The notes under the pieces were generated by a model. It saw only the letters and a list, made by a program, of their open reading frames with translations, had not been told where the DNA came from and searched no databases. A stretch of 64,000 bases of DNA from Candidatus Pelagibacter sp. RS40. GTDB taxonomy: Bacteria; Pseudomonadota; Alphaproteobacteria; Pelagibacterales; Pelagibacteraceae. Within the stretch, counting starts at the first letter, position 1. Each line of letters begins with the position of its first letter. Both the position numbers and the translations under genes were made by a program. Shown here one piece after another: positions 1 through 64,000 of this stretch. The DNA is taken from assembly GCF_002101295.1 (NCBI RefSeq), contig NZ_CP020778.1, forward strand, positions 496,001 to 560,000, in the 5' to 3' direction.

Positions 1-26
1 ATAAAGATGATATGGTTAGAATATAA
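1..26 (+). CDS. proB: Glutamate 5-kinase, 3' end only (partial)
   Basis: Only the last codons are in the window. Reading the third frame gives KDDMVRI followed by a TAA stop at 24-26, and that stop overlaps the proA ATG at 26-28 (TAATG). Glutamate 5-kinases often end in a short hydrophobic tail after an Asp-Asp or Asp-Asn pair, and proB directly upstream of proA is the usual proline-operon arrangement. The call rests on seven residues plus position, so it is an inference. Confidence 0.5.
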
Positions 27-1270
27 TGAGTAAATATTTAATAAAATTAGGACAAAATTCAAAAAAAGCACATAAAATTATAGATACTAAAATTAAAAAT
101 AATGTCCTTAAAAGTTTTGTAAAACTAATTTTTAAAAATAAAAATAAAATTCTACTAGAAAATTTAAAAGATATAAGATACGCAAAGAAAAAAGGTCTTA
201 AAAAAAATTTAGTTAATAGATTAGAGCTTAACAATGAGAAACTTAATTCAATAATAGAGGCAATTAAAACTGTTATAAAACTAAAAGATCCAGTCAATTA
301 CGAATTGAGCAAGTGGACAAGACCTAATGGGTTAAAAATTAAAAAAGTAAGCATACCAATTGGAGTTATTGGGGTGATTTATGAGAGCAGACCAAATGTT
401 ACTGCAGATGTATCGACTTTATGTTTCAAATCTGGAAATTGTGTCATTTTAAGAGGGGGATCAGAAGCTTATTTTACCAATAAAATTTTAGCTAACTATT
501 TTCGAACTTGTCTAACTAAACACAAAATAGATAAAAATTTTGTTCAATTTATCGAAAAGAAAGATAGGAAACTTGTGGATTTTATGCTCTCAAAAATGAG
601 TCAATATATCGATGTAGTAATACCCAGGGGAGGTAAAAATTTAGTCAAGAAAGTTCAAGAATTATCAAATGTTGCAGTAATAGGTCATTTGGAAGGTATT
701 TGTCATACTTACATAGATAAAGATGCAAATTTAAGTATGGCAAAAAAAATTGTTAAAAATGCAAAAATGAGAAACACAAGTATTTGTGGCGCCACAGAAA
801 CCCTCTTGATACACAAAAATAAACTAAAAAATATCAACGAAATATTAGAAGACTTAACAAAAAGTGGTTGTAAGATTTATGGTGATAAAACTATAAAAAA
901 AAATTTTTCTGGAAAAACGTTAATAGCAAATAATAAAACTTGGTCTACTGAACATTTATCATCAAAAATATCAGTCAAAGTTGTTCAAAATATTTTAGAA
1001 GCTATTGGACATATAAACAAATATGGGACTATGCATACAGATGCTATTATTACGAATAATAACAGGACAGCAAAATATTTTATTAAAAGTGTAAATAGCT
1101 CTATAGCAATTCAAAATACTTCTACACAATTTGCAGACGGGGGTGAATTTGGATTTGGTGGAGAAGTTGGAATTTCAACAAATAAATTGCCTCCAAGAGG
1201 GCCTGTTGGTCTAAACCAACTTGTAAGTTACAAATACGAAATATATGGTTCAGGCCAAATTAGAAAGTAA
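26..1270 (+). CDS. proA: Gamma-glutamyl phosphate reductase
   Basis: Catalyses the NADPH-dependent reduction of gamma-glutamyl phosphate to glutamate-5-semialdehyde, the second step of proline synthesis in the cytoplasm. The 414-residue protein has the usual family length. Visible family signatures are the ESRPNVT segment near residue 116, the LRGGSEA segment in the nucleotide-binding domain, and the catalytic cysteine (about C254) in NTSICGATETLL. The C-terminal region keeps FADGGEFGFGGEVGIST and the LPPRGPVGL signature. The start codon overlaps the preceding stop by one base (TAATG), which implies translational coupling. The 3' end overlaps the nadD start by 26 bp. Confidence 0.97.
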   Translation: MSKYLIKLGQNSKKAHKIIDTKIKNNVLKSFVKLIFKNKNKILLENLKDIRYAKKKGLKKNLVNRLELNNEKLNSIIEAIKTVIKLKDPVNYELSKWTRPNGLKIKKVSIPIGVIGVIYESRPNVTADVSTLCFKSGNCVILRGGSEAYFTNKILANYFRTCLTKHKIDKNFVQFIEKKDRKLVDFMLSKMSQYIDVVIPRGGKNLVKKVQELSNVAVIGHLEGICHTYIDKDANLSMAKKIVKNAKMRNTSICGATETLLIHKNKLKNINEILEDLTKSGCKIYGDKTIKKNFSGKTLIANNKTWSTEHLSSKISVKVVQNILEAIGHINKYGTMHTDAIITNNNRTAKYFIKSVNSSIAIQNTSTQFADGGEFGFGGEVGISTNKLPPRGPVGLNQLVSYKYEIYGSGQIRK

Positions 1271-1775
1271 AAAAAGAATTGGCATTCTTGGTGGAACATT
1301 TGATCCCGCGCACATCGGACATATTAAAATTAGTAAAGTTGCAAAAAAAATTTTAAAACTTGACAAAATTATATGGGCAATAACAAGCAAGAATCCTTTC
1401 AAAAATGAAAGTTCAATTAATATAAATAAAAGAATAGCATTTGCTAGAAAAATAAATTTAAAGAATAAATTTATAGAAGTTAAGTTTTTTGAAAAAAAAA
1501 TAAAATCTAATAAAACTATTCATTTAATTAAATTTTTAAAAAAAAAATCCAATGAATTATATTTTATTATTGGTGCAGATAACTTGATTAATCTTCATAA
1601 GTGGAAAAGTTACAAAGAAATTTTAAAGATATGTAAAATAATAGTTTTTGATAGAGATGGTTATAAAACCAAAGCCATTAAATCCCCCGTTTATAAAAAA
1701 TATAACAGGAAAAGCGTTGAATTTATTAAATTTAATAAAGTCAAAATTTCATCTTCTCAATTAAGAAAAATTTGA
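1245..1775 (+). CDS. nadD: Nicotinate-nucleotide adenylyltransferase, short C-terminus
   Basis: Transfers AMP from ATP to nicotinate mononucleotide, giving deamido-NAD. The nucleotidyltransferase fold is shown by GGTFDPAHIGH near residues 16-26 (the HxGH-type active site) and by the C-terminal ISSSQLRKI, which matches the ISxTxxR ATP-binding motif. The 176-residue protein stops two residues after the motif Arg, where relatives such as E. coli NadD (about 213 residues) continue with roughly 20 or more residues. The ATG at 1245 lies inside proA; it was chosen because it leaves the usual short lead before the GGTFDP motif. The proBA-nadD-rsfS order is common in alphaproteobacteria. Confidence 0.92.
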   Translation: MVQAKLESKKRIGILGGTFDPAHIGHIKISKVAKKILKLDKIIWAITSKNPFKNESSININKRIAFARKINLKNKFIEVKFFEKKIKSNKTIHLIKFLKKKSNELYFIIGADNLINLHKWKSYKEILKICKIIVFDRDGYKTKAIKSPVYKKYNRKSVEFIKFNKVKISSSQLRKI

Positions 1776-1792
1776 TACTCTAAATTTAATTA

Positions 1793-2143
1793 ATGGATAA
1801 AATCTCCAGTCTAAAAAAAGAAATAATTGATACACTAGATTTTAATAAAGCAACAGATATAGTTTCCATTGACCTTGAGGGTAAATCATCAATGGCTGAT
1901 TATATGATTATAGCTAGTGGAACTTCATCGAGACATATTCAAGCTTTATCAGAGCAGGTTTTTGAAAAATTTAAGAAAAGTGGAATTCAAAATTGTAAAA
2001 TTGAAGGTAAAGAAAGTAATGATTGGAAGTTAGTTGATGGAATTGATTTAATTGTTCATATTTTTAATCCTGAAAAAAGAAAATTTTATGAATTAGAAAA
2101 AATGTGGTCTGAATTAATACCCAAAGAGAAATTAATTATATGA
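1793..2143 (+). CDS. rsfS: Ribosome silencing factor RsfS
   Basis: RsfS (Iojap/DUF143 family) binds ribosomal protein L14 and blocks subunit joining when nutrients are short. The 116-residue protein has the family pattern: an N-terminal helix, the DIVSIDLEGKSSMADYMIIASG segment starting near residue 22 (given here only by its key D-x-S-x-D and SSMADYMI parts), then KIEGKESNDWKLVDGIDLIVHIF-type sequence around residues 65-87. Its position after nadD is conserved in many bacteria. The stop overlaps the ctpA start (ATGA). The rlmH gene often found between rsfS and the peptidase gene is not present here. Confidence 0.93.
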   Translation: MDKISSLKKEIIDTLDFNKATDIVSIDLEGKSSMADYMIIASGTSSRHIQALSEQVFEKFKKSGIQNCKIEGKESNDWKLVDGIDLIVHIFNPEKRKFYELEKMWSELIPKEKLII

Positions 2144-3282
2144 GATTTAAAATTAAAAATTTACTAATAATTATTTTAATTTGTAGTTTTTCAACAATTT
2201 CAAAATCTGCAAATGAAGATGATATTTATAAAAAAATAGATCTATTCAGTGAAGTACTAGATAAAATTAATAAAGAATATGTAGAGGATGTAAATCAAGG
2301 TGATGCAATGGATGCAGCTATAAATGGTGTATTACAATCTCTAGATCCTTATTCGGCATATATGTCTCCAGACTCATTTGAAAATATGCAAACCGAAACA
2401 AGTGGAGAATTTGGAGGTTTGGGTATCGAAGTAGGTATGGAGGCAGGTGTAGTAAAAGTGATTTCACCAATAGACAATTCCCCAGCTTCTAAAGTTGGGA
2501 TTAAAGCAGGCGATTACATTGTAAAAATCAATGATATACAAGTTCAAGGCAAATCTTTAACGGAGGCTGTAGATTTAATGAGAGGTCCTGTTGGAACTGA
2601 TATAGAAATAACTGTTAGACGAGTTGGTGAGAAAAAGGCACTAACATTTGTTATTACAAGAGACATTATAAAAGTAGCTTCTGTTAAATCTGAAATCATT
2701 GATGATAAAACGGGATATATTAGGCTTACATCTTTCAATGAAAATAGCAGTGATCAGATAGAGGATAAAATAAAAGAGTTTAAAAAAAATGGAAAAGTTA
2801 AAAATTATATTTTAGATCTAAGAAATAATCCGGGTGGATTACTTTCTCAAGCTATAAAAATCTCCGATTTCTTTCTTGAAAATGGGGAAATAGTTTCAAC
2901 CAAAAGTAAAAGAAAATTCGAAAATAGAAAATGGTTTGCAAAGAGAGGGGACGTTTTAAATGGAGAAACTATGATTGTGCTTATCAACTACGGCTCTGCA
3001 TCCGCATCTGAAATAGTTGCAGGCGCACTTCAAGATCATAAAAGAGCAGTATTAGTGGGTGAAAGCACATATGGCAAGGGATCTGTTCAATCTATTATTC
3101 CTTTGAAAAATGATGGAGCAATAAGGCTTACTGTTTCAAAATATTATTTACCATCTGGAAAATCAATTTCTCAAGTAGGTGTTACACCTGATATTGAAAT
3201 TGCAGAAGGGTCAGATGATTTTAGAATAAATACTGACACCGACAACCAACTCGATTACGCGTTAAAATTACTTAACGGTTAA
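2140..3282 (+). CDS. ctpA: S41-family C-terminal processing peptidase
   Basis: A periplasmic serine peptidase of the tail-specific protease family that processes or degrades secreted proteins. An N-terminal hydrophobic signal (about residues 6-22, LLIIILICSFSTIS) directs export. A PDZ domain spans about residues 90-165 (GGLGIEVG; PVGTDIEITVRR). The S41 catalytic core follows, with LDLRNNPGG near residue 226, the serine in the GSASASE motif near residues 285-291, and the partner lysine in YGKGSVQS (about K313). At 380 residues it is a compact CtpA. Translation overlaps rsfS by 4 bp, and rppH starts 1 bp after the stop. Confidence 0.95.
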   Translation: MRFKIKNLLIIILICSFSTISKSANEDDIYKKIDLFSEVLDKINKEYVEDVNQGDAMDAAINGVLQSLDPYSAYMSPDSFENMQTETSGEFGGLGIEVGMEAGVVKVISPIDNSPASKVGIKAGDYIVKINDIQVQGKSLTEAVDLMRGPVGTDIEITVRRVGEKKALTFVITRDIIKVASVKSEIIDDKTGYIRLTSFNENSSDQIEDKIKEFKKNGKVKNYILDLRNNPGGLLSQAIKISDFFLENGEIVSTKSKRKFENRKWFAKRGDVLNGETMIVLINYGSASASEIVAGALQDHKRAVLVGESTYGKGSVQSIIPLKNDGAIRLTVSKYYLPSGKSISQVGVTPDIEIAEGSDDFRINTDTDNQLDYALKLLNG

Positions 3283-3283
3283 A

Positions 3284-3760
3284 ATGCAAGAAAAATTTAA
3301 AAAGTTGCCACTTAGAAGTGGAGTGGGAATAGTAGTATTAAATAAAGAGAATAAAGTTTTTTTAGCAAAAAGAATTGATAATCCAAAAAATTTTTGGCAA
3401 ATGCCTCAGGGTGGTATCGACAAAGGTGAAGATAATCTAAAAGCAGCTTTAAGAGAACTAGAAGAAGAGACAAGTATTAAATCTGTGAAATTAATTAAAG
3501 AAATAGATGGTTTTACAACCTATTATTTACCTGAGAATTTGCTCGGAATAATTTGGAAGGGCAAATATAAAGGTCAAAGACAAAAATGGTTTATTGTAAA
3601 ATTTATTGGAAATGATGAAGAAATAAATATTAAAACAAAATATCCTGAATTTTTAGATTGGAAATGGGAAGAATTAAGTAAGATTACTGATACAGTTGTA
3701 GATTTTAAACTTCATGTTTATCAAGAAATACAGAAAGAAGTTGAAAAGGTTATTAATTAA
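3284..3760 (+). CDS. rppH: RNA pyrophosphohydrolase (Nudix)
   Basis: Removes pyrophosphate from 5'-triphosphate RNA ends and so starts mRNA decay. The 158-residue protein begins with LPLRSGVGIVVLNKENKVF and carries the full Nudix box G-x5-E-x7-REL-x-EE at about residues 43-65, with Thr in place of the usual Gly after the EE pair. The downstream WQMPQGGID and KGQRQKWF segments are typical of RppH/YgdP rather than a general Nudix enzyme. It is the last gene of the plus-strand operon. Its 3' end overlaps the convergent atpC by 8 bp, leaving no room for a separate terminator. Confidence 0.93.
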   Translation: MQEKFKKLPLRSGVGIVVLNKENKVFLAKRIDNPKNFWQMPQGGIDKGEDNLKAALRELEEETSIKSVKLIKEIDGFTTYYLPENLLGIIWKGKYKGQRQKWFIVKFIGNDEEINIKTKYPEFLDWKWEELSKITDTVVDFKLHVYQEIQKEVEKVIN

Positions 3761-4150
3761 TACTTATAGATTTTAAAATTTCGACTTTATGATTTAACAA
3801 AAATCTTTTTTGATCATTTAAATCATCTTTATTTAACTCTTTTTCGGCTTCTTGGATTTCATCTGAAACATGTTTTTTATTCGCATTTTTAATGTCAAAA
3901 ATTGAGCTTGTTAAAATAGATAAAGTATTATCTTTAAATTCAACAATACCGTCTTCAACATAAAAATTATGTTCCTCAGAGCTAGAAATAACTTTTATGA
4001 TACCAGGCTTTAAAAATGAGATAATTGGTATATGGTCCTTTAAAATTCCCATTTCACCCTCATAAGCAGGAACAACTACTTCTGAAACATTTTCTTTTGA
4101 AAGAAAAGATTTTTCAGGATTAACAATATCAATCTTAAAACCTTCACTCA

Positions 4151-4151
<1 letters not shown>
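3753..4151 (-). CDS. atpC: F1 ATP synthase epsilon subunit
   Basis: Rotor-stalk subunit that couples gamma rotation to the catalytic hexamer and can inhibit hydrolysis. The 132-residue protein has the N-terminal beta-sandwich with VVPAYEGEMGILKDHIPIIS at about residues 26-45, a signature of this subunit. A C-terminal helical hairpin rich in Lys and Glu (about 90-130) is retained. It is the last gene of atpHAGDC, and its ATG overlaps the atpD stop by one base. The genes for the membrane sector (atpB, E, F) are not in this window. Confidence 0.95.
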
Positions 4152-6447
<2,296 letters not shown>

Positions 6448-6450
6448 TTT

Positions 6451-7986
6451 TTATGAGTTAAAAGTTTTTTTTAAATCCGAGATTAATTCTGTTAATACTT
6501 TTTCATTATCTTCATCAAGTTTTCCTGAAGAATTAATAGAATCAATTATTTCAGGTTTTTCAGATCTACATTTTTCAATAATTTTAGTCTCAAATGTTGC
6601 AATATCTTTTTGTTCAATTTCATCTAAATGTCCTTTTACACCACAAAATACTGATATAACCTGCTCAGCAACTGTCATGGGTGAATACTGCTTCTGTTTT
6701 AAAAGTTCGGTTAGTTTTGAACCTCTATTCAAAAGTTTTTGAGTAGCGGCATCTAAATCAGAACCAAACTGTGCAAAAGCTGCCATCTCTCTGTATTGAG
6801 CCAGCTCTAGTTTCATTGATCCAGAAACCTTTTTCATTGCTTTAGTTTGAGCAGAAGACCCTACTCTTGAAACTGACAGACCAACGTTTATTGCGGGTCT
6901 AATTCCTTGATTGAATAGTTCTGTTTCAAGAAAAATTTGCCCATCTGTAATTGAAATTACATTTGTTGGAATAAAAGCAGATACGTCTCCACCCTGAGTT
7001 TCAATTATTGGCAGTGCTGTCAATGATCCGCCACCATGATCATCTCCTAGTTTTGCGGCTCTCTCTAATAATCTACTATGTAAATAAAATACATCACCTG
7101 GGTAAGCTTCTCTTCCTGGAGGTCTTCTTAACAACAGAGACATTTGTCTATATGCAACTGCTTGTTTTGATAAGTCATCATAAATAATTAATGCGTGCAT
7201 TCCATTATCTCTAAAGTATTCTCCCATTGCACATCCTGTATATGGTGCCAGAAATTGAAGAGGGGCAGCATCAGAAGCGGTTGCAGCAACAATAGTTGTA
7301 TACTCCATTGCTCCAGCTTCCTCTAAAGTCTTTTCAATTTGTCTTACAGTTGATCTTTTTTGACCAATGGCAACGTAAATACAATAAAGTTTTTGTTTTT
7401 CATCGCCAGACTCATTAATTTTTTTTTGGTTGATAATTGCATCAATTGCGACCGCTGTTTTTCCAGTTTGTCTGTCCCCAATTATTAATTCTCTTTGACC
7501 TCTTCCAATTGGAACCAAACTGTCAATTGATTTTAAACCTGTTTGCATAGGTTCACTAACAGATTTTCTTGGAATAATTCCAGGCGCTTTTACCTCAACC
7601 CTGCTTTTCTTAATACCTTTATCTAGAGCACCTTTGCCATCTATCGGATTTCCTAAACCGTCAACGACTCTTCCCAGAAGTTCTTTTCCAACTGGAGTAT
7701 CAACAATAGCTCCTGTTCTTTTAACTGTATCGCCTTCTTTAACGGCTCTATCATCACCAAAAATTACAACACCCACATTTTCGCTTTCAAGGTTTAGTGC
7801 CATACCTTTTGATCCATCTGAAAACTCAACCATTTCTCCAGCTTGAACATTATCTAGACCGTAAATTCTTGCAATACCATCGCCTACAGATAATACTTGT
7901 CCAACTTCAGAAACTTCGGCTTTGTCTCCAAATTGTTTAATTTGTTCTTTTAAAATCTTAGTTACTTCTGAAGGATTTATTTCCAT
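6451..7986 (-). CDS. atpA: F1 ATP synthase alpha subunit
   Basis: Non-catalytic nucleotide-binding subunit of the F1 hexamer. The 511-residue protein starts with [16 protein letters not shown], the usual alpha N-terminus. It carries the P-loop GDRQTGKT near residue 170, [16 protein letters not shown], and [17 protein letters not shown] (the ATPase alpha/beta signature) near residue 365. The next gene upstream in the operon is atpH, directly adjacent at 7987. Confidence 0.98.
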
Positions 7987-8520
7987 TTATGCCTCTATCA
8001 TTTGCTTTTGTATTTGATGTAATTTATTTTTAATGGAGGTATCAACCATAGTGCTACCTACTTTAATAACCAATCCACCAATTAAACTTGGATCATGTTT
8101 ATAGTTTAATTTTATATTTGAGCCAAAATTTTCAGCTAATTCGTTTTTAACTTTGTCTATATCATTTTTATTTAACTCTTTAGCAGCTAAAAGTTCTGCT
8201 TTAATTTCTCCTCTTGATCTAGAACATACGTCTAGATAATCGTTAAATATTTTTTCAACGTAAAAGAATCTTCTCTTTTTTATTAAAAAACTAATAAATC
8301 TTTTTAACAATCCATTAAAATTATTTTGGTTTGCAATCTCATCCATTATCTTAATTAGATCATCACTTTTTGTAGTTGGATTTTTAATCAAATCTCTAAA
8401 ATCCGAACTTGTTTTGATTAATTTCAATAAAGCTGATGTTTGCTCTTCTACTTCTAAAAGAACATAGTTTTCAGATGCTAACTCAAACAAAGCTTGAGAG
8501 TAGCTATTATTTGATGTCAC
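7987..8520 (-). CDS. atpH: F1 ATP synthase delta subunit
   Basis: Peripheral-stalk subunit (OSCP type) joining F1 to subunit b. The frame stays open to an ATG at 8592, but that would add 24 basic residues before the family start. I chose the GTG at 8518-8520, which gives MTSNNSYSQALFELASEN, matching the usual YAxALFELA opening and a 177-residue product. Neither start has a clear ribosome-binding site, so the longer form remains possible. The C-terminus contains DPSLIGGLVIKVGSTMVDTS, the conserved delta/OSCP signature. It is the first of the five F1 genes and lies 126 bp from the priA stop with this start. Confidence 0.9.
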   Translation of the reverse strand: MTSNNSYSQALFELASENYVLLEVEEQTSALLKLIKTSSDFRDLIKNPTTKSDDLIKIMDEIANQNNFNGLLKRFISFLIKKRRFFYVEKIFNDYLDVCSRSRGEIKAELLAAKELNKNDIDKVKNELAENFGSNIKLNYKHDPSLIGGLVIKVGSTMVDTSIKNKLHQIQKQMIEA

Positions 8521-8646
8521 TGAAGTATTAATTTTAGTCAATTTAGTTCTCAAATATGAAGATGTTTTATAAAAATTTCGCTTAATTAACACACCAATAA
8601 TCAGTCTTCAAGACTCAGATTTTAAAAAATGTCTGTATTTAGTGGA

Positions 8647-10602
8647 CTAATTGAAGCTTACCGGGTCAACATCAACTATTAGTTTCATTCCTTTGGAAAA
8701 TTTAATTTCTTTTAAGATCATTTTGAGTTTTTTTTGAATGTTGCTGTTTTTCTTCGCTCTTATTAAGAGCCTGCTTCTAAACTTTCTCTTAATTCTAAAC
8801 ACAGGCGCATTAACAGGACCAAGAATTTTTTCACTAATTTTACTGACAAGTTTATTCTTAAATTTTAAAGCTTCATCATATAATAATTTTTCATCTTCTG
8901 AGGTTAAAATTAATGAGACAAATCTTTCAAAAGGTGGGAGGTTGTTTTGTTTACGAAGTTCTAATTCATGATCTAAAAACTTAAATGGATCTTGATGAGT
9001 TATTTGATCAATTACTTCAGTTTTTATATTTAAGGTTTGAAAATAAATATTTGCAGGCTTGCCTGCTCGACCTGCTCGACCAGAAAGTTGATGATATAAT
9101 TGTAAATTTTTCTCTGCACTTCTTAGATCGTGTCCTTGTGAAGTCAAATCAATATCTAATACAATAATACAATTTAGATTAGGAAAGTGGAAACCTTTTG
9201 AAATTAATTGGGTCCCTATAAGTATGTTAATTTCTCCAGAAATAATTTTATCTAAAATTTTTTTTCCTGAAGCTTTATTCATTGTATCACTTGAAAAAAT
9301 ATTTATTTTTTTGTTTGGAAATAATATTTCTACCTCCTCGGCAATTTTTTCAACACCTGGTCCACTAAAAATAAATTCACAGTTATCTTGTTTTTTACAT
9401 TTTCTATTCAAGTTAGAACTGTAACCACAATAATGACAGAGAAGTTTTTTATTATTTTTATGATAAACAAGATTGATTGAACAATTTGGACATGAAAATA
9501 CATTCAAACATTTTTTACATAAAACATACGGAGCAAAACCTCTTCTATTAATAAAGAAAAGTATTTGATCACCTTTTAGAAGATGTTCATTTACTTTTTC
9601 TAAAGTTTTCGATGAAATAAATGACTTTTTTGCAAGTTTGTATTGGTTGAGATCTATAATATGATGATTGGGTAATTTTGCATCCTTATATCTTCTTTTC
9701 AACCTTGAATGATAATATTTTTCATTTTTAACATTTGCATAAGTTTCTATAGATGGAACAGCTGTTACTAAATTAATAGGTATATTTTCATTACTGGCAC
9801 GAGCAATCGCCATATCTCTTGCATTATAAATTACACCCTCATCTTGTTTATAAGATTGATCATGTTCTTCATCCACGGTAATTAATCCCAAGTTTTTAAA
9901 AGGTAAAAATAAGGATGATCTTGCACCAATAACCACTTTAATTTCACCCGACGCTAATCCACTCCAAATAATTTTTTTCATTTTTGGAGTTATTTTTGAG
10001 TGCCAAATAGCTGCCTCAAAACCAAAAAAATTCTTAAATTTCTTTTCAAATTCTCCCGTGAGACCAATTTCTGGTAATAAAATTAAAGATTGTTTTCCCT
10101 GATCAAGAATTTTTTTTATTGAATTAAAGTAAACAATTGTCTTCCCTGAGCCAGTTGTGCCTTGTAGTAAGTGTACTCTAAATTTGTCATCTTTTTTTAT
10201 TATTTCTTTGTAGGCTTTTATTTGCTCATTAGATAAATTAAATTGGTGTTTGCCGAACTTTTTAGAATATTTTTGATACTCTTCTTTTTTTTGCATTTCT
10301 ATAGCTTTTCCACTGAGAAAGTGAAGCCTGAGCGTCATACCAAGTGGAATAAGGTTATAATATGAAAACCAATTTAAAAAATTTATGGTTTGTTTTTTTA
10401 AGGATAGAATATTTAATTTTTCTTTAATTGATTTAATTTTAAAGTTTTTATTATTATTTTCCTCAAATTTATCCCATACAACACCTGTTATCGTTTTTGA
10501 GCCAAAAGGTACATTTACATAGTCACCAATATTTAATTTGCTTTCACTTTCATAAGTAAATGGATAATCAAAAATATTAGGTAATAAAATCGGATATTTC
10601 AT
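8647..10602 (-). CDS. priA: Primosomal protein N', replication restart helicase
   Basis: Superfamily 2 helicase that reloads the replisome at collapsed forks. The frame runs open to 10701 inside lpd, but the natural start is MKYPILLPN at 10602, giving 651 residues, shorter than the 732 of E. coli. After the N-terminal 3'-DNA-binding region come the Walker A motif LLQGTTGSGKT, DEEHDQSYKQ (motif II), and a zinc-binding block of paired cysteines (CKKC, CPNC, CHYC, CEF) typical of PriA. Helicase motifs V and VI follow as GTQLISKGFHFPN and LSGRAGRAGKP. It follows lpd by 20 bp. Confidence 0.95.
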   Translation of the reverse strand: MKYPILLPNIFDYPFTYESESKLNIGDYVNVPFGSKTITGVVWDKFEENNNKNFKIKSIKEKLNILSLKKQTINFLNWFSYYNLIPLGMTLRLHFLSGKAIEMQKKEEYQKYSKKFGKHQFNLSNEQIKAYKEIIKKDDKFRVHLLQGTTGSGKTIVYFNSIKKILDQGKQSLILLPEIGLTGEFEKKFKNFFGFEAAIWHSKITPKMKKIIWSGLASGEIKVVIGARSSLFLPFKNLGLITVDEEHDQSYKQDEGVIYNARDMAIARASNENIPINLVTAVPSIETYANVKNEKYYHSRLKRRYKDAKLPNHHIIDLNQYKLAKKSFISSKTLEKVNEHLLKGDQILFFINRRGFAPYVLCKKCLNVFSCPNCSINLVYHKNNKKLLCHYCGYSSNLNRKCKKQDNCEFIFSGPGVEKIAEEVEILFPNKKINIFSSDTMNKASGKKILDKIISGEINILIGTQLISKGFHFPNLNCIIVLDIDLTSQGHDLRSAEKNLQLYHQLSGRAGRAGKPANIYFQTLNIKTEVIDQITHQDPFKFLDHELELRKQNNLPPFERFVSLILTSEDEKLLYDEALKFKNKLVSKISEKILGPVNAPVFRIKRKFRSRLLIRAKKNSNIQKKLKMILKEIKFSKGMKLIVDVDPVSFN

Positions 10603-10622
10603 AATTGATATTATGAAATATA

Positions 10623-12020
10623 TTAAGAGTGAATCTGTCTTTTTTCTACAGATAAAGCCGCTTCTTTTATTGCCTCTGAAAATGTTGGGTGCGCATGGCA
10701 AGTTCTCGCTATGTCCTCTGAACTTGCACCAAACTCCATTGCAATAGCCATTTCAGCAATCATTTCTCCAGCGTGTGGGCCTATAATATGTACTCCTAAA
10801 ACTTTATCAGAAGTTGCATCAGCAAGAATTTTAACAAAACCTTCAGGCTCATCTATTGCTTTTGCTCTTGAATTTGCCATAAAAGGAAATTTTCCAACTT
10901 TAAAATTAATTTTTTTTTCATTTAATTGTTCCTCAGTTTTTCCTACTGAAGCAACTTCTGGAGAGGTATAAATTACACCAGGTATAATCTCGTAATTTAC
11001 ATGTCCTGATTGACCAGCAATAAATTCTGCAACTGCAATTCCTTCCTCTTCTGCTTTGTGAGCTAACATAGGACCATCAATAACATCACCAATAGCAAAT
11101 ATGTTTTTAATATTTGTTTCAAAATTTTTATCTACTTTTACCTTTCCTTTTTCGTCAGTTTTAACTCCCACATTTTCTAATTTTAAACCGGTCGTGTATG
11201 GTCGTCTTCCAACTGAAATAAGGACAACATCAGCTTCTATATTTTTTTTCTTATTTTCTTTATCAATTACTTCAAGGATAACTCCATTTTCATTTTTTGT
11301 AATTTTTTCAACCTTGGTATTTAATTTAAATTTTATTCCTTGTTTTTTAAGTATCTTCATGAATTCAGTTGATATCTCACGGTCCATACCAGGTGTAATA
11401 TGATCTAGAAATTCAACAACTTCTACTTCTGTTCCAAGTCTTGACCAAACTGAACCCATTTCCAAACCAATATATCCTCCACCAACTACAACCATTTTTT
11501 TTGGTAATTTTTCCAAGGATAATGCTCCAGTAGACGAGATTATTTTTTCCTCATCAAATTCCATTCCAGGTATTGATACAGGCTCTGAACCAGTACTAAT
11601 TATTGCTTTTTCAGTCTCAATAACTGTTTCTTCTCCATCCTCAGAAACTACTATTTCATTTGAGCTCTTAAATGATCCTTTGCCTTTGAAATAAGAAACC
11701 TTATTTTTTTTGAACAAAAATTCTATTCCCTTTGTTAAAACAGTTACAGCCTTTTCTTTATTTTTCATCATCTTTCCAAGGTTCAATTTAATTTCACCAA
11801 TTTCGATACCAATCTTTTCAAAATTTTTTGCCTTGTGAAAATTTTCAGATAAGTTCAATAAGCTTTTTGATGGAATACACCCTACATTTAAGCAGGTTCC
11901 ACCAAGCGATCCTCTGGATTCAATGCATGCAGTTTTTAGACCTAGTTGTGATAATCTTATTGCACAGACATACCCACCAGGGCCACCACCAATTACTGTT
12001 ACATCAAATTTTTCTGACAT
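10623..12020 (-). CDS. lpd: Dihydrolipoyl dehydrogenase (E3)
   Basis: Flavoprotein that reoxidises dihydrolipoamide with NAD. The 465-residue protein begins with the FAD-binding VIGGGPGGYVCAIR (residues 10-23), followed by the redox-active disulfide GGTCLNVGCIPSK (about 41-53). The NAD-binding site is VVVGGGYIGLEMGS near residue 178. The second FAD motif is IFAIGDVIDGPMLAHKA, and the C-terminal CHAHPTFSEAIKEAA carries the catalytic His-Glu pair. It lies directly after sucB, so it most likely serves as E3 of the 2-oxoglutarate dehydrogenase complex. Confidence 0.97.
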   Translation of the reverse strand: MSEKFDVTVIGGGPGGYVCAIRLSQLGLKTACIESRGSLGGTCLNVGCIPSKSLLNLSENFHKAKNFEKIGIEIGEIKLNLGKMMKNKEKAVTVLTKGIEFLFKKNKVSYFKGKGSFKSSNEIVVSEDGEETVIETEKAIISTGSEPVSIPGMEFDEEKIISSTGALSLEKLPKKMVVVGGGYIGLEMGSVWSRLGTEVEVVEFLDHITPGMDREISTEFMKILKKQGIKFKLNTKVEKITKNENGVILEVIDKENKKKNIEADVVLISVGRRPYTTGLKLENVGVKTDEKGKVKVDKNFETNIKNIFAIGDVIDGPMLAHKAEEEGIAVAEFIAGQSGHVNYEIIPGVIYTSPEVASVGKTEEQLNEKKINFKVGKFPFMANSRAKAIDEPEGFVKILADATSDKVLGVHIIGPHAGEMIAEMAIAMEFGASSEDIARTCHAHPTFSEAIKEAALSVEKRQIHS

Positions 12021-13355
12021 TTAAATATTTAAAAATAATCTCCTTGGATCTTCAAGGTTTTCTTTAACTGTTTTTAAAAAAGAAACTGAGTCTTTTCCAT
12101 CTATAATCCTATGGTCATATGAAAGTGCAAGATACATTATTGGTTTTACTTTAATTTCATTATCTTGAACAACAGGTCTTTCAACAATATTGTGCATTCC
12201 TAATACACCTGACTGAGGAGGATTTAAAATCGGGGTAGACAACATTGAACCATACACTCCCCCATTGCTGATTGTAAATGTACCACCTTGTAAATCCTCA
12301 ATAACTAAAGAATTATTTTTTGCTTTTTCTGACAGATTTTTAATTTCTTTCTCTATGTCAGCAAAAGACATTTCGTCAGCATTTTTTAAAACTGGTACTA
12401 CTAAACCTTTTTCAGTTCCAACAGCAAAGCTAATATTATAGTAATTTTTATATATTATTTCCTGTCCCTCTATTTCTGCATTTATTGCTGGAAATAATTT
12501 TAAACCAACCACGCAAGCTTTTACAAAAAAGGACATAAATCCAAGTTTAATTCCATATCTTGCCTGAAAATCTTCTTGATTTTCTTTTCGCATCGACATT
12601 ATACCTGACATGTCAACCTCATTAAAAGTGGTTAACATTGCTGCATTTTCCTGGGCTTCCTTTAGTCTTTTTGCAATAGTCTGTCTTAACCTAGACATCT
12701 TAATTCTTTCCTCTTCACCAAATTGAATTTTTCTTTGGTTTGGTTGAGGATTGGCACCCATCATACTAATTAAGTCGCCTTTTAATATTCTGCCATCTTT
12801 TCCTGTAGGTTTTACTTGTTCTAAATCAATTTTTTTTTCTGCAACCATTTTTCTTACAGCGGGGGATAATATCGGATTTATTTTTGTTTCTTCTGCATTT
12901 GGCTCTAATACTTCATCTGTTAAAACAAATGGCTGTTCTTCATCTGAAGTTTCTAATACTTTTTGTTTTTTTTCTACATCCAAGCTTATAACATTGTCTT
13001 TTTCTTCAGTTTCTAATGTTGGTTCGACTTTAGTCTCAAATATTTTAGGGTTCTCCTCTACTTGGTCTTTTTGATCTTCTATAACTTGATTAGAAGGTTT
13101 ATTTTCTGTTTTATTTGCAGTCTCTGAAATCACTCCTAAAACTGCTCCTACTTCAACTGTATCTCCTTCGTTGGCATTAATCTCTGCAATAACACCATGT
13201 GTTGATGCTGGTACTTCTAAATTTACTTTATCAGTTTCAAGTTCAACTACAGCTTCATCTGCAATGACACTGTCGCCTTGTTTCTTTAACCACTTGGATA
13301 CTGTTGCCTCAGTAATACTCTCTCCAAGCACAGGGACTAGAATTTTTTCACTCAT
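12021..13355 (-). CDS. sucB: 2-oxoglutarate dehydrogenase E2, dihydrolipoyl succinyltransferase
   Basis: Transfers the succinyl group to CoA in the 2-oxoglutarate dehydrogenase complex. The 444-residue protein has one lipoyl domain (residues 1-75; lipoylated Lys in ELETDKVNLEVP, about K43). A long charged Glu/Lys/Val linker runs from about 80 to 155. Next comes a peripheral-subunit-binding domain (about 162-200, SPAVRKMVAEKKIDL and GKDGRILKGDL), and a catalytic domain with the active-site YDHRIIDG near residue 415. The start at 13355 lies 0 bp from the sucA stop. Confidence 0.97.
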   Translation of the reverse strand: MSEKILVPVLGESITEATVSKWLKKQGDSVIADEAVVELETDKVNLEVPASTHGVIAEINANEGDTVEVGAVLGVISETANKTENKPSNQVIEDQKDQVEENPKIFETKVEPTLETEEKDNVISLDVEKKQKVLETSDEEQPFVLTDEVLEPNAEETKINPILSPAVRKMVAEKKIDLEQVKPTGKDGRILKGDLISMMGANPQPNQRKIQFGEEERIKMSRLRQTIAKRLKEAQENAAMLTTFNEVDMSGIMSMRKENQEDFQARYGIKLGFMSFFVKACVVGLKLFPAINAEIEGQEIIYKNYYNISFAVGTEKGLVVPVLKNADEMSFADIEKEIKNLSEKAKNNSLVIEDLQGGTFTISNGGVYGSMLSTPILNPPQSGVLGMHNIVERPVVQDNEIKVKPIMYLALSYDHRIIDGKDSVSFLKTVKENLEDPRRLFLNI

Positions 13356-16259
13356 TTATTCAAATACTTTATTAATAATTTCTTGTTGTTCTGAAAGATG
13401 TCTTTTTGCGTAACCTGTTGCAGGTGAAGCATCAGGATTTCTTCCTATATAAGAAATTTTACTATTTTTAGCCTTAATAGTTTCTAATGTCCATTGTATA
13501 TAATCTCTTACTGAGAACCATGCACCCATATTTTTTGGTTCCTCTTGGCACCAAAAAAAATTTGAATTATTTGCAAATGGTCTAAGTTCTTTTACAAGAG
13601 CTTTTGCAGGAAATGGGTATAATTGTTCAATTCTATACAATGCAACGTCATCAACTTTTAGTTTCTCTCTTGCTGCCAATAAATCAAAGTATACTTTACC
13701 AGAACACATAATAACTTTTCTTATCTTTGATTTATCTTTTAATTTTAAAAAACCCTCAGCTTTAGGATCTAAAGCGTGATCCCAGAGTACTCTGTGAAAT
13801 GTATTTTCTTTACTAAAATCCTCTATATTTGATACACATAATTTATTTCTTAGTAAGGACTTTGGTGTCATCATAATTAAAGGCTTTCTAAAGTCTCTGT
13901 GCATTTGTCTTCTCAATGCATGAAAATAGTTAGCTGGAGTAGTGCAATTCATAATTTGAAGATTATCATTTGCACATAATTGTAGATATCTCTCCAATCT
14001 TGCGGAAGAATGCTCTGGACCTTGACCTTCATATCCATGGGGTAGCAGCATTACTAATCCTGAGGCTCTATTCCATTTCCTTTCTCCAGATGCAATAAAT
14101 TGGTCAATAATTACTTGGGCACCATTAGCAAAATCTCCAAACTGTGCTTCCCACAAAGTAAGAGTATTTGGTTCAACTAAACTATATCCATACTCAAATC
14201 CTAGGACTGCGAGTTCTGATAAAAAACTATCAACAACTTCAAAATTTTTTTGATATTTTGATATATTGTTCAAAGGAATATATCTGGAATTATCAATTTG
14301 ATTTCTTAGAACAGAATGTCTTTGACTAAAAGTCCCTCTTCCTGAATCTTGGCCAACCAATCTAACTGGATATCCCTCCTCCAATAAAGAACCAAAAGCT
14401 AAAGCCTCTGCTGTAGCCCAGTCAATTCCAACACCTTGCTCAACTGTTTGTCTTCTGGAGTCAAGAATTTTAATAATTGTTTTATGAATATTTTTTTCTT
14501 GTGGAACAATATTAATTTTATTTGAAATTTCTTTTAAAATTTTAATGTCAGCTCCTGTAACACCTCGTCTATCTTTTCCTTTTTCTGGTTTGTATCTAGA
14601 CCATGTTCCCTCAAACCATTCTATTTTCGGTTTATAGTCTTTCGCAGTTTTAAATTGATCGTCTAATAAATTCTTAAACTCTTGAATTTTTAAATTAAGT
14701 TGATCTTTAGAGAAAAGATTTTCATTTACTAGTTTTTCTCCATAAATATTTACCGTAGACGGGTGTGATCTTATTTTCTTATACATTAAAGGCTGGGTAA
14801 AAGATGGCTCATCTCCTTCGTTATGACCAAATCTTCTATAACAAATTAGATCAATAACCACATCTCTGTTAAATTTTAATCTAAACTCTGTTGCTACTCT
14901 TGTCGCGTAAACTACAGCTTCAGGATTATCTCCATTGACATGAATTATTGGTGCATCTACCATTTTCCCAATATCAGATGGATATGGTGATGAACGTGCA
15001 AATCTTGGGCTTGTAGTAAATCCTATTTGGTTATTTACAATTATATGAATTGTTCCTCCAGTGTTGTGACCGGGTAGCCCTGACATTGCAAAACACTCAG
15101 ATACAACTCCTTGGCCAGCAAACGCAGCATCACCATGGATAAGAATAGGTATAACTTTATTTCTTTCTTTATCGCCATGAAAAAATTGCTTTGCTCGTGT
15201 TTGTCCTAAAACAACTGGATTTACAGCCTCTAGATGAGATGGATTATCTGTAAGACTGACATGTACCGAATTTCCATCAAATTCTCTATTTGAGGAAGCC
15301 CCCAAATGATACTTCACATCTCCAGCACTATCTTTAGTGTTACCACTCATTTCTCCAGCAAACTCATTAAAAATTCTTTTGTAAGATTTTTGTAAAACGT
15401 TTGCTAATACGTTTAATCGTCCTCTATGAGACATGCCTATTTTAACTTCTTTAATTTTAAACTGTCCTCCAATTTTTATGATCTGCTCTAACGCAGGTAT
15501 CAAACTTTCCCCACCATCTAAGCCAAATCTTTTGGTTCCAACGTATTTTGTATGTAAAAACTTTTCAAAACCTTCAGCTTGAATAAGCTTATTTAAAATT
15601 GCATCTTTTCCATTGTTAGTAAATTTTAATGCATTCTCGTCTTTTTCAACTCTATCTCTAAACCATTTTCTTTCAGTTGGATTGGAGATATGCATGTACT
15701 CATAACCAACTGGGCCACAATAAGTTTTTTTTAAGAATTGAAGTATCTCTCGTATGCTTGCTTTCTCCCTGTTTATTACACCATTAAGTTCAATTTTTTT
15801 ATCGTAGTTTTTCTTATCAAAACCATAATATTCAGGATGTAACTCATCTAAATATTCTGTCGTCATCATTTCTAGAGGATCTAACTTTGCAAGTAGATGT
15901 CCTCTTAGCCTATAAGCTCTTATAAGTGCTACAGCACTTATGGATTCTTTGTTGGAATTTGCAACTACTTGAAAATTAAATTTATCAGATACATCTTTGG
16001 ATGCATTGCCATTTTTTTCAATTATTTTTTCTATATTATTGGAATTTATTCTTACCCCTTCAGGTTTCCATGATGGTCCATTAATATCATTTAAAATAAC
16101 TTCTGCTTCGTCCTGAATACCTTCAAAATAATCTTTCCAACTATCTGCAAGATTTGGATCTTGGTTTAAAAATCTTACATACATCTCCTCTATAAATGCA
16201 CTATTTGTCTTATTCAGAAATGATGTTTTTTTATACTCTAAGTTTTTTGAAGATGACAT
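13356..16259 (-). CDS. sucA: 2-oxoglutarate dehydrogenase E1 component
   Basis: Thiamine-diphosphate enzyme that decarboxylates 2-oxoglutarate and passes the succinyl group to SucB. The 967-residue protein has full family length. It opens with the E1-specific region carrying SAFIEEMYVRFLNQDP (about 18-33). Clear landmarks are GMSHRGRLNVLANV near residue 280, a thiamine-diphosphate motif around GDAAFAGQGVV followed by VNNQIGFTT, and EGYPVRLVGQDSGRGTFSQRH in the pyrimidine-binding half. The C-terminal domain contains FFWCQEEPKNMGAW. The gene is preceded by a 39-bp gap from sucD. Confidence 0.97.
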   Translation of the reverse strand: MSSSKNLEYKKTSFLNKTNSAFIEEMYVRFLNQDPNLADSWKDYFEGIQDEAEVILNDINGPSWKPEGVRINSNNIEKIIEKNGNASKDVSDKFNFQVVANSNKESISAVALIRAYRLRGHLLAKLDPLEMMTTEYLDELHPEYYGFDKKNYDKKIELNGVINREKASIREILQFLKKTYCGPVGYEYMHISNPTERKWFRDRVEKDENALKFTNNGKDAILNKLIQAEGFEKFLHTKYVGTKRFGLDGGESLIPALEQIIKIGGQFKIKEVKIGMSHRGRLNVLANVLQKSYKRIFNEFAGEMSGNTKDSAGDVKYHLGASSNREFDGNSVHVSLTDNPSHLEAVNPVVLGQTRAKQFFHGDKERNKVIPILIHGDAAFAGQGVVSECFAMSGLPGHNTGGTIHIIVNNQIGFTTSPRFARSSPYPSDIGKMVDAPIIHVNGDNPEAVVYATRVATEFRLKFNRDVVIDLICYRRFGHNEGDEPSFTQPLMYKKIRSHPSTVNIYGEKLVNENLFSKDQLNLKIQEFKNLLDDQFKTAKDYKPKIEWFEGTWSRYKPEKGKDRRGVTGADIKILKEISNKINIVPQEKNIHKTIIKILDSRRQTVEQGVGIDWATAEALAFGSLLEEGYPVRLVGQDSGRGTFSQRHSVLRNQIDNSRYIPLNNISKYQKNFEVVDSFLSELAVLGFEYGYSLVEPNTLTLWEAQFGDFANGAQVIIDQFIASGERKWNRASGLVMLLPHGYEGQGPEHSSARLERYLQLCANDNLQIMNCTTPANYFHALRRQMHRDFRKPLIMMTPKSLLRNKLCVSNIEDFSKENTFHRVLWDHALDPKAEGFLKLKDKSKIRKVIMCSGKVYFDLLAAREKLKVDDVALYRIEQLYPFPAKALVKELRPFANNSNFFWCQEEPKNMGAWFSVRDYIQWTLETIKAKNSKISYIGRNPDASPATGYAKRHLSEQQEIINKVFE

Positions 16260-16298
16260 TTGTCTATATCGTTAAGCTATATTACTAAAAAAATATTA

Positions 16299-17174
16299 TC
16301 AACTAGACAATTTATTAAAAAGAGTTTTCCCTATCTCAGAAGGGGATTTTGCAATTGTAATACCACATTCTTCCATTTTTTTTATTTTATCTTCTGCGCC
16401 ACCTTTGCCTCCTGAAATTATTGCACCAGCATGCCCCATTCTTCTACCAGGAGGTGCTGTTAATCCTGCTACAAATCCAACAATTGGTTTTTTTATATTA
16501 TGATTTTTTACAAACTCAGCGGCCTCTTCTTCTGCTGTTCCTCCTATTTCACCTATCATTAAGATTGATTTTGTATCCTCATCATTCAAAAAAAGATCTA
16601 AGCAATCAATAAAATTTGTTCCATTAATAGGATCCCCACCAATACCTATACAGGTAGTTTGCCCTAACCCATTTTCAGTTGTTTGAGCAACAGCTTCATA
16701 AGTTAATGTTCCTGATCGCGAAACTATACCAACTGATCCTTTTTTATGAATATTTCCCGGCATAATTCCTATTTTGCATTCATCTGGCGTGATAATGCCT
16801 GGGCAGTTAGGTCCAATTAATCTTGATTTAGATTTATTTAAATGCTGTTTTACTCTTAACATATCAAGGACAGGTATACCCTCTGTCACACAAACAATTA
16901 ATTCTATAGATGCATCAATTGCCTCTATAATTGCTGATGAAGCAAATTTTGCTGGCACATAAATCATTGATGCATTAGCGCCTGTTTTATCTTTTGCCTC
17001 TTTAACAGTATTGAAAACAGGTCTTTCAAGATGAGTTTGACCTCCTTTGTTTGGAGTAACACCTCCAACTATATTTGTTCCATATTTCATTGCTTGTTCA
17101 GAGTGAAAGGTACCATTAGCACCAGTAAAACCTTGGCAAATAACTTTTGTATTTTTATTAACTAAAATAGACAC
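16299..17174 (-). CDS. sucD: Succinyl-CoA synthetase alpha subunit
   Basis: Binds CoA and carries the phosphohistidine in the conversion of succinyl-CoA to succinate with nucleotide phosphorylation. The 291-residue protein begins with [22 protein letters not shown], of which CQGFTGxxGTFH is the CoA-binding signature. It has the Rossmann-fold [30 protein letters not shown], and the active-site GHAGAII (about His247) near the C-terminus. It follows sucC by 3 bp. Confidence 0.97.
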
Positions 17175-17177
17175 AAA

Positions 17178-18338
17178 TTATCTTATCGCCTCTACTATTT
17201 TTTTTGCAGCATCATCTAAATTTTCAGCTGGAATTATTTTTAAACCTGACTTTTTTAAAATTTCTTTTCCCTCTTTGAAATTTGTACCTGCTAATCTTAC
17301 TACTAATGGAACTGAAATATTTATTTCTTTAGCAGCATCAACTACCCCTTGAGCAAGAATATCACATCTCATTATGCCTCCAAATATATTAATCAATATT
17401 CCTTTAACATTAGCATCAGATAGAATTAACTTAAATGCAGCTGAGACTTTTTCTTTAGATGCCCCTCCTCCAACGTCTAAGAAATTCGCTGGTTCTTCGC
17501 CATAGAGTTTTATTATGTCCATAGTAGCCATAGCAAGACCAGCTCCGTTGACCATGCAGCCTATACTTCCATCTAGTTTGATATAAGCAAGATCATGTTT
17601 ACTTGCCTCTATTTCTGTTTCATTTTCTTCACTGAGGTCTCTGAACTTTAAAATTTCTGATTGTCTAAATAGTGCATTACTATCAAAGTTCATTTTTGCA
17701 TCTAAACAAACAACAGAATTAGTTTTAGTAAGTATTAATGGATTGATTTCAACTAAATTTGCATCCGTATCTATAAACATTTTATATATCGATTTAATTA
17801 GGTGAATTGCTTCTATCTTAGCTTCATTTTTAAGACCAAAAATATTTATAATTTTTTTACAGTCATCAGCTAAAATTTCATTTGTTAAATCAATTTTAGT
17901 AGTAATAATTTTTTCGGGTGTTTCTGCAGCAACTTTTTCTATATCCATTCCGCCTTGATCACTGGATATAAATGCTATCTTTGAGCTTGCTCTATCAACT
18001 AAACATGATAAATAAAATTCTCTTTCAATATTAGAAGACTCTTCAACATATAACCTCTTTACTTCTCTTCCACTAGGTCCAGTTTGATGAGTGACTAGAT
18101 TTTTACCTAAAAGTTTTGATGCTTCTTTTTCTAAATCTTTTAAATTATCTATAATTTTTACACCTCCACCTTTTCCTCTTCCCCCAGCATGGATTTGTGC
18201 TTTTAAAACATATTTTTCAGTATTTAAATTTTTTGCTTTTTCAACTAGATCTTTTACGTTGAGAGCAAAATAACCGTTTGGGACATTTGCGCCGTATTTC
18301 TTTAGAACTTCTTTAGCCTGATGCTCATGTATATTCAT
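17178..18338 (-). CDS. sucC: Succinyl-CoA synthetase beta subunit
   Basis: Nucleotide- and succinate-binding subunit of succinyl-CoA synthetase. The 386-residue protein opens with MNIHEHQAKEVLKKYG, diagnostic for the subunit, followed by an ATP-grasp domain with KAQIHAGGRGKGGGVK (about 46-61). ATP-grasp metal ligands appear in LVEINPLILT (about 196-205). The C-terminal half has GCMVNGAGLAMATMD and GGIMRCDILAQG. It lies 3 bp downstream of mdh and 3 bp upstream of sucD. Confidence 0.97.
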   Translation of the reverse strand: MNIHEHQAKEVLKKYGANVPNGYFALNVKDLVEKAKNLNTEKYVLKAQIHAGGRGKGGGVKIIDNLKDLEKEASKLLGKNLVTHQTGPSGREVKRLYVEESSNIEREFYLSCLVDRASSKIAFISSDQGGMDIEKVAAETPEKIITTKIDLTNEILADDCKKIINIFGLKNEAKIEAIHLIKSIYKMFIDTDANLVEINPLILTKTNSVVCLDAKMNFDSNALFRQSEILKFRDLSEENETEIEASKHDLAYIKLDGSIGCMVNGAGLAMATMDIIKLYGEEPANFLDVGGGASKEKVSAAFKLILSDANVKGILINIFGGIMRCDILAQGVVDAAKEINISVPLVVRLAGTNFKEGKEILKKSGLKIIPAENLDDAAKKIVEAIR

Positions 18339-18341
18339 GAC

Positions 18342-19304
18342 CTACTTCTTTAAATCTGGATCAATTGCAGATGCAGCATCCCATAGTTTTTTTACAGCCT
18401 CAATTGAGTGATCAAATTGTTCTTTTTCTTTTTGATCTAACTCAATAACTTCAATTTTGTCTATTCCTTTATTATTAATTACAACTGGTACACCTGCATA
18501 GATACCGTTCACTCCATATTCTCCATCAAGATATGCAGCACATGGTAAAACTTTATTCTCATTATTCATGTATGCTTTTGCCATCTCAACACCAGAAGCA
18601 GCTGGTGCATAAAAGGCAGAACCCTTTTCTAGGTACTTTACAATTTCAGCTCCACCGTCTCTAGTCCTTTGATTAATACTTTCTAGTCTCTCCTCTGATA
18701 TTTTTCCCTGTTTAACTAATTCATTAAGCGGTTTTCCTGAGATTTTTGTAAATCTTGGTAAAGGGACCATCGTATCTCCATGACCTCCCATTACCATTGC
18801 ATGAATTTCTTTAACTGGAACATTCAGATCTAAAGACAAAAATAATTTAAATCTTGAACTATCCAAAATACCAGCCATACCAACAACTTTGTTTGTTGGT
18901 AATCCCGAGTATTTTTGAAATGCCATAACCATTACATCCAAAGGATTAGTAATGCATATTACAAAAGCATTGGGTGAATATTTTTTAATTCCTTCTGCAA
19001 CTTGTTTTATTATTTTTAGATTAATTCCCAGAAGATCGTCTCTACTCATCCCTGGTTTTCGAGGAACGCCTGCAGTAATAATAATTACATCTGAATCTTT
19101 AATATCTTCATAATTATCTGTTCCTGAAAATTTTACATTAAATCCATCTACTGATGAAGATTGTGCGATATCAAGTGCTTTTCCTTTTGCAATTCCACTA
19201 GCCACATCAAATAGTACAACCTCATTGGCTAATTCTTTGAGACCAATTAAATGAGCTAAAGTTCCACCAATTTGCCCTGCTCCTATTAATGATATTTTGG
19301 TCAT
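18342..19304 (-). CDS. mdh: Malate dehydrogenase
   Basis: Interconverts malate and oxaloacetate with NAD. The 320-residue protein starts with the NAD-binding motif [15 protein letters not shown] (residues 5-19). It has the lactate-dehydrogenase-like malate dehydrogenase features: [14 protein letters not shown] with the substrate-binding Arg pair near residues 81-87, ITNPLDVM, and the catalytic His in [12 protein letters not shown] near residue 175. It sits 1 bp after mmsA and leads into sucCD. Confidence 0.97.
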
Positions 19305-19305
19305 A

Positions 19306-20799
19306 TTATTTCATTGTTGGCATAACAAATTCAGGATTCATTCTTATTCCTGAAGGCCATCTAGATGTTATTGTTTTTAATTTTGTATAAAATCTAACAC
19401 CCTCTGGACCATGCATATGCTGATCTCCAAATAATGAACGTTTCCACCCTCCAAAACTATGAAAAGCTACTGGAACTGGTATTGGAATATTAATTCCCAC
19501 CATTCCAACTTTAATTTTATTTGCAAAAGTCCTACCTGTATCTCCATCTCTTGTATAAATACTGGTCCCGTTTCCAAACTCATGATCGTTTATTAGATTT
19601 ATAGCCTCATTAAAATCTTTTGCTCTTACTACTGACAATACAGGTCCAAAAATTTCTTCTTTGTAAATTCTCATTTCCTTTTTTACATTATCAAACAGAC
19701 AGCCACCAATGTAATAACCTTCCTCATATCCTTGTAATTTTATATCCCTTCCATCAACAACTAATTTTGCACCTTCTTGTACTCCCAAATCAACATATCC
19801 TTTAACTTTTTCGAGATGTTCTTTGGTTACTAATGGACCCATTTCTGAAGATTTATCCATTCCTGGTCCCACTTTTAATGCTTCAACTTTTTTTGCTAAT
19901 TGTTCAACTAATTTATCTCCAACATTTCCAACTGCAACAGCAACTGATTGTGCCATACATCTTTCTCCAGCAGAACCATAGGCTGCTCCCATTAAACCAT
20001 TTACCGCTTGATCTAGGTCACAATCTGGCATTACTACACAATGATTTTTAGCTCCACCTAAAGCTTGAACGCGTTTTTCATTTTTTGCAGCTGTTTCGTA
20101 AATATATTTTGCTATAGGTGTTGAGCCTACAAAACTAACTGCAGCTATATCTTTATTTTCTAATATTGCGTCTACAACTTCTTTATCTCCATTAACAACG
20201 TTTAAAACTCCATCTGGTAGACCAGCTTCTGAAAATAGTTCAGCAAGCTTGAGTGAGCAAGATGGGTCTTTTTCAGATGGTTTTAAAATAAAAGTATTTC
20301 CACACGCTATTGCCATTGGGAACATCCACATTGGAACCATAGCAGGGAAATTAAAAGGGGTAATACCTGCACAAACTCCTAAAGGTTGTCTTATAGACCA
20401 ACTGTCAATGTTAGTTCCAACATTTTCTGTAAATTCACCTTTTAACATCTGAGGTATCCCGCAGGCAAATTCAACAACTTCTAAGCCTCTAGTTAGTGAA
20501 CCCTTGGCATCTTCATAAACTTTTCCGTGTTCAGAAACTATAAGTTTAGTTAAGAGATCAGAATTTTTTTCTATTAATTCTTTATATTTAAAAATAATTC
20601 TCGCCCTTTGAAGAGGAGGTGTATTAGACCAACTTTCAAATGATTGTTTTGCTTTTTGTACAGCTAAATCAAGATCTGATTTAGAAGCTAACAAAACTTC
20701 AGATTCTTGAGTGCCAGTTGCAGGATTAAATACTTTACCTTTTCTACTTGATGATCCAGTTACTATTTTTCCACCAATATAGTGTTCGATTAAATTCAT
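19306..20799 (-). CDS. mmsA: CoA-acylating methylmalonate-semialdehyde dehydrogenase
   Basis: Aldehyde dehydrogenase family member that converts methylmalonate semialdehyde or malonate semialdehyde with CoA and NAD to propanoyl-CoA or acetyl-CoA. The 497-residue protein has the MmsA pattern: [18 protein letters not shown] near residue 145, [13 protein letters not shown], the catalytic cysteine in [11 protein letters not shown] (about residue 285), and the C-terminal [20 protein letters not shown]. The PIPVPxAFHSFGG segment separates this subfamily from ordinary aldehyde dehydrogenases. Its place between sdhB and mdh suggests that beta-alanine, valine or inositol breakdown feeds the TCA cycle here; the true substrate is inferred. 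Confidence 0.92.
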
Positions 20800-20823
20800 T
20801 GATAAAATTGTTTAATTAAGTAA

Positions 20824-21597
20824 TTAAGTCGTTGCAAGCATTTTTTTTATCTCAGCAATAGCTTTTGCTGGATTTAATCCTTTAGGACAAGCATTTGTAC
20901 AGTTCATAATAGTATGACATCTATAAAGTTTTAATTCATCAGCAACTTTTTCTAATCTTTTTTTTCTTTCTTCATCTCTACTATCAACAATCCATCTATA
21001 AGCTTGCAACAATACTGCTGGTCCAAGATATTTATCTCCATTCCACCAGTAACTTGGGCAAGATGTTGAACAGCAAGCACACATAATGCATTCATAAGCT
21101 CCGTCTAATTTTGATCTATCTTTTTGGGATTGGTGTATTTCTTTACTTTCAGATGTCGATTTATTTTTCAACCAAGGTTCTATGGATTTGTATTGTTTAT
21201 AAAGACCATCAAGATCACCTATTAAATCTTTTTTTACTTTTAAATGTGGTAAAGGATATATGTTAATATCTCCTTTTATTTCAGAATGTGGGGTAGTGCA
21301 TGCGAGACCGTTTTTACCTCCCATATTCATTGCGCATGAACCACACACTCCATGGGCACACGATCTTCTGTAAGTTATTGTTGGGTCAATCTCATTTTTT
21401 ATTTTATTTAAAATATCTAAAACTTTAGAGGAACAATTGTCCATATCTACTTCGTAGGTATCTATTCTTGGCTTATTACCTGTTGAGGGATCCCACCTAT
21501 AAATGTTAACTTTTCTAATATTTTTTGAATTGGTTTTGTCTTTAAAATATTTACCTTTTTGAATTTTTGAATTCTCAGGTAAATTTATTTGAACCAT
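20824..21597 (-). CDS. sdhB: Succinate dehydrogenase iron-sulfur subunit
   Basis: Carries electrons from the flavoprotein to the quinone site. In the 257-residue protein the [2Fe-2S] ligands are in [13 protein letters not shown] and LAC (about residues 78-99). The [4Fe-4S] and [3Fe-4S] clusters are bound by [16 protein letters not shown] and [17 protein letters not shown]. The N-terminus is a little longer than in E. coli SdhB. Its ATG overlaps the sdhA stop by one base. Confidence 0.97.
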
Positions 21598-23372
21598 TAA
21601 TATACTCTTTCTTGAGGTGGAAAATATTGAACTTCATTTGTTAAAGTTGATTTATGAACATCTCTGTATTCAATTTTAGTATTTTTACCATCACACCAGG
21701 CAAGACTGTGTTTCATAAATTTTTGATCATCCCTTTTTGGATAATCTTCTCTTGCATGTGCACCTCTACTTTCTTTTCTGTGAAAAGCTGAATCTACTGT
21801 TGTTATTGCTTGACGAATTAAGTTATCAAATTCAAGTGTTTCAACTAAGTCTGTATTAAATACTAACGATCTATCTTTTACAGAAATAGAGTCCATTCCA
21901 TCATAAGTTTTTCTTATTTCATCTACTCCCTCTTTAAGATTTTTTTCAGTTCTAAAAACTGCACATTTTGATTGCATTGTTTTTTGCATTGAAAGTCTTA
22001 ATTCTGCTGTGGAATTTTCACCATCTGCATTTCTTAATTTATCAAATCGGGATAAACATTTTTCAGTTTCATTCTCACTAATTTCTTCATGAGGAGTTCC
22101 AGGCTTAATAAGTTCAGCTGCTCTTTTTGCTGCTGATCTCCCAAAAACAACAAGATCAATTAAAGAGTTAGAACCTAATCTGTTTGCACCATGTACTGAT
22201 ACACATGCAGCCTCACCTATAGCCATTAATCCAGGCACAGTTTTTTCAGAACCATTAACTGTTAAAACCTCAGCTTTATAATTTGTAGGTATTCCACCCA
22301 TGTTATAATGAACTGTTGGTACAACAGGAATAGGATCTTTGGTTACATCAACGTTTGCAAATAATCTTGCTGCCTCTGTAATTCCTGGTAACCTATTTTC
22401 GATAACATCTTTATCTAGATGATTTAAATATAAATGAACGTGGTCTTTGTCATTACCGACACCTCTTCCTTCATTAATTTCAATTGACATTGACCTGCTT
22501 ACTACATCTCTAGATGCTAAGTCTTTCGCATTAGGAGCATATCTTTCCATAAATCTTTCACCTTTGGAATTAACAAGGTAGCCACCTTCACCTCTCACAC
22601 CCTCAGAAATCAAAGTACCATGACCATAAATACCAGTTGGGTGAAACTGTACAAATTCCATATCTTGTAAGGGTAATCCAGCTCTTAATACCATAGCGTT
22701 TCCGTCTCCTGTACAAGTATGAGCAGAAGTAGCTGAATAATATACTTTGCCGTAACCTCCAGTTGCAATGATAGTTATGTGCGATCTAAATCTATGGATA
22801 GTTCCATCATTTAAATTCCATGCAATTAGCCCCTTACACTCACCATCTTTCATTAATAAATCTAATGCAAAGTATTCAATAAAAAATTCTGTATTATGTT
22901 TAAGTGCTTGCCCATAAAGAGTATGTAAAATTGCATGACCTGTTCTATCTGCTGCTGCACAAGTTCTTTGAACTATTCCATTACCATAATTTTTAGTCAT
23001 TCCTCCGAACGGTCTTTGATATATTTTTCCATCTTCTGTTCTGCTAAATGGGACACCATACTTTTCTAATTCAATAACTGCCTTTGGGGCCTCTTTGCAC
23101 AAATACTCAATACTGTCTTGATCACCTAACCAATCTGCACCTTTAACAGTGTCATACATGTGCCAACGCCAATCATCCTCTCCCATATTTCCAAGTGCAG
23201 CTGAAATACCACCTTGAGCAGCAGAAGTATGACTTCTTGTAGGAAATACTTTGGAGATACATGCAGTTTTAAGACCAGCCTCACTTAAGCCTACAGCAGC
23301 TCTTAGACCTGATCCACCAGCTCCAAGTACAACTACATCGTATTCGTGGTCTATAATTTTATAAGCAGTCAT
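21597..23372 (-). CDS. sdhA: Succinate dehydrogenase flavoprotein subunit
   Basis: Oxidises succinate to fumarate on covalently bound FAD. The 591-residue protein has [17 protein letters not shown] (about residues 14-30) as FAD-binding motif, [12 protein letters not shown] with the FAD-linking His near residue 47, and the active-site [21 protein letters not shown] near residue 245 (key residues H, E and R). The C-terminal part holds [16 protein letters not shown]. It overlaps sdhD and sdhB by one base on each side. Confidence 0.98.
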
Positions 23373-23698
23373 TAGTTTAAATTAAATAAAATGATTATTG
23401 TAAATAAGGGTAATATTATAGCAAATAAATTTAACGCTTTGTTTGCGGCATTTTTGATATTTTCATCATGTATATAATCTTCAAATACCTCACTAATGCT
23501 TAAAGCAGAAAAAAAATAGGAAAAAATTAAAAAAATACTAACTAACAATTTTGAGGTTTTAGAATTTAAAAAACTGATTACAGATTGATAATCATTATCA
23601 TAAATAGATACAAAATTTAGAATAAACCAAAGCATCAAAGGTATTAAAATCAGTGAGCTAATTTTTAAAAACAGCCATTTTTTAGTAACAGATTTCAT
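23372..23698 (-). CDS. sdhD: Succinate dehydrogenase membrane anchor subunit, lacks the heme histidine
   Basis: Small anchor with three predicted membrane helices (about residues 9-29, 47-69 and 84-107), 108 residues. The call comes from its place between sdhC and sdhA and from the E-D-Y motif (D74, Y75), which matches Asp82-Tyr83 of E. coli SdhD at the quinone site. Eleven residues before the Asp, where E. coli has the heme b ligand His71, this protein has Phe63, and no other His lies in that helix. The sequence is otherwise weakly conserved. See the finding on the missing heme ligands. Confidence 0.85.
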
Positions 23699-24078
23699 TA
23701 AATCAAATTTCTCCCAATTAGATAAATTAAGATTGTTAATATAAATGATCCAACGATTACAATAGAACCAGTAATTTTTGTTGTTTTTAAATCAAATCCA
23801 TAACCTAAATCCATAATAATATGCCTGATCTCACTTAACATTTGAAAACTAAAAGACCAAATAACACCTACAACAAAAAATTTTCCAAAAAATGAATTTA
23901 AAAAATAGTTTACCGATTTATAAGTTTCCTCACCTAATAACAAAGAGGAAATCCACAAACATAAAAGTGAAATGACAATTATATTTATTATTCCCGTAAT
24001 TCTTGTTGTAATTGATACTAACGATGAAATATGCCATTTATAAATTTGAATATGAGGAGATAGAGGATTGTTTTCCAT
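23698..24078 (-). CDS. sdhC: Succinate dehydrogenase cytochrome b-type anchor, lacks the heme histidine
   Basis: The 126-residue anchor has the SdhC opening PLSPHIQIYKW and three membrane helices (about 29-50, 63-82 and 104-124). Quinone-site residues are kept: Ser22 and Arg26 in SITTRITG match E. coli Ser27 and Arg31. The IRHIIMDLGYG segment (84-94) matches IRHMMMDFGY. The heme b ligand, His84 in E. coli, aligns with Gln79 here, and the heme-contacting His30 aligns with Thr25. The gene lies 1 bp downstream of asd and overlaps sdhD by one base. Confidence 0.92.
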   Translation of the reverse strand: MENNPLSPHIQIYKWHISSLVSITTRITGIINIIVISLLCLWISSLLLGEETYKSVNYFLNSFFGKFFVVGVIWSFSFQMLSEIRHIIMDLGYGFDLKTTKITGSIVIVGSFILTILIYLIGRNLI

Positions 24079-24079
24079 T

Positions 24080-25075
24080 TTAATTATTATTTATAATAAC
24101 TTCTGCAATTTCGACAGAATTTAATGCCGCCCCACGAAGAAGATTATCTGAAACAATCCAGAGATTTAAACAATTTTTTTTTGATTTATCCTCTCTGATC
24201 CTAGAAATAAAAGTCTCATTTTTTCCCGTAGCCTCAATTGGTGTTACATATCCACCATTTTCTCTTTTATCTATGAGAGAACAACCTGGAGCATTATTTA
24301 AAACATCTTTAATTTTCTCTAAAGAAAATTCTTGTTCAAATTCAATATTTACAGATTCTGAATGAGATACTAAGACTGGTATTCTCACACATGTTGCCGA
24401 CAGTTCAATTCTTGCATCTAAAATTTTTTTTGTTTCATTAGTCATTTTTAATTCCTCTTTTGTATAACCATCTTCTGAAAAGTTATCAATGTGTGGAATT
24501 ATGTTAAATGCAATTTGTTTTGTAAAATTTTTTGATTTAATTTCTTTGTTTTCTAAATACATTTTAGTTTGTTGTAACAATTCATTCATTGGGGCTTTGC
24601 CTCCTCCCGAAACCGATTGGTAGGTAGATACTATAACTCTTTTAATTCTAAATAAATCATGCAAAGGCTTTAATACTAAAACTAACTGTGCTGTGGAACA
24701 ATTAGGATTGGCAATTATATTTTTTTTCATGTTCTGAATATCTTTTGCGTTTACTTGAGGAACTATTAATGGAACATCTGGATCCATTCTAAAATAACTA
24801 GAATTATCAATTACAGTTGTGTGTTTTGCAGCTTTTTCTGCATACTGTTCAGAAATTTTTCCACCTGCTGCAAAGAAAGTTATTTTTGCTTTAGTAAAAT
24901 CATAAGTCTCTAGATTTTCTATTGAATACTTTTTTCCATTGAATTCTAATTGTTTTCCAGCGCTGTTTGGTGATGCAACCAAATAGAGGTTATCAATATT
25001 TAAATTCTTTTGTTGTAAAACTTCTAAAGTTTTACGACCTACGTTTCCTGTTGCCCCTACAATTGCAATATCCAT
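24080..25075 (-). CDS. asd: Aspartate-semialdehyde dehydrogenase
   Basis: Reduces aspartyl phosphate to aspartate semialdehyde for lysine, threonine and methionine synthesis. The 331-residue protein has the NADP-binding IAIVGATGNVGRKTLEVL at the N-terminus, the catalytic cysteine in ANPNCSTAQLVLVL (about residue 130), and STYQSVSGGGKAPMNEL. The C-terminal catalytic His lies in LWIVSDNLLRGAALNSVEIAE-type sequence, with key residues D, R, G and A. It is transcribed with dmdA upstream (23-bp gap) and sdhC downstream (1 bp). Confidence 0.96.
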   Translation of the reverse strand: MDIAIVGATGNVGRKTLEVLQQKNLNIDNLYLVASPNSAGKQLEFNGKKYSIENLETYDFTKAKITFFAAGGKISEQYAEKAAKHTTVIDNSSYFRMDPDVPLIVPQVNAKDIQNMKKNIIANPNCSTAQLVLVLKPLHDLFRIKRVIVSTYQSVSGGGKAPMNELLQQTKMYLENKEIKSKNFTKQIAFNIIPHIDNFSEDGYTKEELKMTNETKKILDARIELSATCVRIPVLVSHSESVNIEFEQEFSLEKIKDVLNNAPGCSLIDKRENGGYVTPIEATGKNETFISRIREDKSKKNCLNLWIVSDNLLRGAALNSVEIAEVIINNN

Positions 25076-25098
25076 GGTATTTTTTGAATAGTTTTATA

Positions 25099-26208
25099 CT
25101 AAATAAAAGGTAAATCACAAACTTTTCCATCAAAAGCTTGATCATTAATTTTTATTTTTATTGCCTGATTAGCATTCCAATTTGGCTTATTTAGCATAGC
25201 TATTCCAATGACTTGATCAAAATAGGGTGAATAACATCCAGATCTTAATTCACCAATTAGATTATTATTTTCATCCATTATATCAATCGATTCTGTTATA
25301 TTTATTTTTTTCAAATCTAATTTTACTCCCATTAACTTTTTACTTACACCCTCAGACTTAATTTTTATCAATTTTTCTTTTCCCAAAAAATTAATATCAC
25401 TATCCACATTTACAAATTTATCAAAACCACACTCCAAGGGATTGTCATTTATATCAATATCATTTCCATAAGATAAAAGTGCACTCTCAATTCTTTCTAT
25501 TAAATTGGGACAGCCTGGTTTTACATCAAGGTCTTTACCTTTCTCAAACAAAGTATCGTATAAATCTAATCCAGATTTAGTATGTTCAACATATATTTCG
25601 TATCCACCTTGCTTAGACCAGCCTGATCGAGCAATTAAATGTTTTGTTCCTTTAAAATCATAATAATCAAATCCAAAAAACTTTAGTTGAGTAATTTTTT
25701 CACCAAATATTTTTTCCATTAATTTAAAAGATTTTGGTCCTTGAACAGCTATTATATTCACATCTGGTTCAAAAATATTTACAGAAAAATTGTTACCAAT
25801 GGCCAGTCCTTTTGCAAAAAGTAAAACATCTGAATCTGCTATAGATAGCCACCATCTATCTGAACTTAGTCTTAAAACTACTGGATCATTTATTATTCCA
25901 CCTTTGTCATCTATAATTGGACAGTAGTAACATCTACCATCTTTAGATTTTGATAGATCTCTACATGTCATAAGCTGGACTAGCTTTGCTGAATCTTTTC
26001 CATTTATCTCAACTTGTCGTTCTCCTGCAACGTCCCAAACTTGAACAGACTCTTTCAAATGATGATAGGAATCTTCAAGTGATCCGAAAGCAGCTGGTAG
26101 CAACATATGATTATATGTTGTATATGCTGTAACTCCTTGTTCTTCTATTCTAGAGGTATAAGGAGTACTTCTTAATCTTCTTGATTTAGCTATAGAGAAT
26201 GTTTTCAT
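25099..26208 (-). CDS. dmdA: Dimethylsulfoniopropionate demethylase
   Basis: Predicted to move a methyl group from dimethylsulfoniopropionate to tetrahydrofolate, giving methylmercaptopropionate and 5-methyl-THF. The 369-residue protein is a GcvT-fold aminomethyltransferase relative: [12 protein letters not shown] and [14 protein letters not shown] near the N-terminus, [21 protein letters not shown] near residue 105, AVQGPKS, and [12 protein letters not shown]. Other GcvT-fold enzymes share this outline. The DmdA call rests on overall resemblance to the SAR11 enzyme and on the adjoining DmdB- and DmdC-type genes. A stem-loop covers the bases just before its ATG. It could instead act on another methylated compound, but DMSP is the best reading. 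Confidence 0.85.
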
Positions 26209-26209
26209 T

Positions 26210-26245
26210 TTTTAAAATTAAGAGATCTTTTCTCTTATTTTAAAA
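26210..26245 (-). promoter_or_regulatory. Stem-loop abutting the dmdA start codon
   Basis: On the minus strand, an arm TTTTAAAATAAGAGA (26245-26231) is followed by a 5-base loop and a second arm TCTCTTAATTTTAAAA (26225-26210). They pair over 15 bp with one bulged base. The structure ends one base before the ATG of dmdA (26208). No U-run follows it, so it does not look like a terminator. The only purine-rich stretch that could serve as a ribosome-binding site lies inside the arms or loop. Translational control or an RNA processing site between dmdB and dmdA is inferred. Confidence 0.5.
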
Positions 26246-26258
26246 GATTTTTCAAACA

Positions 26259-27881
26259 TTATTCCTTAGCTTTTTTTCTAAGTTCAAATTTTTGAATTTT
26301 TCCTGTTGAAGTTTTTGGTAATTCACAAAATTCAATTTTCTTTGGTACTTTAAATCCTGCTAAAGTTTCTTTACAAAAATCAATTAATTCCTTCTCGCTT
26401 GTTTCTTTATCTTGAACTTTTTCAATAAATGCACATGGAACTTCGCCCCATTTTTCGTCAGGCTTTGCAACAACTGCAGCTATTGAAACTGCTGGGTGCT
26501 TAGCTAAAGTATTTTCAATTTCAATTGAAGATATATTTTCACCCCCAGAAATAATTATATCTTTTGATCTATCTTGAATTTTTATATAGCCGTCAGGATG
26601 AGCAACAGCTAGGTCACCCGAGTGAAACCAACCTCCTGCCATAGCTTTATCTGTTGCTTCCTTATCTTTAAAATATCCTTTCATGACAACATTTCCTTTA
26701 ATCATTATTTCGCCCATTGTTTTTCCATCTTTTGGAACGGGTTCTAAGGTTTCTGGATCCATAACCATGACATCTTCTGTATTAGGGTATCTAACACCTT
26801 GACGTGCTTTAATTTCATTTTGTTTATCCTCGTCTAAATCATTCCATTGATCATTCCAAGCACACTGTAAAATATGTCCATATGTTTCAGTAAGTCCATA
26901 TACATGCATTACTTCAAAGCCTAGTGCTTGCATTTTTTTAAATATAATACTTGGAGGAGGTGCTCCTGCTGTTAGAACATATACTTTGTGACCTAACTTT
27001 TTTTGATCTTTCTCTGATGCTCCAGTAATCATATTCAACACAATTGGGGCGCCACCAAAATGTGTTATCTTATGCTCTTCGATTAATTCAAAAATTTTTT
27101 TTATGTCAATATTTCTAAGACAAACCGTTTTTCCATTTAACATTGGTATTGTCCATGGATAGCACCAACCATTACAATGAAACATTGGAACAACAGTTAA
27201 AAAATTGAGCCTAGCAGGCATATTCCACGCAACAGCACTTCCAGTAGACATTAAATATGAGCCTCTATGATGATATACAACACCTTTAGGATTTCCAGTA
27301 GTACCCGAGGTGTAACTCAATGATATTGCCTGCCACTCATCTTTGGGTCTTTTCCATTGAAAGTTTTCGTCTCCAGTGTTCAAAAATTCTTCGTATTCTT
27401 TTTCTCCAATTTTTTTTAGTAGTGATTGATCAGCAAATTTATCTTGGATATCAATTATGAGAGGTTTATTTTTAGCAGTTTCTAAAGCTTTATTCACAAC
27501 AGCATGAAATTGTCTATCTACAATTAATACTTTTGCTTCACTATGATCCAAAATATATGAGACTGTTTTTGCATCTAAACGAATATTAATTGTATTTAAT
27601 ATTCCACCAGTCATCGGAACTGAATAGTGAGCCTCAAAAATTTCAGGCGTATTACAAGCCATTACAGAGACGGTATCTCCTTCACCAATTCCAATTTTTT
27701 CTAATGCGCTCGCAAATTTTATACATCTTTTATATATTTCAGACCAAGTATATGATCTGTCTTCATAAACTATTCCTACATAATCAGGATAAATATCCTT
27801 AGCTCTTTCTAAAAAACTTAATGGAGTTAATGGAACAAAATTTGCATCGTTTTTATCAAGATTTTGATTGTATTTATTCAC
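26259..27881 (-). CDS. dmdB: Methylmercaptopropionate-CoA ligase
   Basis: Acyl-CoA synthetase of the AMP-forming class, predicted to activate methylmercaptopropionate to its CoA ester. The 540-residue protein matches the usual DmdB length. It has the AMP-binding signature LSYTSGTTGNPKGVVYHHRG near residue 190, YGLTET near residue 330, the hinge GGWFHSGDLAVAHPDGYIKI and RSKDIIISGGENISSIEIE, and the C-terminal catalytic Lys in PKTSTGKIQKFELR. Medium-chain acyl-CoA ligases share all these motifs. The specific substrate is inferred from the position between dmdC and dmdA. It directly abuts the dmdC stop with no spacer. Confidence 0.85.
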   Translation of the reverse strand: MNKYNQNLDKNDANFVPLTPLSFLERAKDIYPDYVGIVYEDRSYTWSEIYKRCIKFASALEKIGIGEGDTVSVMACNTPEIFEAHYSVPMTGGILNTINIRLDAKTVSYILDHSEAKVLIVDRQFHAVVNKALETAKNKPLIIDIQDKFADQSLLKKIGEKEYEEFLNTGDENFQWKRPKDEWQAISLSYTSGTTGNPKGVVYHHRGSYLMSTGSAVAWNMPARLNFLTVVPMFHCNGWCYPWTIPMLNGKTVCLRNIDIKKIFELIEEHKITHFGGAPIVLNMITGASEKDQKKLGHKVYVLTAGAPPPSIIFKKMQALGFEVMHVYGLTETYGHILQCAWNDQWNDLDEDKQNEIKARQGVRYPNTEDVMVMDPETLEPVPKDGKTMGEIMIKGNVVMKGYFKDKEATDKAMAGGWFHSGDLAVAHPDGYIKIQDRSKDIIISGGENISSIEIENTLAKHPAVSIAAVVAKPDEKWGEVPCAFIEKVQDKETSEKELIDFCKETLAGFKVPKKIEFCELPKTSTGKIQKFELRKKAKE

Positions 27882-29639
27882 TTAGTTAAACTTAGCACTC
27901 ATTGTGTATTTGCTACCAGAAATCGCTGATTTGTAATGACTATCAGCCCTAGGTACAATTTTATCAAAATAATAATTGCCAGTATTTATTTTATCATCAT
28001 AAAATTCTTTATTAGCTGAATGATTTTCATAACTTTTTCTTAAAACTTTTAACCAAACAAATGCTAAAGATGTATAACCAAAGTACTTCAAATAATCATT
28101 GCATGATGCGCTAATGTCATCTTTTGGTGTATTGCCCTCTGGATCCATCCATTTGGTAAAGTCTATTAGGATATCTTTTAAATTTTCTAAAATTAATGTT
28201 TTATCTTTAATTTTATCAATTGATTTACAAAGCTTAATTTCTTCATCAATTAAAGATAAAAAATTAGTAAATATATTTTTTTGGCTGACTTTTCTAAATA
28301 CAAAATCTATGGCTTGAACGGAATTTGTACCTTCGTAGATAGGGGTAATTCTGTTATCTCTGAATAATTGTTCTATACCTTGATCTTTGGTATATCCGTA
28401 TCCACCAAATATTTGAATAGCCTCATTAGTAATATCCATCGCCATATCGGTAAAAAAAGACTTAATAACAGGAGTCATTAATGAAACCATTTCACCCGCT
28501 TTTTTTTTAACATTCTGGTCGTTATGATTTAAACTGACATCAATTTGTTGTGCCATCCAAAACGATAAGGCTCTTTCTCCCTCAATAATCGATTTCATAT
28601 TCATTAAACTTCTTCTAATATCAGCGTGCTGAATTATTAAGTCTGTATCCCCATTTTTATTTTCATTTGACTTGCCTTGTTTTCTCTCTTTTGCATAACT
28701 TAAGGCAGTTTGATAAGCTGTTTCTGAAATTCCTAAACCTTGAATTCCGACAATAATTCTCTCTAAATTCATCATAGTAAACATTGAGTTTAGTCCTTTA
28801 TTTTCAGGACCAATCATATAACCTTTCGCTTCATCAAAACTTAGTACACAAGTTGCTGAACCTTTAATTCCCATTTTAGATTCAATAGACACTGTATTAA
28901 CTCCGTTTCTCGAACCTACTGAACCATCATCATTTATTTCATACTTAGGAACTAGAAATAAACTTATACCTCTTGTGCCTTTAGGTGCATCTGTTGTTCT
29001 AGCTAAAACTAAATGAATTATATTTTCTGTTAGATCGTGATCACCAGAAGTTATAAAAATTTTTTGTCCACTTATCTTGTAGCCGTTTCCATTTTTTACA
29101 GCCTTTGTTTTTATAAGTCCTAAATCCGTACCACACTGAGGTTCTGTCAAACACATTGTACCGCTCCACTTCCCCTCTACTATTTTAGGAAGATATTTAT
29201 TTTTAATCTCTTCTGATCCATGAGTTTTAAGACAGTTATAAGCTCCAATACTCAATTCGCTGTAAAGTTTAAATGACAAGCTAGAAGAAGACAACATTTC
29301 ATCGAAAAATGCACTGACAGTTTTTGGCATTCCTTGTCCGCCATACTCAGGGTCACAAGATAAAGATACCCACCCATCTTCTATAAATTTTGAATACACT
29401 TCTTTATAACCTGGAGGTGTTCTTACAACTCCATTTTCGTAAATGCATGGTTTTTCATCACCAACTTTTGCTAATGGAAGAATTAAATCCTGATTTATTT
29501 TCGCAGCCTCTTCTAATATATTTTTTACTAGGTCTGATGTAACTTCTTTGTTTTTTTCTATTTCGTTATATTCTTTATTGTCTTTTAGATGTTCAAAAAG
29601 AAACATCATATCGTCTATGGGAGCTGAATAAATTGTCAT
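27882..29639 (-). CDS. dmdC: Methylmercaptopropionyl-CoA dehydrogenase
   Basis: FAD-dependent acyl-CoA dehydrogenase predicted to oxidise methylmercaptopropionyl-CoA to methylthioacryloyl-CoA. The 585-residue protein belongs to the long subfamily (about 600 residues) with an extra C-terminal domain. Visible are MCLTEPQCGTDLGLIKTKA, KISGQKIFITSGDHDLTENI, the FAD-binding QIFGGYGYTKDQGIEQLFRD, and the catalytic Glu region PIYEGTNSVQA (about residues 440-450). It follows leuB by 29 bp and is immediately upstream of dmdB. A dmdD-type hydratase is not in the window. Confidence 0.86.
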   Translation of the reverse strand: MTIYSAPIDDMMFLFEHLKDNKEYNEIEKNKEVTSDLVKNILEEAAKINQDLILPLAKVGDEKPCIYENGVVRTPPGYKEVYSKFIEDGWVSLSCDPEYGGQGMPKTVSAFFDEMLSSSSLSFKLYSELSIGAYNCLKTHGSEEIKNKYLPKIVEGKWSGTMCLTEPQCGTDLGLIKTKAVKNGNGYKISGQKIFITSGDHDLTENIIHLVLARTTDAPKGTRGISLFLVPKYEINDDGSVGSRNGVNTVSIESKMGIKGSATCVLSFDEAKGYMIGPENKGLNSMFTMMNLERIIVGIQGLGISETAYQTALSYAKERKQGKSNENKNGDTDLIIQHADIRRSLMNMKSIIEGERALSFWMAQQIDVSLNHNDQNVKKKAGEMVSLMTPVIKSFFTDMAMDITNEAIQIFGGYGYTKDQGIEQLFRDNRITPIYEGTNSVQAIDFVFRKVSQKNIFTNFLSLIDEEIKLCKSIDKIKDKTLILENLKDILIDFTKWMDPEGNTPKDDISASCNDYLKYFGYTSLAFVWLKVLRKSYENHSANKEFYDDKINTGNYYFDKIVPRADSHYKSAISGSKYTMSAKFN

Positions 29640-29668
29640 AATTATTTTAACAAATTAAATTAAAATAT

Positions 29669-30778
29669 TTAATTTTGCAAACAGGCAATGATTGCATCAC
29701 CCATTTGTGAGGTGGATACTTCCTTAGTGCCTTGAGACATAATATCTTTTGTTCTTAAACCCTTGTCTAAAACGTCCTGAACTGATTTTTCTAACAAATC
29801 AGCTTCTTTATCTAAATCAAGAGAATATCTTAATGCCATTGCAAAACTTAATATAGTAGCAATAGGATTTGCAAGACCTTTACCAGCGATATCCGGAGCT
29901 GAACCATGAATAGGTTCATACATTGCTCTCATTTCGCCATCTTTATTTTTTGCACCAAGTGATGCTGAGGGTAATAATCCAAGAGATCCTGTTAACATGG
30001 AAGCTTCATCCGAAAGCATATCGCCAAATAAATTATCTGTTACAATAACATCAAATTGTTTAGGATTTCTAAGTAATTGCATAGCACAGTTATCAGCTAA
30101 CATATGACTTAATTCTACATCTTTATATTCTCTATCATGTAAAGCTTGAACATCTTCTTTCCAAAGCAATCCTGCCTCCATGACATTTGATTTTTCACAT
30201 GATGTTACTTTGTTCTTTCGTTTTCTAGCAAGATCAAAAGCTACTTTTGCAACTCTTTCTATTTCACTCGTTGTATATGTATGAGTATTTATTCCTTTTC
30301 TCTCTCCATTATCTATTGGTTTAATACCTCGAGGTTCTCCAAAGTAAATTCCACCGGTCAGCTCTCTTACAATCATGATGTCTAGACCAGAAACTATTTC
30401 TGGCTTTAGAGTAGAAGCATCGACTAATTGCTTAAAGCAGATTGCAGGTCTTAAATTTGCAAAAAGTTTAAGTTCCTTTCTTAATTTTAGTAAAGCTCTT
30501 TCAGGTTTTTTTGAAAATTCTAGATTATCCCATTTAGGACCACCTACAGCTCCTAAAATAACCGCCTCACACTCTAATGCTTTATAAAAAACCTCATCTG
30601 TAATTGGAGTACCATGCTTATCATATGATGCCCCGCCAGCTAAATCTTCATCAATTTCGAAGTCTAAAGATTTATTTGTGTTAAACCAATTTATAATTTT
30701 TTTGACTTCAGCAATTACTTCAGGACCAATACCATCACCTGGAAGCAACAGAAATTTTCTTTTTTTAATTTTAATCAT
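29669..30778 (-). CDS. leuB: 3-isopropylmalate dehydrogenase
   Basis: NAD-dependent oxidative decarboxylation of 3-isopropylmalate in leucine synthesis. The 369-residue protein has [14 protein letters not shown] near the N-terminus, [28 protein letters not shown] near residue 145, and the metal-binding [20 protein letters not shown] at about 245-264. [18 protein letters not shown] completes the family signature. Its ATG overlaps the leuD 3' end by 8 bp. Confidence 0.97.
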
Positions 30779-31376
30779 TGAAAATCCAAGGTTTTGAAGA
30801 CTTTAGTTTTTTTTCAAAGGAGTCAATTTTGTCTGATTTCTCTAGAGATAAAGCAATGTCATCTAAACCCTCAATTAAACATTTTTTTTTGAACTCATCT
30901 AACTCAAATTTTATTTCATTATTACCAAAAACTATTTTTTGATCTTTAAGATCAATCAAAATTTTTTCCTTTCTGGTTGAATACTCTGAAATTTGTTTTA
31001 TTTGCTCTTCACTGATGGTGATTGGTAAAATTCCATTTTTGAAACAGTTATTATAGAATATATCAGCATAGCTTGAGCTAATTACGCAAGTAATACCAAA
31101 ATCTAATAAAGCCCATGGTGCATGTTCTCTTGATGAACCGCAGCCAAAATTTTTACCAGCTATTAAAATTTTAGAATTTGTATAAGGTTCGTTATTAAGT
31201 ATAAAATTTTCAATTTCTTTACCTGTTTCATCATATCTCATTTCAAAGAAAAGGTTTTTTCCTAAACCAGTCCTTTTAATTGTTTTTAAAAACTGTTTTG
31301 GGATTATCATATCTGTATCAATATTAACTATTGGAAGATATGCGGGTATACTCTCTAACGTATCAAATTTTTTCAT
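30771..31376 (-). CDS. leuD: 3-isopropylmalate dehydratase small subunit
   Basis: Works with LeuC to isomerise 2- to 3-isopropylmalate. The 201-residue protein has the swivelling-domain motifs [17 protein letters not shown] (about 16-32), [17 protein letters not shown] (about 73-89) and [19 protein letters not shown]. The ATG overlaps the leuC stop by one base. The genomic order leuC-leuD-leuB is a simple leucine operon without leuA. Confidence 0.97.
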
Positions 31377-32779
31377 TAATTTTCGTACTTTCTTACATCA
31401 TCCAAATTTCCAGATATTGCAGCAGCAGCTGCCATACCTGGGCTAACTAAATGAGTTCTTCCACCTCTTCCTTGTCTTCCCTCAAAATTTCTATTTGAGG
31501 TCGAGGCACACCTTTCTTCAGGCTTAAGTTTATCGGCATTCATAGCAAGGCACATCGAACAACCCGGCTCTCTCCACTCAAAACCAGATTGCTTAAAAAT
31601 TTTATCTAAACCTTCTTGCTCTGCTTGTTCTTTTACTAACCCAGAGCCAGGCACAATAATAGCATTAACGTGTGAAGCAATTTTCTTATCTTTTAAAATT
31701 TTAGCAGCATCTCTGAGGTCCTCTATTCTTCCATTTGTACAGCTGCCTATAAATACTTTATCAATTTTAATATCTTTAATGTTAGTATTAGGTTTTAAAC
31801 CCATATAATTTAAAGATCTTGTAATTGAGTTTTTTCTATCCTCATCATTTTCATTATCAGGATTAGGAACTTTGCCATCTATTTCAACAACGTCTTGGGG
31901 TGATGTACCCCATGTAACCATTGGTTTTATTTCAGCGCCATCCAATGTTATCTCTTTATCAAAGTGAGCATTCTTATCAGTTTTCAATTTACTCCAATAC
32001 TCAATAGCTTTGTCCCAACTTTCACCTTTCGGTGACATTGGTTTCCCCTTCAGATAATTAAAAATTTTTGTGTCAGGTTCGATAAGGCCAGCTCTTGCCC
32101 CTCCCTCTATGGTCATATTGCAAATTGTCATTCTTTGCTCGACACTTAAACTTGAAATTAAATTTCCTGCGTACTCAATTACATATCCTGTTCCACCTGC
32201 GGTACCAATTTTACCAATTATTTGAAGAATTACGTCTTTTGATGTTACACCTATAGGTAAACTACCATTTACATTTATTCTAAAATTTTTAGATTTTTTT
32301 TGAACTAAGGTTTGTGTTGCGAGCACATGTTCAACTTCAGAAGTACCTATTCCAAACGCTAAAGCACCAAATGCACCATGTGTAGCAGTATGACTATCAC
32401 CACAGACAATTATGTTTCCTGGTTGGGTAAAGCCTTGTTCAGGACCAATTATATGAACAATACCTTGTCTCTTATCATCCATTCCAAATAATTGGATACC
32501 AAATTCCTTACAATTTTTCTCAAGAGTTTCTACCTGAATTCTCGAATCCTCGTCTGAAATTCCTTTAGATCTATCTGTAGTTGGAACATTATGATCTGCA
32601 ACCGCAAGTGTTAATCTAGGTTGCCTTACTTTCCTGTTTGTATTTCTCAGACCCTCAAATGCTTGGGGACTGGTTACCTCATGAATTAAATGTCTGTCGA
32701 CAAATAGTAGAGATGTACCATCATCTTGTTCATGAACAAGATGCTCTTCCCAAATTTTATCGTAAATAGTTTGTGACAT
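31376..32779 (-). CDS. leuC: 3-isopropylmalate dehydratase large subunit
   Basis: Aconitase-family iron-sulfur subunit of isopropylmalate isomerase. The 467-residue protein has [18 protein letters not shown] at about 28-45, [19 protein letters not shown] near residue 125, and the [4Fe-4S] ligands in [12 protein letters not shown] and [11 protein letters not shown] (about C346, C407 and C410). The C-terminal [17 protein letters not shown] is typical. It starts 11 bp downstream of the rplS stop. I see no leader peptide or attenuator. Confidence 0.97.
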
Positions 32780-32790
32780 TTAGAAAAATA

Positions 32791-33390
32791 TTATTTTTTC
32801 TCTGCGGGACTTTCTTGTTTTTGCTCCTCTTTTTTAATTTCTTCTTTTGGAGCTTCTGCTACTGCCTCTTTTTTAACTTCTTCTTTTGGAGCTTCTGCTA
32901 CTACTTCTTTTTTAGCTGCATCGGAGCTTGCATCAGATTTTGGAACTTCTTTTGAATTCTCATCTGTTGCTGGCAAAACATTTTCTTCAGTTACTTGTTG
33001 AATTTTTGTTTCTATATCAATTCCAATTTTCTTTTTAATCTTTTCAGCTATTCTTGCTGATTTACCTGTTCTATCTCTTAGATAATAAAGTTTTGCTCTT
33101 CTTACCTTTCCAGATCTTACAACTTTAATTGTATCAACAATTGGACTGTACAATGCAAATGTTCTCTCAACACCTTCACCAAATGAAATTTTTCTAACAG
33201 TAAAAGATGAGTTTATATCTCTATTTTTTTTTGCAATACACACTCCTTCAAAATACTGTATTCTGTCTCTTTTACCTTCGGTAATTCTTACTCCAACTTT
33301 TACTATATCTCCTGGAAAAAAATCAGGATGTTTTCTCTCAGAAACAATTTTTTTTACAATGGATTGATTGATTTCTTCAATATTTTTCAT
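32791..33390 (-). CDS. rplS: Ribosomal protein L19 with charged C-terminal tail
   Basis: Large-subunit protein at the subunit interface. Residues 1-122 form the normal L19 core ([60 protein letters not shown]). Residues 123-199 are a low-complexity Lys/Glu/Ala tail, making the protein 199 residues against about 115-130 in most bacteria. The tail includes a tandem 13-residue repeat beginning [12 protein letters not shown]. It follows trmD by 1 bp in the rpsP-trmD-rplS operon. Confidence 0.95.
32830..32913 (-). repeat. 39-bp tandem repeat inside the rplS tail
   Basis: Two head-to-tail 39-bp units at 32830-32868 and 32869-32907 differ at only three positions, and the start of a third unit follows. 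On the coding strand each encodes 13 residues of the form [15 protein letters not shown] (residues 160-172 and 173-185 of L19). The unit is a multiple of three, so copy-number change would keep the frame. Confidence 0.9.
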
Positions 33391-33391
33391 T

Positions 33392-34087
33392 TTAGTTCTT
33401 TTTAGTCTTCTTATATTTTTCCCACAAATCTGGTCTTCGGTCGCGTGTTATAGCCTCAGATTGTGATAAACGCCAGTCTTTAATTTTGGCATGATCTCCT
33501 GATAATAACACTTCTGGCACACCTTTTTGCTCGAAAATTTGAGGTTTAGTATATTGAGGATATTCCAAAAGACCATTTTCGAAACTTTCATTTTTAGATG
33601 AGTTCACATTGCCTAAAACACCAGGAACAAATCTTAAAATCGCATCAAGAACCACAAATACAGCTGTTTCACCTCCAGACAAAACAAAGTCTCCAATACT
33701 TATTTCCTCTATATTTCTGCTATCAATTATCCTTTGATCAATGCCCTCAAAATGACCACATATAAAATTAATTGATTCAAATTCTGAAAATCTTTTTGCA
33801 CAATTATGATCAAAAATTTTTCCTTTTGGGCTAAGGTAAATTATTTTTTCATCCTGTGGTAAATTTTTATCCAATGATCTTGCTAATACATCTGCTTTCA
33901 TTATCATACCATCACCACCACCATACGGTGTATCATCAACTGTCTTGTGCTTATCCTCAGCATAATTTCTAATATCCACAATTTCTAAACTCCAAATTTT
34001 TTCCTTCATAGCTTTGCCAAATAATCCTTTTTCTAAATAGCCTGGAAAATAGTCTGGATACAAAGTGAATACTCGAGACTTAAACAT
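33392..34087 (-). CDS. trmD: tRNA (guanine-37-N1)-methyltransferase
   Basis: SPOUT-class enzyme that methylates G37 next to the anticodon and prevents frameshifting. The 231-residue protein opens with [14 protein letters not shown]. It has the conserved [17 protein letters not shown] near residue 52, [21 protein letters not shown], and the trefoil-knot S-adenosylmethionine site [14 protein letters not shown] near residue 130. It lies between rpsP and rplS with no spacers of note, the usual order. Confidence 0.97.
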
Positions 34088-34558
34088 TTATTTTTTTTCT
34101 TCTCCCTTTGGTGCTTCTGGAGCAGCTTCAGCCTTAGGAGCTTCTTTGGTATCTTCATTTTTTGGTGTTTCGCTTGTAGCATCTTTTTTAGGTGCTTCTG
34201 CATTATTATCTGATTTCGTCTCAGTTTTTGCTTCCGCTCCTTCACCATCTTTTTTGTTTCTTTCTTTTTTAGGAACTGCTTTAATAGGGTTATTTCCGTT
34301 AGCTGGCATTTCGATTATCTGGTTCTCACCAAGAATTCTGGCAACTCTAGTTGTTGGTTGCGCTCCTTGACTTAACCAATATTTAATTCTCTCTTGGTCT
34401 AGTCCTACTCTTTCTTTTTTTTCCTTTGGAAGTAACGGATTAAAGAAACCTAGCTTTTCAATAAATCTTCCATCTCTTGGAAATCTACTGTCAGCAACAA
34501 CAATTTTATAAACAGGTCTTTTTTTCGTACCACCCATTGATAATCTCATTTTTAACAT
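34088..34558 (-). CDS. rpsP: Ribosomal protein S16 with charged C-terminal tail
   Basis: Small-subunit assembly protein. Residues 1-95 are the S16 core ([45 protein letters not shown]). Residues 96-156 form a Lys/Glu/Ala/Pro-rich tail containing repeated EAPK units. The total of 156 residues compares with about 80-90 in E. coli-like S16; extended S16 proteins are known in alphaproteobacteria. The composition resembles the tail on L19 from the same operon. It lies 14 bp downstream of ffh. Confidence 0.95.
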
Positions 34559-34572
34559 TTTTTCTCCTTTTT

Positions 34573-35931
34573 TTATTTAAGTTGATTAAAAAGTTCTGGT
34601 GGTATTCCTTTGTCCGCCATTCCTTTCATATTTCCTTTAGACATCTTTTTCATCATCTCAGACATCATTTTAAATTGTTTTAACAATTTATTGATAGTGG
34701 CAATGTCAGTACCAGAGCCATTAGCAATTCTTTTTTTTCTGGATCCATCAATTATCTTTGGATTTTCTCTTTCTTTTTTAGTCATAGATAAAATTACAGC
34801 TTCATTTTGAGTAATTATTTTTTCGTCAACACCTGCTTCATCCATTTGAGATTTAATTTTTGAAACACCTGGAAGAAAAGACATAATACCCTCGATCCCA
34901 CCCATTTTCTTCATTTGTCGTAATTGAGATAAATAGTCTTCTAAGGAAAATTGACCTTTTTTTAATTTTTCTTCAGTTTTTTTTAAATTTTCTTGATCTA
35001 TATCTTCAGCAGCTTTTTCAACAAGAGAAACGATATCTCCCATTCCTAAAATTCTATTTGCTATTCTGTCAGGATAAAAAATTTCAAAATTATCTATTTT
35101 TTCTCCAATTCCCAAAAATTTTATAGGAACATCTGCAACATACTTCATACTTAATGCTGCACCACCTCTTCCGTCACCATCTGATCTGGTAAGAACTATA
35201 CCAGTTAAATTTACAGTATTTTTAAATTCTTTAGCCACATTTGCAGCAACTTGACCTGTTAAAGAGTCTGCAACTAATATAGTTTCTGAAGGATTTATTA
35301 TTCCCTCTATTTGTTTAATTTCACTCATCATTTGGAGATCTATTTGAGTTCTTCCTGCTGTATCAAAAAGAATTACCTCGGAGCCATTCAGGTTTGCTGC
35401 ACTTAAAGCTCGTCTGCAGATGTCTGCAGGTAATTGACCTTCAATAACAGGTAAAGTAATTATGTTATTTTGTTCACCAAGTAATTTTAATTGTTCTTGT
35501 GCAGCTGGCCGGTACACATCAAGGCTAACCATCATTACTTTTTTTTTATTATTTTTTTCTAGAAATTTGGCCAGCTTTGTAGTGGTGGTAGTTTTTCCTG
35601 ATCCTTGTAATCCCACTAACATAATAGGTACAGGTGGAACAGCATTAAGGAGAATATCTGAATTTTTATCACCTAAAAATGATACAAGTTCATCGTAAAC
35701 AATTTTAACAACCATTTGCCCAGGTGATGTTGATCTTACTATCTCTTTACCTAGAGCTTTTGGTTTAACTCTGTTTATGAATTCTTTTACAACATCTAGA
35801 GATACATCGGCCTCTAATAAAGCAAGACGAATAGCACGCAATCCTTCATCCACTTGTTTTTCATCAAGAGAGGGTGCTTTTTTTAAAGAGGAAAAAATTT
35901 CCTCAAATTTATTTGTTAAATTTTCAAACAT
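34573..35931 (-). CDS. ffh: Signal recognition particle protein Ffh
   Basis: GTPase that binds signal sequences on nascent membrane proteins together with SRP RNA. The frame is open to 35955, but [18 protein letters not shown] at 35931 is the normal start, giving 452 residues. The G domain has [33 protein letters not shown] and [14 protein letters not shown]. The methionine-rich M domain begins near residue 320 ([14 protein letters not shown]) and ends [20 protein letters not shown]-rich structured RNA lies directly upstream. Confidence 0.97.
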
Positions 35932-35947
35932 AATTTTACACAGCAGG

Positions 35948-36040
35948 TACCGCACCAGTGGGCGAACCCTCGCTGACTGGTGTCGATCTCTTTGTTACCA
36001 AAGACACCGCAAATTGCTGTATTTTGCGGAAACTGCGGTA
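35948..36040 (-). ncRNA. Structured leader RNA upstream of ffh
   Basis: About half the bases are G or C (53 of 100 at 35941-36040) in a very AT-rich neighbourhood. On the minus strand a 7-bp closing stem (TACCGCA at 36040-36034 with TGCGGTA at 35954-35948) encloses three hairpins. The first is CCGCAAA/TTTGCGG (36029-36007). The second, at 36006-35981, is topped by a GUAA tetraloop. The third, at 35980-35955, is topped by UUCG over GGG/CCC. GNRA and UUCG loops occur only when read on the minus strand. It ends 16 bases before the ffh ATG. A TTGACT (36067-36062) and TATAGT (36047-36042) lie just upstream, but their 14-bp spacing is short. It lacks the conserved GGAA and AGCAG parts of SRP RNA. 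Confidence 0.72.
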
Positions 36041-36090
36041 AACTATAATAGAGGTTCAAAAAGTCAATAAATAAGTTAAGTATTTAATCT

Positions 36091-36915
36091 ATGGAGTTTG
36101 AAGCTTTTAGAATGGACGGTTTGGGTAATGATTTTGTCATTATTGATCAAAGAAAAAGATCGGTAAGTCTTACTAAGGATCAAATTATAAAAATTTGTGA
36201 TCGTAATTTTTTAGGATGTGATCAATTAATTTTTATACAAAATAGCACTATATCAAATGCTTCAATGCAATTTTATAATTCAGATGGGAGTACATCAGGA
36301 GCATGTGGTAATGGAACAAGATGTGTTGCATATTTGATTTCAGAAGAAGAGAAAAATAAAAATATAAGTCTAAATGTTGATAATCAAATACTTAATTCTA
36401 AAATTTTAGATAGTAAACAGGTTGAAACAATAATAGGAAAACCAAAACTGAATTGGAAGGATATCCCAATTAATAGAGAATTGAATACAAGAAATTTAGA
36501 ATTAACTATCTCTGATGTTGACAATAATAAAATTACTGGAGGTGTAGGTATCAATGTTGGTAATCCCCATGTAATTTTTTTTGTAAATGATCTTGAATCA
36601 TTTGACTTAAAAAAAATTGGTCCGCAAATAGAGAATAATGAAATATTTCCAGAAAAATGTAATGTTACATTAGCTCAGAAAATAAGTAACGAACATATAA
36701 AAATAAAAGTTTGGGAGAGGGGTGCTGGACTAACAAAAGCTTGCGGTACAGCCGCATGTGCAACAGCTGTTGCTGCTAACATTGATGAATTGGAAAATAC
36801 AGTCACTGAAATAGAATTTAAACTGGGAAGATTACAAATAAAAATTGATCAAGATAAGTTTATACACATGAAAGGTCCTGTTTCGGAGATACAAAAAATA
36901 ACAATTAAACTTTAA
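36091..36915 (+). CDS. dapF: Diaminopimelate epimerase
   Basis: Interconverts LL- and meso-diaminopimelate for lysine and peptidoglycan synthesis. The 274-residue protein begins FRMDGLGNDFVIID (about residues 6-19). It carries both catalytic cysteines, one in GACGNGTRC (about C73) and one in KACGTAACAT (about C222), with NVGNPHVIFFV between them. It is divergent from ffh, and its stop overlaps the ftsY ATG by one base (TAATG). Confidence 0.97.
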   Translation: MEFEAFRMDGLGNDFVIIDQRKRSVSLTKDQIIKICDRNFLGCDQLIFIQNSTISNASMQFYNSDGSTSGACGNGTRCVAYLISEEEKNKNISLNVDNQILNSKILDSKQVETIIGKPKLNWKDIPINRELNTRNLELTISDVDNNKITGGVGINVGNPHVIFFVNDLESFDLKKIGPQIENNEIFPEKCNVTLAQKISNEHIKIKVWERGAGLTKACGTAACATAVAANIDELENTVTEIEFKLGRLQIKIDQDKFIHMKGPVSEIQKITIKL

Positions 36916-37832
36916 TGGGAATTTTTGAAAAATTTAAAATCGGATTTAAAAAAAGTGCCGATAATATTGCTTCTGGTCTAAGAGAAATAATAATTAAAAA
37001 AGAAATAGATGACAAAACATTAGATGAAATTGAGGAATTCTTAATTAGCTCAGATGTCGGAATTGATGCTTCTTCAGAAATAAAAGAAATAATAGCACGA
37101 AAAAAAATTGATCCAAAAAATAATGCTGTAAGTGAGGTTAATAAAATACTTGAAGAATATATTATCAATCTTATGGAACCACTCGAAAAAAAAAACTTTT
37201 TTGAAAAAAAAGAGAATTTGAATATTATTTTAATTTCAGGTGTTAATGGTGTAGGCAAAACCACAACGATTGGGAAAATTGGAAAAATTTTTATTGAAAA
37301 TCACAATAAAGTTATATTTTCTGCATGTGATACTTTTAGAGCTGCAGCAATTGAACAGCTAGAGGAGTGGTCAAATCGAGTTGGGGCTACGATTATAAAA
37401 TCAAACGCTGGTTCTGATCCAGCCTCAGTTGCATTTAAAGCTGTTGAATATGCTAAGCAAAATAATATCAATCAAGTTTTGATAGATACTGCTGGAAGAC
37501 TACAGAATAAAAAAAATCTTATGGAAGAATTTAAAAAAATAGGAAGTGTAGTTAAAAAAAGTTCTGAGGGCGCACCGCACGAGGTAATACTTGTTTTAGA
37601 TGCAACATCAGGTCAAAATATTATTAATCAATTAGAGGAATTTAATAAAATTATTCCAGTCTCAGGATTAATAATGACAAAATTAGATGGTACTGCAAAA
37701 GGAGGAATTCTAATTGCACTTTCAAAAAAATATAAAATACCAATTGTTGGACTTGGTTTAGGTGAAAAAGAAGATGATTTGCAAGTTTTTAATGCAAAAC
37801 AATTCGCGAGTGCATTTACTCAAAAGATGTAA
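36915..37832 (+). CDS. ftsY: Signal recognition particle receptor FtsY
   Basis: Membrane-associated GTPase that docks the SRP-ribosome complex. At 305 residues it consists of just the N and G domains; the long acidic A domain of E. coli FtsY is missing, as in many alphaproteobacteria. Motifs are GVNGVGKTTTIGKIGK (about 110-125), DTFRAAAIEQL, DTAGRLQNK, TKLDGTAKGG, and the C-terminal GLGLGEKEDDLQVF. Its Ffh partner lies just across the divergent promoter region. The 3' end overlaps the convergent gene at 37816 by 17 bp. Confidence 0.96.
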   Translation: MGIFEKFKIGFKKSADNIASGLREIIIKKEIDDKTLDEIEEFLISSDVGIDASSEIKEIIARKKIDPKNNAVSEVNKILEEYIINLMEPLEKKNFFEKKENLNIILISGVNGVGKTTTIGKIGKIFIENHNKVIFSACDTFRAAAIEQLEEWSNRVGATIIKSNAGSDPASVAFKAVEYAKQNNINQVLIDTAGRLQNKKNLMEEFKKIGSVVKKSSEGAPHEVILVLDATSGQNIINQLEEFNKIIPVSGLIMTKLDGTAKGGILIALSKKYKIPIVGLGLGEKEDDLQVFNAKQFASAFTQKM

Positions 37833-38370
37833 TTAAGTTTTTTGAAATCAGTGGCTTATAAATATTACATTCAAAGTTTGTTTTCAAATCTCTATAACCA
37901 CAGTTTTTTGCGAAACTTGAAACAATAAATTCTAATTTTCCGTTTGATTTTGCAGTAGACAAATGTTTGTTTGAAATACTGAATTTAAGATTTTTAAAAA
38001 ATTTTTTTGATGCGCTTACTAATATCAATGTATCATTATCATTTAACAAATAATATGCGAAGTCCTCAGGGAACATTGGATATTCAAAATTGTTTGTAAT
38101 TTTTTTTACTCTTTTTGGAAACCACTCATAAGAGATAAGAGGATAATCTTTCTTAGTTTTATGGTCATGAATATAAAGGTCTTGGGGATAATCATTGAGA
38201 TAATTTCTATGCTCTCCTTTTGCAATTATAGCCTTTTCTCTAGTCTTAAAATAAAGAGTGAATTTTTTGTCATAAGACTCCATTAGACCAATATGAAAAT
38301 ATTTATTTATTTTTTCTGCATAAGCATTATTGAAAAAAATAAAAAATAAAAAAATTATAATTTTTTTCAT
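37816..38370 (-). CDS. Secreted protein of unknown function
   Basis: I do not recognise this 184-residue protein. It starts with a clear signal peptide (MKKIIIFLFFIFFNNAYAEK, cleavage likely after AYA near residue 18). The mature part is basic and rich in Lys, Tyr and Phe, with no membrane segment. Two cysteines near the C-terminus (in NCGYRD and FECNIY) could form a disulfide in the periplasm. The reading frame is intact and codon use looks like its neighbours. It overlaps the ftsY 3' end by 17 bp and follows the hydrolase gene by 48 bp on the same strand. Confidence 0.7.
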   Translation of the reverse strand: MKKIIIFLFFIFFNNAYAEKINKYFHIGLMESYDKKFTLYFKTREKAIIAKGEHRNYLNDYPQDLYIHDHKTKKDYPLISYEWFPKRVKKITNNFEYPMFPEDFAYYLLNDNDTLILVSASKKFFKNLKFSISNKHLSTAKSNGKLEFIVSSFAKNCGYRDLKTNFECNIYKPLISKNLITSFE

Positions 38371-38418
38371 TATAATTTTTAACTAAAGAAAAAGATAATG
38401 CTTTGGTTAAATTGTGTT

Positions 38419-39237
38419 CTAATTTAAGCTGGAGATAAATTTTTTAATTGTATTTATTAAATTTTCATTAAAATTCATCATATGATCGTCATTATCACTG
38501 AAAAAATTGTATTTAACACCATCAAATTTTTTGTACATTTCTTCACCCATACTAAAAGGAACAATTTTATCCTCTCTTCCGTGCATTATTAGAATAGGCG
38601 AATTTATTTTTGATATTTTTTCAATCGACTTATATTTGTCCTTTAAAATTAATTTAGCGGGCAAGTACGGGTAATATTTTTTAGCTAGGATTTCCATTGA
38701 AGTAAATGGTGACTCTAATATTAAACCAGAAAAACTATTAGAGCTTGCAAGATCTACAGCAATTGCTGTTCCAAGAGATTCTCCATATAATATAATTGAA
38801 TTGTCCTCTACACCGTTTGAATTAAGCCATTTCTTCGCAGCCCTTGCATCTTCATAAAGTCCTTGCTCAGTTGGTTTGCCCTTATTTCCACTGAAACCTC
38901 TATAAGCAAATATTAAATAATTAATATCTAACTTAGAAAATTCATTAAGTTTATAAATTCTATTATCTATTTTTCCTGCATTTCCGTGAAAAAAAAGAAT
39001 AGTTTTAAAGTTTTTATTTTTCACAAATCTCCAAGCTACAAGTTCATTTTCAGACTGAATATATACTTTTTCTATTTTGTGATTAAGTGGTCCTTCATCT
39101 AGATAATTATTTTCGCCGGGATGATAAAGTAATTTTCTTTGGTAAAAATATACTACAAGCGAGACCCCAAAATAAATTACGAAAATATAAAATAATATTT
39201 TAAAAAAAATCATTTTATGCTTTTTGTTCATTATCAA
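38419..39237 (-). CDS. Membrane-anchored alpha/beta hydrolase, BEM46-like
   Basis: The 272-residue protein has one N-terminal membrane helix (about 10-30) followed by YQRKLLYHPGE and a serine hydrolase fold. The fold shows LFFHGNAGKID (oxyanion region), the nucleophile in LYGESLGTAIA (about S151), the acid in MHGREDKIVPF, and the His in DNDDHMMNF. This pattern matches the BEM46/YfhR group, whose substrates are unknown. The ATG at 39237 overlaps the upstream transporter gene by 23 bp. An ATG at 39213 falls just after that stop and would give 264 residues. It is probably cotranscribed with the transporter. Confidence 0.85.
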   Translation of the reverse strand: MIMNKKHKMIFFKILFYIFVIYFGVSLVVYFYQRKLLYHPGENNYLDEGPLNHKIEKVYIQSENELVAWRFVKNKNFKTILFFHGNAGKIDNRIYKLNEFSKLDINYLIFAYRGFSGNKGKPTEQGLYEDARAAKKWLNSNGVEDNSIILYGESLGTAIAVDLASSNSFSGLILESPFTSMEILAKKYYPYLPAKLILKDKYKSIEKISKINSPILIMHGREDKIVPFSMGEEMYKKFDGVKYNFFSDNDDHMMNFNENLINTIKKFISSLN

Positions 39238-40120
39238 CTTTTCTTTTAACTAAATATATTCCAAAAAATACTAAGACGGTTCCTAGATAATGGTAATTTT
39301 CTAAATTTTCATCGAATAAAAATATTCCATAAAATGCCCCATAAACAGTGAATAAATATAATGTAAATCCAGTTACAGACGCTCCTAATTTTTGTTGCGT
39401 TAAAGTATAAAGTGCAAATGCAATAATTCCTGGTGAAATTGCTGCAAACAATACCCAAAAATAAAAATTTGAGTCAAATTGAGTTTGTACAAAATATATT
39501 TCTTCTAATAAGTAGAAAGGTAACAAACTAATGATGCCGCCGAGTGAGATAATAGTAAACCTTGGAAAAACATCTAAATCGGACTTCCAGTAAAATAAGA
39601 AAATTGAATATAATGCCCAACCAATTGCAGCCCCCAACATCCATAAGTCACCTTGATTAAAAGTTAAATTGAATAAAAGCAAAATATCACCTTTGATTAT
39701 AATAATAAGAACTCCGACTAAACAGGAAACTAAACCAAAAATCTTAAGGTTATTTATTTTTTCACCAAAAAATAAAGAGGAAATTATAATAATAAAAATT
39801 GGAGAGGAGGTATAAATAATTCCCATATTAATTATCGTAGTTGTTTTTCCAGCTATAAAAGGGAAGGCGCCACATACACCACAGCCCATTGAGCCTAAAA
39901 ATAAAAGTTTCCAGATTTCTTTTTTTATGATCCTAATTTCTCTTTTAATAGAAAAAAAAGTAAAGGATAACAGAATTAAAAAAACAAAAAACCACCTCCA
40001 AAATGCTAATGAAATTGGAGGTATAAACTCAACACCTCCACGAGCAACTATTAAGTTGCTTGCCATAAAAATTGGTTGAATAAAAAGTAATAGATAAGGA
40101 AAAAGATTTTGTTTGTTCAT
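39215..40120 (-). CDS. EamA-family (DMT superfamily) transporter
   Basis: A 301-residue inner-membrane protein with about ten hydrophobic helices arranged as two EamA repeats (about residues 5-140 and 155-290). The segment MGIIYTSSPIFIIIISSLFF and the later PGIIAFALYTLTQQKLGASV are typical of drug/metabolite exporters. Repeat two ends in GTVLVFFGIYLVKRK, a usual C-terminus for the family. The substrate cannot be told from sequence. It is followed by the overlapping alpha/beta hydrolase gene. Confidence 0.88.
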   Translation of the reverse strand: MNKQNLFPYLLLFIQPIFMASNLIVARGGVEFIPPISLAFWRWFFVFLILLSFTFFSIKREIRIIKKEIWKLLFLGSMGCGVCGAFPFIAGKTTTIINMGIIYTSSPIFIIIISSLFFGEKINNLKIFGLVSCLVGVLIIIIKGDILLLFNLTFNQGDLWMLGAAIGWALYSIFLFYWKSDLDVFPRFTIISLGGIISLLPFYLLEEIYFVQTQFDSNFYFWVLFAAISPGIIAFALYTLTQQKLGASVTGFTLYLFTVYGAFYGIFLFDENLENYHYLGTVLVFFGIYLVKRKVDNEQKA

Positions 40121-40176
40121 CTTTATTTCTTATAGTTTAATTTTTATTTTTAGAAGATATGTTTAGATTGAAAGAT

Positions 40177-40353
40177 TTATTGCTTGTCAAAAAAAGCTTC
40201 GTAAATCATCATTATAATTGCTGCACCCATAAAGATATATACAGGTAATACGTCTAAAAAAGTTATCATCATAGATCTAGTAAGAGTAGTAGCTAAGCCA
40301 ACTAAAAAGAATAGAGCAAACGAAATTCCAATAACTGTTGTTAATTTATTCAT
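40177..40353 (-). CDS. Small membrane protein of 58 residues
   Basis: An intact frame runs from the ATG at 40353-40351 to a TAA at 40179-40177. It starts MNKLTTVIGISFALFFLVG, has two hydrophobic helices (about residues 5-22 and 36-52), and ends FFDKQ. The start lies 2 bp after the amidase stop, on the same strand, the spacing seen for cotranscribed genes here. No family is recognised. Its place at the end of the TRAP transporter-amidase run suggests a membrane partner or an unrelated small protein. Support is the reading frame, composition and position only. Confidence 0.6.
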   Translation of the reverse strand: MNKLTTVIGISFALFFLVGLATTLTRSMMITFLDVLPVYIFMGAAIIMMIYEAFFDKQ

Positions 40354-40355
40354 AT

Positions 40356-41681
40356 TTAATCTTCACATTCCTTCTCTAACCATCTTGCAACTCCTAAAAA
40401 TCTGTGATCATCATATTTATCACCGATTAATTGAACACCTAATGGTAATTTATTTTCACCTTCAAGTAAAGGAAGAGAAATACAAGGCGTACCAAGATAA
40501 GACCAAACCTTATTAAATTCTGCAGTACCTGTGCTTTTTAATCCTTTAGGTGCGACCCCTGGACTGGACGGCATTAGCACTCCATGGTAATCCTCAAAAA
40601 CTTCTTTATAAGATTCATAACTTTGTTTCCTAAAATCAATAGCCTCTGCGTATTCTTTTGCAGAGTATTTATTTCCTCTAGAAATTGCATCTTGCAAGTA
40701 TTTAGACAATTTAGATTTAAACTTTTTATAATAAATTGAAAAATTGTTTGCTAAGTCTGTTTCGTGAATTACTTGATGATATTTATGTATATCTTTGAAG
40801 TAAGACGGAGTATCAAAAACTTCAATGTTTTTAAAAGACTTAATAAAATATTCAAAAGCATCTCTGGATTTTTTTTCAATCATCTTCCAGTGATTTGTTT
40901 TATAAAATATAAATTTTGGTTCAAATAATGGGCCTTTTTTTGTCTCTGCTAGAATATTCTCTGATGAATAATGTATTGAAGCTGGATCCTGTTTGTCTTT
41001 CTTAATTAAAGCTTTAGCCAATAAAGCAACGTCCTCTACATTTCTTCCAAACATACCAATATGATCTAAAGTTTGAGAGGTTCTTAAAACACCATTTCTT
41101 GATATTAAGCCATAAGTTGGTTTATAGCCTACTACACCACAGTAAGAAGCAGGTCTTATTACTGATCCGCCTGTTTGAGATCCAATTGAAAGGGGTGCCA
41201 TATATGATGCAACTGATGCGGCTGATCCACTGGAAGAACCGCCTGGTGTTCTAGAATAATCATGTGGGTTCGTAGTTTTTGGAGGTCCAAGAAAAGCTAA
41301 TTCTGAAGTTGCAGTTTTGCCCATTACAATAGCTCCTTCCGAAATCAATAAATCAATAATTTCTGCATTTTGTGAGTAAGATTTGCCTTTTCTTATGCTT
41401 GTGCCGCACTCAGTTGGCATCTCAACTGTTCCAACAATATCTTTAACAGCTACAGGTATGCCATGTAGGAAGCCAATTGGTTTACCCGATCTTCTGTAGT
41501 CGTCTGCCTCTTTAGCTTTCTCTAATAAAATTTTTTTATCAAAAAATGCCCAAGCTTTTACTTCTTTTTCAAATTTATCGATTCTTTCTATATATTTTTC
41601 GCATAACTCTACCGAGGTTAATTCTGAATTTTTTATTTTTAAAGCAAGGTTTTCTACACTCTGTGAAAATATTTCATTCAT
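40356..41681 (-). CDS. Amidase-signature family hydrolase
   Basis: Cytoplasmic amide hydrolase of 441 residues. The Ser-cisSer-Lys triad is visible: Lys80 in GIPVAVKDIVGT, Ser149 in PGGSSSGSAAS, and nucleophile Ser173 in GSQTGGSVIRPASYCGV. The family also contains GatA, but there is no gatC or gatB nearby, and the middle region differs from GatA. A role in hydrolysing an amide imported by the adjoining TRAP system is an inference from gene order. It follows dctM by 11 bp. Confidence 0.9.
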   Translation of the reverse strand: MNEIFSQSVENLALKIKNSELTSVELCEKYIERIDKFEKEVKAWAFFDKKILLEKAKEADDYRRSGKPIGFLHGIPVAVKDIVGTVEMPTECGTSIRKGKSYSQNAEIIDLLISEGAIVMGKTATSELAFLGPPKTTNPHDYSRTPGGSSSGSAASVASYMAPLSIGSQTGGSVIRPASYCGVVGYKPTYGLISRNGVLRTSQTLDHIGMFGRNVEDVALLAKALIKKDKQDPASIHYSSENILAETKKGPLFEPKFIFYKTNHWKMIEKKSRDAFEYFIKSFKNIEVFDTPSYFKDIHKYHQVIHETDLANNFSIYYKKFKSKLSKYLQDAISRGNKYSAKEYAEAIDFRKQSYESYKEVFEDYHGVLMPSSPGVAPKGLKSTGTAEFNKVWSYLGTPCISLPLLEGENKLPLGVQLIGDKYDDHRFLGVARWLEKECED

Positions 41682-41692
41682 AAATTTCTTCT

Positions 41693-43054
41693 TTAGTCAG
41701 CAAAAAGTACATCAGGAAGCCATAAGGCTATACCTGGAAAAATGTACATCAATACCATTGCAAAAATCACTATTCCTAAAAATGGCATGATCCCTTTAAA
41801 TATTTCCAACAATTCTACATTTTTTGTTTGTACGCCTTTAAGATAATATGCAGACATTGCCATGGGTGGTGTTAAGAAAGATGTTTGCAAGTTTAATGCA
41901 ATCAACATAGCAAAGAAATACGGATTAACACCAAAAAATTCTACCAGTGGAAGGAATATAGGTACAAAAATAATTAGAATTTCTGTCCATTCTAAAGGCC
42001 AACCTAGAATAAAAATAATTATTTGAGTTATCACTAAAAACTGCCAAGGAGCTAAATTCATAGATTTAAAAAAGTGTTCAAAAACTTCGTGACCACCCAA
42101 ATAAGAAAACACTGCTGCAAAAGTCCATGATCCTACAAACAACCACATTATCATTGCGGTTGTTTTTGCTGTAAGGAAAACAGACTCTTTGAAACTTTTC
42201 CATTTTAAAGACTTATAAATTAAAGATAGGACTAAAGATCCAAGAGCTCCCACCGCTGCAGCCTCTGCTGGTGTTGCAAGACCTGCAAGAATAGTACCTA
42301 AAACTAATATTATTAAAGAAAATAATGGTACAAATGAAACTAAAACCTCTTTTAATATCACTGCTCTTGGTGGTATTTCCTCCTTTGGAGGCTTAGGTGC
42401 AATGGATGGATTAAAGTACGCCCTAGTTATTGCATAAATTATATAAAGCCCTGCCAACATTAATCCAGGAAATATTGCTGCTGCAAATAATCTAAGAGGA
42501 GATAATTGAGCAATTACTGCATAAACTATAAGCATAATACTTGGAGGAATTAAAATACCTAAACAACCACCCGAACATATAACTCCTGATGCAAATTTTT
42601 TGTCATATCCTGCTCTTATCATTGCAGGCCATGCAAGTAGTCCCATTAATGTAACTACTGCACCGATAATTCCTGTAGCTGTAGAAAATAATGCACAAGT
42701 GACGAGAGCAGCTACAGCCATTGAAGCTGGCAAACCATGTGAAGCAAGTCTAATTGCATTAAATAATCTTGCTACAATTCCTGCTCTTTCAACTAGATAA
42801 CCCATAAATAAAAATAAGGGGACGGCGGTAAGCACTGTATTGTCCATTACAGAATATGTGTTTTGAACAAATAATTGAAATATCCTGTTATCCAAAAAAT
42901 GATCCATTCTTGACGGATCGTAATATGCAAAATATCCAAAACCAATTCCCATTGCCATTAAGGTAAATGCAATTGGAAAACCTAAAAGCACTGCGAATAG
43001 AAATATACCCATCATCAAGATGGCTATTTCAGGATTTGTTAAACTAAATAACAT
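41693..43054 (-). CDS. dctM: TRAP transporter large membrane subunit
   Basis: Sodium-coupled translocation subunit of a tripartite ATP-independent periplasmic transporter. The 453-residue protein has roughly a dozen hydrophobic helices. Family features include GFPIAFTLMAMGIGFG near the N-terminus, AVPLFLFMGYLVERAGI at about residue 78, CSGGCLGILIPPSIMLIVYAV-type sequence (key G, P and P residues near 160-175), and LNLQTSFLTPPMAMSAYYL near residue 385. It overlaps the dctQ 3' end by 11 bp. Confidence 0.95.
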   Translation of the reverse strand: MLFSLTNPEIAILMMGIFLFAVLLGFPIAFTLMAMGIGFGYFAYYDPSRMDHFLDNRIFQLFVQNTYSVMDNTVLTAVPLFLFMGYLVERAGIVARLFNAIRLASHGLPASMAVAALVTCALFSTATGIIGAVVTLMGLLAWPAMIRAGYDKKFASGVICSGGCLGILIPPSIMLIVYAVIAQLSPLRLFAAAIFPGLMLAGLYIIYAITRAYFNPSIAPKPPKEEIPPRAVILKEVLVSFVPLFSLIILVLGTILAGLATPAEAAAVGALGSLVLSLIYKSLKWKSFKESVFLTAKTTAMIMWLFVGSWTFAAVFSYLGGHEVFEHFFKSMNLAPWQFLVITQIIIFILGWPLEWTEILIIFVPIFLPLVEFFGVNPYFFAMLIALNLQTSFLTPPMAMSAYYLKGVQTKNVELLEIFKGIMPFLGIVIFAMVLMYIFPGIALWLPDVLFAD

Positions 43055-43628
43055 CTTTTTGGTCCTCGTCTTGAGTTGTTCTCATTAAAATTTTTTCTGT
43101 CTCCTCAGCAACAACCATTCTTGCAGGCCAATGACCAGTTTGAATGCAAATGATTGATCTGAATACCTCACTTATTCCTTGAATGATTAATAGTAAACCA
43201 GAAAGTGGTATCAAAGATTTTGCCATATAAATTTGAATTTGTGCTGGACTATTCCAACTTGTTTCTTTTATTTTCCAAGCCATAGATGCGTATTCGTACC
43301 CATAAAATGCTAGAGCCAAAACACCTGGAAAGAAAAATATAAAATATAAAATTAGATCAATCCAACCTTGAGTTCTGGGTTTAAATAATCGGTAAATTAC
43401 ATCACCTCTTACATGAGCCTCGGTCGACAAAGTATAAGCACCTGCCATCATAAAAATGGCTCCATACATTTGAAGACTAAAATCAAAATTCCATAATGTG
43501 GGAGCATTAAATGCATATGCCATAACCACCTCATAACAAGTTCCACACATTAAAATTACAATACACCATGAAAATGCCTTACCCATTGATGTACTTAATT
43601 GATCTGCAAACTTGATAAATGATCTCAT
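43044..43628 (-). CDS. dctQ: TRAP transporter small membrane subunit
   Basis: Small membrane subunit of the TRAP transporter, 194 residues with four predicted helices (about 15-40, 47-65, 88-110 and 130-155). FSLQMYGAIFMMAGAYTLSTEAHVRGDV around residues 46-73 matches DctQ, especially the AHVRGDV end of that segment. It is separated from dctP by a strong hairpin terminator at 43649-43680, so it should be made at lower levels than the binding protein. Confidence 0.93.
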   Translation of the reverse strand: MRSFIKFADQLSTSMGKAFSWCIVILMCGTCYEVVMAYAFNAPTLWNFDFSLQMYGAIFMMAGAYTLSTEAHVRGDVIYRLFKPRTQGWIDLILYFIFFFPGVLALAFYGYEYASMAWKIKETSWNSPAQIQIYMAKSLIPLSGLLLIIQGISEVFRSIICIQTGHWPARMVVAEETEKILMRTTQDEDQKDVI

Positions 43629-43648
43629 AAAAACTTCTAAGTAATAAC

Positions 43649-43680
43649 AAAAAGGGGGCTAAAAAGCCCCCCTTTTTTTT
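43649..43680 (-). terminator. Hairpin terminator between dctP and dctQ
   Basis: A 7-bp GC-rich stem (GGGGGCT/AGCCCCC, 43654-43660 with 43665-43671) with a 4-base loop is flanked by T-runs on both strands. In the minus-strand direction it follows the dctP stop and is followed by five Ts, then G. On the plus strand it is followed by eight Ts. It is likely a partial terminator that limits read-through from dctP into dctQ and dctM. Confidence 0.85.
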
Positions 43681-43698
43681 CTAATTTATTAAAAATTA

Positions 43699-44856
43699 TT
43701 AGATTTTTACTTTTGCTATTGGACCAAACTCATTTTCGTAAGCAAGTTTGTAATTAGGCTGATTCATCAGCAAGTACTTCATTACTCTCTTAGCATACGC
43801 TTTCTGTGAGTCTATGATTTTCTTGAAGAATGGATCTTTTCCAGAAAAGTCACCGACTACTTTGTCCCAACCTTTTAACTGCTCAGAAAGAATTGCATCT
43901 GAAGTTTGATATACATTTACTTTATGCTCATTCATTAACTTAGATAAGTCAGCTGAATATCTTACTAAAGCTTTAAAGTAGTTATCAGTGTTTGCAGCAT
44001 AAGCAGCATTTTTCAAAATTGCTTGATGTGCAGGCGAAAGGTTGTTGTATGATTTTTTGTTAATAGGAATTTCAAACATCTCCTGAGATTGGTGGAAACT
44101 ACCTAAGTGATAGTGCTTAGATACATCCTGCATACCAAACTGAGAGTCTGAAGTTGGGTTGTTAAACTCAGCTGCATCAATCAAACCAGTTTTCATTGCT
44201 GGTTGGATTTCTCCACCTGGTAACTGTCTTACGACCATTCCCATTGCAGTAAGAACGTTAGTTGCAAGACCAACTGTTCTGTACTTCATTCCTTTAACGT
44301 CGGATACTTTAGTTACATTCTTTTTAAACCATCCGAATGGTTGAGCTGGCATAGGCATATGAAAGAAACCAACATAGTCAAAACCAACTTTTGCTAAAGT
44401 TTCTTCATATAGAGCTCTTCCTCCACCATATTCCATCCATCCCATAACTTCTTGTGATGACATACCGTATGATGGTCCTGTTCCAAATAATGAAGCTGCA
44501 GGGTTTTTTCCATACCAATATGCAGTCACCCAGTGACCCATATCAAGTACTCCAGAACTTACTGCCTGTCCAATTTCGGAAGTTTTAACAACAGCTCCGA
44601 CTGGTTGTAAGTCAATTTTTAATGTTCCGCCTGACATCTGATCAACCATTTTCGCATAGTCTCCTGCCATTTCGAAAAAGATATTTGCTCCGCTAGGCCA
44701 AGCTGCTTGCATTTTAAGAGTAGTATGACCACCCCCCAATGCAAGATTAGGCATTGCTACTGCTGCTGTTGCTGCTGCACCAGTTGCTGCTGCCGTTTTA
44801 AAGAACTTACGTCTTGAAGGAATTTTACCCTTCAAAGGTTTTTTTTCTTTAACCAT
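43699..44856 (-). CDS. dctP: TRAP transporter substrate-binding protein with Tat signal
   Basis: Periplasmic binding protein of 385 residues. The N-terminus carries a twin-arginine signal (SRRKFFK at 14-20, then an Ala-rich stretch to about residue 40). DctP-family features are LKMQAAWPSGANIFFEMA, PVGAVVKTSEIGQAVSSG, and KGMKYRTVGLATNVLTAMGM with the carboxylate-binding Arg. LPGGEIQPAMKTGLIDAAEF follows. It resembles the TakP/FcbT group, which binds 2-oxoacids or aromatic carboxylates, so an organic acid is the likely substrate. A strong ribosome-binding site and an inverted repeat lie upstream. Confidence 0.94.
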   Translation of the reverse strand: MVKEKKPLKGKIPSRRKFFKTAAATGAAATAAVAMPNLALGGGHTTLKMQAAWPSGANIFFEMAGDYAKMVDQMSGGTLKIDLQPVGAVVKTSEIGQAVSSGVLDMGHWVTAYWYGKNPAASLFGTGPSYGMSSQEVMGWMEYGGGRALYEETLAKVGFDYVGFFHMPMPAQPFGWFKKNVTKVSDVKGMKYRTVGLATNVLTAMGMVVRQLPGGEIQPAMKTGLIDAAEFNNPTSDSQFGMQDVSKHYHLGSFHQSQEMFEIPINKKSYNNLSPAHQAILKNAAYAANTDNYFKALVRYSADLSKLMNEHKVNVYQTSDAILSEQLKGWDKVVGDFSGKDPFFKKIIDSQKAYAKRVMKYLLMNQPNYKLAYENEFGPIAKVKI

Positions 44857-44862
44857 TTATTT

Positions 44863-44867
44863 CTCCT
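44863..44867 (-). promoter_or_regulatory. Strong ribosome-binding site of dctP
   Basis: Minus-strand AGGAG within AAAGAGGAGAAATA lies 6 bases before the dctP ATG. Most genes in this window lack a clear Shine-Dalgarno sequence, so this one stands out and fits high expression of a periplasmic binding protein. Confidence 0.8.
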
Positions 44868-44945
44868 CTTTAAGTTAATTAACTTCAAAGATTTAAACAT
44901 GTAAACTTGTTAGAGTCATTCTAAAATCGATTAGATTTTTAATTA

Positions 44946-44966
44946 AATACAATTTGAGATTGTATT
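44946..44966. promoter_or_regulatory. Inverted repeat upstream of dctP, candidate operator
   Basis: AATACAAT, 5 bases, then ATTGTATT: perfect 8-bp arms centred about 100 bp upstream of the dctP start and 17 bp from the end of the next gene. Length and spacing suit a dimeric regulator such as a GntR-type protein. No such regulator is encoded in the window. It could also act as a weak hairpin at the end of the upstream gene. Confidence 0.45.
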
Positions 44967-44982
44967 ATTAGGTCAAAAAGTC

Positions 44983-45936
44983 CTAATTCACTTTATTCTT
45001 ACAGTCTCCTGTTTTGAAAAATTCATCAATGTTATCAATTGCAAGATTAGCCATTGCAGTTCTTGTTTCTTTTGTAGCGCTTCCTAAATGAGGAAGAATA
45101 AAAGCACTCTTATATTTAAGATAACCTGGATTTAAATTTGGTTCATTTTTGTAGACATCTAAACCAACTGCATAAACTTTTCTTCTTTCAAGTGCATCTA
45201 TCAAAGCTTCATCCTCTACAATATCTCCTCTTGCAACGTTAGTGACAACTGCGCCTTTTGGCAAATACTCGATGGTCTCTTTGTTAATCATATCAATTGT
45301 TTCTTTTGAAGCTGGACAACAAATAGATAAAACATCAGATACTGACAACAAACTTTTTAAATTATCATGATAAACAGCACCCTGTTCTTTCTCCTCAGAT
45401 AATTTTGACCGATTATGATAATGTATTATCATTCCTAAAGACTTTGCAATTTTTGCAATCTTTTGACCAATTCTTCCCATGCCTAGAACTCCGAGTCTTG
45501 CACCCGTTAGTTGCTTTCCAATTAAGTAATCTGCAGACCACTTCCAGTTGCATTCTTTAGCAGATTCTATTCCCTCTGATGCTCTTCTGCATGCTCCAAG
45601 TATTAGCAAGATTCCAATTTCAGCTGTAGCATCTGTTAAAACGTCAGGTGTATTTGTAACCGCTATTCCTCTCGTCTTAGCTGCCTCCAAATCTATATTT
45701 CCAAAACCAACTGCGAAATTTGAAATAATTTTTATAGTTTCCGGTAACTTATTTATTGTTTCAGCATCAAGTTTATCTGTTAAAGAAGATAATATTCCAT
45801 CTTTTCCTTCACTCATTTCAATTAATTTTTTTTGAGAATATAATTCGTCATTTAAGTTTAAATTAGCATCAAAACTTTTTAATGCTTTATCTTCACAAGA
45901 TCTAAGTAGTTTTCTTGTTACTAGAATTTTTTTCAT
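44983..45936 (-). CDS. D-2-hydroxyacid dehydrogenase, glyoxylate/hydroxypyruvate reductase-like
   Basis: NAD(P)-dependent enzyme of 317 residues. The Rossmann motif GVLGMGRIGQKIAKIA lies near residue 150. The catalytic Arg is in NVARGDIVED, the Glu in the following VYKNEPNLN region, and the His in LPHLGSATKETR (about residue 285). FAVGFGNIDLEAAKTRGIAVTN matches the glyoxylate reductase/GhrB branch. It lies 1 bp after glcF, so reduction of glyoxylate or hydroxypyruvate is likely; the exact substrate is inferred. Confidence 0.88.
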   Translation of the reverse strand: MKKILVTRKLLRSCEDKALKSFDANLNLNDELYSQKKLIEMSEGKDGILSSLTDKLDAETINKLPETIKIISNFAVGFGNIDLEAAKTRGIAVTNTPDVLTDATAEIGILLILGACRRASEGIESAKECNWKWSADYLIGKQLTGARLGVLGMGRIGQKIAKIAKSLGMIIHYHNRSKLSEEKEQGAVYHDNLKSLLSVSDVLSICCPASKETIDMINKETIEYLPKGAVVTNVARGDIVEDEALIDALERRKVYAVGLDVYKNEPNLNPGYLKYKSAFILPHLGSATKETRTAMANLAIDNIDEFFKTGDCKNKVN

Positions 45937-45937
45937 A

Positions 45938-47230
45938 TTAAATTTTATTCAAAATTTTTGGTTTAGGACCACCAGTATACCAATCCAGCAGTTCTATAGT
46001 ATGTAGTATTGGTATATTGGTACCATTAGATATTTGGGTTATGCAACCTATATTTCCAGTAGATATAATTTGTGGATTTGTACTCTCTATGTTCTTAACT
46101 TTATCTTTTAAAAGATTTTTCGCAATTTCTGATTGCAGAATGTTATAAGTCCCTGCAGAACCACAACAAAGGTGTCCATTGGGAATTTCCATAATATCAT
46201 TGTCAGTTTTTTGAAGTAAACTGATCGGTTCATTATGAACCTTTTGACCATGTTGCATTGAACATGCAGAATGATAAGCAATTTTATATTTCTTATTTTT
46301 CTTTTGTATATTTAGTTTTAAGTTTTCTGATAAATATTCAGTAACATCTTTGCTTAACTCAGATACTGTTTTTGCTTTAGCTTTTAATTTTTTGTCATTC
46401 CTAAATATAAATCCATAGTCTTTCAAAGTGGTTCCACATCCAGAGGTATTAGATAATATTGCATCAAGATTTCCTTTTTTATGTTCCTCATACCAGGTTT
46501 CAATATTATTTATAAAATCGACGTTTGCATCATCCTCTTTACCTAAATGATGATTTAATGAACCACAGCATCTAATTTTTTTTGGGACAACAACTTCAAC
46601 GCCATGCCTATTTAATAATCTTATTGTAGACTCGTTAATTTGTGGTGATAATTCTTTTTGCACACATCCAGTTAGTAGGGCTACTCTTGCGATTTTTTTT
46701 CCATTTGCTGGATATATTTCTTTTACTTTAATAGTTTTTTCTGGAAAAGAAGTTGGCATCAATTCCATCATGTCTTTTATTTTCTTTGGAAATAAAAATT
46801 TAAATAACTTTCCAATCTTGACCAAATAACTTGTTAATTTAAAATATTGAGTGTTTGGAAGAACTTTCGATAAAAAATTTCTTAAAATTTTATCAAAAAA
46901 AGGTCTGTCATAATTTTTCTCAATATATTTTCTGCCGTGATCAATCACATGCATATAATTAACACCTGCTGGACAAGTCGTCATGCAGCTATAACATGAT
47001 AGACAACGATCTATATGCTTAACAACTTTTTTTGAGGGTTTTCTCTCGTTTTCCAACATATCTTGTATCAGATATATTCTTCCTCTTGGTCCATCTAGTT
47101 CATCGCCTAATATTCCATAAGTGGGACAAGTTGCATTACACATACCACAGTGCACACATTTTTGAAAAATCTTCTCTGTTGACTGATTATCTTTATCTTT
47201 AAGTTGATCTTCTGAAAAATTAGTTTGCAT
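45938..47230 (-). CDS. glcF: Glycolate oxidase iron-sulfur subunit
   Basis: Electron-transfer subunit of membrane-linked glycolate dehydrogenase. The 430-residue protein begins with two [4Fe-4S] motifs, CVHCGMCNATCPTYG (about 25-39) and CLSCYSCMTTCPAG (about 77-90). Two CCG-type cysteine-rich domains follow (RCCGSLNHHLG, SGCGTTLKDYG, HLCCGSAGTYN). Its ATG overlaps the glcE stop by one base. Confidence 0.94.
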   Translation of the reverse strand: MQTNFSEDQLKDKDNQSTEKIFQKCVHCGMCNATCPTYGILGDELDGPRGRIYLIQDMLENERKPSKKVVKHIDRCLSCYSCMTTCPAGVNYMHVIDHGRKYIEKNYDRPFFDKILRNFLSKVLPNTQYFKLTSYLVKIGKLFKFLFPKKIKDMMELMPTSFPEKTIKVKEIYPANGKKIARVALLTGCVQKELSPQINESTIRLLNRHGVEVVVPKKIRCCGSLNHHLGKEDDANVDFINNIETWYEEHKKGNLDAILSNTSGCGTTLKDYGFIFRNDKKLKAKAKTVSELSKDVTEYLSENLKLNIQKKNKKYKIAYHSACSMQHGQKVHNEPISLLQKTDNDIMEIPNGHLCCGSAGTYNILQSEIAKNLLKDKVKNIESTNPQIISTGNIGCITQISNGTNIPILHTIELLDWYTGGPKPKILNKI

Positions 47231-48507
47231 TAAAATTCTCTATACATTCTTCCTGGGTTAAATAATTTTTTTGGATCAAAACTTTCCTTTATTTTTTTTG
47301 ATATCATCAATCTTGTATTATCGATAGTAAACAAAGTGTCTTGAAAATCAAAATTTTCAGATTTTTTTAGAATCGTAAGATATCCACTATTTTCTACGGT
47401 AAAATTTTTTATTTTGTTTATTTTTTCATCGTCTTTGTCGAGGACCTCAATCCAAAATAATGATCCACACCAATCTATGCAATATTTATATTTTTTATTA
47501 AGAAATTTACTAAATGTCTCACATTTAGCAGGAGGTAAAACAGCTCTCAAAATATTATTTTTTGTTCCACTAAATAACTCCAAATTATTGACTTTTTTCC
47601 AGAATGGTATTGATTGGTGAACATCTAATATTGAGCTATTGAAATTTGATAAATCTAATTCTATTTTCAGCTCTTTTAATCTCTCATCAATTGATCTCTT
47701 GTCTCCTTCAATTCTAAAAGCCAAAAAAGATCCTTCATGGTCAAGATCATTAAATTTGAAAATTTTCTTTTTTGTATGATCATAATTTTCATTATCTGGT
47801 TCTTCAGGTATAAATGTTGCAGCTGAAACTTCATTGCTAGAACTTAAAATTTTATCAAATAAATTTGATATTTTTTTAATTTCATCAGAATAAACAATTA
47901 CTGTAATTTGAGATTGTTTTTTTGGTGAAACTTTTAATGTTATTTCAGTTAAAACAACAAGTGTTCCAAACGAACCAGATATTAGTTTTGAGAGATCATA
48001 GCCAGTAACATTTTTAACTACGGTACCGCCTGACTTAATAATATCACCTTTTCCATTTACTCCTTTAAAACCTAAAATATGATCTCTAACACTTCCAACT
48101 TTAAATCTTCTTGATCCAGCAAAATTACAAGCTACATAACCACCAATAGTCCCTTTATTCGATTGACCATTTATCATGTATCCAAAATCAATTGGTTCAA
48201 ATGCCAACTCTTGATTATTTTCATCTAATATTTTTTCAATATCTTGAATGGGAGTTCCTGCCTTAACTTTGATGTAGAGTTCCTCTTTTTTATAATCAAT
48301 AATCCCAGAAAGTTTTGAAAGAGTTAGTTTCCTAGCAGTTTGTAAATTATAACCAAAACCCTTTTTTGTCCCTGTTCCAGCAATCTCTATAGGTAGTTGT
48401 TTCGAATAAATTTCTCTTACTATTTCTGATACTTCTTTTTCAGTACTTGGACTTAATATTTCAGAATCTAGGGAGATCTGGGAATTTTTCTTCTCCTCTG
48501 TGGACAT
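47230..48507 (-). CDS. glcE: Glycolate oxidase FAD-binding subunit
   Basis: FAD-binding partner of GlcD. The frame opens at 48528. The ATG at 48507 is preferred because a purine-rich AGGAAGGAAGAG lies just before it; this gives about 425 residues. PCMH-type FAD signatures are IEIAGTGTKKGFGYN (about residues 45-59), GTIGGYVACNFAGSRRFKVG and VVKNVTGYDLSKLISGSFGTL. The C-terminus LFNPGRMY is typical. Even the later start overlaps the glcD coding end by 47 bp, and both ends match family expectations. Confidence 0.92.
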   Translation of the reverse strand: MSTEEKKNSQISLDSEILSPSTEKEVSEIVREIYSKQLPIEIAGTGTKKGFGYNLQTARKLTLSKLSGIIDYKKEELYIKVKAGTPIQDIEKILDENNQELAFEPIDFGYMINGQSNKGTIGGYVACNFAGSRRFKVGSVRDHILGFKGVNGKGDIIKSGGTVVKNVTGYDLSKLISGSFGTLVVLTEITLKVSPKKQSQITVIVYSDEIKKISNLFDKILSSSNEVSAATFIPEEPDNENYDHTKKKIFKFNDLDHEGSFLAFRIEGDKRSIDERLKELKIELDLSNFNSSILDVHQSIPFWKKVNNLELFSGTKNNILRAVLPPAKCETFSKFLNKKYKYCIDWCGSLFWIEVLDKDDEKINKIKNFTVENSGYLTILKKSENFDFQDTLFTIDNTRLMISKKIKESFDPKKLFNPGRMYREF

Positions 48508-49957
48508 GGACTCTTCCTTCCTCTGCACATTTTCTTAGTATCGGATAAACCTTTCCTGGATTTAAAAGATTTTTTTCATCTAAAGATTTTTTAATATTCA
48601 ATTGTTGTTGTATATCGTCATTGTTAAATGACTCACACATTAATTCTCTTTTTTCAATTCCTACACCATGTTCTCCCGTTAATGCTCCACCATGTTTTAC
48701 ACATGCTTTTAAAATCTCTGCACCAAATTCTTCGGTTTTTCTCAACTGCTCCTTATCACTACCATCAAACATTATAAGGGGATGCAAATTTCCATCTCCA
48801 GCATGAAAAGCGTTTGCCACAGCTAAGTTATATTTTTTTGACAGCTCATTTATTTCTTTTAAAATTAATGACAGCTTCCCTCTTGGGATAGAGCCATCCA
48901 TACAATAATAATCTGGGGCCATTGCTCCACAAGCTGGGAAAGCAGCTTTTCTTCCAGACCAAAAAGCTAATCTTTCTTTTTCATTATTGCTTAATTTCAT
49001 ACTATTAGAGTTATTTTGTTTAGCAATCTCACTTACTTTACTTAAAAGACCGTCAACTTCAGATTTGGTACCATCAAGCTCAACAATCATTAAAACTTCT
49101 GCGTCTTTAGGATAACCAGCTTTTGAAAATTTATCCGTTGCATCAATCAAAGCTTTATCCATCATTTCCATTCCAGCAGGTACAATCCCACTTGATATAA
49201 TATCAGAAACACAATTACCTCCGTCTTCGACCGTGGGGAAGCCAATTAAAGCGGCTCTCACAGATTGAGGTTTTCTTAAAATTTTTACTGTTACTTCTGT
49301 AATTACTCCTAGTAGCCCTTCAGATCCACATAATAGCCCTAACAAGTCATATCCCTCTTGATCTAAAGTCTTACCACCAATTCTGGTGATAGTTCCGTCC
49401 ATCATCACCATTTCAACACCAAGAATATTATTTGTAGTTGTTCCATATTTTAAAGAGTGAACGCCACCTGAGTTTTCAGCTACATTTCCTCCAATTGAAC
49501 ATGCTAACTGACTTGATGGATCTGGAGCATAATAATATCCTTTATGTTGGACAGCATGTGTAATACCAAGATTTGTAACACCAGGTTGTGTCACCACACA
49601 TTTATTTTCAAAATCTATTTCAAGAATTTTGTTAAATTTTCCAAGACCTAACAAAATTGCATCTTGAAGGGGGAGTGCACCACCGGACAAACCTGTTCCT
49701 GCGCCTCTAGGTATTACTTTTATGTTTTCTTGATTACAGAATTTTAATATTTCACTTACCTCTTTTGTATTTTCTGGCAAAACAACTGCTAGTGGGGTCT
49801 GTTTATAAGCGGCTAAACCATCAGTTTCATATGGTTTGATCTCCTCATTCTCACTCAGAATATTTTCATCTTTAGTAAATTTTTTAAGTTGAGAAACGAT
49901 TTGGTTTTTCCTTGAAATTGTATCTTTATCAATTTTTGGCAAAGCTAATTCAGTCAT
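48461..49957 (-). CDS. glcD: Glycolate oxidase catalytic subunit GlcD
   Basis: FAD-linked oxidase that converts glycolate or D-lactate to the 2-oxoacid. The 498-residue protein has the FAD-binding VIPRGAGTGLSGGALPLQ near residue 97, ACSIGGNVAENSGGVHSLKYG, and the C-terminal NAFHAGDGNLHPLIMFD with metal-binding His residues. GEHGVGIEKRELM follows. It ends EGRVHVHRGEEKFPDLPRF, which is a normal GlcD C-terminus and supports the long overlap with glcE. It lies 3 bp from the aminotransferase gene. Confidence 0.95.
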   Translation of the reverse strand: MTELALPKIDKDTISRKNQIVSQLKKFTKDENILSENEEIKPYETDGLAAYKQTPLAVVLPENTKEVSEILKFCNQENIKVIPRGAGTGLSGGALPLQDAILLGLGKFNKILEIDFENKCVVTQPGVTNLGITHAVQHKGYYYAPDPSSQLACSIGGNVAENSGGVHSLKYGTTTNNILGVEMVMMDGTITRIGGKTLDQEGYDLLGLLCGSEGLLGVITEVTVKILRKPQSVRAALIGFPTVEDGGNCVSDIISSGIVPAGMEMMDKALIDATDKFSKAGYPKDAEVLMIVELDGTKSEVDGLLSKVSEIAKQNNSNSMKLSNNEKERLAFWSGRKAAFPACGAMAPDYYCMDGSIPRGKLSLILKEINELSKKYNLAVANAFHAGDGNLHPLIMFDGSDKEQLRKTEEFGAEILKACVKHGGALTGEHGVGIEKRELMCESFNNDDIQQQLNIKKSLDEKNLLNPGKVYPILRKCAEEGRVHVHRGEEKFPDLPRF

Positions 49958-49960
49958 GAA

Positions 49961-51130
49961 TTATCCAAGCATTTTTTTGATATTATCTAAAGCTTGAGAA
50001 ATATTATCTCTTGAGGCTGCAAAACTAAATCTTACATAGTCGTTACAACTTTTTCCAAAGGCTGTGCCTGGAACAATTGCAACACCTGCTTCATGCATTG
50101 CTTTTTTACAAAACTCCGCACCATTCATTCCAGTTCCAATTACTTTTGGAAAAGCGTAAAATGCACCACCTGGTAAACTACATTCAACACCTGGTAGACT
50201 ATTAAGACCTTCATGAATTAATTTTCTTCTTGCGGTAAATTTTTCCATCATCTCATGGATTGAATCATCCGGACCATCTAAAGCAGCTATTCCAGCAAAC
50301 TGTGCTGCCGCGTTAACGCAAGAAACACTATTAATTAATAATTTGTTAACATGTTCAACTAGATGTTCAGGCCAAAAACTCCAACCTAGTCTCCAACCGG
50401 TCATTGAATATGCTTTACTCCAACCTTCTAAAACAATTAATCGCTCTCTTAATTCTGGGTAATTAAAAAAAGTAGGCATTTCTTTATTATCAAAAATTTG
50501 TCTGCTGTAAATTTCATCACTTAAAATTGTTACATGCGGGAACTTTTCTAATCCCTTAGCTAGTTTATCTATTTCTGGTTTTTCAACAAAACTTCCAGTT
50601 GGATTATTTGGATTGATTAAAATTAGCAGTCTAGTTTTATCAGTAATTAAGGATAATATTTTATCTGCATTAAATTTCAGATCTTTATCTTCTGTAAGAT
50701 CATACGGTACAGCTGTTGATCCAGTATAATTTATCATAGACTCATAAATCGGAAATGCTGGTGTTGGATGTATAATCTCTGCTCCAGGTTCACCAAAACA
50801 TTGAATTGCATATGTCATAGTGGGTTTACCACCTGGCATGATTAATATTCTCTCGAAATTAACATCTGCATTGTACCTTTTTTTAATCCATCTAGTTACA
50901 GCTTGTCTGCACTCAGGTATTCCATTGGACATTACATATCCATGGTGTCCATCATCCAACGCTTTTTTTGCAGCATCTACAACATGCTTTGGAGTTTTAA
51001 AATCTGGTTGTCCAAGTCCAAGATGGATCATGGGATGACCTTTCGCTTCTAGTTTTTTAGCCTCAGCTAAGACACTAAAAGCAGTTTCTGTACCTAATCT
51101 ATTTAAGCTCGCAGCTAATTTCATTTCCAT
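49961..51130 (-). CDS. Class I pyridoxal-phosphate aminotransferase
   Basis: A 389-residue fold-type I aminotransferase of the aspartate-aminotransferase I-beta type. Visible are LGLGQPDFKTPKHV, the cofactor-binding NPNNPTGS, SDEIYSRQIFD, and the PLP lysine in LEGWSKAYSMTGWRLGW (about K236). The start could be at MEM or two codons later. It sits between two 2-hydroxyacid oxidase genes, which suggests that it aminates the resulting 2-oxoacid, for example glyoxylate to glycine. The sequence alone does not settle donor or acceptor. Confidence 0.9.
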   Translation of the reverse strand: MEMKLAASLNRLGTETAFSVLAEAKKLEAKGHPMIHLGLGQPDFKTPKHVVDAAKKALDDGHHGYVMSNGIPECRQAVTRWIKKRYNADVNFERILIMPGGKPTMTYAIQCFGEPGAEIIHPTPAFPIYESMINYTGSTAVPYDLTEDKDLKFNADKILSLITDKTRLLILINPNNPTGSFVEKPEIDKLAKGLEKFPHVTILSDEIYSRQIFDNKEMPTFFNYPELRERLIVLEGWSKAYSMTGWRLGWSFWPEHLVEHVNKLLINSVSCVNAAAQFAGIAALDGPDDSIHEMMEKFTARRKLIHEGLNSLPGVECSLPGGAFYAFPKVIGTGMNGAEFCKKAMHEAGVAIVPGTAFGKSCNDYVRFSFAASRDNISQALDNIKKMLG

Positions 51131-51133
51131 AAT

Positions 51134-52285
51134 CTATCTCCTATATATTATTTTGTCCTGGTTTAATTCTGATAAATTTTTGCAACCCATTAGTATCATA
51201 TTTCTTCTAATTTCAGCTTGCATATTATGTAGCAATCTTTCTACACCTACTTGACCTCCGGCTCCAAGGCTAAAAAGGAAAGCTTTCCCAAAACTACATG
51301 CTTTTGCGCCTGCCGCAAGGGCTTTTAACACATGTGTTCCTCTTCTTACCCCACCATCTAGTATTATCTCTAGCTTATCACCCACAGCATCTGCAATTGC
51401 TTTAACTTGATCAAATGGAGATCTTGATCCATCTAATTGCCTACCACCATGATTTGAGATCATTATTGCAGTACATCCAATATCCACTGCTCTTTTGGCA
51501 TCCTCAACTGACATAACACCTTTTAAAGCAAATGGTCCATTCCATTTCTTAATACAATACTCTGCATCACTCCAATTCATCTTTGGATCATATTGCTCAT
51601 TAATATAATCAATGACAGATTTAGCGATATTTGTACCTTTGTCTGTTTTATGTTTGATATTCGCTAATTCAAACTTTTTATTTGTTAAATAATTTAAAAC
51701 CCATTGAGGTCTCATCGCAAAACTCATTAAACTTTCCAGAGTAAATTTAGGTGGTGTAGTAAATCCAGTTCTATGATCTCTTTCTCTATTACCCGCAACT
51801 AAGGTATCTACAGTCAAACATAGTCCATCAAAGTTTGCTCTTCGACATCTATCAATTAGATCATCAGTAAAAGATTTATCTTTATGAATATAAAGTTGAA
51901 ATAATTTTGGTCCACTTGAAACATTTGCAATCTCCTCAATTGAGAATGAAGCCATAGTAGACATACTGTACATGGTGTTAAATTTTTCTGCTGCTCTGGC
52001 TGATGCTTTATCACCATCCGGGTGATATAAACTTTGCATTGCTGTTGGAGATAAAAAAATAGGCATATCAATTTTTCTACCAAAAATTTCTGTCTTCAGA
52101 TCAGGTTCTCCTACACTTGTTAAAATACTTGGAACTAAGTCACAATCATCAAAAGCATTTGTGTTTCTTTTAAGAGTTGCTTCATCATCTGCTCCCCCAT
52201 CAATATAATGAAAAATTGGGTCTGGTAACTTGCTTTTTGCAAGTTTTCTAAAATCTTCAAAATTGTAGCAATCTTTAACTTTCAT
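51134..52285 (-). CDS. FMN-dependent alpha-hydroxyacid dehydrogenase (LldD/glycolate-oxidase-like)
   Basis: Oxidises an L-2-hydroxyacid such as L-lactate or glycolate. The 383-residue TIM-barrel enzyme has YIDGGADDEATLKRN, FLSPTAMQSLYHPDGD, LCLTVDTLVAGNRERDHRTG, and the active-site ISNHGGRQLDGSRSPFDQ with catalytic His and substrate Arg (about residues 276-293). ILDGGVRRGTHVLKAL completes the FMN phosphate site. It follows the PagL-like gene by 14 bp and heads the aminotransferase-glcDEF run. The choice between lactate and glycolate is not clear from sequence. Confidence 0.9.
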   Translation of the reverse strand: MKVKDCYNFEDFRKLAKSKLPDPIFHYIDGGADDEATLKRNTNAFDDCDLVPSILTSVGEPDLKTEIFGRKIDMPIFLSPTAMQSLYHPDGDKASARAAEKFNTMYSMSTMASFSIEEIANVSSGPKLFQLYIHKDKSFTDDLIDRCRRANFDGLCLTVDTLVAGNRERDHRTGFTTPPKFTLESLMSFAMRPQWVLNYLTNKKFELANIKHKTDKGTNIAKSVIDYINEQYDPKMNWSDAEYCIKKWNGPFALKGVMSVEDAKRAVDIGCTAIMISNHGGRQLDGSRSPFDQVKAIADAVGDKLEIILDGGVRRGTHVLKALAAGAKACSFGKAFLFSLGAGGQVGVERLLHNMQAEIRRNMILMGCKNLSELNQDKIIYRR

Positions 52286-52299
52286 ACCTTAGGGAACTG

Positions 52300-52797
52300 T
52301 CAGTAAATTTTTATAAAATTAAACATATAACTATTAGCGCCCGGATTTTTATCTCCTAGGCTGGCGTTAGAAATATGATTATAAGATAATCCGATTTCAC
52401 TTTGATTTGATATCTCAAAAGATATCTGAATTTCAGTTTTAAATTCAATCACATGTCCTAAATCTTTTCCATCTCCCTCATCATAAAGGCCAGGTGTAAA
52501 GCTTGGTGTGAACGTGAAAGATCCGTTTTTTTTTGGGATTTGAAAACCTGTATATATATATTTCGCATTATCAGCTGTTATGAATGCACCAGTCACAGGC
52601 TGAAGAGTACCAAAAGAAGTTTCTCTATATAAATCCTCATTTATATGTTGAATTCCAAAAAGATTTGATTTTTTTCCATCATCACTGAAATCAAACATAC
52701 CTGTGTAAAAGCTCCATTTGTTTCCAGAATTTTCAGCGTTCACAAAATTTGGAAACGATAAAACACAACAAATAACTAAGCTAATTATTGATCTCAT
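52300..52797 (-). CDS. PagL-like outer-membrane lipid A 3-O-deacylase homolog
   Basis: A 165-residue protein with a signal peptide (about residues 1-21, cleaved near VNA-EN) and alternating beta-strands ending in an aromatic Tyr, as in outer-membrane barrels. LGHVIEFKTEIQISFEI and GLSYNHISNASLGDKNPGANS (key H141, S143, N144) match the PagL family catalytic segment. In P. aeruginosa PagL the triad is His126, Ser128 and Glu140. The Glu position, 14 residues after the His, is Asn155 here. The ccm genes lie 11 bp upstream. It may be inactive or use another acid. Confidence 0.72.
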   Translation of the reverse strand: MRSIISLVICCVLSFPNFVNAENSGNKWSFYTGMFDFSDDGKKSNLFGIQHINEDLYRETSFGTLQPVTGAFITADNAKYIYTGFQIPKKNGSFTFTPSFTPGLYDEGDGKDLGHVIEFKTEIQISFEISNQSEIGLSYNHISNASLGDKNPGANSYMFNFIKIY

Positions 52798-52808
52798 GGT
52801 AAATTGAG

Positions 52809-53174
52809 TTACTTTATAGTTACTTTTCTAATAATTAAAAGACCACCAAAAATAAATAAAATAAGGGGTAATCCCCATAAAAAAATTGTATTTTTATTCA
52901 CTTCTGGCTCATAAACAATCCACTCACCATATTTTTCTTTTAAAAATTTGTATATCTCATCTTCGGTATTTCCCTCTTTAATTTTAATTTGAATTAATTT
53001 TTTCATACTCAATGCAAAATCTGATTGAGAATCATAAACAGATTGACCTTGGCAAATTAAACATCGTAAATTCTTAGTTATGTGATCAATATTCTTGTTT
53101 TGATCTGCAAAAGAGATATTGGAATGTAAAGTGGTTATTATTAATATTAAGACTGTCAAAATAATTTTTTTCAT
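52809..53174 (-). CDS. ccmH: Cytochrome c maturation protein CcmH
   Basis: Membrane-anchored thiol protein that reduces apocytochrome c cysteines for heme ligation. The 121-residue protein has an N-terminal signal, the redox motif LRCLICQGQSVYDSQSDFA (C38, C41), a helical part YKFLKEKYGEWIVYEP, and a C-terminal membrane helix (about 98-115). It is the short (CcmL/CycL) form without the CcmI-like C-terminal domain. Its start overlaps the ccmG 3' end by 4 bp. Confidence 0.95.
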   Translation of the reverse strand: MKKIILTVLILIITTLHSNISFADQNKNIDHITKNLRCLICQGQSVYDSQSDFALSMKKLIQIKIKEGNTEDEIYKFLKEKYGEWIVYEPEVNKNTIFLWGLPLILFIFGGLLIIRKVTIK

Positions 53175-53695
53175 TTTTTAATTAAACTAATTATATTTTC
53201 ATAATCATCTTGGTCTAATGGTCCAATAAATTTTTTGATAATTTTATATTCATTATTAATTAAGTATGTTTCAGGAACACCTATAGCACCAAGCTCAATT
53301 GATTTTATTCCATCACTATCTACCAAAACCTCATCGTATGGGTTTCCAAGATCAGATAGAAATTTTTTTGAATTATCTAAGTTATCTTTATAGTTTATTC
53401 CTATTAAATTTATGTCAAATCTCTCATTCAGATTTATCAAGTAAGGATGTTCAGCTTTACATGGCAAACACCATGAAGCCCAAATATTAATTAAATTTAA
53501 CTCATTTTCTAGCAATAAATCATTAAGAAAAATATTTTTTCCTGAATAAAGCTCTTTAAGTGAAATTGAATTATTTAACATTTTAGTTTCTGACTGTGGG
53601 GAATAATTTTTTTCTTCTTTCAAACCTAAAAGCAAAACAAAAAAAATTGCTACTATTAGACTTACAATAAAATAAAAAATCTTATTATTTTTCAT
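53171..53695 (-). CDS. ccmG: Periplasmic thioredoxin CcmG/DsbE
   Basis: Keeps apocytochrome c and CcmH cysteines reduced. The 174-residue protein has one N-terminal membrane anchor (about residues 8-25) and a thioredoxin fold with WASWCLPCKAEHP (C76, C79). IGVPETYLINNEYKI holds the cis-Pro. The GVPET motif is typical of CcmG rather than other thioredoxins. It overlaps the ccmF 3' end by 11 bp. Confidence 0.95.
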   Translation of the reverse strand: MKNNKIFYFIVSLIVAIFFVLLLGLKEEKNYSPQSETKMLNNSISLKELYSGKNIFLNDLLLENELNLINIWASWCLPCKAEHPYLINLNERFDINLIGINYKDNLDNSKKFLSDLGNPYDEVLVDSDGIKSIELGAIGVPETYLINNEYKIIKKFIGPLDQDDYENIISLIKK

Positions 53696-55559
53696 TTAAT
53701 TTAAAGAAGCTGAATACACCACCAAGTGACATCAATAATACTGATATCCAGATCCAAATCATTAAAGGTTTGTGTTGGTATCTAACATTAAAAAAACCAT
53801 CATTTTTAATAAGGCTGAAAACTAAAAAATTATCTGAAAATAGTGTTGATGAAATATCTGCTTCACTTGTGATGGTTTCGGGTTGGCTATAAACTCTAAT
53901 TTCTGGTTTAAAATGAATAATTTTTCCATTGTCATTAAGTTTGAATTCACCTACTAATTTTTTAAAATTTGAATCACTTTCAACTTTTACATTCTCGAAA
54001 ATTAATTTTTTATTTAAAAAATTAATTTCATCACCAACCTTCATGTTTGCCGAATTTTCTTTAGATAAAATACCATTGAATAAAATACTAAGCATAAAAA
54101 TACTAAAACCAAGATGGGAAACTTTTTGAGATAAATTGGAATTTTTTTTTTGAAAACTATTTATTACATTAAAAAATAAATAAAAACTGAAGGTAAATAA
54201 CAAAGTTGAGAATAAATAATTTGTATTAGTATTTAAAACAATAAAAAAGGAAATTACAAAAGATAAAATTAAAAAAATAATTTGTGATATATTTAGTTTA
54301 TTTATTTTATCTTTTATCCATTTTATATTTGGTCCTAATGCCATAAAAAATAAAAAAGGTATAAGAAATGGAACTATTAATTTATGATAAAATGGTGGTC
54401 CTACCGAAATTTTGGCGTCATTAATAACTTCAAGAAAAATTGGATATGCTGTCCCAACTAATACTACTGATAAAAAAAACATCATAAACCAGTTATTGAT
54501 TAATATACTTGTCTCTCTACTAACTAAGAATGATCTTTGGTATGTATCTGGAAAATTTTTTTGATTAAAAAAGAAAATAAAAACTGCCAGTAAAACAAGA
54601 AATAATAGGAATGTTAGTATAAACACTCCTCTGGATGGATCATTAGCAAATGTGTGAATTGAATTGAGTATCCCTGATCTTACTAAAAAGGTTCCACTCA
54701 TACTTAATGAAAATGTTGTGATTGATAAAATTACAGTCCAAGAATGAAAAATATTTCTATTTTTAAGAACTATTATTGAATGAAGCAATGCAGTCAAACA
54801 AAACCAAGGCATCAATGAAACATTTTCGACCGGGTCCCAAAACCAGAATCCACCCCATCCTAATTCATAGTAAGCCCATATAGATCCTAGAAGTATTCCC
54901 ACTGATAGAAATATCCAAGATATTAAAATCCAATTTTTAATATGAGATGCCCAAACATTATCTACAGTTTTAGTAATTAAAGCTGCTAATGATGCAGAAA
55001 AAATAATAGAGGTTCCAACATAACCCACATATAAAAGTGGTGGATGTATTGCAAGTGCTGGATCTTGCAAAATTGGATTTAAACCTAAACCTTCATTAGG
55101 TATTGGTAAAATATTTAAAAATGGGTTTGATGTAAAAAGAATAAAGAGTAAAAAACCTAAAATAATAATTTCCTGAAATAAAATTGTTAAAATTCTATAT
55201 CTTACATTCATCTTTTTTGAAGTAACAAAAAAAATGAACAAAAAGAAAGTTAGTACCAATAACCACAACAGTAGACTTCCCTCATGATTGCCCCAGGTAC
55301 CTGATATTTTATAAAAAAGAGGTTTTAACGTATGAGAATTATTGAACACTGTAATATTTGAAAAGTCAGAAAAAACAAAAGCAAAAACTAGGGTAAAAAA
55401 ACTTAAAATTGTCATAAATAGTTGTACTGACAAAGTTGCAAAAAATGTTAGATCAATTTTTTTGTCAAAATTTTTTGAGGAAATATATGATTTAAATATT
55501 AAGTATACAGATGCAAATAAACAAATATATAATGAATAAGCTCCGATTTGATTAATCAT
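53685..55559 (-). CDS. ccmF: Cytochrome c heme lyase subunit CcmF
   Basis: Large membrane protein that attaches heme to apocytochrome c. The 624-residue protein has about 15 hydrophobic helices. Near residue 90 is KISGTWGNHEGSLLLW, and the WWD-type heme-handling domain is seen in GWGGFWFWDPVENVSLMPW (about 234-252). LLYVGYVGTSIIFSASLAAL and the SMSGTFLVRSGILNSIHTFA segment (key residues R, S and H) are conserved. The ccmE gene is 2 bp upstream. Confidence 0.96.
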   Translation of the reverse strand: MINQIGAYSLYICLFASVYLIFKSYISSKNFDKKIDLTFFATLSVQLFMTILSFFTLVFAFVFSDFSNITVFNNSHTLKPLFYKISGTWGNHEGSLLLWLLVLTFFLFIFFVTSKKMNVRYRILTILFQEIIILGFLLFILFTSNPFLNILPIPNEGLGLNPILQDPALAIHPPLLYVGYVGTSIIFSASLAALITKTVDNVWASHIKNWILISWIFLSVGILLGSIWAYYELGWGGFWFWDPVENVSLMPWFCLTALLHSIIVLKNRNIFHSWTVILSITTFSLSMSGTFLVRSGILNSIHTFANDPSRGVFILTFLLFLVLLAVFIFFFNQKNFPDTYQRSFLVSRETSILINNWFMMFFLSVVLVGTAYPIFLEVINDAKISVGPPFYHKLIVPFLIPFLFFMALGPNIKWIKDKINKLNISQIIFLILSFVISFFIVLNTNTNYLFSTLLFTFSFYLFFNVINSFQKKNSNLSQKVSHLGFSIFMLSILFNGILSKENSANMKVGDEINFLNKKLIFENVKVESDSNFKKLVGEFKLNDNGKIIHFKPEIRVYSQPETITSEADISSTLFSDNFLVFSLIKNDGFFNVRYQHKPLMIWIWISVLLMSLGGVFSFFKLNEK

Positions 55560-55561
55560 TT

Positions 55562-55981
55562 CTAATTTCCTTGCATTGCCTCTTTAACCTCTGGAGGCAT
55601 ATAATTTTCATCATGTTTTGCTAAAATTTTTTCTGCTTTTAAATATTTTTTATCTTCTAAATATCCCTCTGCAACTACTCCTTTTCCCTCTTCAAATAAG
55701 TTGGGTACAGCTCCACTAAAAGTTACAATTATCTCATTTTTAAAATCAGTAATTACAAATTTTAAATTTTTATTTTCAATTTCTATTGAGTTTTTTTTAA
55801 CCATCCCACCAACTCTTATCTTTTTACTTTCTATTTGATTTAAATTATTTATGTCGGTCGGTGATTTGAAAAATACTACATTTTCTTTTAATGAATTGAT
55901 CACCAAAAAAGTGATAAGAATTGCTGAAGTGAATACTAAAATAATAAAAAAGGCTCGTATCTTGACTTTTTTACCATACAT
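55562..55981 (-). CDS. ccmE: Cytochrome c maturation heme chaperone CcmE
   Basis: Carries heme covalently on a histidine from CcmC to CcmF. The 139-residue protein has one N-terminal membrane helix (about 10-30) and a beta-barrel with [11 protein letters not shown] and [16 protein letters not shown]. The heme-binding motif LAKHDENY (H123, Y127) is intact. The tail after the motif is short. It lies 12 bp downstream of ccmD. Confidence 0.95.
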
Positions 55982-55993
55982 GAAAATCTAAAG

Positions 55994-56227
55994 TTAAATT
56001 TTAGATGTTGAAGTACTTGATAAAATTCCTCTGTAAATTTCTTGCTCTTTTGCAATTTCAGCTTTTTCAATATCTAAATTTCTAAATTTAGCCTGAAAGT
56101 TCCTTAACTCTTTATTTAGCTGAATTTTAGTTACGAAATATAAAGTACCAAAACTTAACAAAGTAAACATGAAAGATGACCAAACATATAAACCGTATCC
56201 GTTCATGTTTAAAATTTCACTTATCAT
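55994..56227 (-). CDS. ccmD: Heme exporter protein CcmD
   Basis: Small membrane protein that helps release holo-CcmE from CcmABC. The 77-residue protein begins with MNGYGLYVWSSFMFTLL (about residues 8-24), which matches the short CcmD pattern GGYGxYVWxAY, and has one membrane helix (about 14-34). A charged coiled-coil-like tail follows, longer than in most CcmD proteins. The start overlaps the ccmC 3' end by 4 bp, and it occupies the usual place between ccmC and ccmE. Confidence 0.85.
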   Translation of the reverse strand: MISEILNMNGYGLYVWSSFMFTLLSFGTLYFVTKIQLNKELRNFQAKFRNLDIEKAEIAKEQEIYRGILSSTSTSKI

Positions 56228-56931
56228 AATCTATCTAATCCTTTATTTTTAATCTTTAGCAGTTCTGTATGATATTTCATTAAAAATATTAAAATTGAGA
56301 AAAGTGCAAATGCCGCAGTCATTATACCTAATGGCATGAGCATAGTTGAGTGAATAGTGGTTTCCTTAAATACATTTACAGAAGACGGTTGATGTAAAGT
56401 TGACCACCAGTCAACAGAAAATTTAATTATTGGAACATTTATTAATCCAAAAATTGCAATGTATGAACTAAGTTTAATTGATTTCTTTTCATCCTCAAAA
56501 ATTTTCCAACTCAGCATGAACATCAAGTAAAATACAGCGAGAAGTAACATTGATGTAATTCTAGCATCCCAAGCCCACCAGGTACCCCATGTGGGTTTTC
56601 CCCAGATTGAGCCTGTAACCAATGCAATAATATTAAATACAAAGCCAGATGGTGCTAAACTTTTAGAAATTAAAATAAAATTTTTATTTTTAAAAATTAA
56701 AATTCCAAAAGATAAGATTGATATAACAGAAAATATGCCAAGTGAAATCCAAGCTGCAGGAACATGAACATACATTATCCTTACAGAGTCGCTTTGTTTA
56801 TAATCCTCAGGAGAAAGTACCAAAGCTTCAAACAATCCAAGAATTAAAACTGCAATAAATAACGCAAAAATAAATTTCTGAAGCTTATTAATAACCTTTA
56901 AAGTGTTACTAGGATTAAAATAATTTAACAT
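56224..56931 (-). CDS. ccmC: Heme transporter CcmC
   Basis: Loads heme onto CcmE. The 235-residue protein has six hydrophobic helices. The tryptophan-rich heme motif is in WGKPTWGTWWAWDARITSML (about 116-135), and flanking heme-ligand histidines sit in MYVHVPAAWIS (about residue 52) and STLHQPSSVN. It is the first gene of the ccmC-D-E-F-G-H run. The ccmA, ccmB and ccmI genes are not in the window. A 170-bp spacer separates it from hspQ. Confidence 0.96.
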   Translation of the reverse strand: MLNYFNPSNTLKVINKLQKFIFALFIAVLILGLFEALVLSPEDYKQSDSVRIMYVHVPAAWISLGIFSVISILSFGILIFKNKNFILISKSLAPSGFVFNIIALVTGSIWGKPTWGTWWAWDARITSMLLLAVFYLMFMLSWKIFEDEKKSIKLSSYIAIFGLINVPIIKFSVDWWSTLHQPSSVNVFKETTIHSTMLMPLGIMTAAFALFSILIFLMKYHTELLKIKNKGLDRL

Positions 56932-56974
56932 GAGTTTTTATAACATAAATAATCGATATAAATTTTGATAAATC

Positions 56975-57033
56975 GTCTGACCGAGAATACTGAGGGAGAT
57001 AAAAATGGAATTAATAAGCATTCTCAGCCAGAT
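56975..57033. other. Interrupted inverted repeat in the ccmC-hspQ spacer
   Basis: GTCTG (56975-56979) pairs with CAGAT (57029-57033), and GAGAAT (56983-56988) pairs with ATTCTC (57020-57025), leaving a 31-base apical loop. The 170-bp spacer is the longest gene-free stretch in the window. The structure lies about 45 bp upstream of the ccmC start on the minus strand. I recognise no known riboswitch in it, and neither strand is clearly favoured. Confidence 0.35.
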
Positions 57034-57101
57034 ATAAGTTAATAATATTTATAAGTTATGACTTCTGTTTGTATAAAATGTGTTAAAAAGTAGGCTTTCG
57101 A

Positions 57102-57422
57102 TTAATTTGAAGGTTTAAAATAACTTGAGCCTTTTTTCCCCGAAAAAATCTCATTTATCAATGGATGTTTAATGGGTTCTTCCGAGTCGTCTGTTAAAAG
57201 ATTTTGTTCTGACACGTATGCTTCATATGTTATTTCATCATTTTCAGCGAGTAGGTGATAAAAAGGCTGGTCTTTTCTAGGTCTAACGTTTTTAGGTATT
57301 GATTGGTACCATTCTTCTGAATTATTAAATTCAAAATCCACATCATAAATCACACCTCTAAATTCGAAGTGCTTATGCTTTACTACATCACCTATTGAAA
57401 ATTTAGCTTTTTGAATGCTCAC
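57102..57422 (-). CDS. hspQ: HspQ/YccV-family heat shock protein
   Basis: Small protein that binds hemimethylated DNA in vitro and acts as a specificity factor for Lon in enterobacteria. The 106-residue protein has KFSIGDVVKHKHFEFRGVIYDVD at the N-terminus (key G, V, H, RGV and D residues), YQSIPKNVRPRKDQPFYHLL, and AYVSEQNLL, all typical of the family. Translation starts at GTG (57422-57420), since no ATG fits, and without a clear ribosome-binding site. A perfect palindrome lies five bases upstream. Confidence 0.9.
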   Translation of the reverse strand: MSIQKAKFSIGDVVKHKHFEFRGVIYDVDFEFNNSEEWYQSIPKNVRPRKDQPFYHLLAENDEITYEAYVSEQNLLTDDSEEPIKHPLINEIFSGKKGSSYFKPSN

Positions 57423-57426
57423 TAAA

Positions 57427-57442
57427 CAAATATGGATATTTG
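57427..57442. promoter_or_regulatory. Palindrome between hspQ and yciB, candidate operator
   Basis: CAAATAT-GG-ATATTTG is a perfect 7-bp inverted repeat with a 2-base centre, five bases upstream of the hspQ GTG and 57 bp upstream of the yciB start. Two bases are too few for an RNA loop, so a protein-binding site in the divergent promoter region is more likely than a hairpin. AT-rich palindromes can arise by chance in this genome. Confidence 0.35.
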
Positions 57443-57499
57443 AAAAAAAAAATCAATAAAAAAAATATGATTGTTTTATTAATCTGATAATATGTAGCA

Positions 57500-58051
57500 G
57501 TGAATAAATCTTTCTTAAAATTTATTACAGATATTGGACCTTTAGTAATTTTTTTTTTCTTTTATTATAATAACGATAAAAATTTAAAAATAGCTATACC
57601 TCCACTCATAGTTGCAACTATAATTGCAGTTCTTATAGTTTGGATACTAGAGAAAAAAATTCCAATGGTTCCACTGATAAGTGGAGTGTTAATTACATTA
57701 TTTGGAGGTTTAACAATATATTTTGATAATCCAGTTTTCATCTACATGAAGCCCACAATAATTAATATTTTATTCGCGTTAGCCTTATTTTTCGGAAAAT
57801 ATTTTACAGATGAGCCTGTTTTAAAAAAAATTTTAGGAAAATCTTTACCATTAAGTGACGAAGGCTGGAAAATCTTAAATAATAGATGGATGTATTTCTT
57901 TTTTGGTCTTGCATTATTAAATGAAGTAATTTGGCGAACGCAAACAGAGGAGTTTTGGGTTAACTTCAAAGTTTGGGGAATGCTTCCAATCACATTTATT
58001 TTTACTGCTTTTCAAATTGGTCTGATTAACAAGTACAAGATAAATGAATAG
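57500..58051 (+). CDS. yciB: Inner-membrane septation protein A family (YciB/IspZ)
   Basis: Five-helix inner-membrane protein linked to septation and envelope synthesis. The 183-residue protein has the family opening FITDIGPLVIFFFFYY, the middle WILEKKIPMVPLISGVLITLFGGLT, and the C-terminal WKILNNRWMYFFFGLALLNEVIWR and FWVNFKVWGMLP (key W, N and E residues). The start is a GTG at 57500. It is divergent from hspQ and overlaps the following gene by 8 bp. Confidence 0.92.
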   Translation: MNKSFLKFITDIGPLVIFFFFYYNNDKNLKIAIPPLIVATIIAVLIVWILEKKIPMVPLISGVLITLFGGLTIYFDNPVFIYMKPTIINILFALALFFGKYFTDEPVLKKILGKSLPLSDEGWKILNNRWMYFFFGLALLNEVIWRTQTEEFWVNFKVWGMLPITFIFTAFQIGLINKYKINE

Positions 58052-58388
58052 AAACTTAAAACTTGTTGTAAATAACTTAAAAAAAGATGAGGAAATAAAG
58101 TATTTTTTCGAAAAGAATGAGTTGAAAATTATTTTGGATCTCTATGCTAAAATGGTATCTGAAGGATCTTGGAGAGACTACGGGCTTTCTATTTCTAGCA
58201 AACAAGTAAGTTTTAGTGTTTTTAAAAATGCTGCAGAAAATGCTATCTATAAAATTTGTAAAAATTTTAAACCATCAAACAAAAACTTAAGATATTTGAT
58301 CACTGATACCAATGGTAAGATATTAAAAAATTCATTTGATCTTGAAAATTTATTAAAGAATACTAATTGGAAAAAATTAAAAAATTAA
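58044..58388 (+). CDS. DUF2794 family protein
   Basis: A 114-residue cytoplasmic protein without membrane segments. The pattern FFEKNELKIILDLYAKMVSEG, then SWRDYGLSI and VSFSVFKNAAENAIYKICK, matches DUF2794, a small family mainly of alphaproteobacteria with no known function (key residues are E-L, L-Y, W-R-D-Y and F-S-V-F). The gene overlaps yciB by 8 bp and abuts the convergent Bax-inhibitor gene with no spacer. Confidence 0.75.
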   Translation: MNRNLKLVVNNLKKDEEIKYFFEKNELKIILDLYAKMVSEGSWRDYGLSISSKQVSFSVFKNAAENAIYKICKNFKPSNKNLRYLITDTNGKILKNSFDLENLLKNTNWKKLKN

Positions 58389-59147
58389 TTATCTTCTCTG
58401 ACCAAAGAGTCTCAGCAACATTATAAATAAATTAATGAAATCTAAATACAAAGTTAAAGCACCCATAACTGCTTTTTTGCCCATTAATTCTCCAGTGTCT
58501 GAGGCAACATACATATTCTTAATCTTTTGAGTATCATAAGCAGTTAAGCCCACGAAAATTAATACTCCAATTATAGAAATTGCAAAATACATCATAGAAG
58601 ATTTAAGAAAAATGTTAACTAGTGAAGCAATAATAATTCCAATCAAGCCCATCATTAAAAAAGATCCAAATTTAGTTAGATCTCTTCTTGTTGTGTAACC
58701 GTAAATACTCATTGCACCAAAAGTTGCTGAAGATATGAAAAATACTCTAGTAACACTTAAACCTGTGTAAACTAAAAGAATTGAGGACAAAGAAAGACCC
58801 ATTAAAGCTGCGAATATCCAAAAGGTAGTTTGAGCTTTTGATGAACTCATTTTATTAATTCCAAAACTCATGTAAAAAACTATTGCAAGAGGTGCGAGCA
58901 TTACTACCCACTTTAATCCTGACATATATATAGTATTACCAAATTCAGTTAATGCAACAATTGAACCATTTGCATCTGTAACAACCGACATTTTGAAAGA
59001 TAACAGTGCTATAATTCCAGTTAACAGAACTCCTGTAGCCATATAGTTATATACTTTTAACATGTAGGCTCTTAAACCTTCATCCATTGCAACTGCTTGT
59101 TTTGCAATTGTAGATTTATTTAAAATATTTTCTTTGTTGAATTCCAT
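58389..59147 (-). CDS. Bax inhibitor-1/YccA family membrane protein
   Basis: A 252-residue inner-membrane protein with seven predicted helices. YNYMATGVLLTGIIALLSF, GFALM-like segment WIFAALMGLSLSSILLVYTG, and the C-terminal GLTAYDTQKIKNMY (near residue 205) followed by ALTLYLDFINLFIMLLRLFG are classic for the family. In bacteria these proteins interact with FtsH or act as proton-sensitive calcium channels; the role here is not known. A 69-bp AT-rich spacer separates it from the divergent aldo-keto reductase gene. Confidence 0.93.
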   Translation of the reverse strand: MEFNKENILNKSTIAKQAVAMDEGLRAYMLKVYNYMATGVLLTGIIALLSFKMSVVTDANGSIVALTEFGNTIYMSGLKWVVMLAPLAIVFYMSFGINKMSSSKAQTTFWIFAALMGLSLSSILLVYTGLSVTRVFFISSATFGAMSIYGYTTRRDLTKFGSFLMMGLIGIIIASLVNIFLKSSMMYFAISIIGVLIFVGLTAYDTQKIKNMYVASDTGELMGKKAVMGALTLYLDFINLFIMLLRLFGQRR

Positions 59148-59216
59148 AAGATTTATATAATATCATATTTCTATATTTTCAAGCCACCAAAATATAAGTA
59201 AAAATAACTTTAAAAA

Positions 59217-60251
59217 ATGAATTACAAAAAATTAGGAAATACTGACCTTAAAGTAAGCACAATTTGTCTCGGTACAATGACCTGGGGAGAACAAAATACT
59301 GAAGCGGAAGCCTTTGAACAGATGAATTTTGCATTAAATGAGGGTGTAAACTTTTGGGACACAGCTGAACTTTATGCAGTTCCTCCAAAAAAGGAAACTT
59401 ACGGTCATACAGAAAAAATCATAGGCAATTGGTTAAAAAAAAACGGAAAAAGAGAAGATATTATTTTAGCAACAAAAGTTGCTGGACCATCTAGGGATTA
59501 CTTAAGAAAAGGTGAAAATAGTTTTGTAGGTAAAAATTTAGAAAATGCGCTTAATCATAGTCTTAAAAGATTGAACACTGACTATGTAGACTTGTATCAA
59601 CTGCATTGGCCAGAAAGAAATGTCAATAACTTTGGAAGATTGGGTTATGAACATAAAGAAAATGAATGGAATCAATTCGAAGATGTTCTTAATGAGTTAA
59701 AAAAATATGTTGATAAGGGTAAAATTAGATATGTAGGGCTATCAAATGAAACTCCTTGGGGAGTGATGAATTATATTAAACTTTCTAAAGATAAAAATTT
59801 ACCAAGAATGATGTCTATTCAAAATCCCTATAGTTTGCTGAATAGATCTTATGAAGTCGGACTTGCAGAGGTGTCTATAAGAGAACAGATAGGATGTCTT
59901 TCCTATTCACCTTTGGCAAGTGGATATTTGTCAGGCAAATATAGAAATGGAGAATTGCCAAGGGGCTCGAGAATGGAAAGAGATTATGATTTTTGGACCA
60001 GATATAGAAAGCCCAATACTGAAAAAGCAGTAGAGGAATATTTCAAAATAAGTGAAAAATATGGTCTAGATATGAGTCAAATGTCCATTAAATTTTGTGA
60101 GGAGCAAGAATTTATGACTAGCGTGATCATAGGTGCAACAACCATGGATCAGTTGAAAACTAATATAGAAAGTGTAAAAGTCAAATTAGATCAAGAAGTA
60201 ATAAATGCAATTAATAATGTTCAAAAAATTTTTCCAAATCCATGTCCGTAA
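59217..60251 (+). CDS. NADP-dependent aldo-keto reductase (Tas-like)
   Basis: Cytoplasmic aldehyde or ketone reductase of 344 residues. The TIM-barrel motifs are LGNTDLKVSTICLGTMTWGEQ at the N-terminus (key L-G, T-M-T-W-G), the catalytic Asp and Tyr in FWDTAELYAVPP (about D52 and Y57), a Lys in ILATKVAGPSR, and YVDLYQLHWPER with the His. SPLASGYLSGKYRNG follows. The Tas/YajO group is the closest visible relative; the natural substrate is unknown. Its stop region overlaps the next gene by 10 bp. Confidence 0.9.
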   Translation: MNYKKLGNTDLKVSTICLGTMTWGEQNTEAEAFEQMNFALNEGVNFWDTAELYAVPPKKETYGHTEKIIGNWLKKNGKREDIILATKVAGPSRDYLRKGENSFVGKNLENALNHSLKRLNTDYVDLYQLHWPERNVNNFGRLGYEHKENEWNQFEDVLNELKKYVDKGKIRYVGLSNETPWGVMNYIKLSKDKNLPRMMSIQNPYSLLNRSYEVGLAEVSIREQIGCLSYSPLASGYLSGKYRNGELPRGSRMERDYDFWTRYRKPNTEKAVEEYFKISEKYGLDMSQMSIKFCEEQEFMTSVIIGATTMDQLKTNIESVKVKLDQEVINAINNVQKIFPNPCP

Positions 60252-60742
60252 TTAGATACTCAATTATTTTTTTATTTTTAACATTTTCATCAGGCTTTGC
60301 TGAAGAAGTTAAAAAAATTGGAAAGTTTAAAGACTGGGAAGTAATTCAAGTATTAGATACAAGTGGAAAAATTTGTTTTGCTCAATCTAAACCTGTTTTA
60401 CAATCTCCAAAAAAGGGAGATAGAGAGGCAAGATTATTTGTTACATTTAGGCCAACTGATAAAATTTCAGACGAGGTGAGCACTACATCAGGTTACGAAT
60501 ATAATAGTCAAAATTCAATAATAGCATCATCTGGAAAATCTAAATATAAATTTGATATTGCGCAGGAAGACTTTGCGTGGATTTCAAGCAGTAAAATAGA
60601 AAAAAGAATTATAAAAAGAATGAAAAAAGCGTCAAGAATAATGGTTACTGCATATAATAAATCAGGATCTCAAACAATTGATCATTATTCTTTGATGGGT
60701 TTTACTAAAGCATACAATTCAGCAAAAAAAAATTGCACATAA
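60242..60742 (+). CDS. IalB-family secreted protein
   Basis: A 166-residue exported protein with a signal peptide (about residues 1-20, SVIRYSIIFLFLTFSSGFA). The mature part starts GKFKDWEVIQ and continues KICFAQSKPVLQSP and EARLFVTFRPTD, matching the invasion-associated locus B family. This family is common in free-living alphaproteobacteria despite its name, and its function is unclear. Two cysteines, in KICFAQ and at the C-terminal NCT, may form a disulfide. It overlaps the reductase gene by 10 bp and precedes argG by 4 bp. Confidence 0.8.
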   Translation: MSVIRYSIIFLFLTFSSGFAEEVKKIGKFKDWEVIQVLDTSGKICFAQSKPVLQSPKKGDREARLFVTFRPTDKISDEVSTTSGYEYNSQNSIIASSGKSKYKFDIAQEDFAWISSSKIEKRIIKRMKKASRIMVTAYNKSGSQTIDHYSLMGFTKAYNSAKKNCT

Positions 60743-60746
60743 AATC

Positions 60747-61931
60747 ATGAAGTCAAAAAAAAGAATAGTGCTCGCCTATTCTGGAGGGTTAGATACTTCT
60801 ATAATTTTAAAGTGGCTTCAAGAGAATTATGATGCAGAAGTAATATGCTACACTGCCGATATTGGCCAAGAGATAAATAAAAATAAAATTATTAAAAATG
60901 CAAAAAAACTTGGTGTAAAAAAGATAATAATAAATGATCTAAAAGATATTTTTGTAAAAGAATACATTTACCCAATGATTAGAGGACATGCAATTTATGA
61001 AGGTGTCTATTTACTTGGTACATCAATTGCACGCCCCTTAATTGCTAAAGACCAAATAAGAGTTGCTAAGAAATTTAAAGCTTATGCTGTTTCGCATGGA
61101 TCGACTGGAAAAGGCAACGATCAAATAAGGTTTGAATTAGGTTATCATTATTTTGGTTCAAATATAAAAATTATTGCTCCATGGAGAATTTGGAAATTAA
61201 AATCAAGAACTGACTTAATTAATTACGCAAAAAAATACAATATTCCAATTCCAAATGATAAAAAAGGAGAACCACCTTTTTCTGTGGATGATAATTTATT
61301 TCATACCTCGACAGAGGGAAAGGTCTTGGAGAACCCTAGAAATTCAGCTCCAGAATTTATTTTTCAAAGAACTGTTTCACCTGAAAAAGCACCAAATAGA
61401 CCAACTTATGTTACTATAAATTTTAAAAATGGTGATCCTTTTGGAATTAATGGAAAAAAAATGTCACCCGCTAAATTACTGTCAAAACTTAATAATTTCG
61501 CTGGTAATAATGGAATTGGAAGGGTTGACTTAGTTGAGAATAGATTTTTAGGCATCAAATCTAGAGGTGTATACGAAACACCTGGTGGAACTCTTTTAAT
61601 TAATGCACATAGAGCAATTGAGTCTGTTACTTTAGATAAAGCAACCATGCATAAGAAAGATCGAATAATGTCTAGATATGCAGAATTGATTTATAATGGT
61701 TACTGGTATTCAAAAGAAAGATTTAAACTTCAGAAAATTGTTGATTTAAAAAGAAGTAAAGTTAATGGCGCAGTCAAGCTTAAATTATATAAAGGGAATA
61801 TTACAATTCAATCAAGAGTTACTAATAGTAGTGCATATTCAATGAAGAAAGTTTCATTTGAGGAGAACAAGTCATTTAATAAATCTAATGTTGAGAGATT
61901 TATCAATTTTCACAAAAAAAAGCTTCGTTAA
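60747..61931 (+). CDS. argG: Argininosuccinate synthase
   Basis: Joins citrulline and aspartate with ATP in arginine synthesis. The 394-residue protein has the PP-loop VLAYSGGLDTSIILKWL (residues 8-24), YLLGTSIARPLIAK (about 88-101), and AVSHGSTGKGNDQIRFEL with the citrulline and aspartate contacts near residue 114. SVDDNLFHTSTEGKVLE follows. The C-terminal half has LVENRFLGIKSRGVYETPGG. All motifs expected for activity are present. Confidence 0.97.
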   Translation: MKSKKRIVLAYSGGLDTSIILKWLQENYDAEVICYTADIGQEINKNKIIKNAKKLGVKKIIINDLKDIFVKEYIYPMIRGHAIYEGVYLLGTSIARPLIAKDQIRVAKKFKAYAVSHGSTGKGNDQIRFELGYHYFGSNIKIIAPWRIWKLKSRTDLINYAKKYNIPIPNDKKGEPPFSVDDNLFHTSTEGKVLENPRNSAPEFIFQRTVSPEKAPNRPTYVTINFKNGDPFGINGKKMSPAKLLSKLNNFAGNNGIGRVDLVENRFLGIKSRGVYETPGGTLLINAHRAIESVTLDKATMHKKDRIMSRYAELIYNGYWYSKERFKLQKIVDLKRSKVNGAVKLKLYKGNITIQSRVTNSSAYSMKKVSFEENKSFNKSNVERFINFHKKKLR

Positions 61932-61991
61932 CTGTAAAGTTTAGGGCAAATTAGCATTTGTTTAAATTATAAAAAATTATATCTTTGAAAT

Positions 61992-62450
61992 ATGGAATCA
62001 ATTAAAAATTGGATGAAAGATGCTGCAAATATTTTATTTGATGATAGCAAAAATGATCTACGTGCACTTCCTAAAACAGTAAGACTACAAATTTTATTAG
62101 TTTTAAGTTTTATTTGGACTACAGTTTTTAGTTTATATGTTTTTTCATATACAACTTTTGCATTTGGGTGGGCTGGTCTTTTTTTAGCTCATATAGGATT
62201 AATATTTGCTGTCTACATGACTTTTAAACAATTCCATAAAGCAGAAGCAAAATCCGCAAGTGTTTTTCAAACAAAAAATTTTGACCCTTTTAAAATAATG
62301 GTAATTGTTTTTGTAATAGTATTTATTTTTATTTTTTCAAAAGGTATTGAAGTTTTAACTAGTCCGAATCCAAATTCTTACTCAATTCCATATGATGGTC
62401 CTTTAAAATCAGCGTTTGAAAAATGGCTACCATTTACTAAAGGTAAATAA
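61992..62450 (+). CDS. Membrane protein of unknown function
   Basis: A 152-residue protein with three predicted membrane helices (about 32-52, 55-76 and 99-117) and a charged N-terminus. I do not recognise a family. The segment SLYVFSYTTFAFGWAGLFLAH lies across the first two helices. A basic, short C-terminal stretch after the third helix contains SPNPNSYSIPYDGP. Its TAA overlaps the ATG of the psiE-like gene by one base, so the two are translationally coupled and probably work together. A 60-bp spacer separates it from argG. Confidence 0.72.
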   Translation: MESIKNWMKDAANILFDDSKNDLRALPKTVRLQILLVLSFIWTTVFSLYVFSYTTFAFGWAGLFLAHIGLIFAVYMTFKQFHKAEAKSASVFQTKNFDPFKIMVIVFVIVFIFIFSKGIEVLTSPNPNSYSIPYDGPLKSAFEKWLPFTKGK

Positions 62451-62830
62451 TGGACAATATTACAAAAAACTTACAATTAGCTTTAATGTGTATTATTTTA
62501 GTGAGCACAGTTATTGCTGTTGGCATAGAAATTAAAAATATGTTCACCAATCAGTTGGTAACATTAGCTGATTTACTTTTAATGTTTCTTTACTTAGAGG
62601 TGCTAGCTATGGTTAGAGTTTTTTGGAACCAGCAGTCTATTAGTATTACACTTCCATTGCTTATTGCGATAACGGCTCTTGCCCGATTTATTATTTTACA
62701 AGGTAAGGAGATGGATCCTACTGCACTTGTTTACGAAGCAGTTGCAATTTTGTTAATTGCTGGAGCAATTGTTGTTTTAAGGTTGAGACACAGTGATAAA
62801 TTAGGTCTAAAGAAAAAAAAATCGAAATAA
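62450..62830 (+). CDS. psiE: PsiE-family phosphate-starvation-inducible membrane protein
   Basis: A 126-residue protein with four predicted helices. LADLLLMFLYLEVLAMVRVFW near residues 40-60 (key D, F, E and R) and ITALARFIILQGKEMDPT near residue 80 match the PsiE family. In E. coli psiE is induced by phosphate starvation and its function is unknown. The coupled partner upstream is a three-helix protein not usually linked with PsiE. No pho box is evident upstream of the pair. Confidence 0.78.
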   Translation: MDNITKNLQLALMCIILVSTVIAVGIEIKNMFTNQLVTLADLLLMFLYLEVLAMVRVFWNQQSISITLPLLIAITALARFIILQGKEMDPTALVYEAVAILLIAGAIVVLRLRHSDKLGLKKKKSK

Positions 62831-62839
62831 TTAAAAGCA

Positions 62840-63976
62840 ATGTTTGAAGCTTCAAGGGCTAAGGCCATAAATCAATTAGATAATTTTGTTGAAAATAATC
62901 TTTCAGAATATTCTAGACTAAGAAATTTTGATTTTGGACCTGAAAAGAGGTTAAATGTGTCTTGTTTATCACCATATATAACTCATGGGATAATTAATGA
63001 AAAAGAAGTGATACAAAAATCACTAAGTAAGTTTTCTTTCTCAAAAAATGAAAAATTTATTCAGGAAGTTTTATGGCGAACATATTGGAAAGGTTGGTTA
63101 GAATTAAGACCTAATGTTTGGACAGATTATCTTCTAGAATTAGATAAGATAAAAAAAGAATTTCAAAATAATCAAGATTATCTGTCTGCAATTGATGGAA
63201 AAACAAATATAGATTGCTTCAATGAATGGGTAAACGAGCTTAAAGAGAATAATTATTTACATAATCACACAAGAATGTGGTTCGCTAGTATTTGGATTTT
63301 TACTTTAGAATTACCTTGGCAATTAGGTGCGGAATTTTTTATGCAACATCTTTTTGATGGAGATGCTGCTTCAAATACACTTGGATGGAGATGGGTTGCG
63401 GGTATTCAAACTCAAGGTAAACATTACTTAGCGAGTGAATGGAATATTAAAAAATTTACTAACAATAGATTTCAAAAAGTTAAATTAAATGAAAATGCTC
63501 CTCCAAAAGTATCTGAAAAATCTTATAATGTAGTAAAACAAAATTTTACTAACCCACAAAATTTTGAAGAAAAAAACCTGTTGGTTTTTGAAAATAATCT
63601 CTCATTCGAAATTACTGACTTTAAAGATAAACACTTTAAGAAAATTTACTTAGTTTCTAATAAAAATAATAATAGATCTATAAAGCTTAGTGAGAAATTA
63701 TTGAAATTTAAATCTCAGTTAATTGAGGATCAAGAAAAAAGATTAAAAGATCAATCTATTGATTGTGAAATTATTAACATTAGTGAAATAACAAATGTTG
63801 AAAATTGTTGTGGTTTATATCCAACAATAGGTGAGAATTTAGATTTTTTAAATTCGAATAATTTAGGAATTCATTTCTTATATAGAAATATTGATCAAAA
63901 CGCATGGAAATATTGTAACAAAGGATTTTTTAATTTTAAAAAATATATTCCCAAGATTATAGAGCATATTTTGTAA
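62840..63976 (+). CDS. Photolyase/cryptochrome FAD-domain protein with displaced alpha/beta domain
   Basis: A 378-residue protein. Residues 1 to about 235 match the FAD-binding helical domain of photolyases: LNVSCLSPYITHG (38-50), QEVLWRTYWKGW (75-86), YLHNHTRMWFASIW (139-152) and LFDGDAASNTLGWRW (171-185). N179 corresponds to the Asn near flavin N5. The usual N-terminal alpha/beta antenna domain (about 180 residues before LSPY) is missing. Residues 245-378 instead look like an alpha/beta fold with strands LLVFEN, KIYLVS, CEIINI and GIHFLYR, and a helix resembling the photolyase region before the Rossmann strand. Activity as DNA repair enzyme or light sensor is open. Confidence 0.8.
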   Translation: MFEASRAKAINQLDNFVENNLSEYSRLRNFDFGPEKRLNVSCLSPYITHGIINEKEVIQKSLSKFSFSKNEKFIQEVLWRTYWKGWLELRPNVWTDYLLELDKIKKEFQNNQDYLSAIDGKTNIDCFNEWVNELKENNYLHNHTRMWFASIWIFTLELPWQLGAEFFMQHLFDGDAASNTLGWRWVAGIQTQGKHYLASEWNIKKFTNNRFQKVKLNENAPPKVSEKSYNVVKQNFTNPQNFEEKNLLVFENNLSFEITDFKDKHFKKIYLVSNKNNNRSIKLSEKLLKFKSQLIEDQEKRLKDQSIDCEIINISEITNVENCCGLYPTIGENLDFLNSNNLGIHFLYRNIDQNAWKYCNKGFFNFKKYIPKIIEHIL

Positions 63977-64000
63977 TAAAAATTTTATGTGATATAAATT

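Follow-up and report, generated by a model that had tools for sequence, protein, structure and literature searches.

The control of Ffh levels in the cell is only partly understood. An 'ffh motif' was described in 'Cand. P. ubique' as a 'single bulged hairpin' that is unlike the Ffh site of 4.5S RNA (Meyer 2009, PMC2704228), and in the account of the motif given there no transcriptional or translational control of Ffh had been described at that time. The same paper reports the motif to be widespread in Rhodobacterales, Sphingomonadales, and Rhizobiales, cites its occurrence in marine metatranscriptomes, and gives the 'Cand. P. ubique' type genome as the closest match for approximately 20% of marine metagenomic reads. 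In Bartonella, the ffh leader RNA is named among the expressed small RNAs (PMC7717549), and an RNA of Mesorhizobium is filed under RF01793 (PMC5596092). The sm5 candidate of S. meliloti occupies, like the leader, the dapF–ffh intergenic region and is oriented towards ffh, with a sigma70 promoter and a predicted length of 108–258 nt; it is classed as a putative small RNA that may end in a terminator, and the likeness noted here is one of position (PMC2573895). The rpsB and rpsL ribosomal protein leaders of Meyer 2009 are also comparable, as they are structured and head operons of RNA-binding proteins; binding of a ribosomal protein in the ffh leader is putative.

The window analyzed here is a stretch of 64,000 nt from Candidatus Pelagibacter sp. 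RS40 (NZ_CP020778.1, positions 496,001 to 560,000), and SAR11 refers throughout to the order of this genome. A Rfam covariance-model search returned RF01793 as the sole match in the whole window at gathering scores (35997–35945, minus strand; 55.2 bits, cut-off 35, full-length 1–52), and a permissive Rfam scan of 35900–36090 gave nothing besides RF01793. As in the published motif, the match immediately precedes ffh in the same orientation, is divergent from dapF, and contains the bulged hairpin with two conserved C residues in its internal loop (C35975/C35960 in the window copy). We assign the region 35948–36040 to the ffh motif of Meyer 2009 (PMC2704228), of which it is the SAR11 copy, as the sequence-only reading had surmised; as an element it is thus not new. 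The 52-nt model of RF01793 and the model of Meyer 2009 pair a single hairpin, here termed HP3; two further hairpins (HP1 and HP2) and a strand shared between them are absent from both (Table 1). The motif is thus known already, but its anatomy is larger than published and in part exchanging; HP1, HP2, and the shared strand are new within the open-licence literature searched, where we also found no strand exchange or RNA switch for ffh.

Table 1. Coordinates of the ffh leader and operon in the window
Feature	Position	Strand	Description
ffh	34573..35931	-	start taken at ATG 35931; mechanical ORF begins at GTG 35955
rpsP	34088-34558	-	ORF, next in line after ffh
trmD	33392-34087	-	ORF, after rpsP
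rplS	32791-33390	-	ORF, after trmD
Predicted -35 box TTGACT	36062..36067	-	motif reading
Predicted -10 box TAGTTT	36040..36045	-	spacer 16; predicted +1 near 36033-36034
HP1	36007..36029	-	CCGCAAA (36029-36023) with UUUGCGG (36013-36007)
Shared strand CGGU	36006..36009	-	A2 columns 27-30; CGG ends the HP1 3' arm; all four can act as the 5' strand of the extended part of HP2
HP2 core	35989..36004	-	UCUUUG / GUAA loop / CAAAGA
AUCG, alternative partner of CGGU	35984..35987	-	A2 columns 49-52
HP3 (published ffh motif)	35953..35982	-	CACCAGU/ACUGGUG, inner stem GCGA/UCGC, loop GGGU
Tail CGGUACCUGCUG	35941..35952	-	between HP3 and start codon, from alignments; many relatives ..UGYUGG or ..GUUUGG

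A GC-rich leader RNA read on the minus strand into ffh had been proposed from the sequence, and both the enrichment and the orientation hold, with the stated 53% GC measured as 51.6% against 31.2% for the window. Of the 63,907 windows with a length of 93 nt, only 24 are as GC-rich as the leader, and these form two runs, the leader itself and 44686–44795. The latter contains a GCTGCTGCTG run and by eye resembles a signal region at the N-terminus of a gene on the minus strand, so coding sequence rather than RNA. Folding of the 123 nt from 36050 to 35928, which include the predicted -10 box, gave -44.2 kcal/mol (z = -4.43), and 0 of 200 shuffles were as low. The best fold contains HP1, HP2, and HP3, with an outer pairing to the start-codon region instead of the enclosing stem proposed earlier.

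RF01793 was detected in 175 of 197 SAR11 genomes, with one copy each among the matches listed. Twenty of the 22 genomes without a match were searched with the Ffh of the window; six of them gave matches, which were distant paralogues (29–32% identity) or 3' pieces at contig ends, and the ffh start was absent from all 20, so that the misses look like assembly gaps. In the class, 106 of 385 genomes match at E 0.001, and 81 lie above the cut-off. When 20 of the class genomes with no match listed were searched at the protein level, 19 had a match, and in 18 ffh was nearly complete. Permissive scanning of 15 of these 18 loci revealed a sub-threshold RF01793 match directly before ffh in four (L259, L265, L270, and L273; 27.3–29.7 bits, E 0.14–0.52 for the whole scan), and the class count is thus likely a lower bound. 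Some true members probably fail to pass the Rfam cut-off or filters. At the level of the phylum, 55 of 299 genomes match, all from the genome's own or the same class, and the 244 without a match include an unstated share from outside the class. RF01793 was found in 0 of 14 control genomes.

Related loci were collected for comparison, and 189 of 194 contain the ffh N-terminus within the same stretch, as determined with tblastn; HP3 lies no more than 300 nt before the called start in 185 of the 189. The five loci without the N-terminus (L151, L156, L168, L179, and L185) were left out, as were duplicates (L027, L046, L050, L051, L056, and L057) and four loci in which HP3 was missed by a finder that has the C.C mismatch built in (L035, L137, L142, and L204). 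The first C of this mismatch reads U in three loci (L137, L142, and L204). In total, 109 SAR11 loci were used, and 37 sequences at most 94.5% alike were aligned from the HP1 start (alignment A2).

A promoter-like signal precedes the leader at a fixed distance. TTGAC occurs 85–97 nt upstream of the HP3 core in all 109 SAR11 loci, and a -10 hexamer follows at a spacer of 16 or 17 in 107 of them, where the best hexamer of spacers 15–18 was taken, so that one is always assigned. The hexamers are TAGTTT (41 loci), TAGGTT (20), TAATTT (18), TAAAAA (14), and others (16). The UUCC of HP1 begins 8–9 nt after the predicted -10 in 98 of the 109 loci, and this spacing places HP1 at most about 5 nt from where the mRNA is predicted to begin. 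A simple sigma-70 consensus scan of the window reported no promoter at TTGACT/TAGTTT, and ffh is not named in the main text of the differential RNA-seq paper on HTCC7211 (PMC5069720). A transcript start downstream of 35948 would keep the element out of the mRNA, as had been pointed out from the sequence; the predicted start lies upstream, still inside the proposed interval 35948–36040, and would leave the hairpins within the transcript and most of the 5' arm of the proposed enclosing stem outside it. The same closeness of HP1 to the predicted 5' end would also fit a leader that merely guards the 5' end and gives the mRNA a fixed half-life with no ligand involved. The conservation of HP3 would far exceed what a guard needs, and we consider this explanation rather unlikely.

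Compensatory changes show that all three hairpins are kept in SAR11. In A2, 97.8% of the 858 cells of HP1, HP2, and HP3 are paired, compared to 91.7% in shuffled alignments, 11 pairs have a two-sided change (6.1 shuffled), and 67 cells carry a double change (18.3 shuffled); 0 of 500 shuffles reach any of these values. The number of further pair types in A2 is not above that of shuffles (198/500). Three of the seven pairs of HP1 have a two-sided change, and the hairpin is remodelled yet kept in L070 and L071 and takes a CCGG-type form in other families. For HP2, two-sided changes were found in all six pairs; CUUUG-N4-CAAAG is present in 73 of the 109 SAR11 loci, and its loop is of the GNRA type in 72 of the 73. 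HP3 is paired in 100% of cells and nearly invariant, with two-sided changes at columns 56–81 and 57–80 (5 and 16 of 37 sequences) and none in the other nine pairs. Its internal loop holds the mismatches C.C (35975/35960) and A.C (35974/35961), and the second of these positions reads A.C in 40, C-G in 16, G-U in 7, U-A in 6, A.A in 5, and G-C in 4 of 78 class loci. The claim of a selected RNA structure in the ffh leader is right.

Compared to dinucleotide shuffles, the 56 nt before HP3 are structured, with a mean z of -2.34 in SAR11 (46 of 68 at -2 or below) and a weaker -1.41 in the rest of the class (24 of 77). As controls, the 56 nt after the tail gave -0.71 (11/66) in SAR11 and 0.10 (1/77) in the class, and the 56 nt upstream of the predicted start gave 0.15 (2/60) and -0.33 (11/78), respectively. 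An automatic HP2 finder that allows loose stems picked long spurious stems in numerous class loci, and its counts were set aside.

The sequence-only reading had counted four helices, with a 7-bp stem enclosing the three hairpins. The hairpins stand and the enclosing stem does not; a better description is three hairpins plus one alternative helix. The enclosing stem (36034..36040 with 35954–35948, minus strand) exists as complementarity in the window's own sequence. In an alignment of 37 SAR11 sequences that includes the promoter (A1), it is paired in 54.7% of cells compared to 54.2% after shuffling, and 193 of 500 shuffles were as high; the compensatory changes sought in four stems thus support HP1 to HP3, and the fourth stem is no better than shuffles. 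Swapping of arms among 78 distinct arm pairs was as good in 38 of 500 trials, and the five pairs outside HP3 can form in only 15 of 109 loci, even with a one-base shift allowed. The 3' arm takes U35954 and G35953, the last two pairs of HP3, and the 5' arm (36040–36034) overlaps the last base of the predicted -10 box plus the spacer to +1. A UUCG tetraloop, also proposed earlier, would require GGG/CCC, but the GGG varies among relatives in A2, and the conserved inner stem is GCGA/UCGC. A further candidate, pairing of GGUGUC in HP1 with GACACC in HP3, was rejected as C33-G52 is lost in A52 sequences (read from A2, uncounted).

The alternative helix was revealed by RNAalifold, which on A2 skips HP1 and extends HP2 by C27-G52, G28-C51, G29-U50, and U30-A49. 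HP1 also uses C27, G28, and G29, and the two helices are mutually exclusive. Extended HP2 plus HP3 has 98.7% of cells paired compared to 92.3% shuffled and 64 double-change cells compared to 17.6, with further pair types not above shuffles (495/500). Both helices are conserved in SAR11, and the result is mixed in other families of the class. Column 27 covaries with column 5 of HP1 as well as with column 52 of the HP2 extension: columns 5/27/52 read G:C:G in 96, A:U:A in 11, G:U:G in 1, and G:U:U in 1 of the 109 SAR11 loci. The published model covers just one of the three hairpins, and the shared-strand anatomy offers single-base handles (column 27 with 5 and 52) on whether the leader is a switch and on what it would sense.

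These changes were placed on a tree of the ffh 5' part from 108 of the 109 loci (L085 is short and was left out), with a midpoint root and parsimony counts. Column 27 changes on four branches, which make up 4.9% of the tree length, and these same branches carry all three changes of column 52 and both of column 5; the coincidence could be overstated owing to long branches and midpoint rooting, and a clade of eight sits on a branch of 0.56. By parsimony, the A:U:A type has two origins, in this clade of eight and in a clade of three with G:C:G neighbours. The two origins come from all 108 rows, and a group comparison of the 11 A:U:A rows with only the two G:U rows gives one change. The G:U:G sequence, L130, looks like a wobble intermediate.

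The same triple covariation would be expected if columns 5, 27, and 52 formed a base triple at the HP1/HP2 junction in one static fold. U:A:U is a geometry used by base triples and is present in L055 and L164, while G:C:G would require an unusual triple. As RNAalifold lengthens the pair of columns 27 and 52 into a helix of four pairs, we regard a static triple as improbable.

Predicted energies of the two folds are close in the window sequence, at -30.0 and -29.8 kcal/mol (0.2 apart), and the predicted probabilities of the competing pairs are 0.67 and 0.33 for G28 and 0.81 and 0.18 for column 27. In the genome's own genus, most sequences are predicted to have 0.6 kcal/mol between the folds. 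For family f2, 9 of 11 sequences have a predicted difference of 3.3–3.8 kcal/mol in favour of HP1 (p ~0.99), with L091 and L101 at -1.0, and L070 is predicted to favour the alternative fold (p 0.95). Near-equal energy is thus not kept throughout SAR11. In another SAR11 locus, L139, changes at columns 29 and 48 give a continuous extended HP2, which is favoured for G28 (p 0.91), and weaken the outer pairs of HP1, making it a natural variant that leans to the alternative fold.

Outside SAR11, the matching HP2 base is present in 30 of the 78 loci from the class, and columns 27 and 52 form a standard pair in 25 of these 30 (C-G 16, U-A 4, U-G 3, and A-U 2) and read C.A in 5. With the HP1 partner taken from the upstream fold, the triple is G:C:G in 14 loci, U:A:U in two (L055 and L164), and A:U:A in one (L160); the remaining loci have no predicted HP1 partner, or column 52 misfits. 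A fresh check set of 40 class loci was fetched after the triple had been noticed, and 25 of them had the anchor. The 27-52 pair is standard in 14 of the 25 (C-G 9, U-A 3, G-C 1, and U-G 1) and not in 11 (C.A 6 and A.A 5). By family, the fits are 10/10 in f24, 1/5 in f172, 0/4 in f175, 2/4 in f72, 1/1 in f179, and 0/1 in f178; f24 was already represented in the first set, and its fresh loci come from other genomes. Since f24 fits and f172, f175, and f72 mostly do not (3/13), the shared strand is lineage-limited. Selection thus appears to act on both helices in SAR11 and in genomes of the f24 type, whereas in several other families it does not do so in this form. A covariance model of HP1 and HP2 trained on SAR11 (R1) gave four matches at E up to 10 over the 78 class loci, with only L052 in place.

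Rfam assigns RF01793 the type sRNA, and HP3 with a U-rich tail could be read as an intrinsic terminator or attenuator whose product is a small RNA. Such a reading is in line with the predicted Rho-independent terminator and the microarray signal given for sm5 between dapF and ffh in S. meliloti (PMC2573895), and at least five U in 8 nt are present in 34 of 66 distinct class tails. In SAR11, only 5 of 46 distinct tails have five or more, and the window tail CGGUACCUGCUG has two in 8 nt. A terminator scan found none on the minus strand here, and the hairpin is not followed by a run of U. For this leader, we judge the terminator reading to be quite unlikely.

Three genes follow ffh in the window, which we take, from their protein sequences, to be rpsP, trmD, and rplS. 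Among 20 class loci fetched with approximately 6 kb each, all 20 have rpsP after ffh in the same orientation, 17 have trmD and 16 rplS within the stretch, and the order ffh-rpsP-trmD-rplS is repeated in most. In the window, trmD begins directly after rpsP (34087–34088), and the two starts are 471 nt apart; the match starts of rpsP and trmD are approximately 0.9–1.2 kb apart in 15 of the 17 class loci that have both. The gene rimM often sits between rpsP and trmD, and this spacing leaves room for it. Both S16 (34088–34558) and L19 (32791–33390) carry long Lys/Glu/Ala-rich C-terminal tails in the window.

With rpsP constantly behind ffh, an operon product other than Ffh stays a rival ligand, and ribosomal protein S16 or L19 may bind the leader and repress the operon. 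The gene counts above agree with this, as does the fact that the method which yielded the ffh motif also turned up two likely leaders of ribosomal protein genes in that genome (Meyer 2009, PMC2704228). Against it, ffh is the first gene, the motif adjoins ffh, and the literature found on autoregulation of rpsP, rplS, or ffh contains no alphaproteobacterial leader among the matches listed. Control by S16 or L19 is conceivable and in our estimate somewhat unlikely.

The reading that we prefer, with a probability of roughly 55%, is that the element acts in cis as the leader of ffh-rpsP-trmD-rplS, and that a product docked on HP3 favours the strand exchange and so lowers its own synthesis. HP3, the most conserved part and the one with the C.C mismatch, would be the docking site for an operon product, most likely Ffh. 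The docked product would favour the extended HP2, which nearly abuts HP3. HP1 would then open and free the mRNA 5' end, and the mRNA would become less stable or less translated, so that an excess of product would cut its own synthesis. Hairpins at the 5' terminus shield mRNA from RppH and RNase E. The few nucleotides before HP1 at the predicted 5' end may give these enzymes access in either fold, which counts against the proposal. The distance from HP3 to the called start is 21–42 nt in SAR11 (107 loci) and 17–231 nt elsewhere in the class (78 loci, where a few of the called starts may be wrong), and the wide spread outside SAR11 speaks against simple blocking or any other mechanism in which HP3 has to sit at the ribosome site. 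A stronger version, in which the leader of SAR11 and at least one other family is a bistable switch that hands CGGU to the neighbouring hairpin and the operon is set by the HP3-docked product, would use an exchange that is near equal in energy in the window's own sequence; we put it forward tentatively, with the odds against it. If the switch reading is true, the exchange would set the expression of the whole SRP and ribosome operon.

Binding of Ffh to the leader would lead one to expect a mimic of domain IV of SRP RNA, which is the Ffh site. By eye, HP3 lacks the CAGG/AGCA loop of this domain. Feedback through base pairing with SRP RNA, another suggestion made from the sequence, finds no support, as the leader and SRP RNA of the same genome pair no better than swapped partners: swaps were as good as own pairs in 787 of 2000 trials in SAR11 and in 1472 of 2000 in other Alphaproteobacteria. 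A mixed set gave 25 of 2000, and as neither group alone gives such a value, it is taken to reflect base composition. Among 14 SAR11 genomes searched, RF00169 was absent from G022 and from the incomplete G093. The SRP RNA of the window's own genome lies outside the window (L209 1501–1599; C1:760724–760822) and matches RF00169 at 50.2 bits. Its domain IV reads CCCCAGG..AGCAAGGG, while that of relatives such as G068, G004, and G001 reads GGUCAGG..AGCAGCC; the flanking pairs of the domain look swapped between the strands, with CAGG/AGCA retained.
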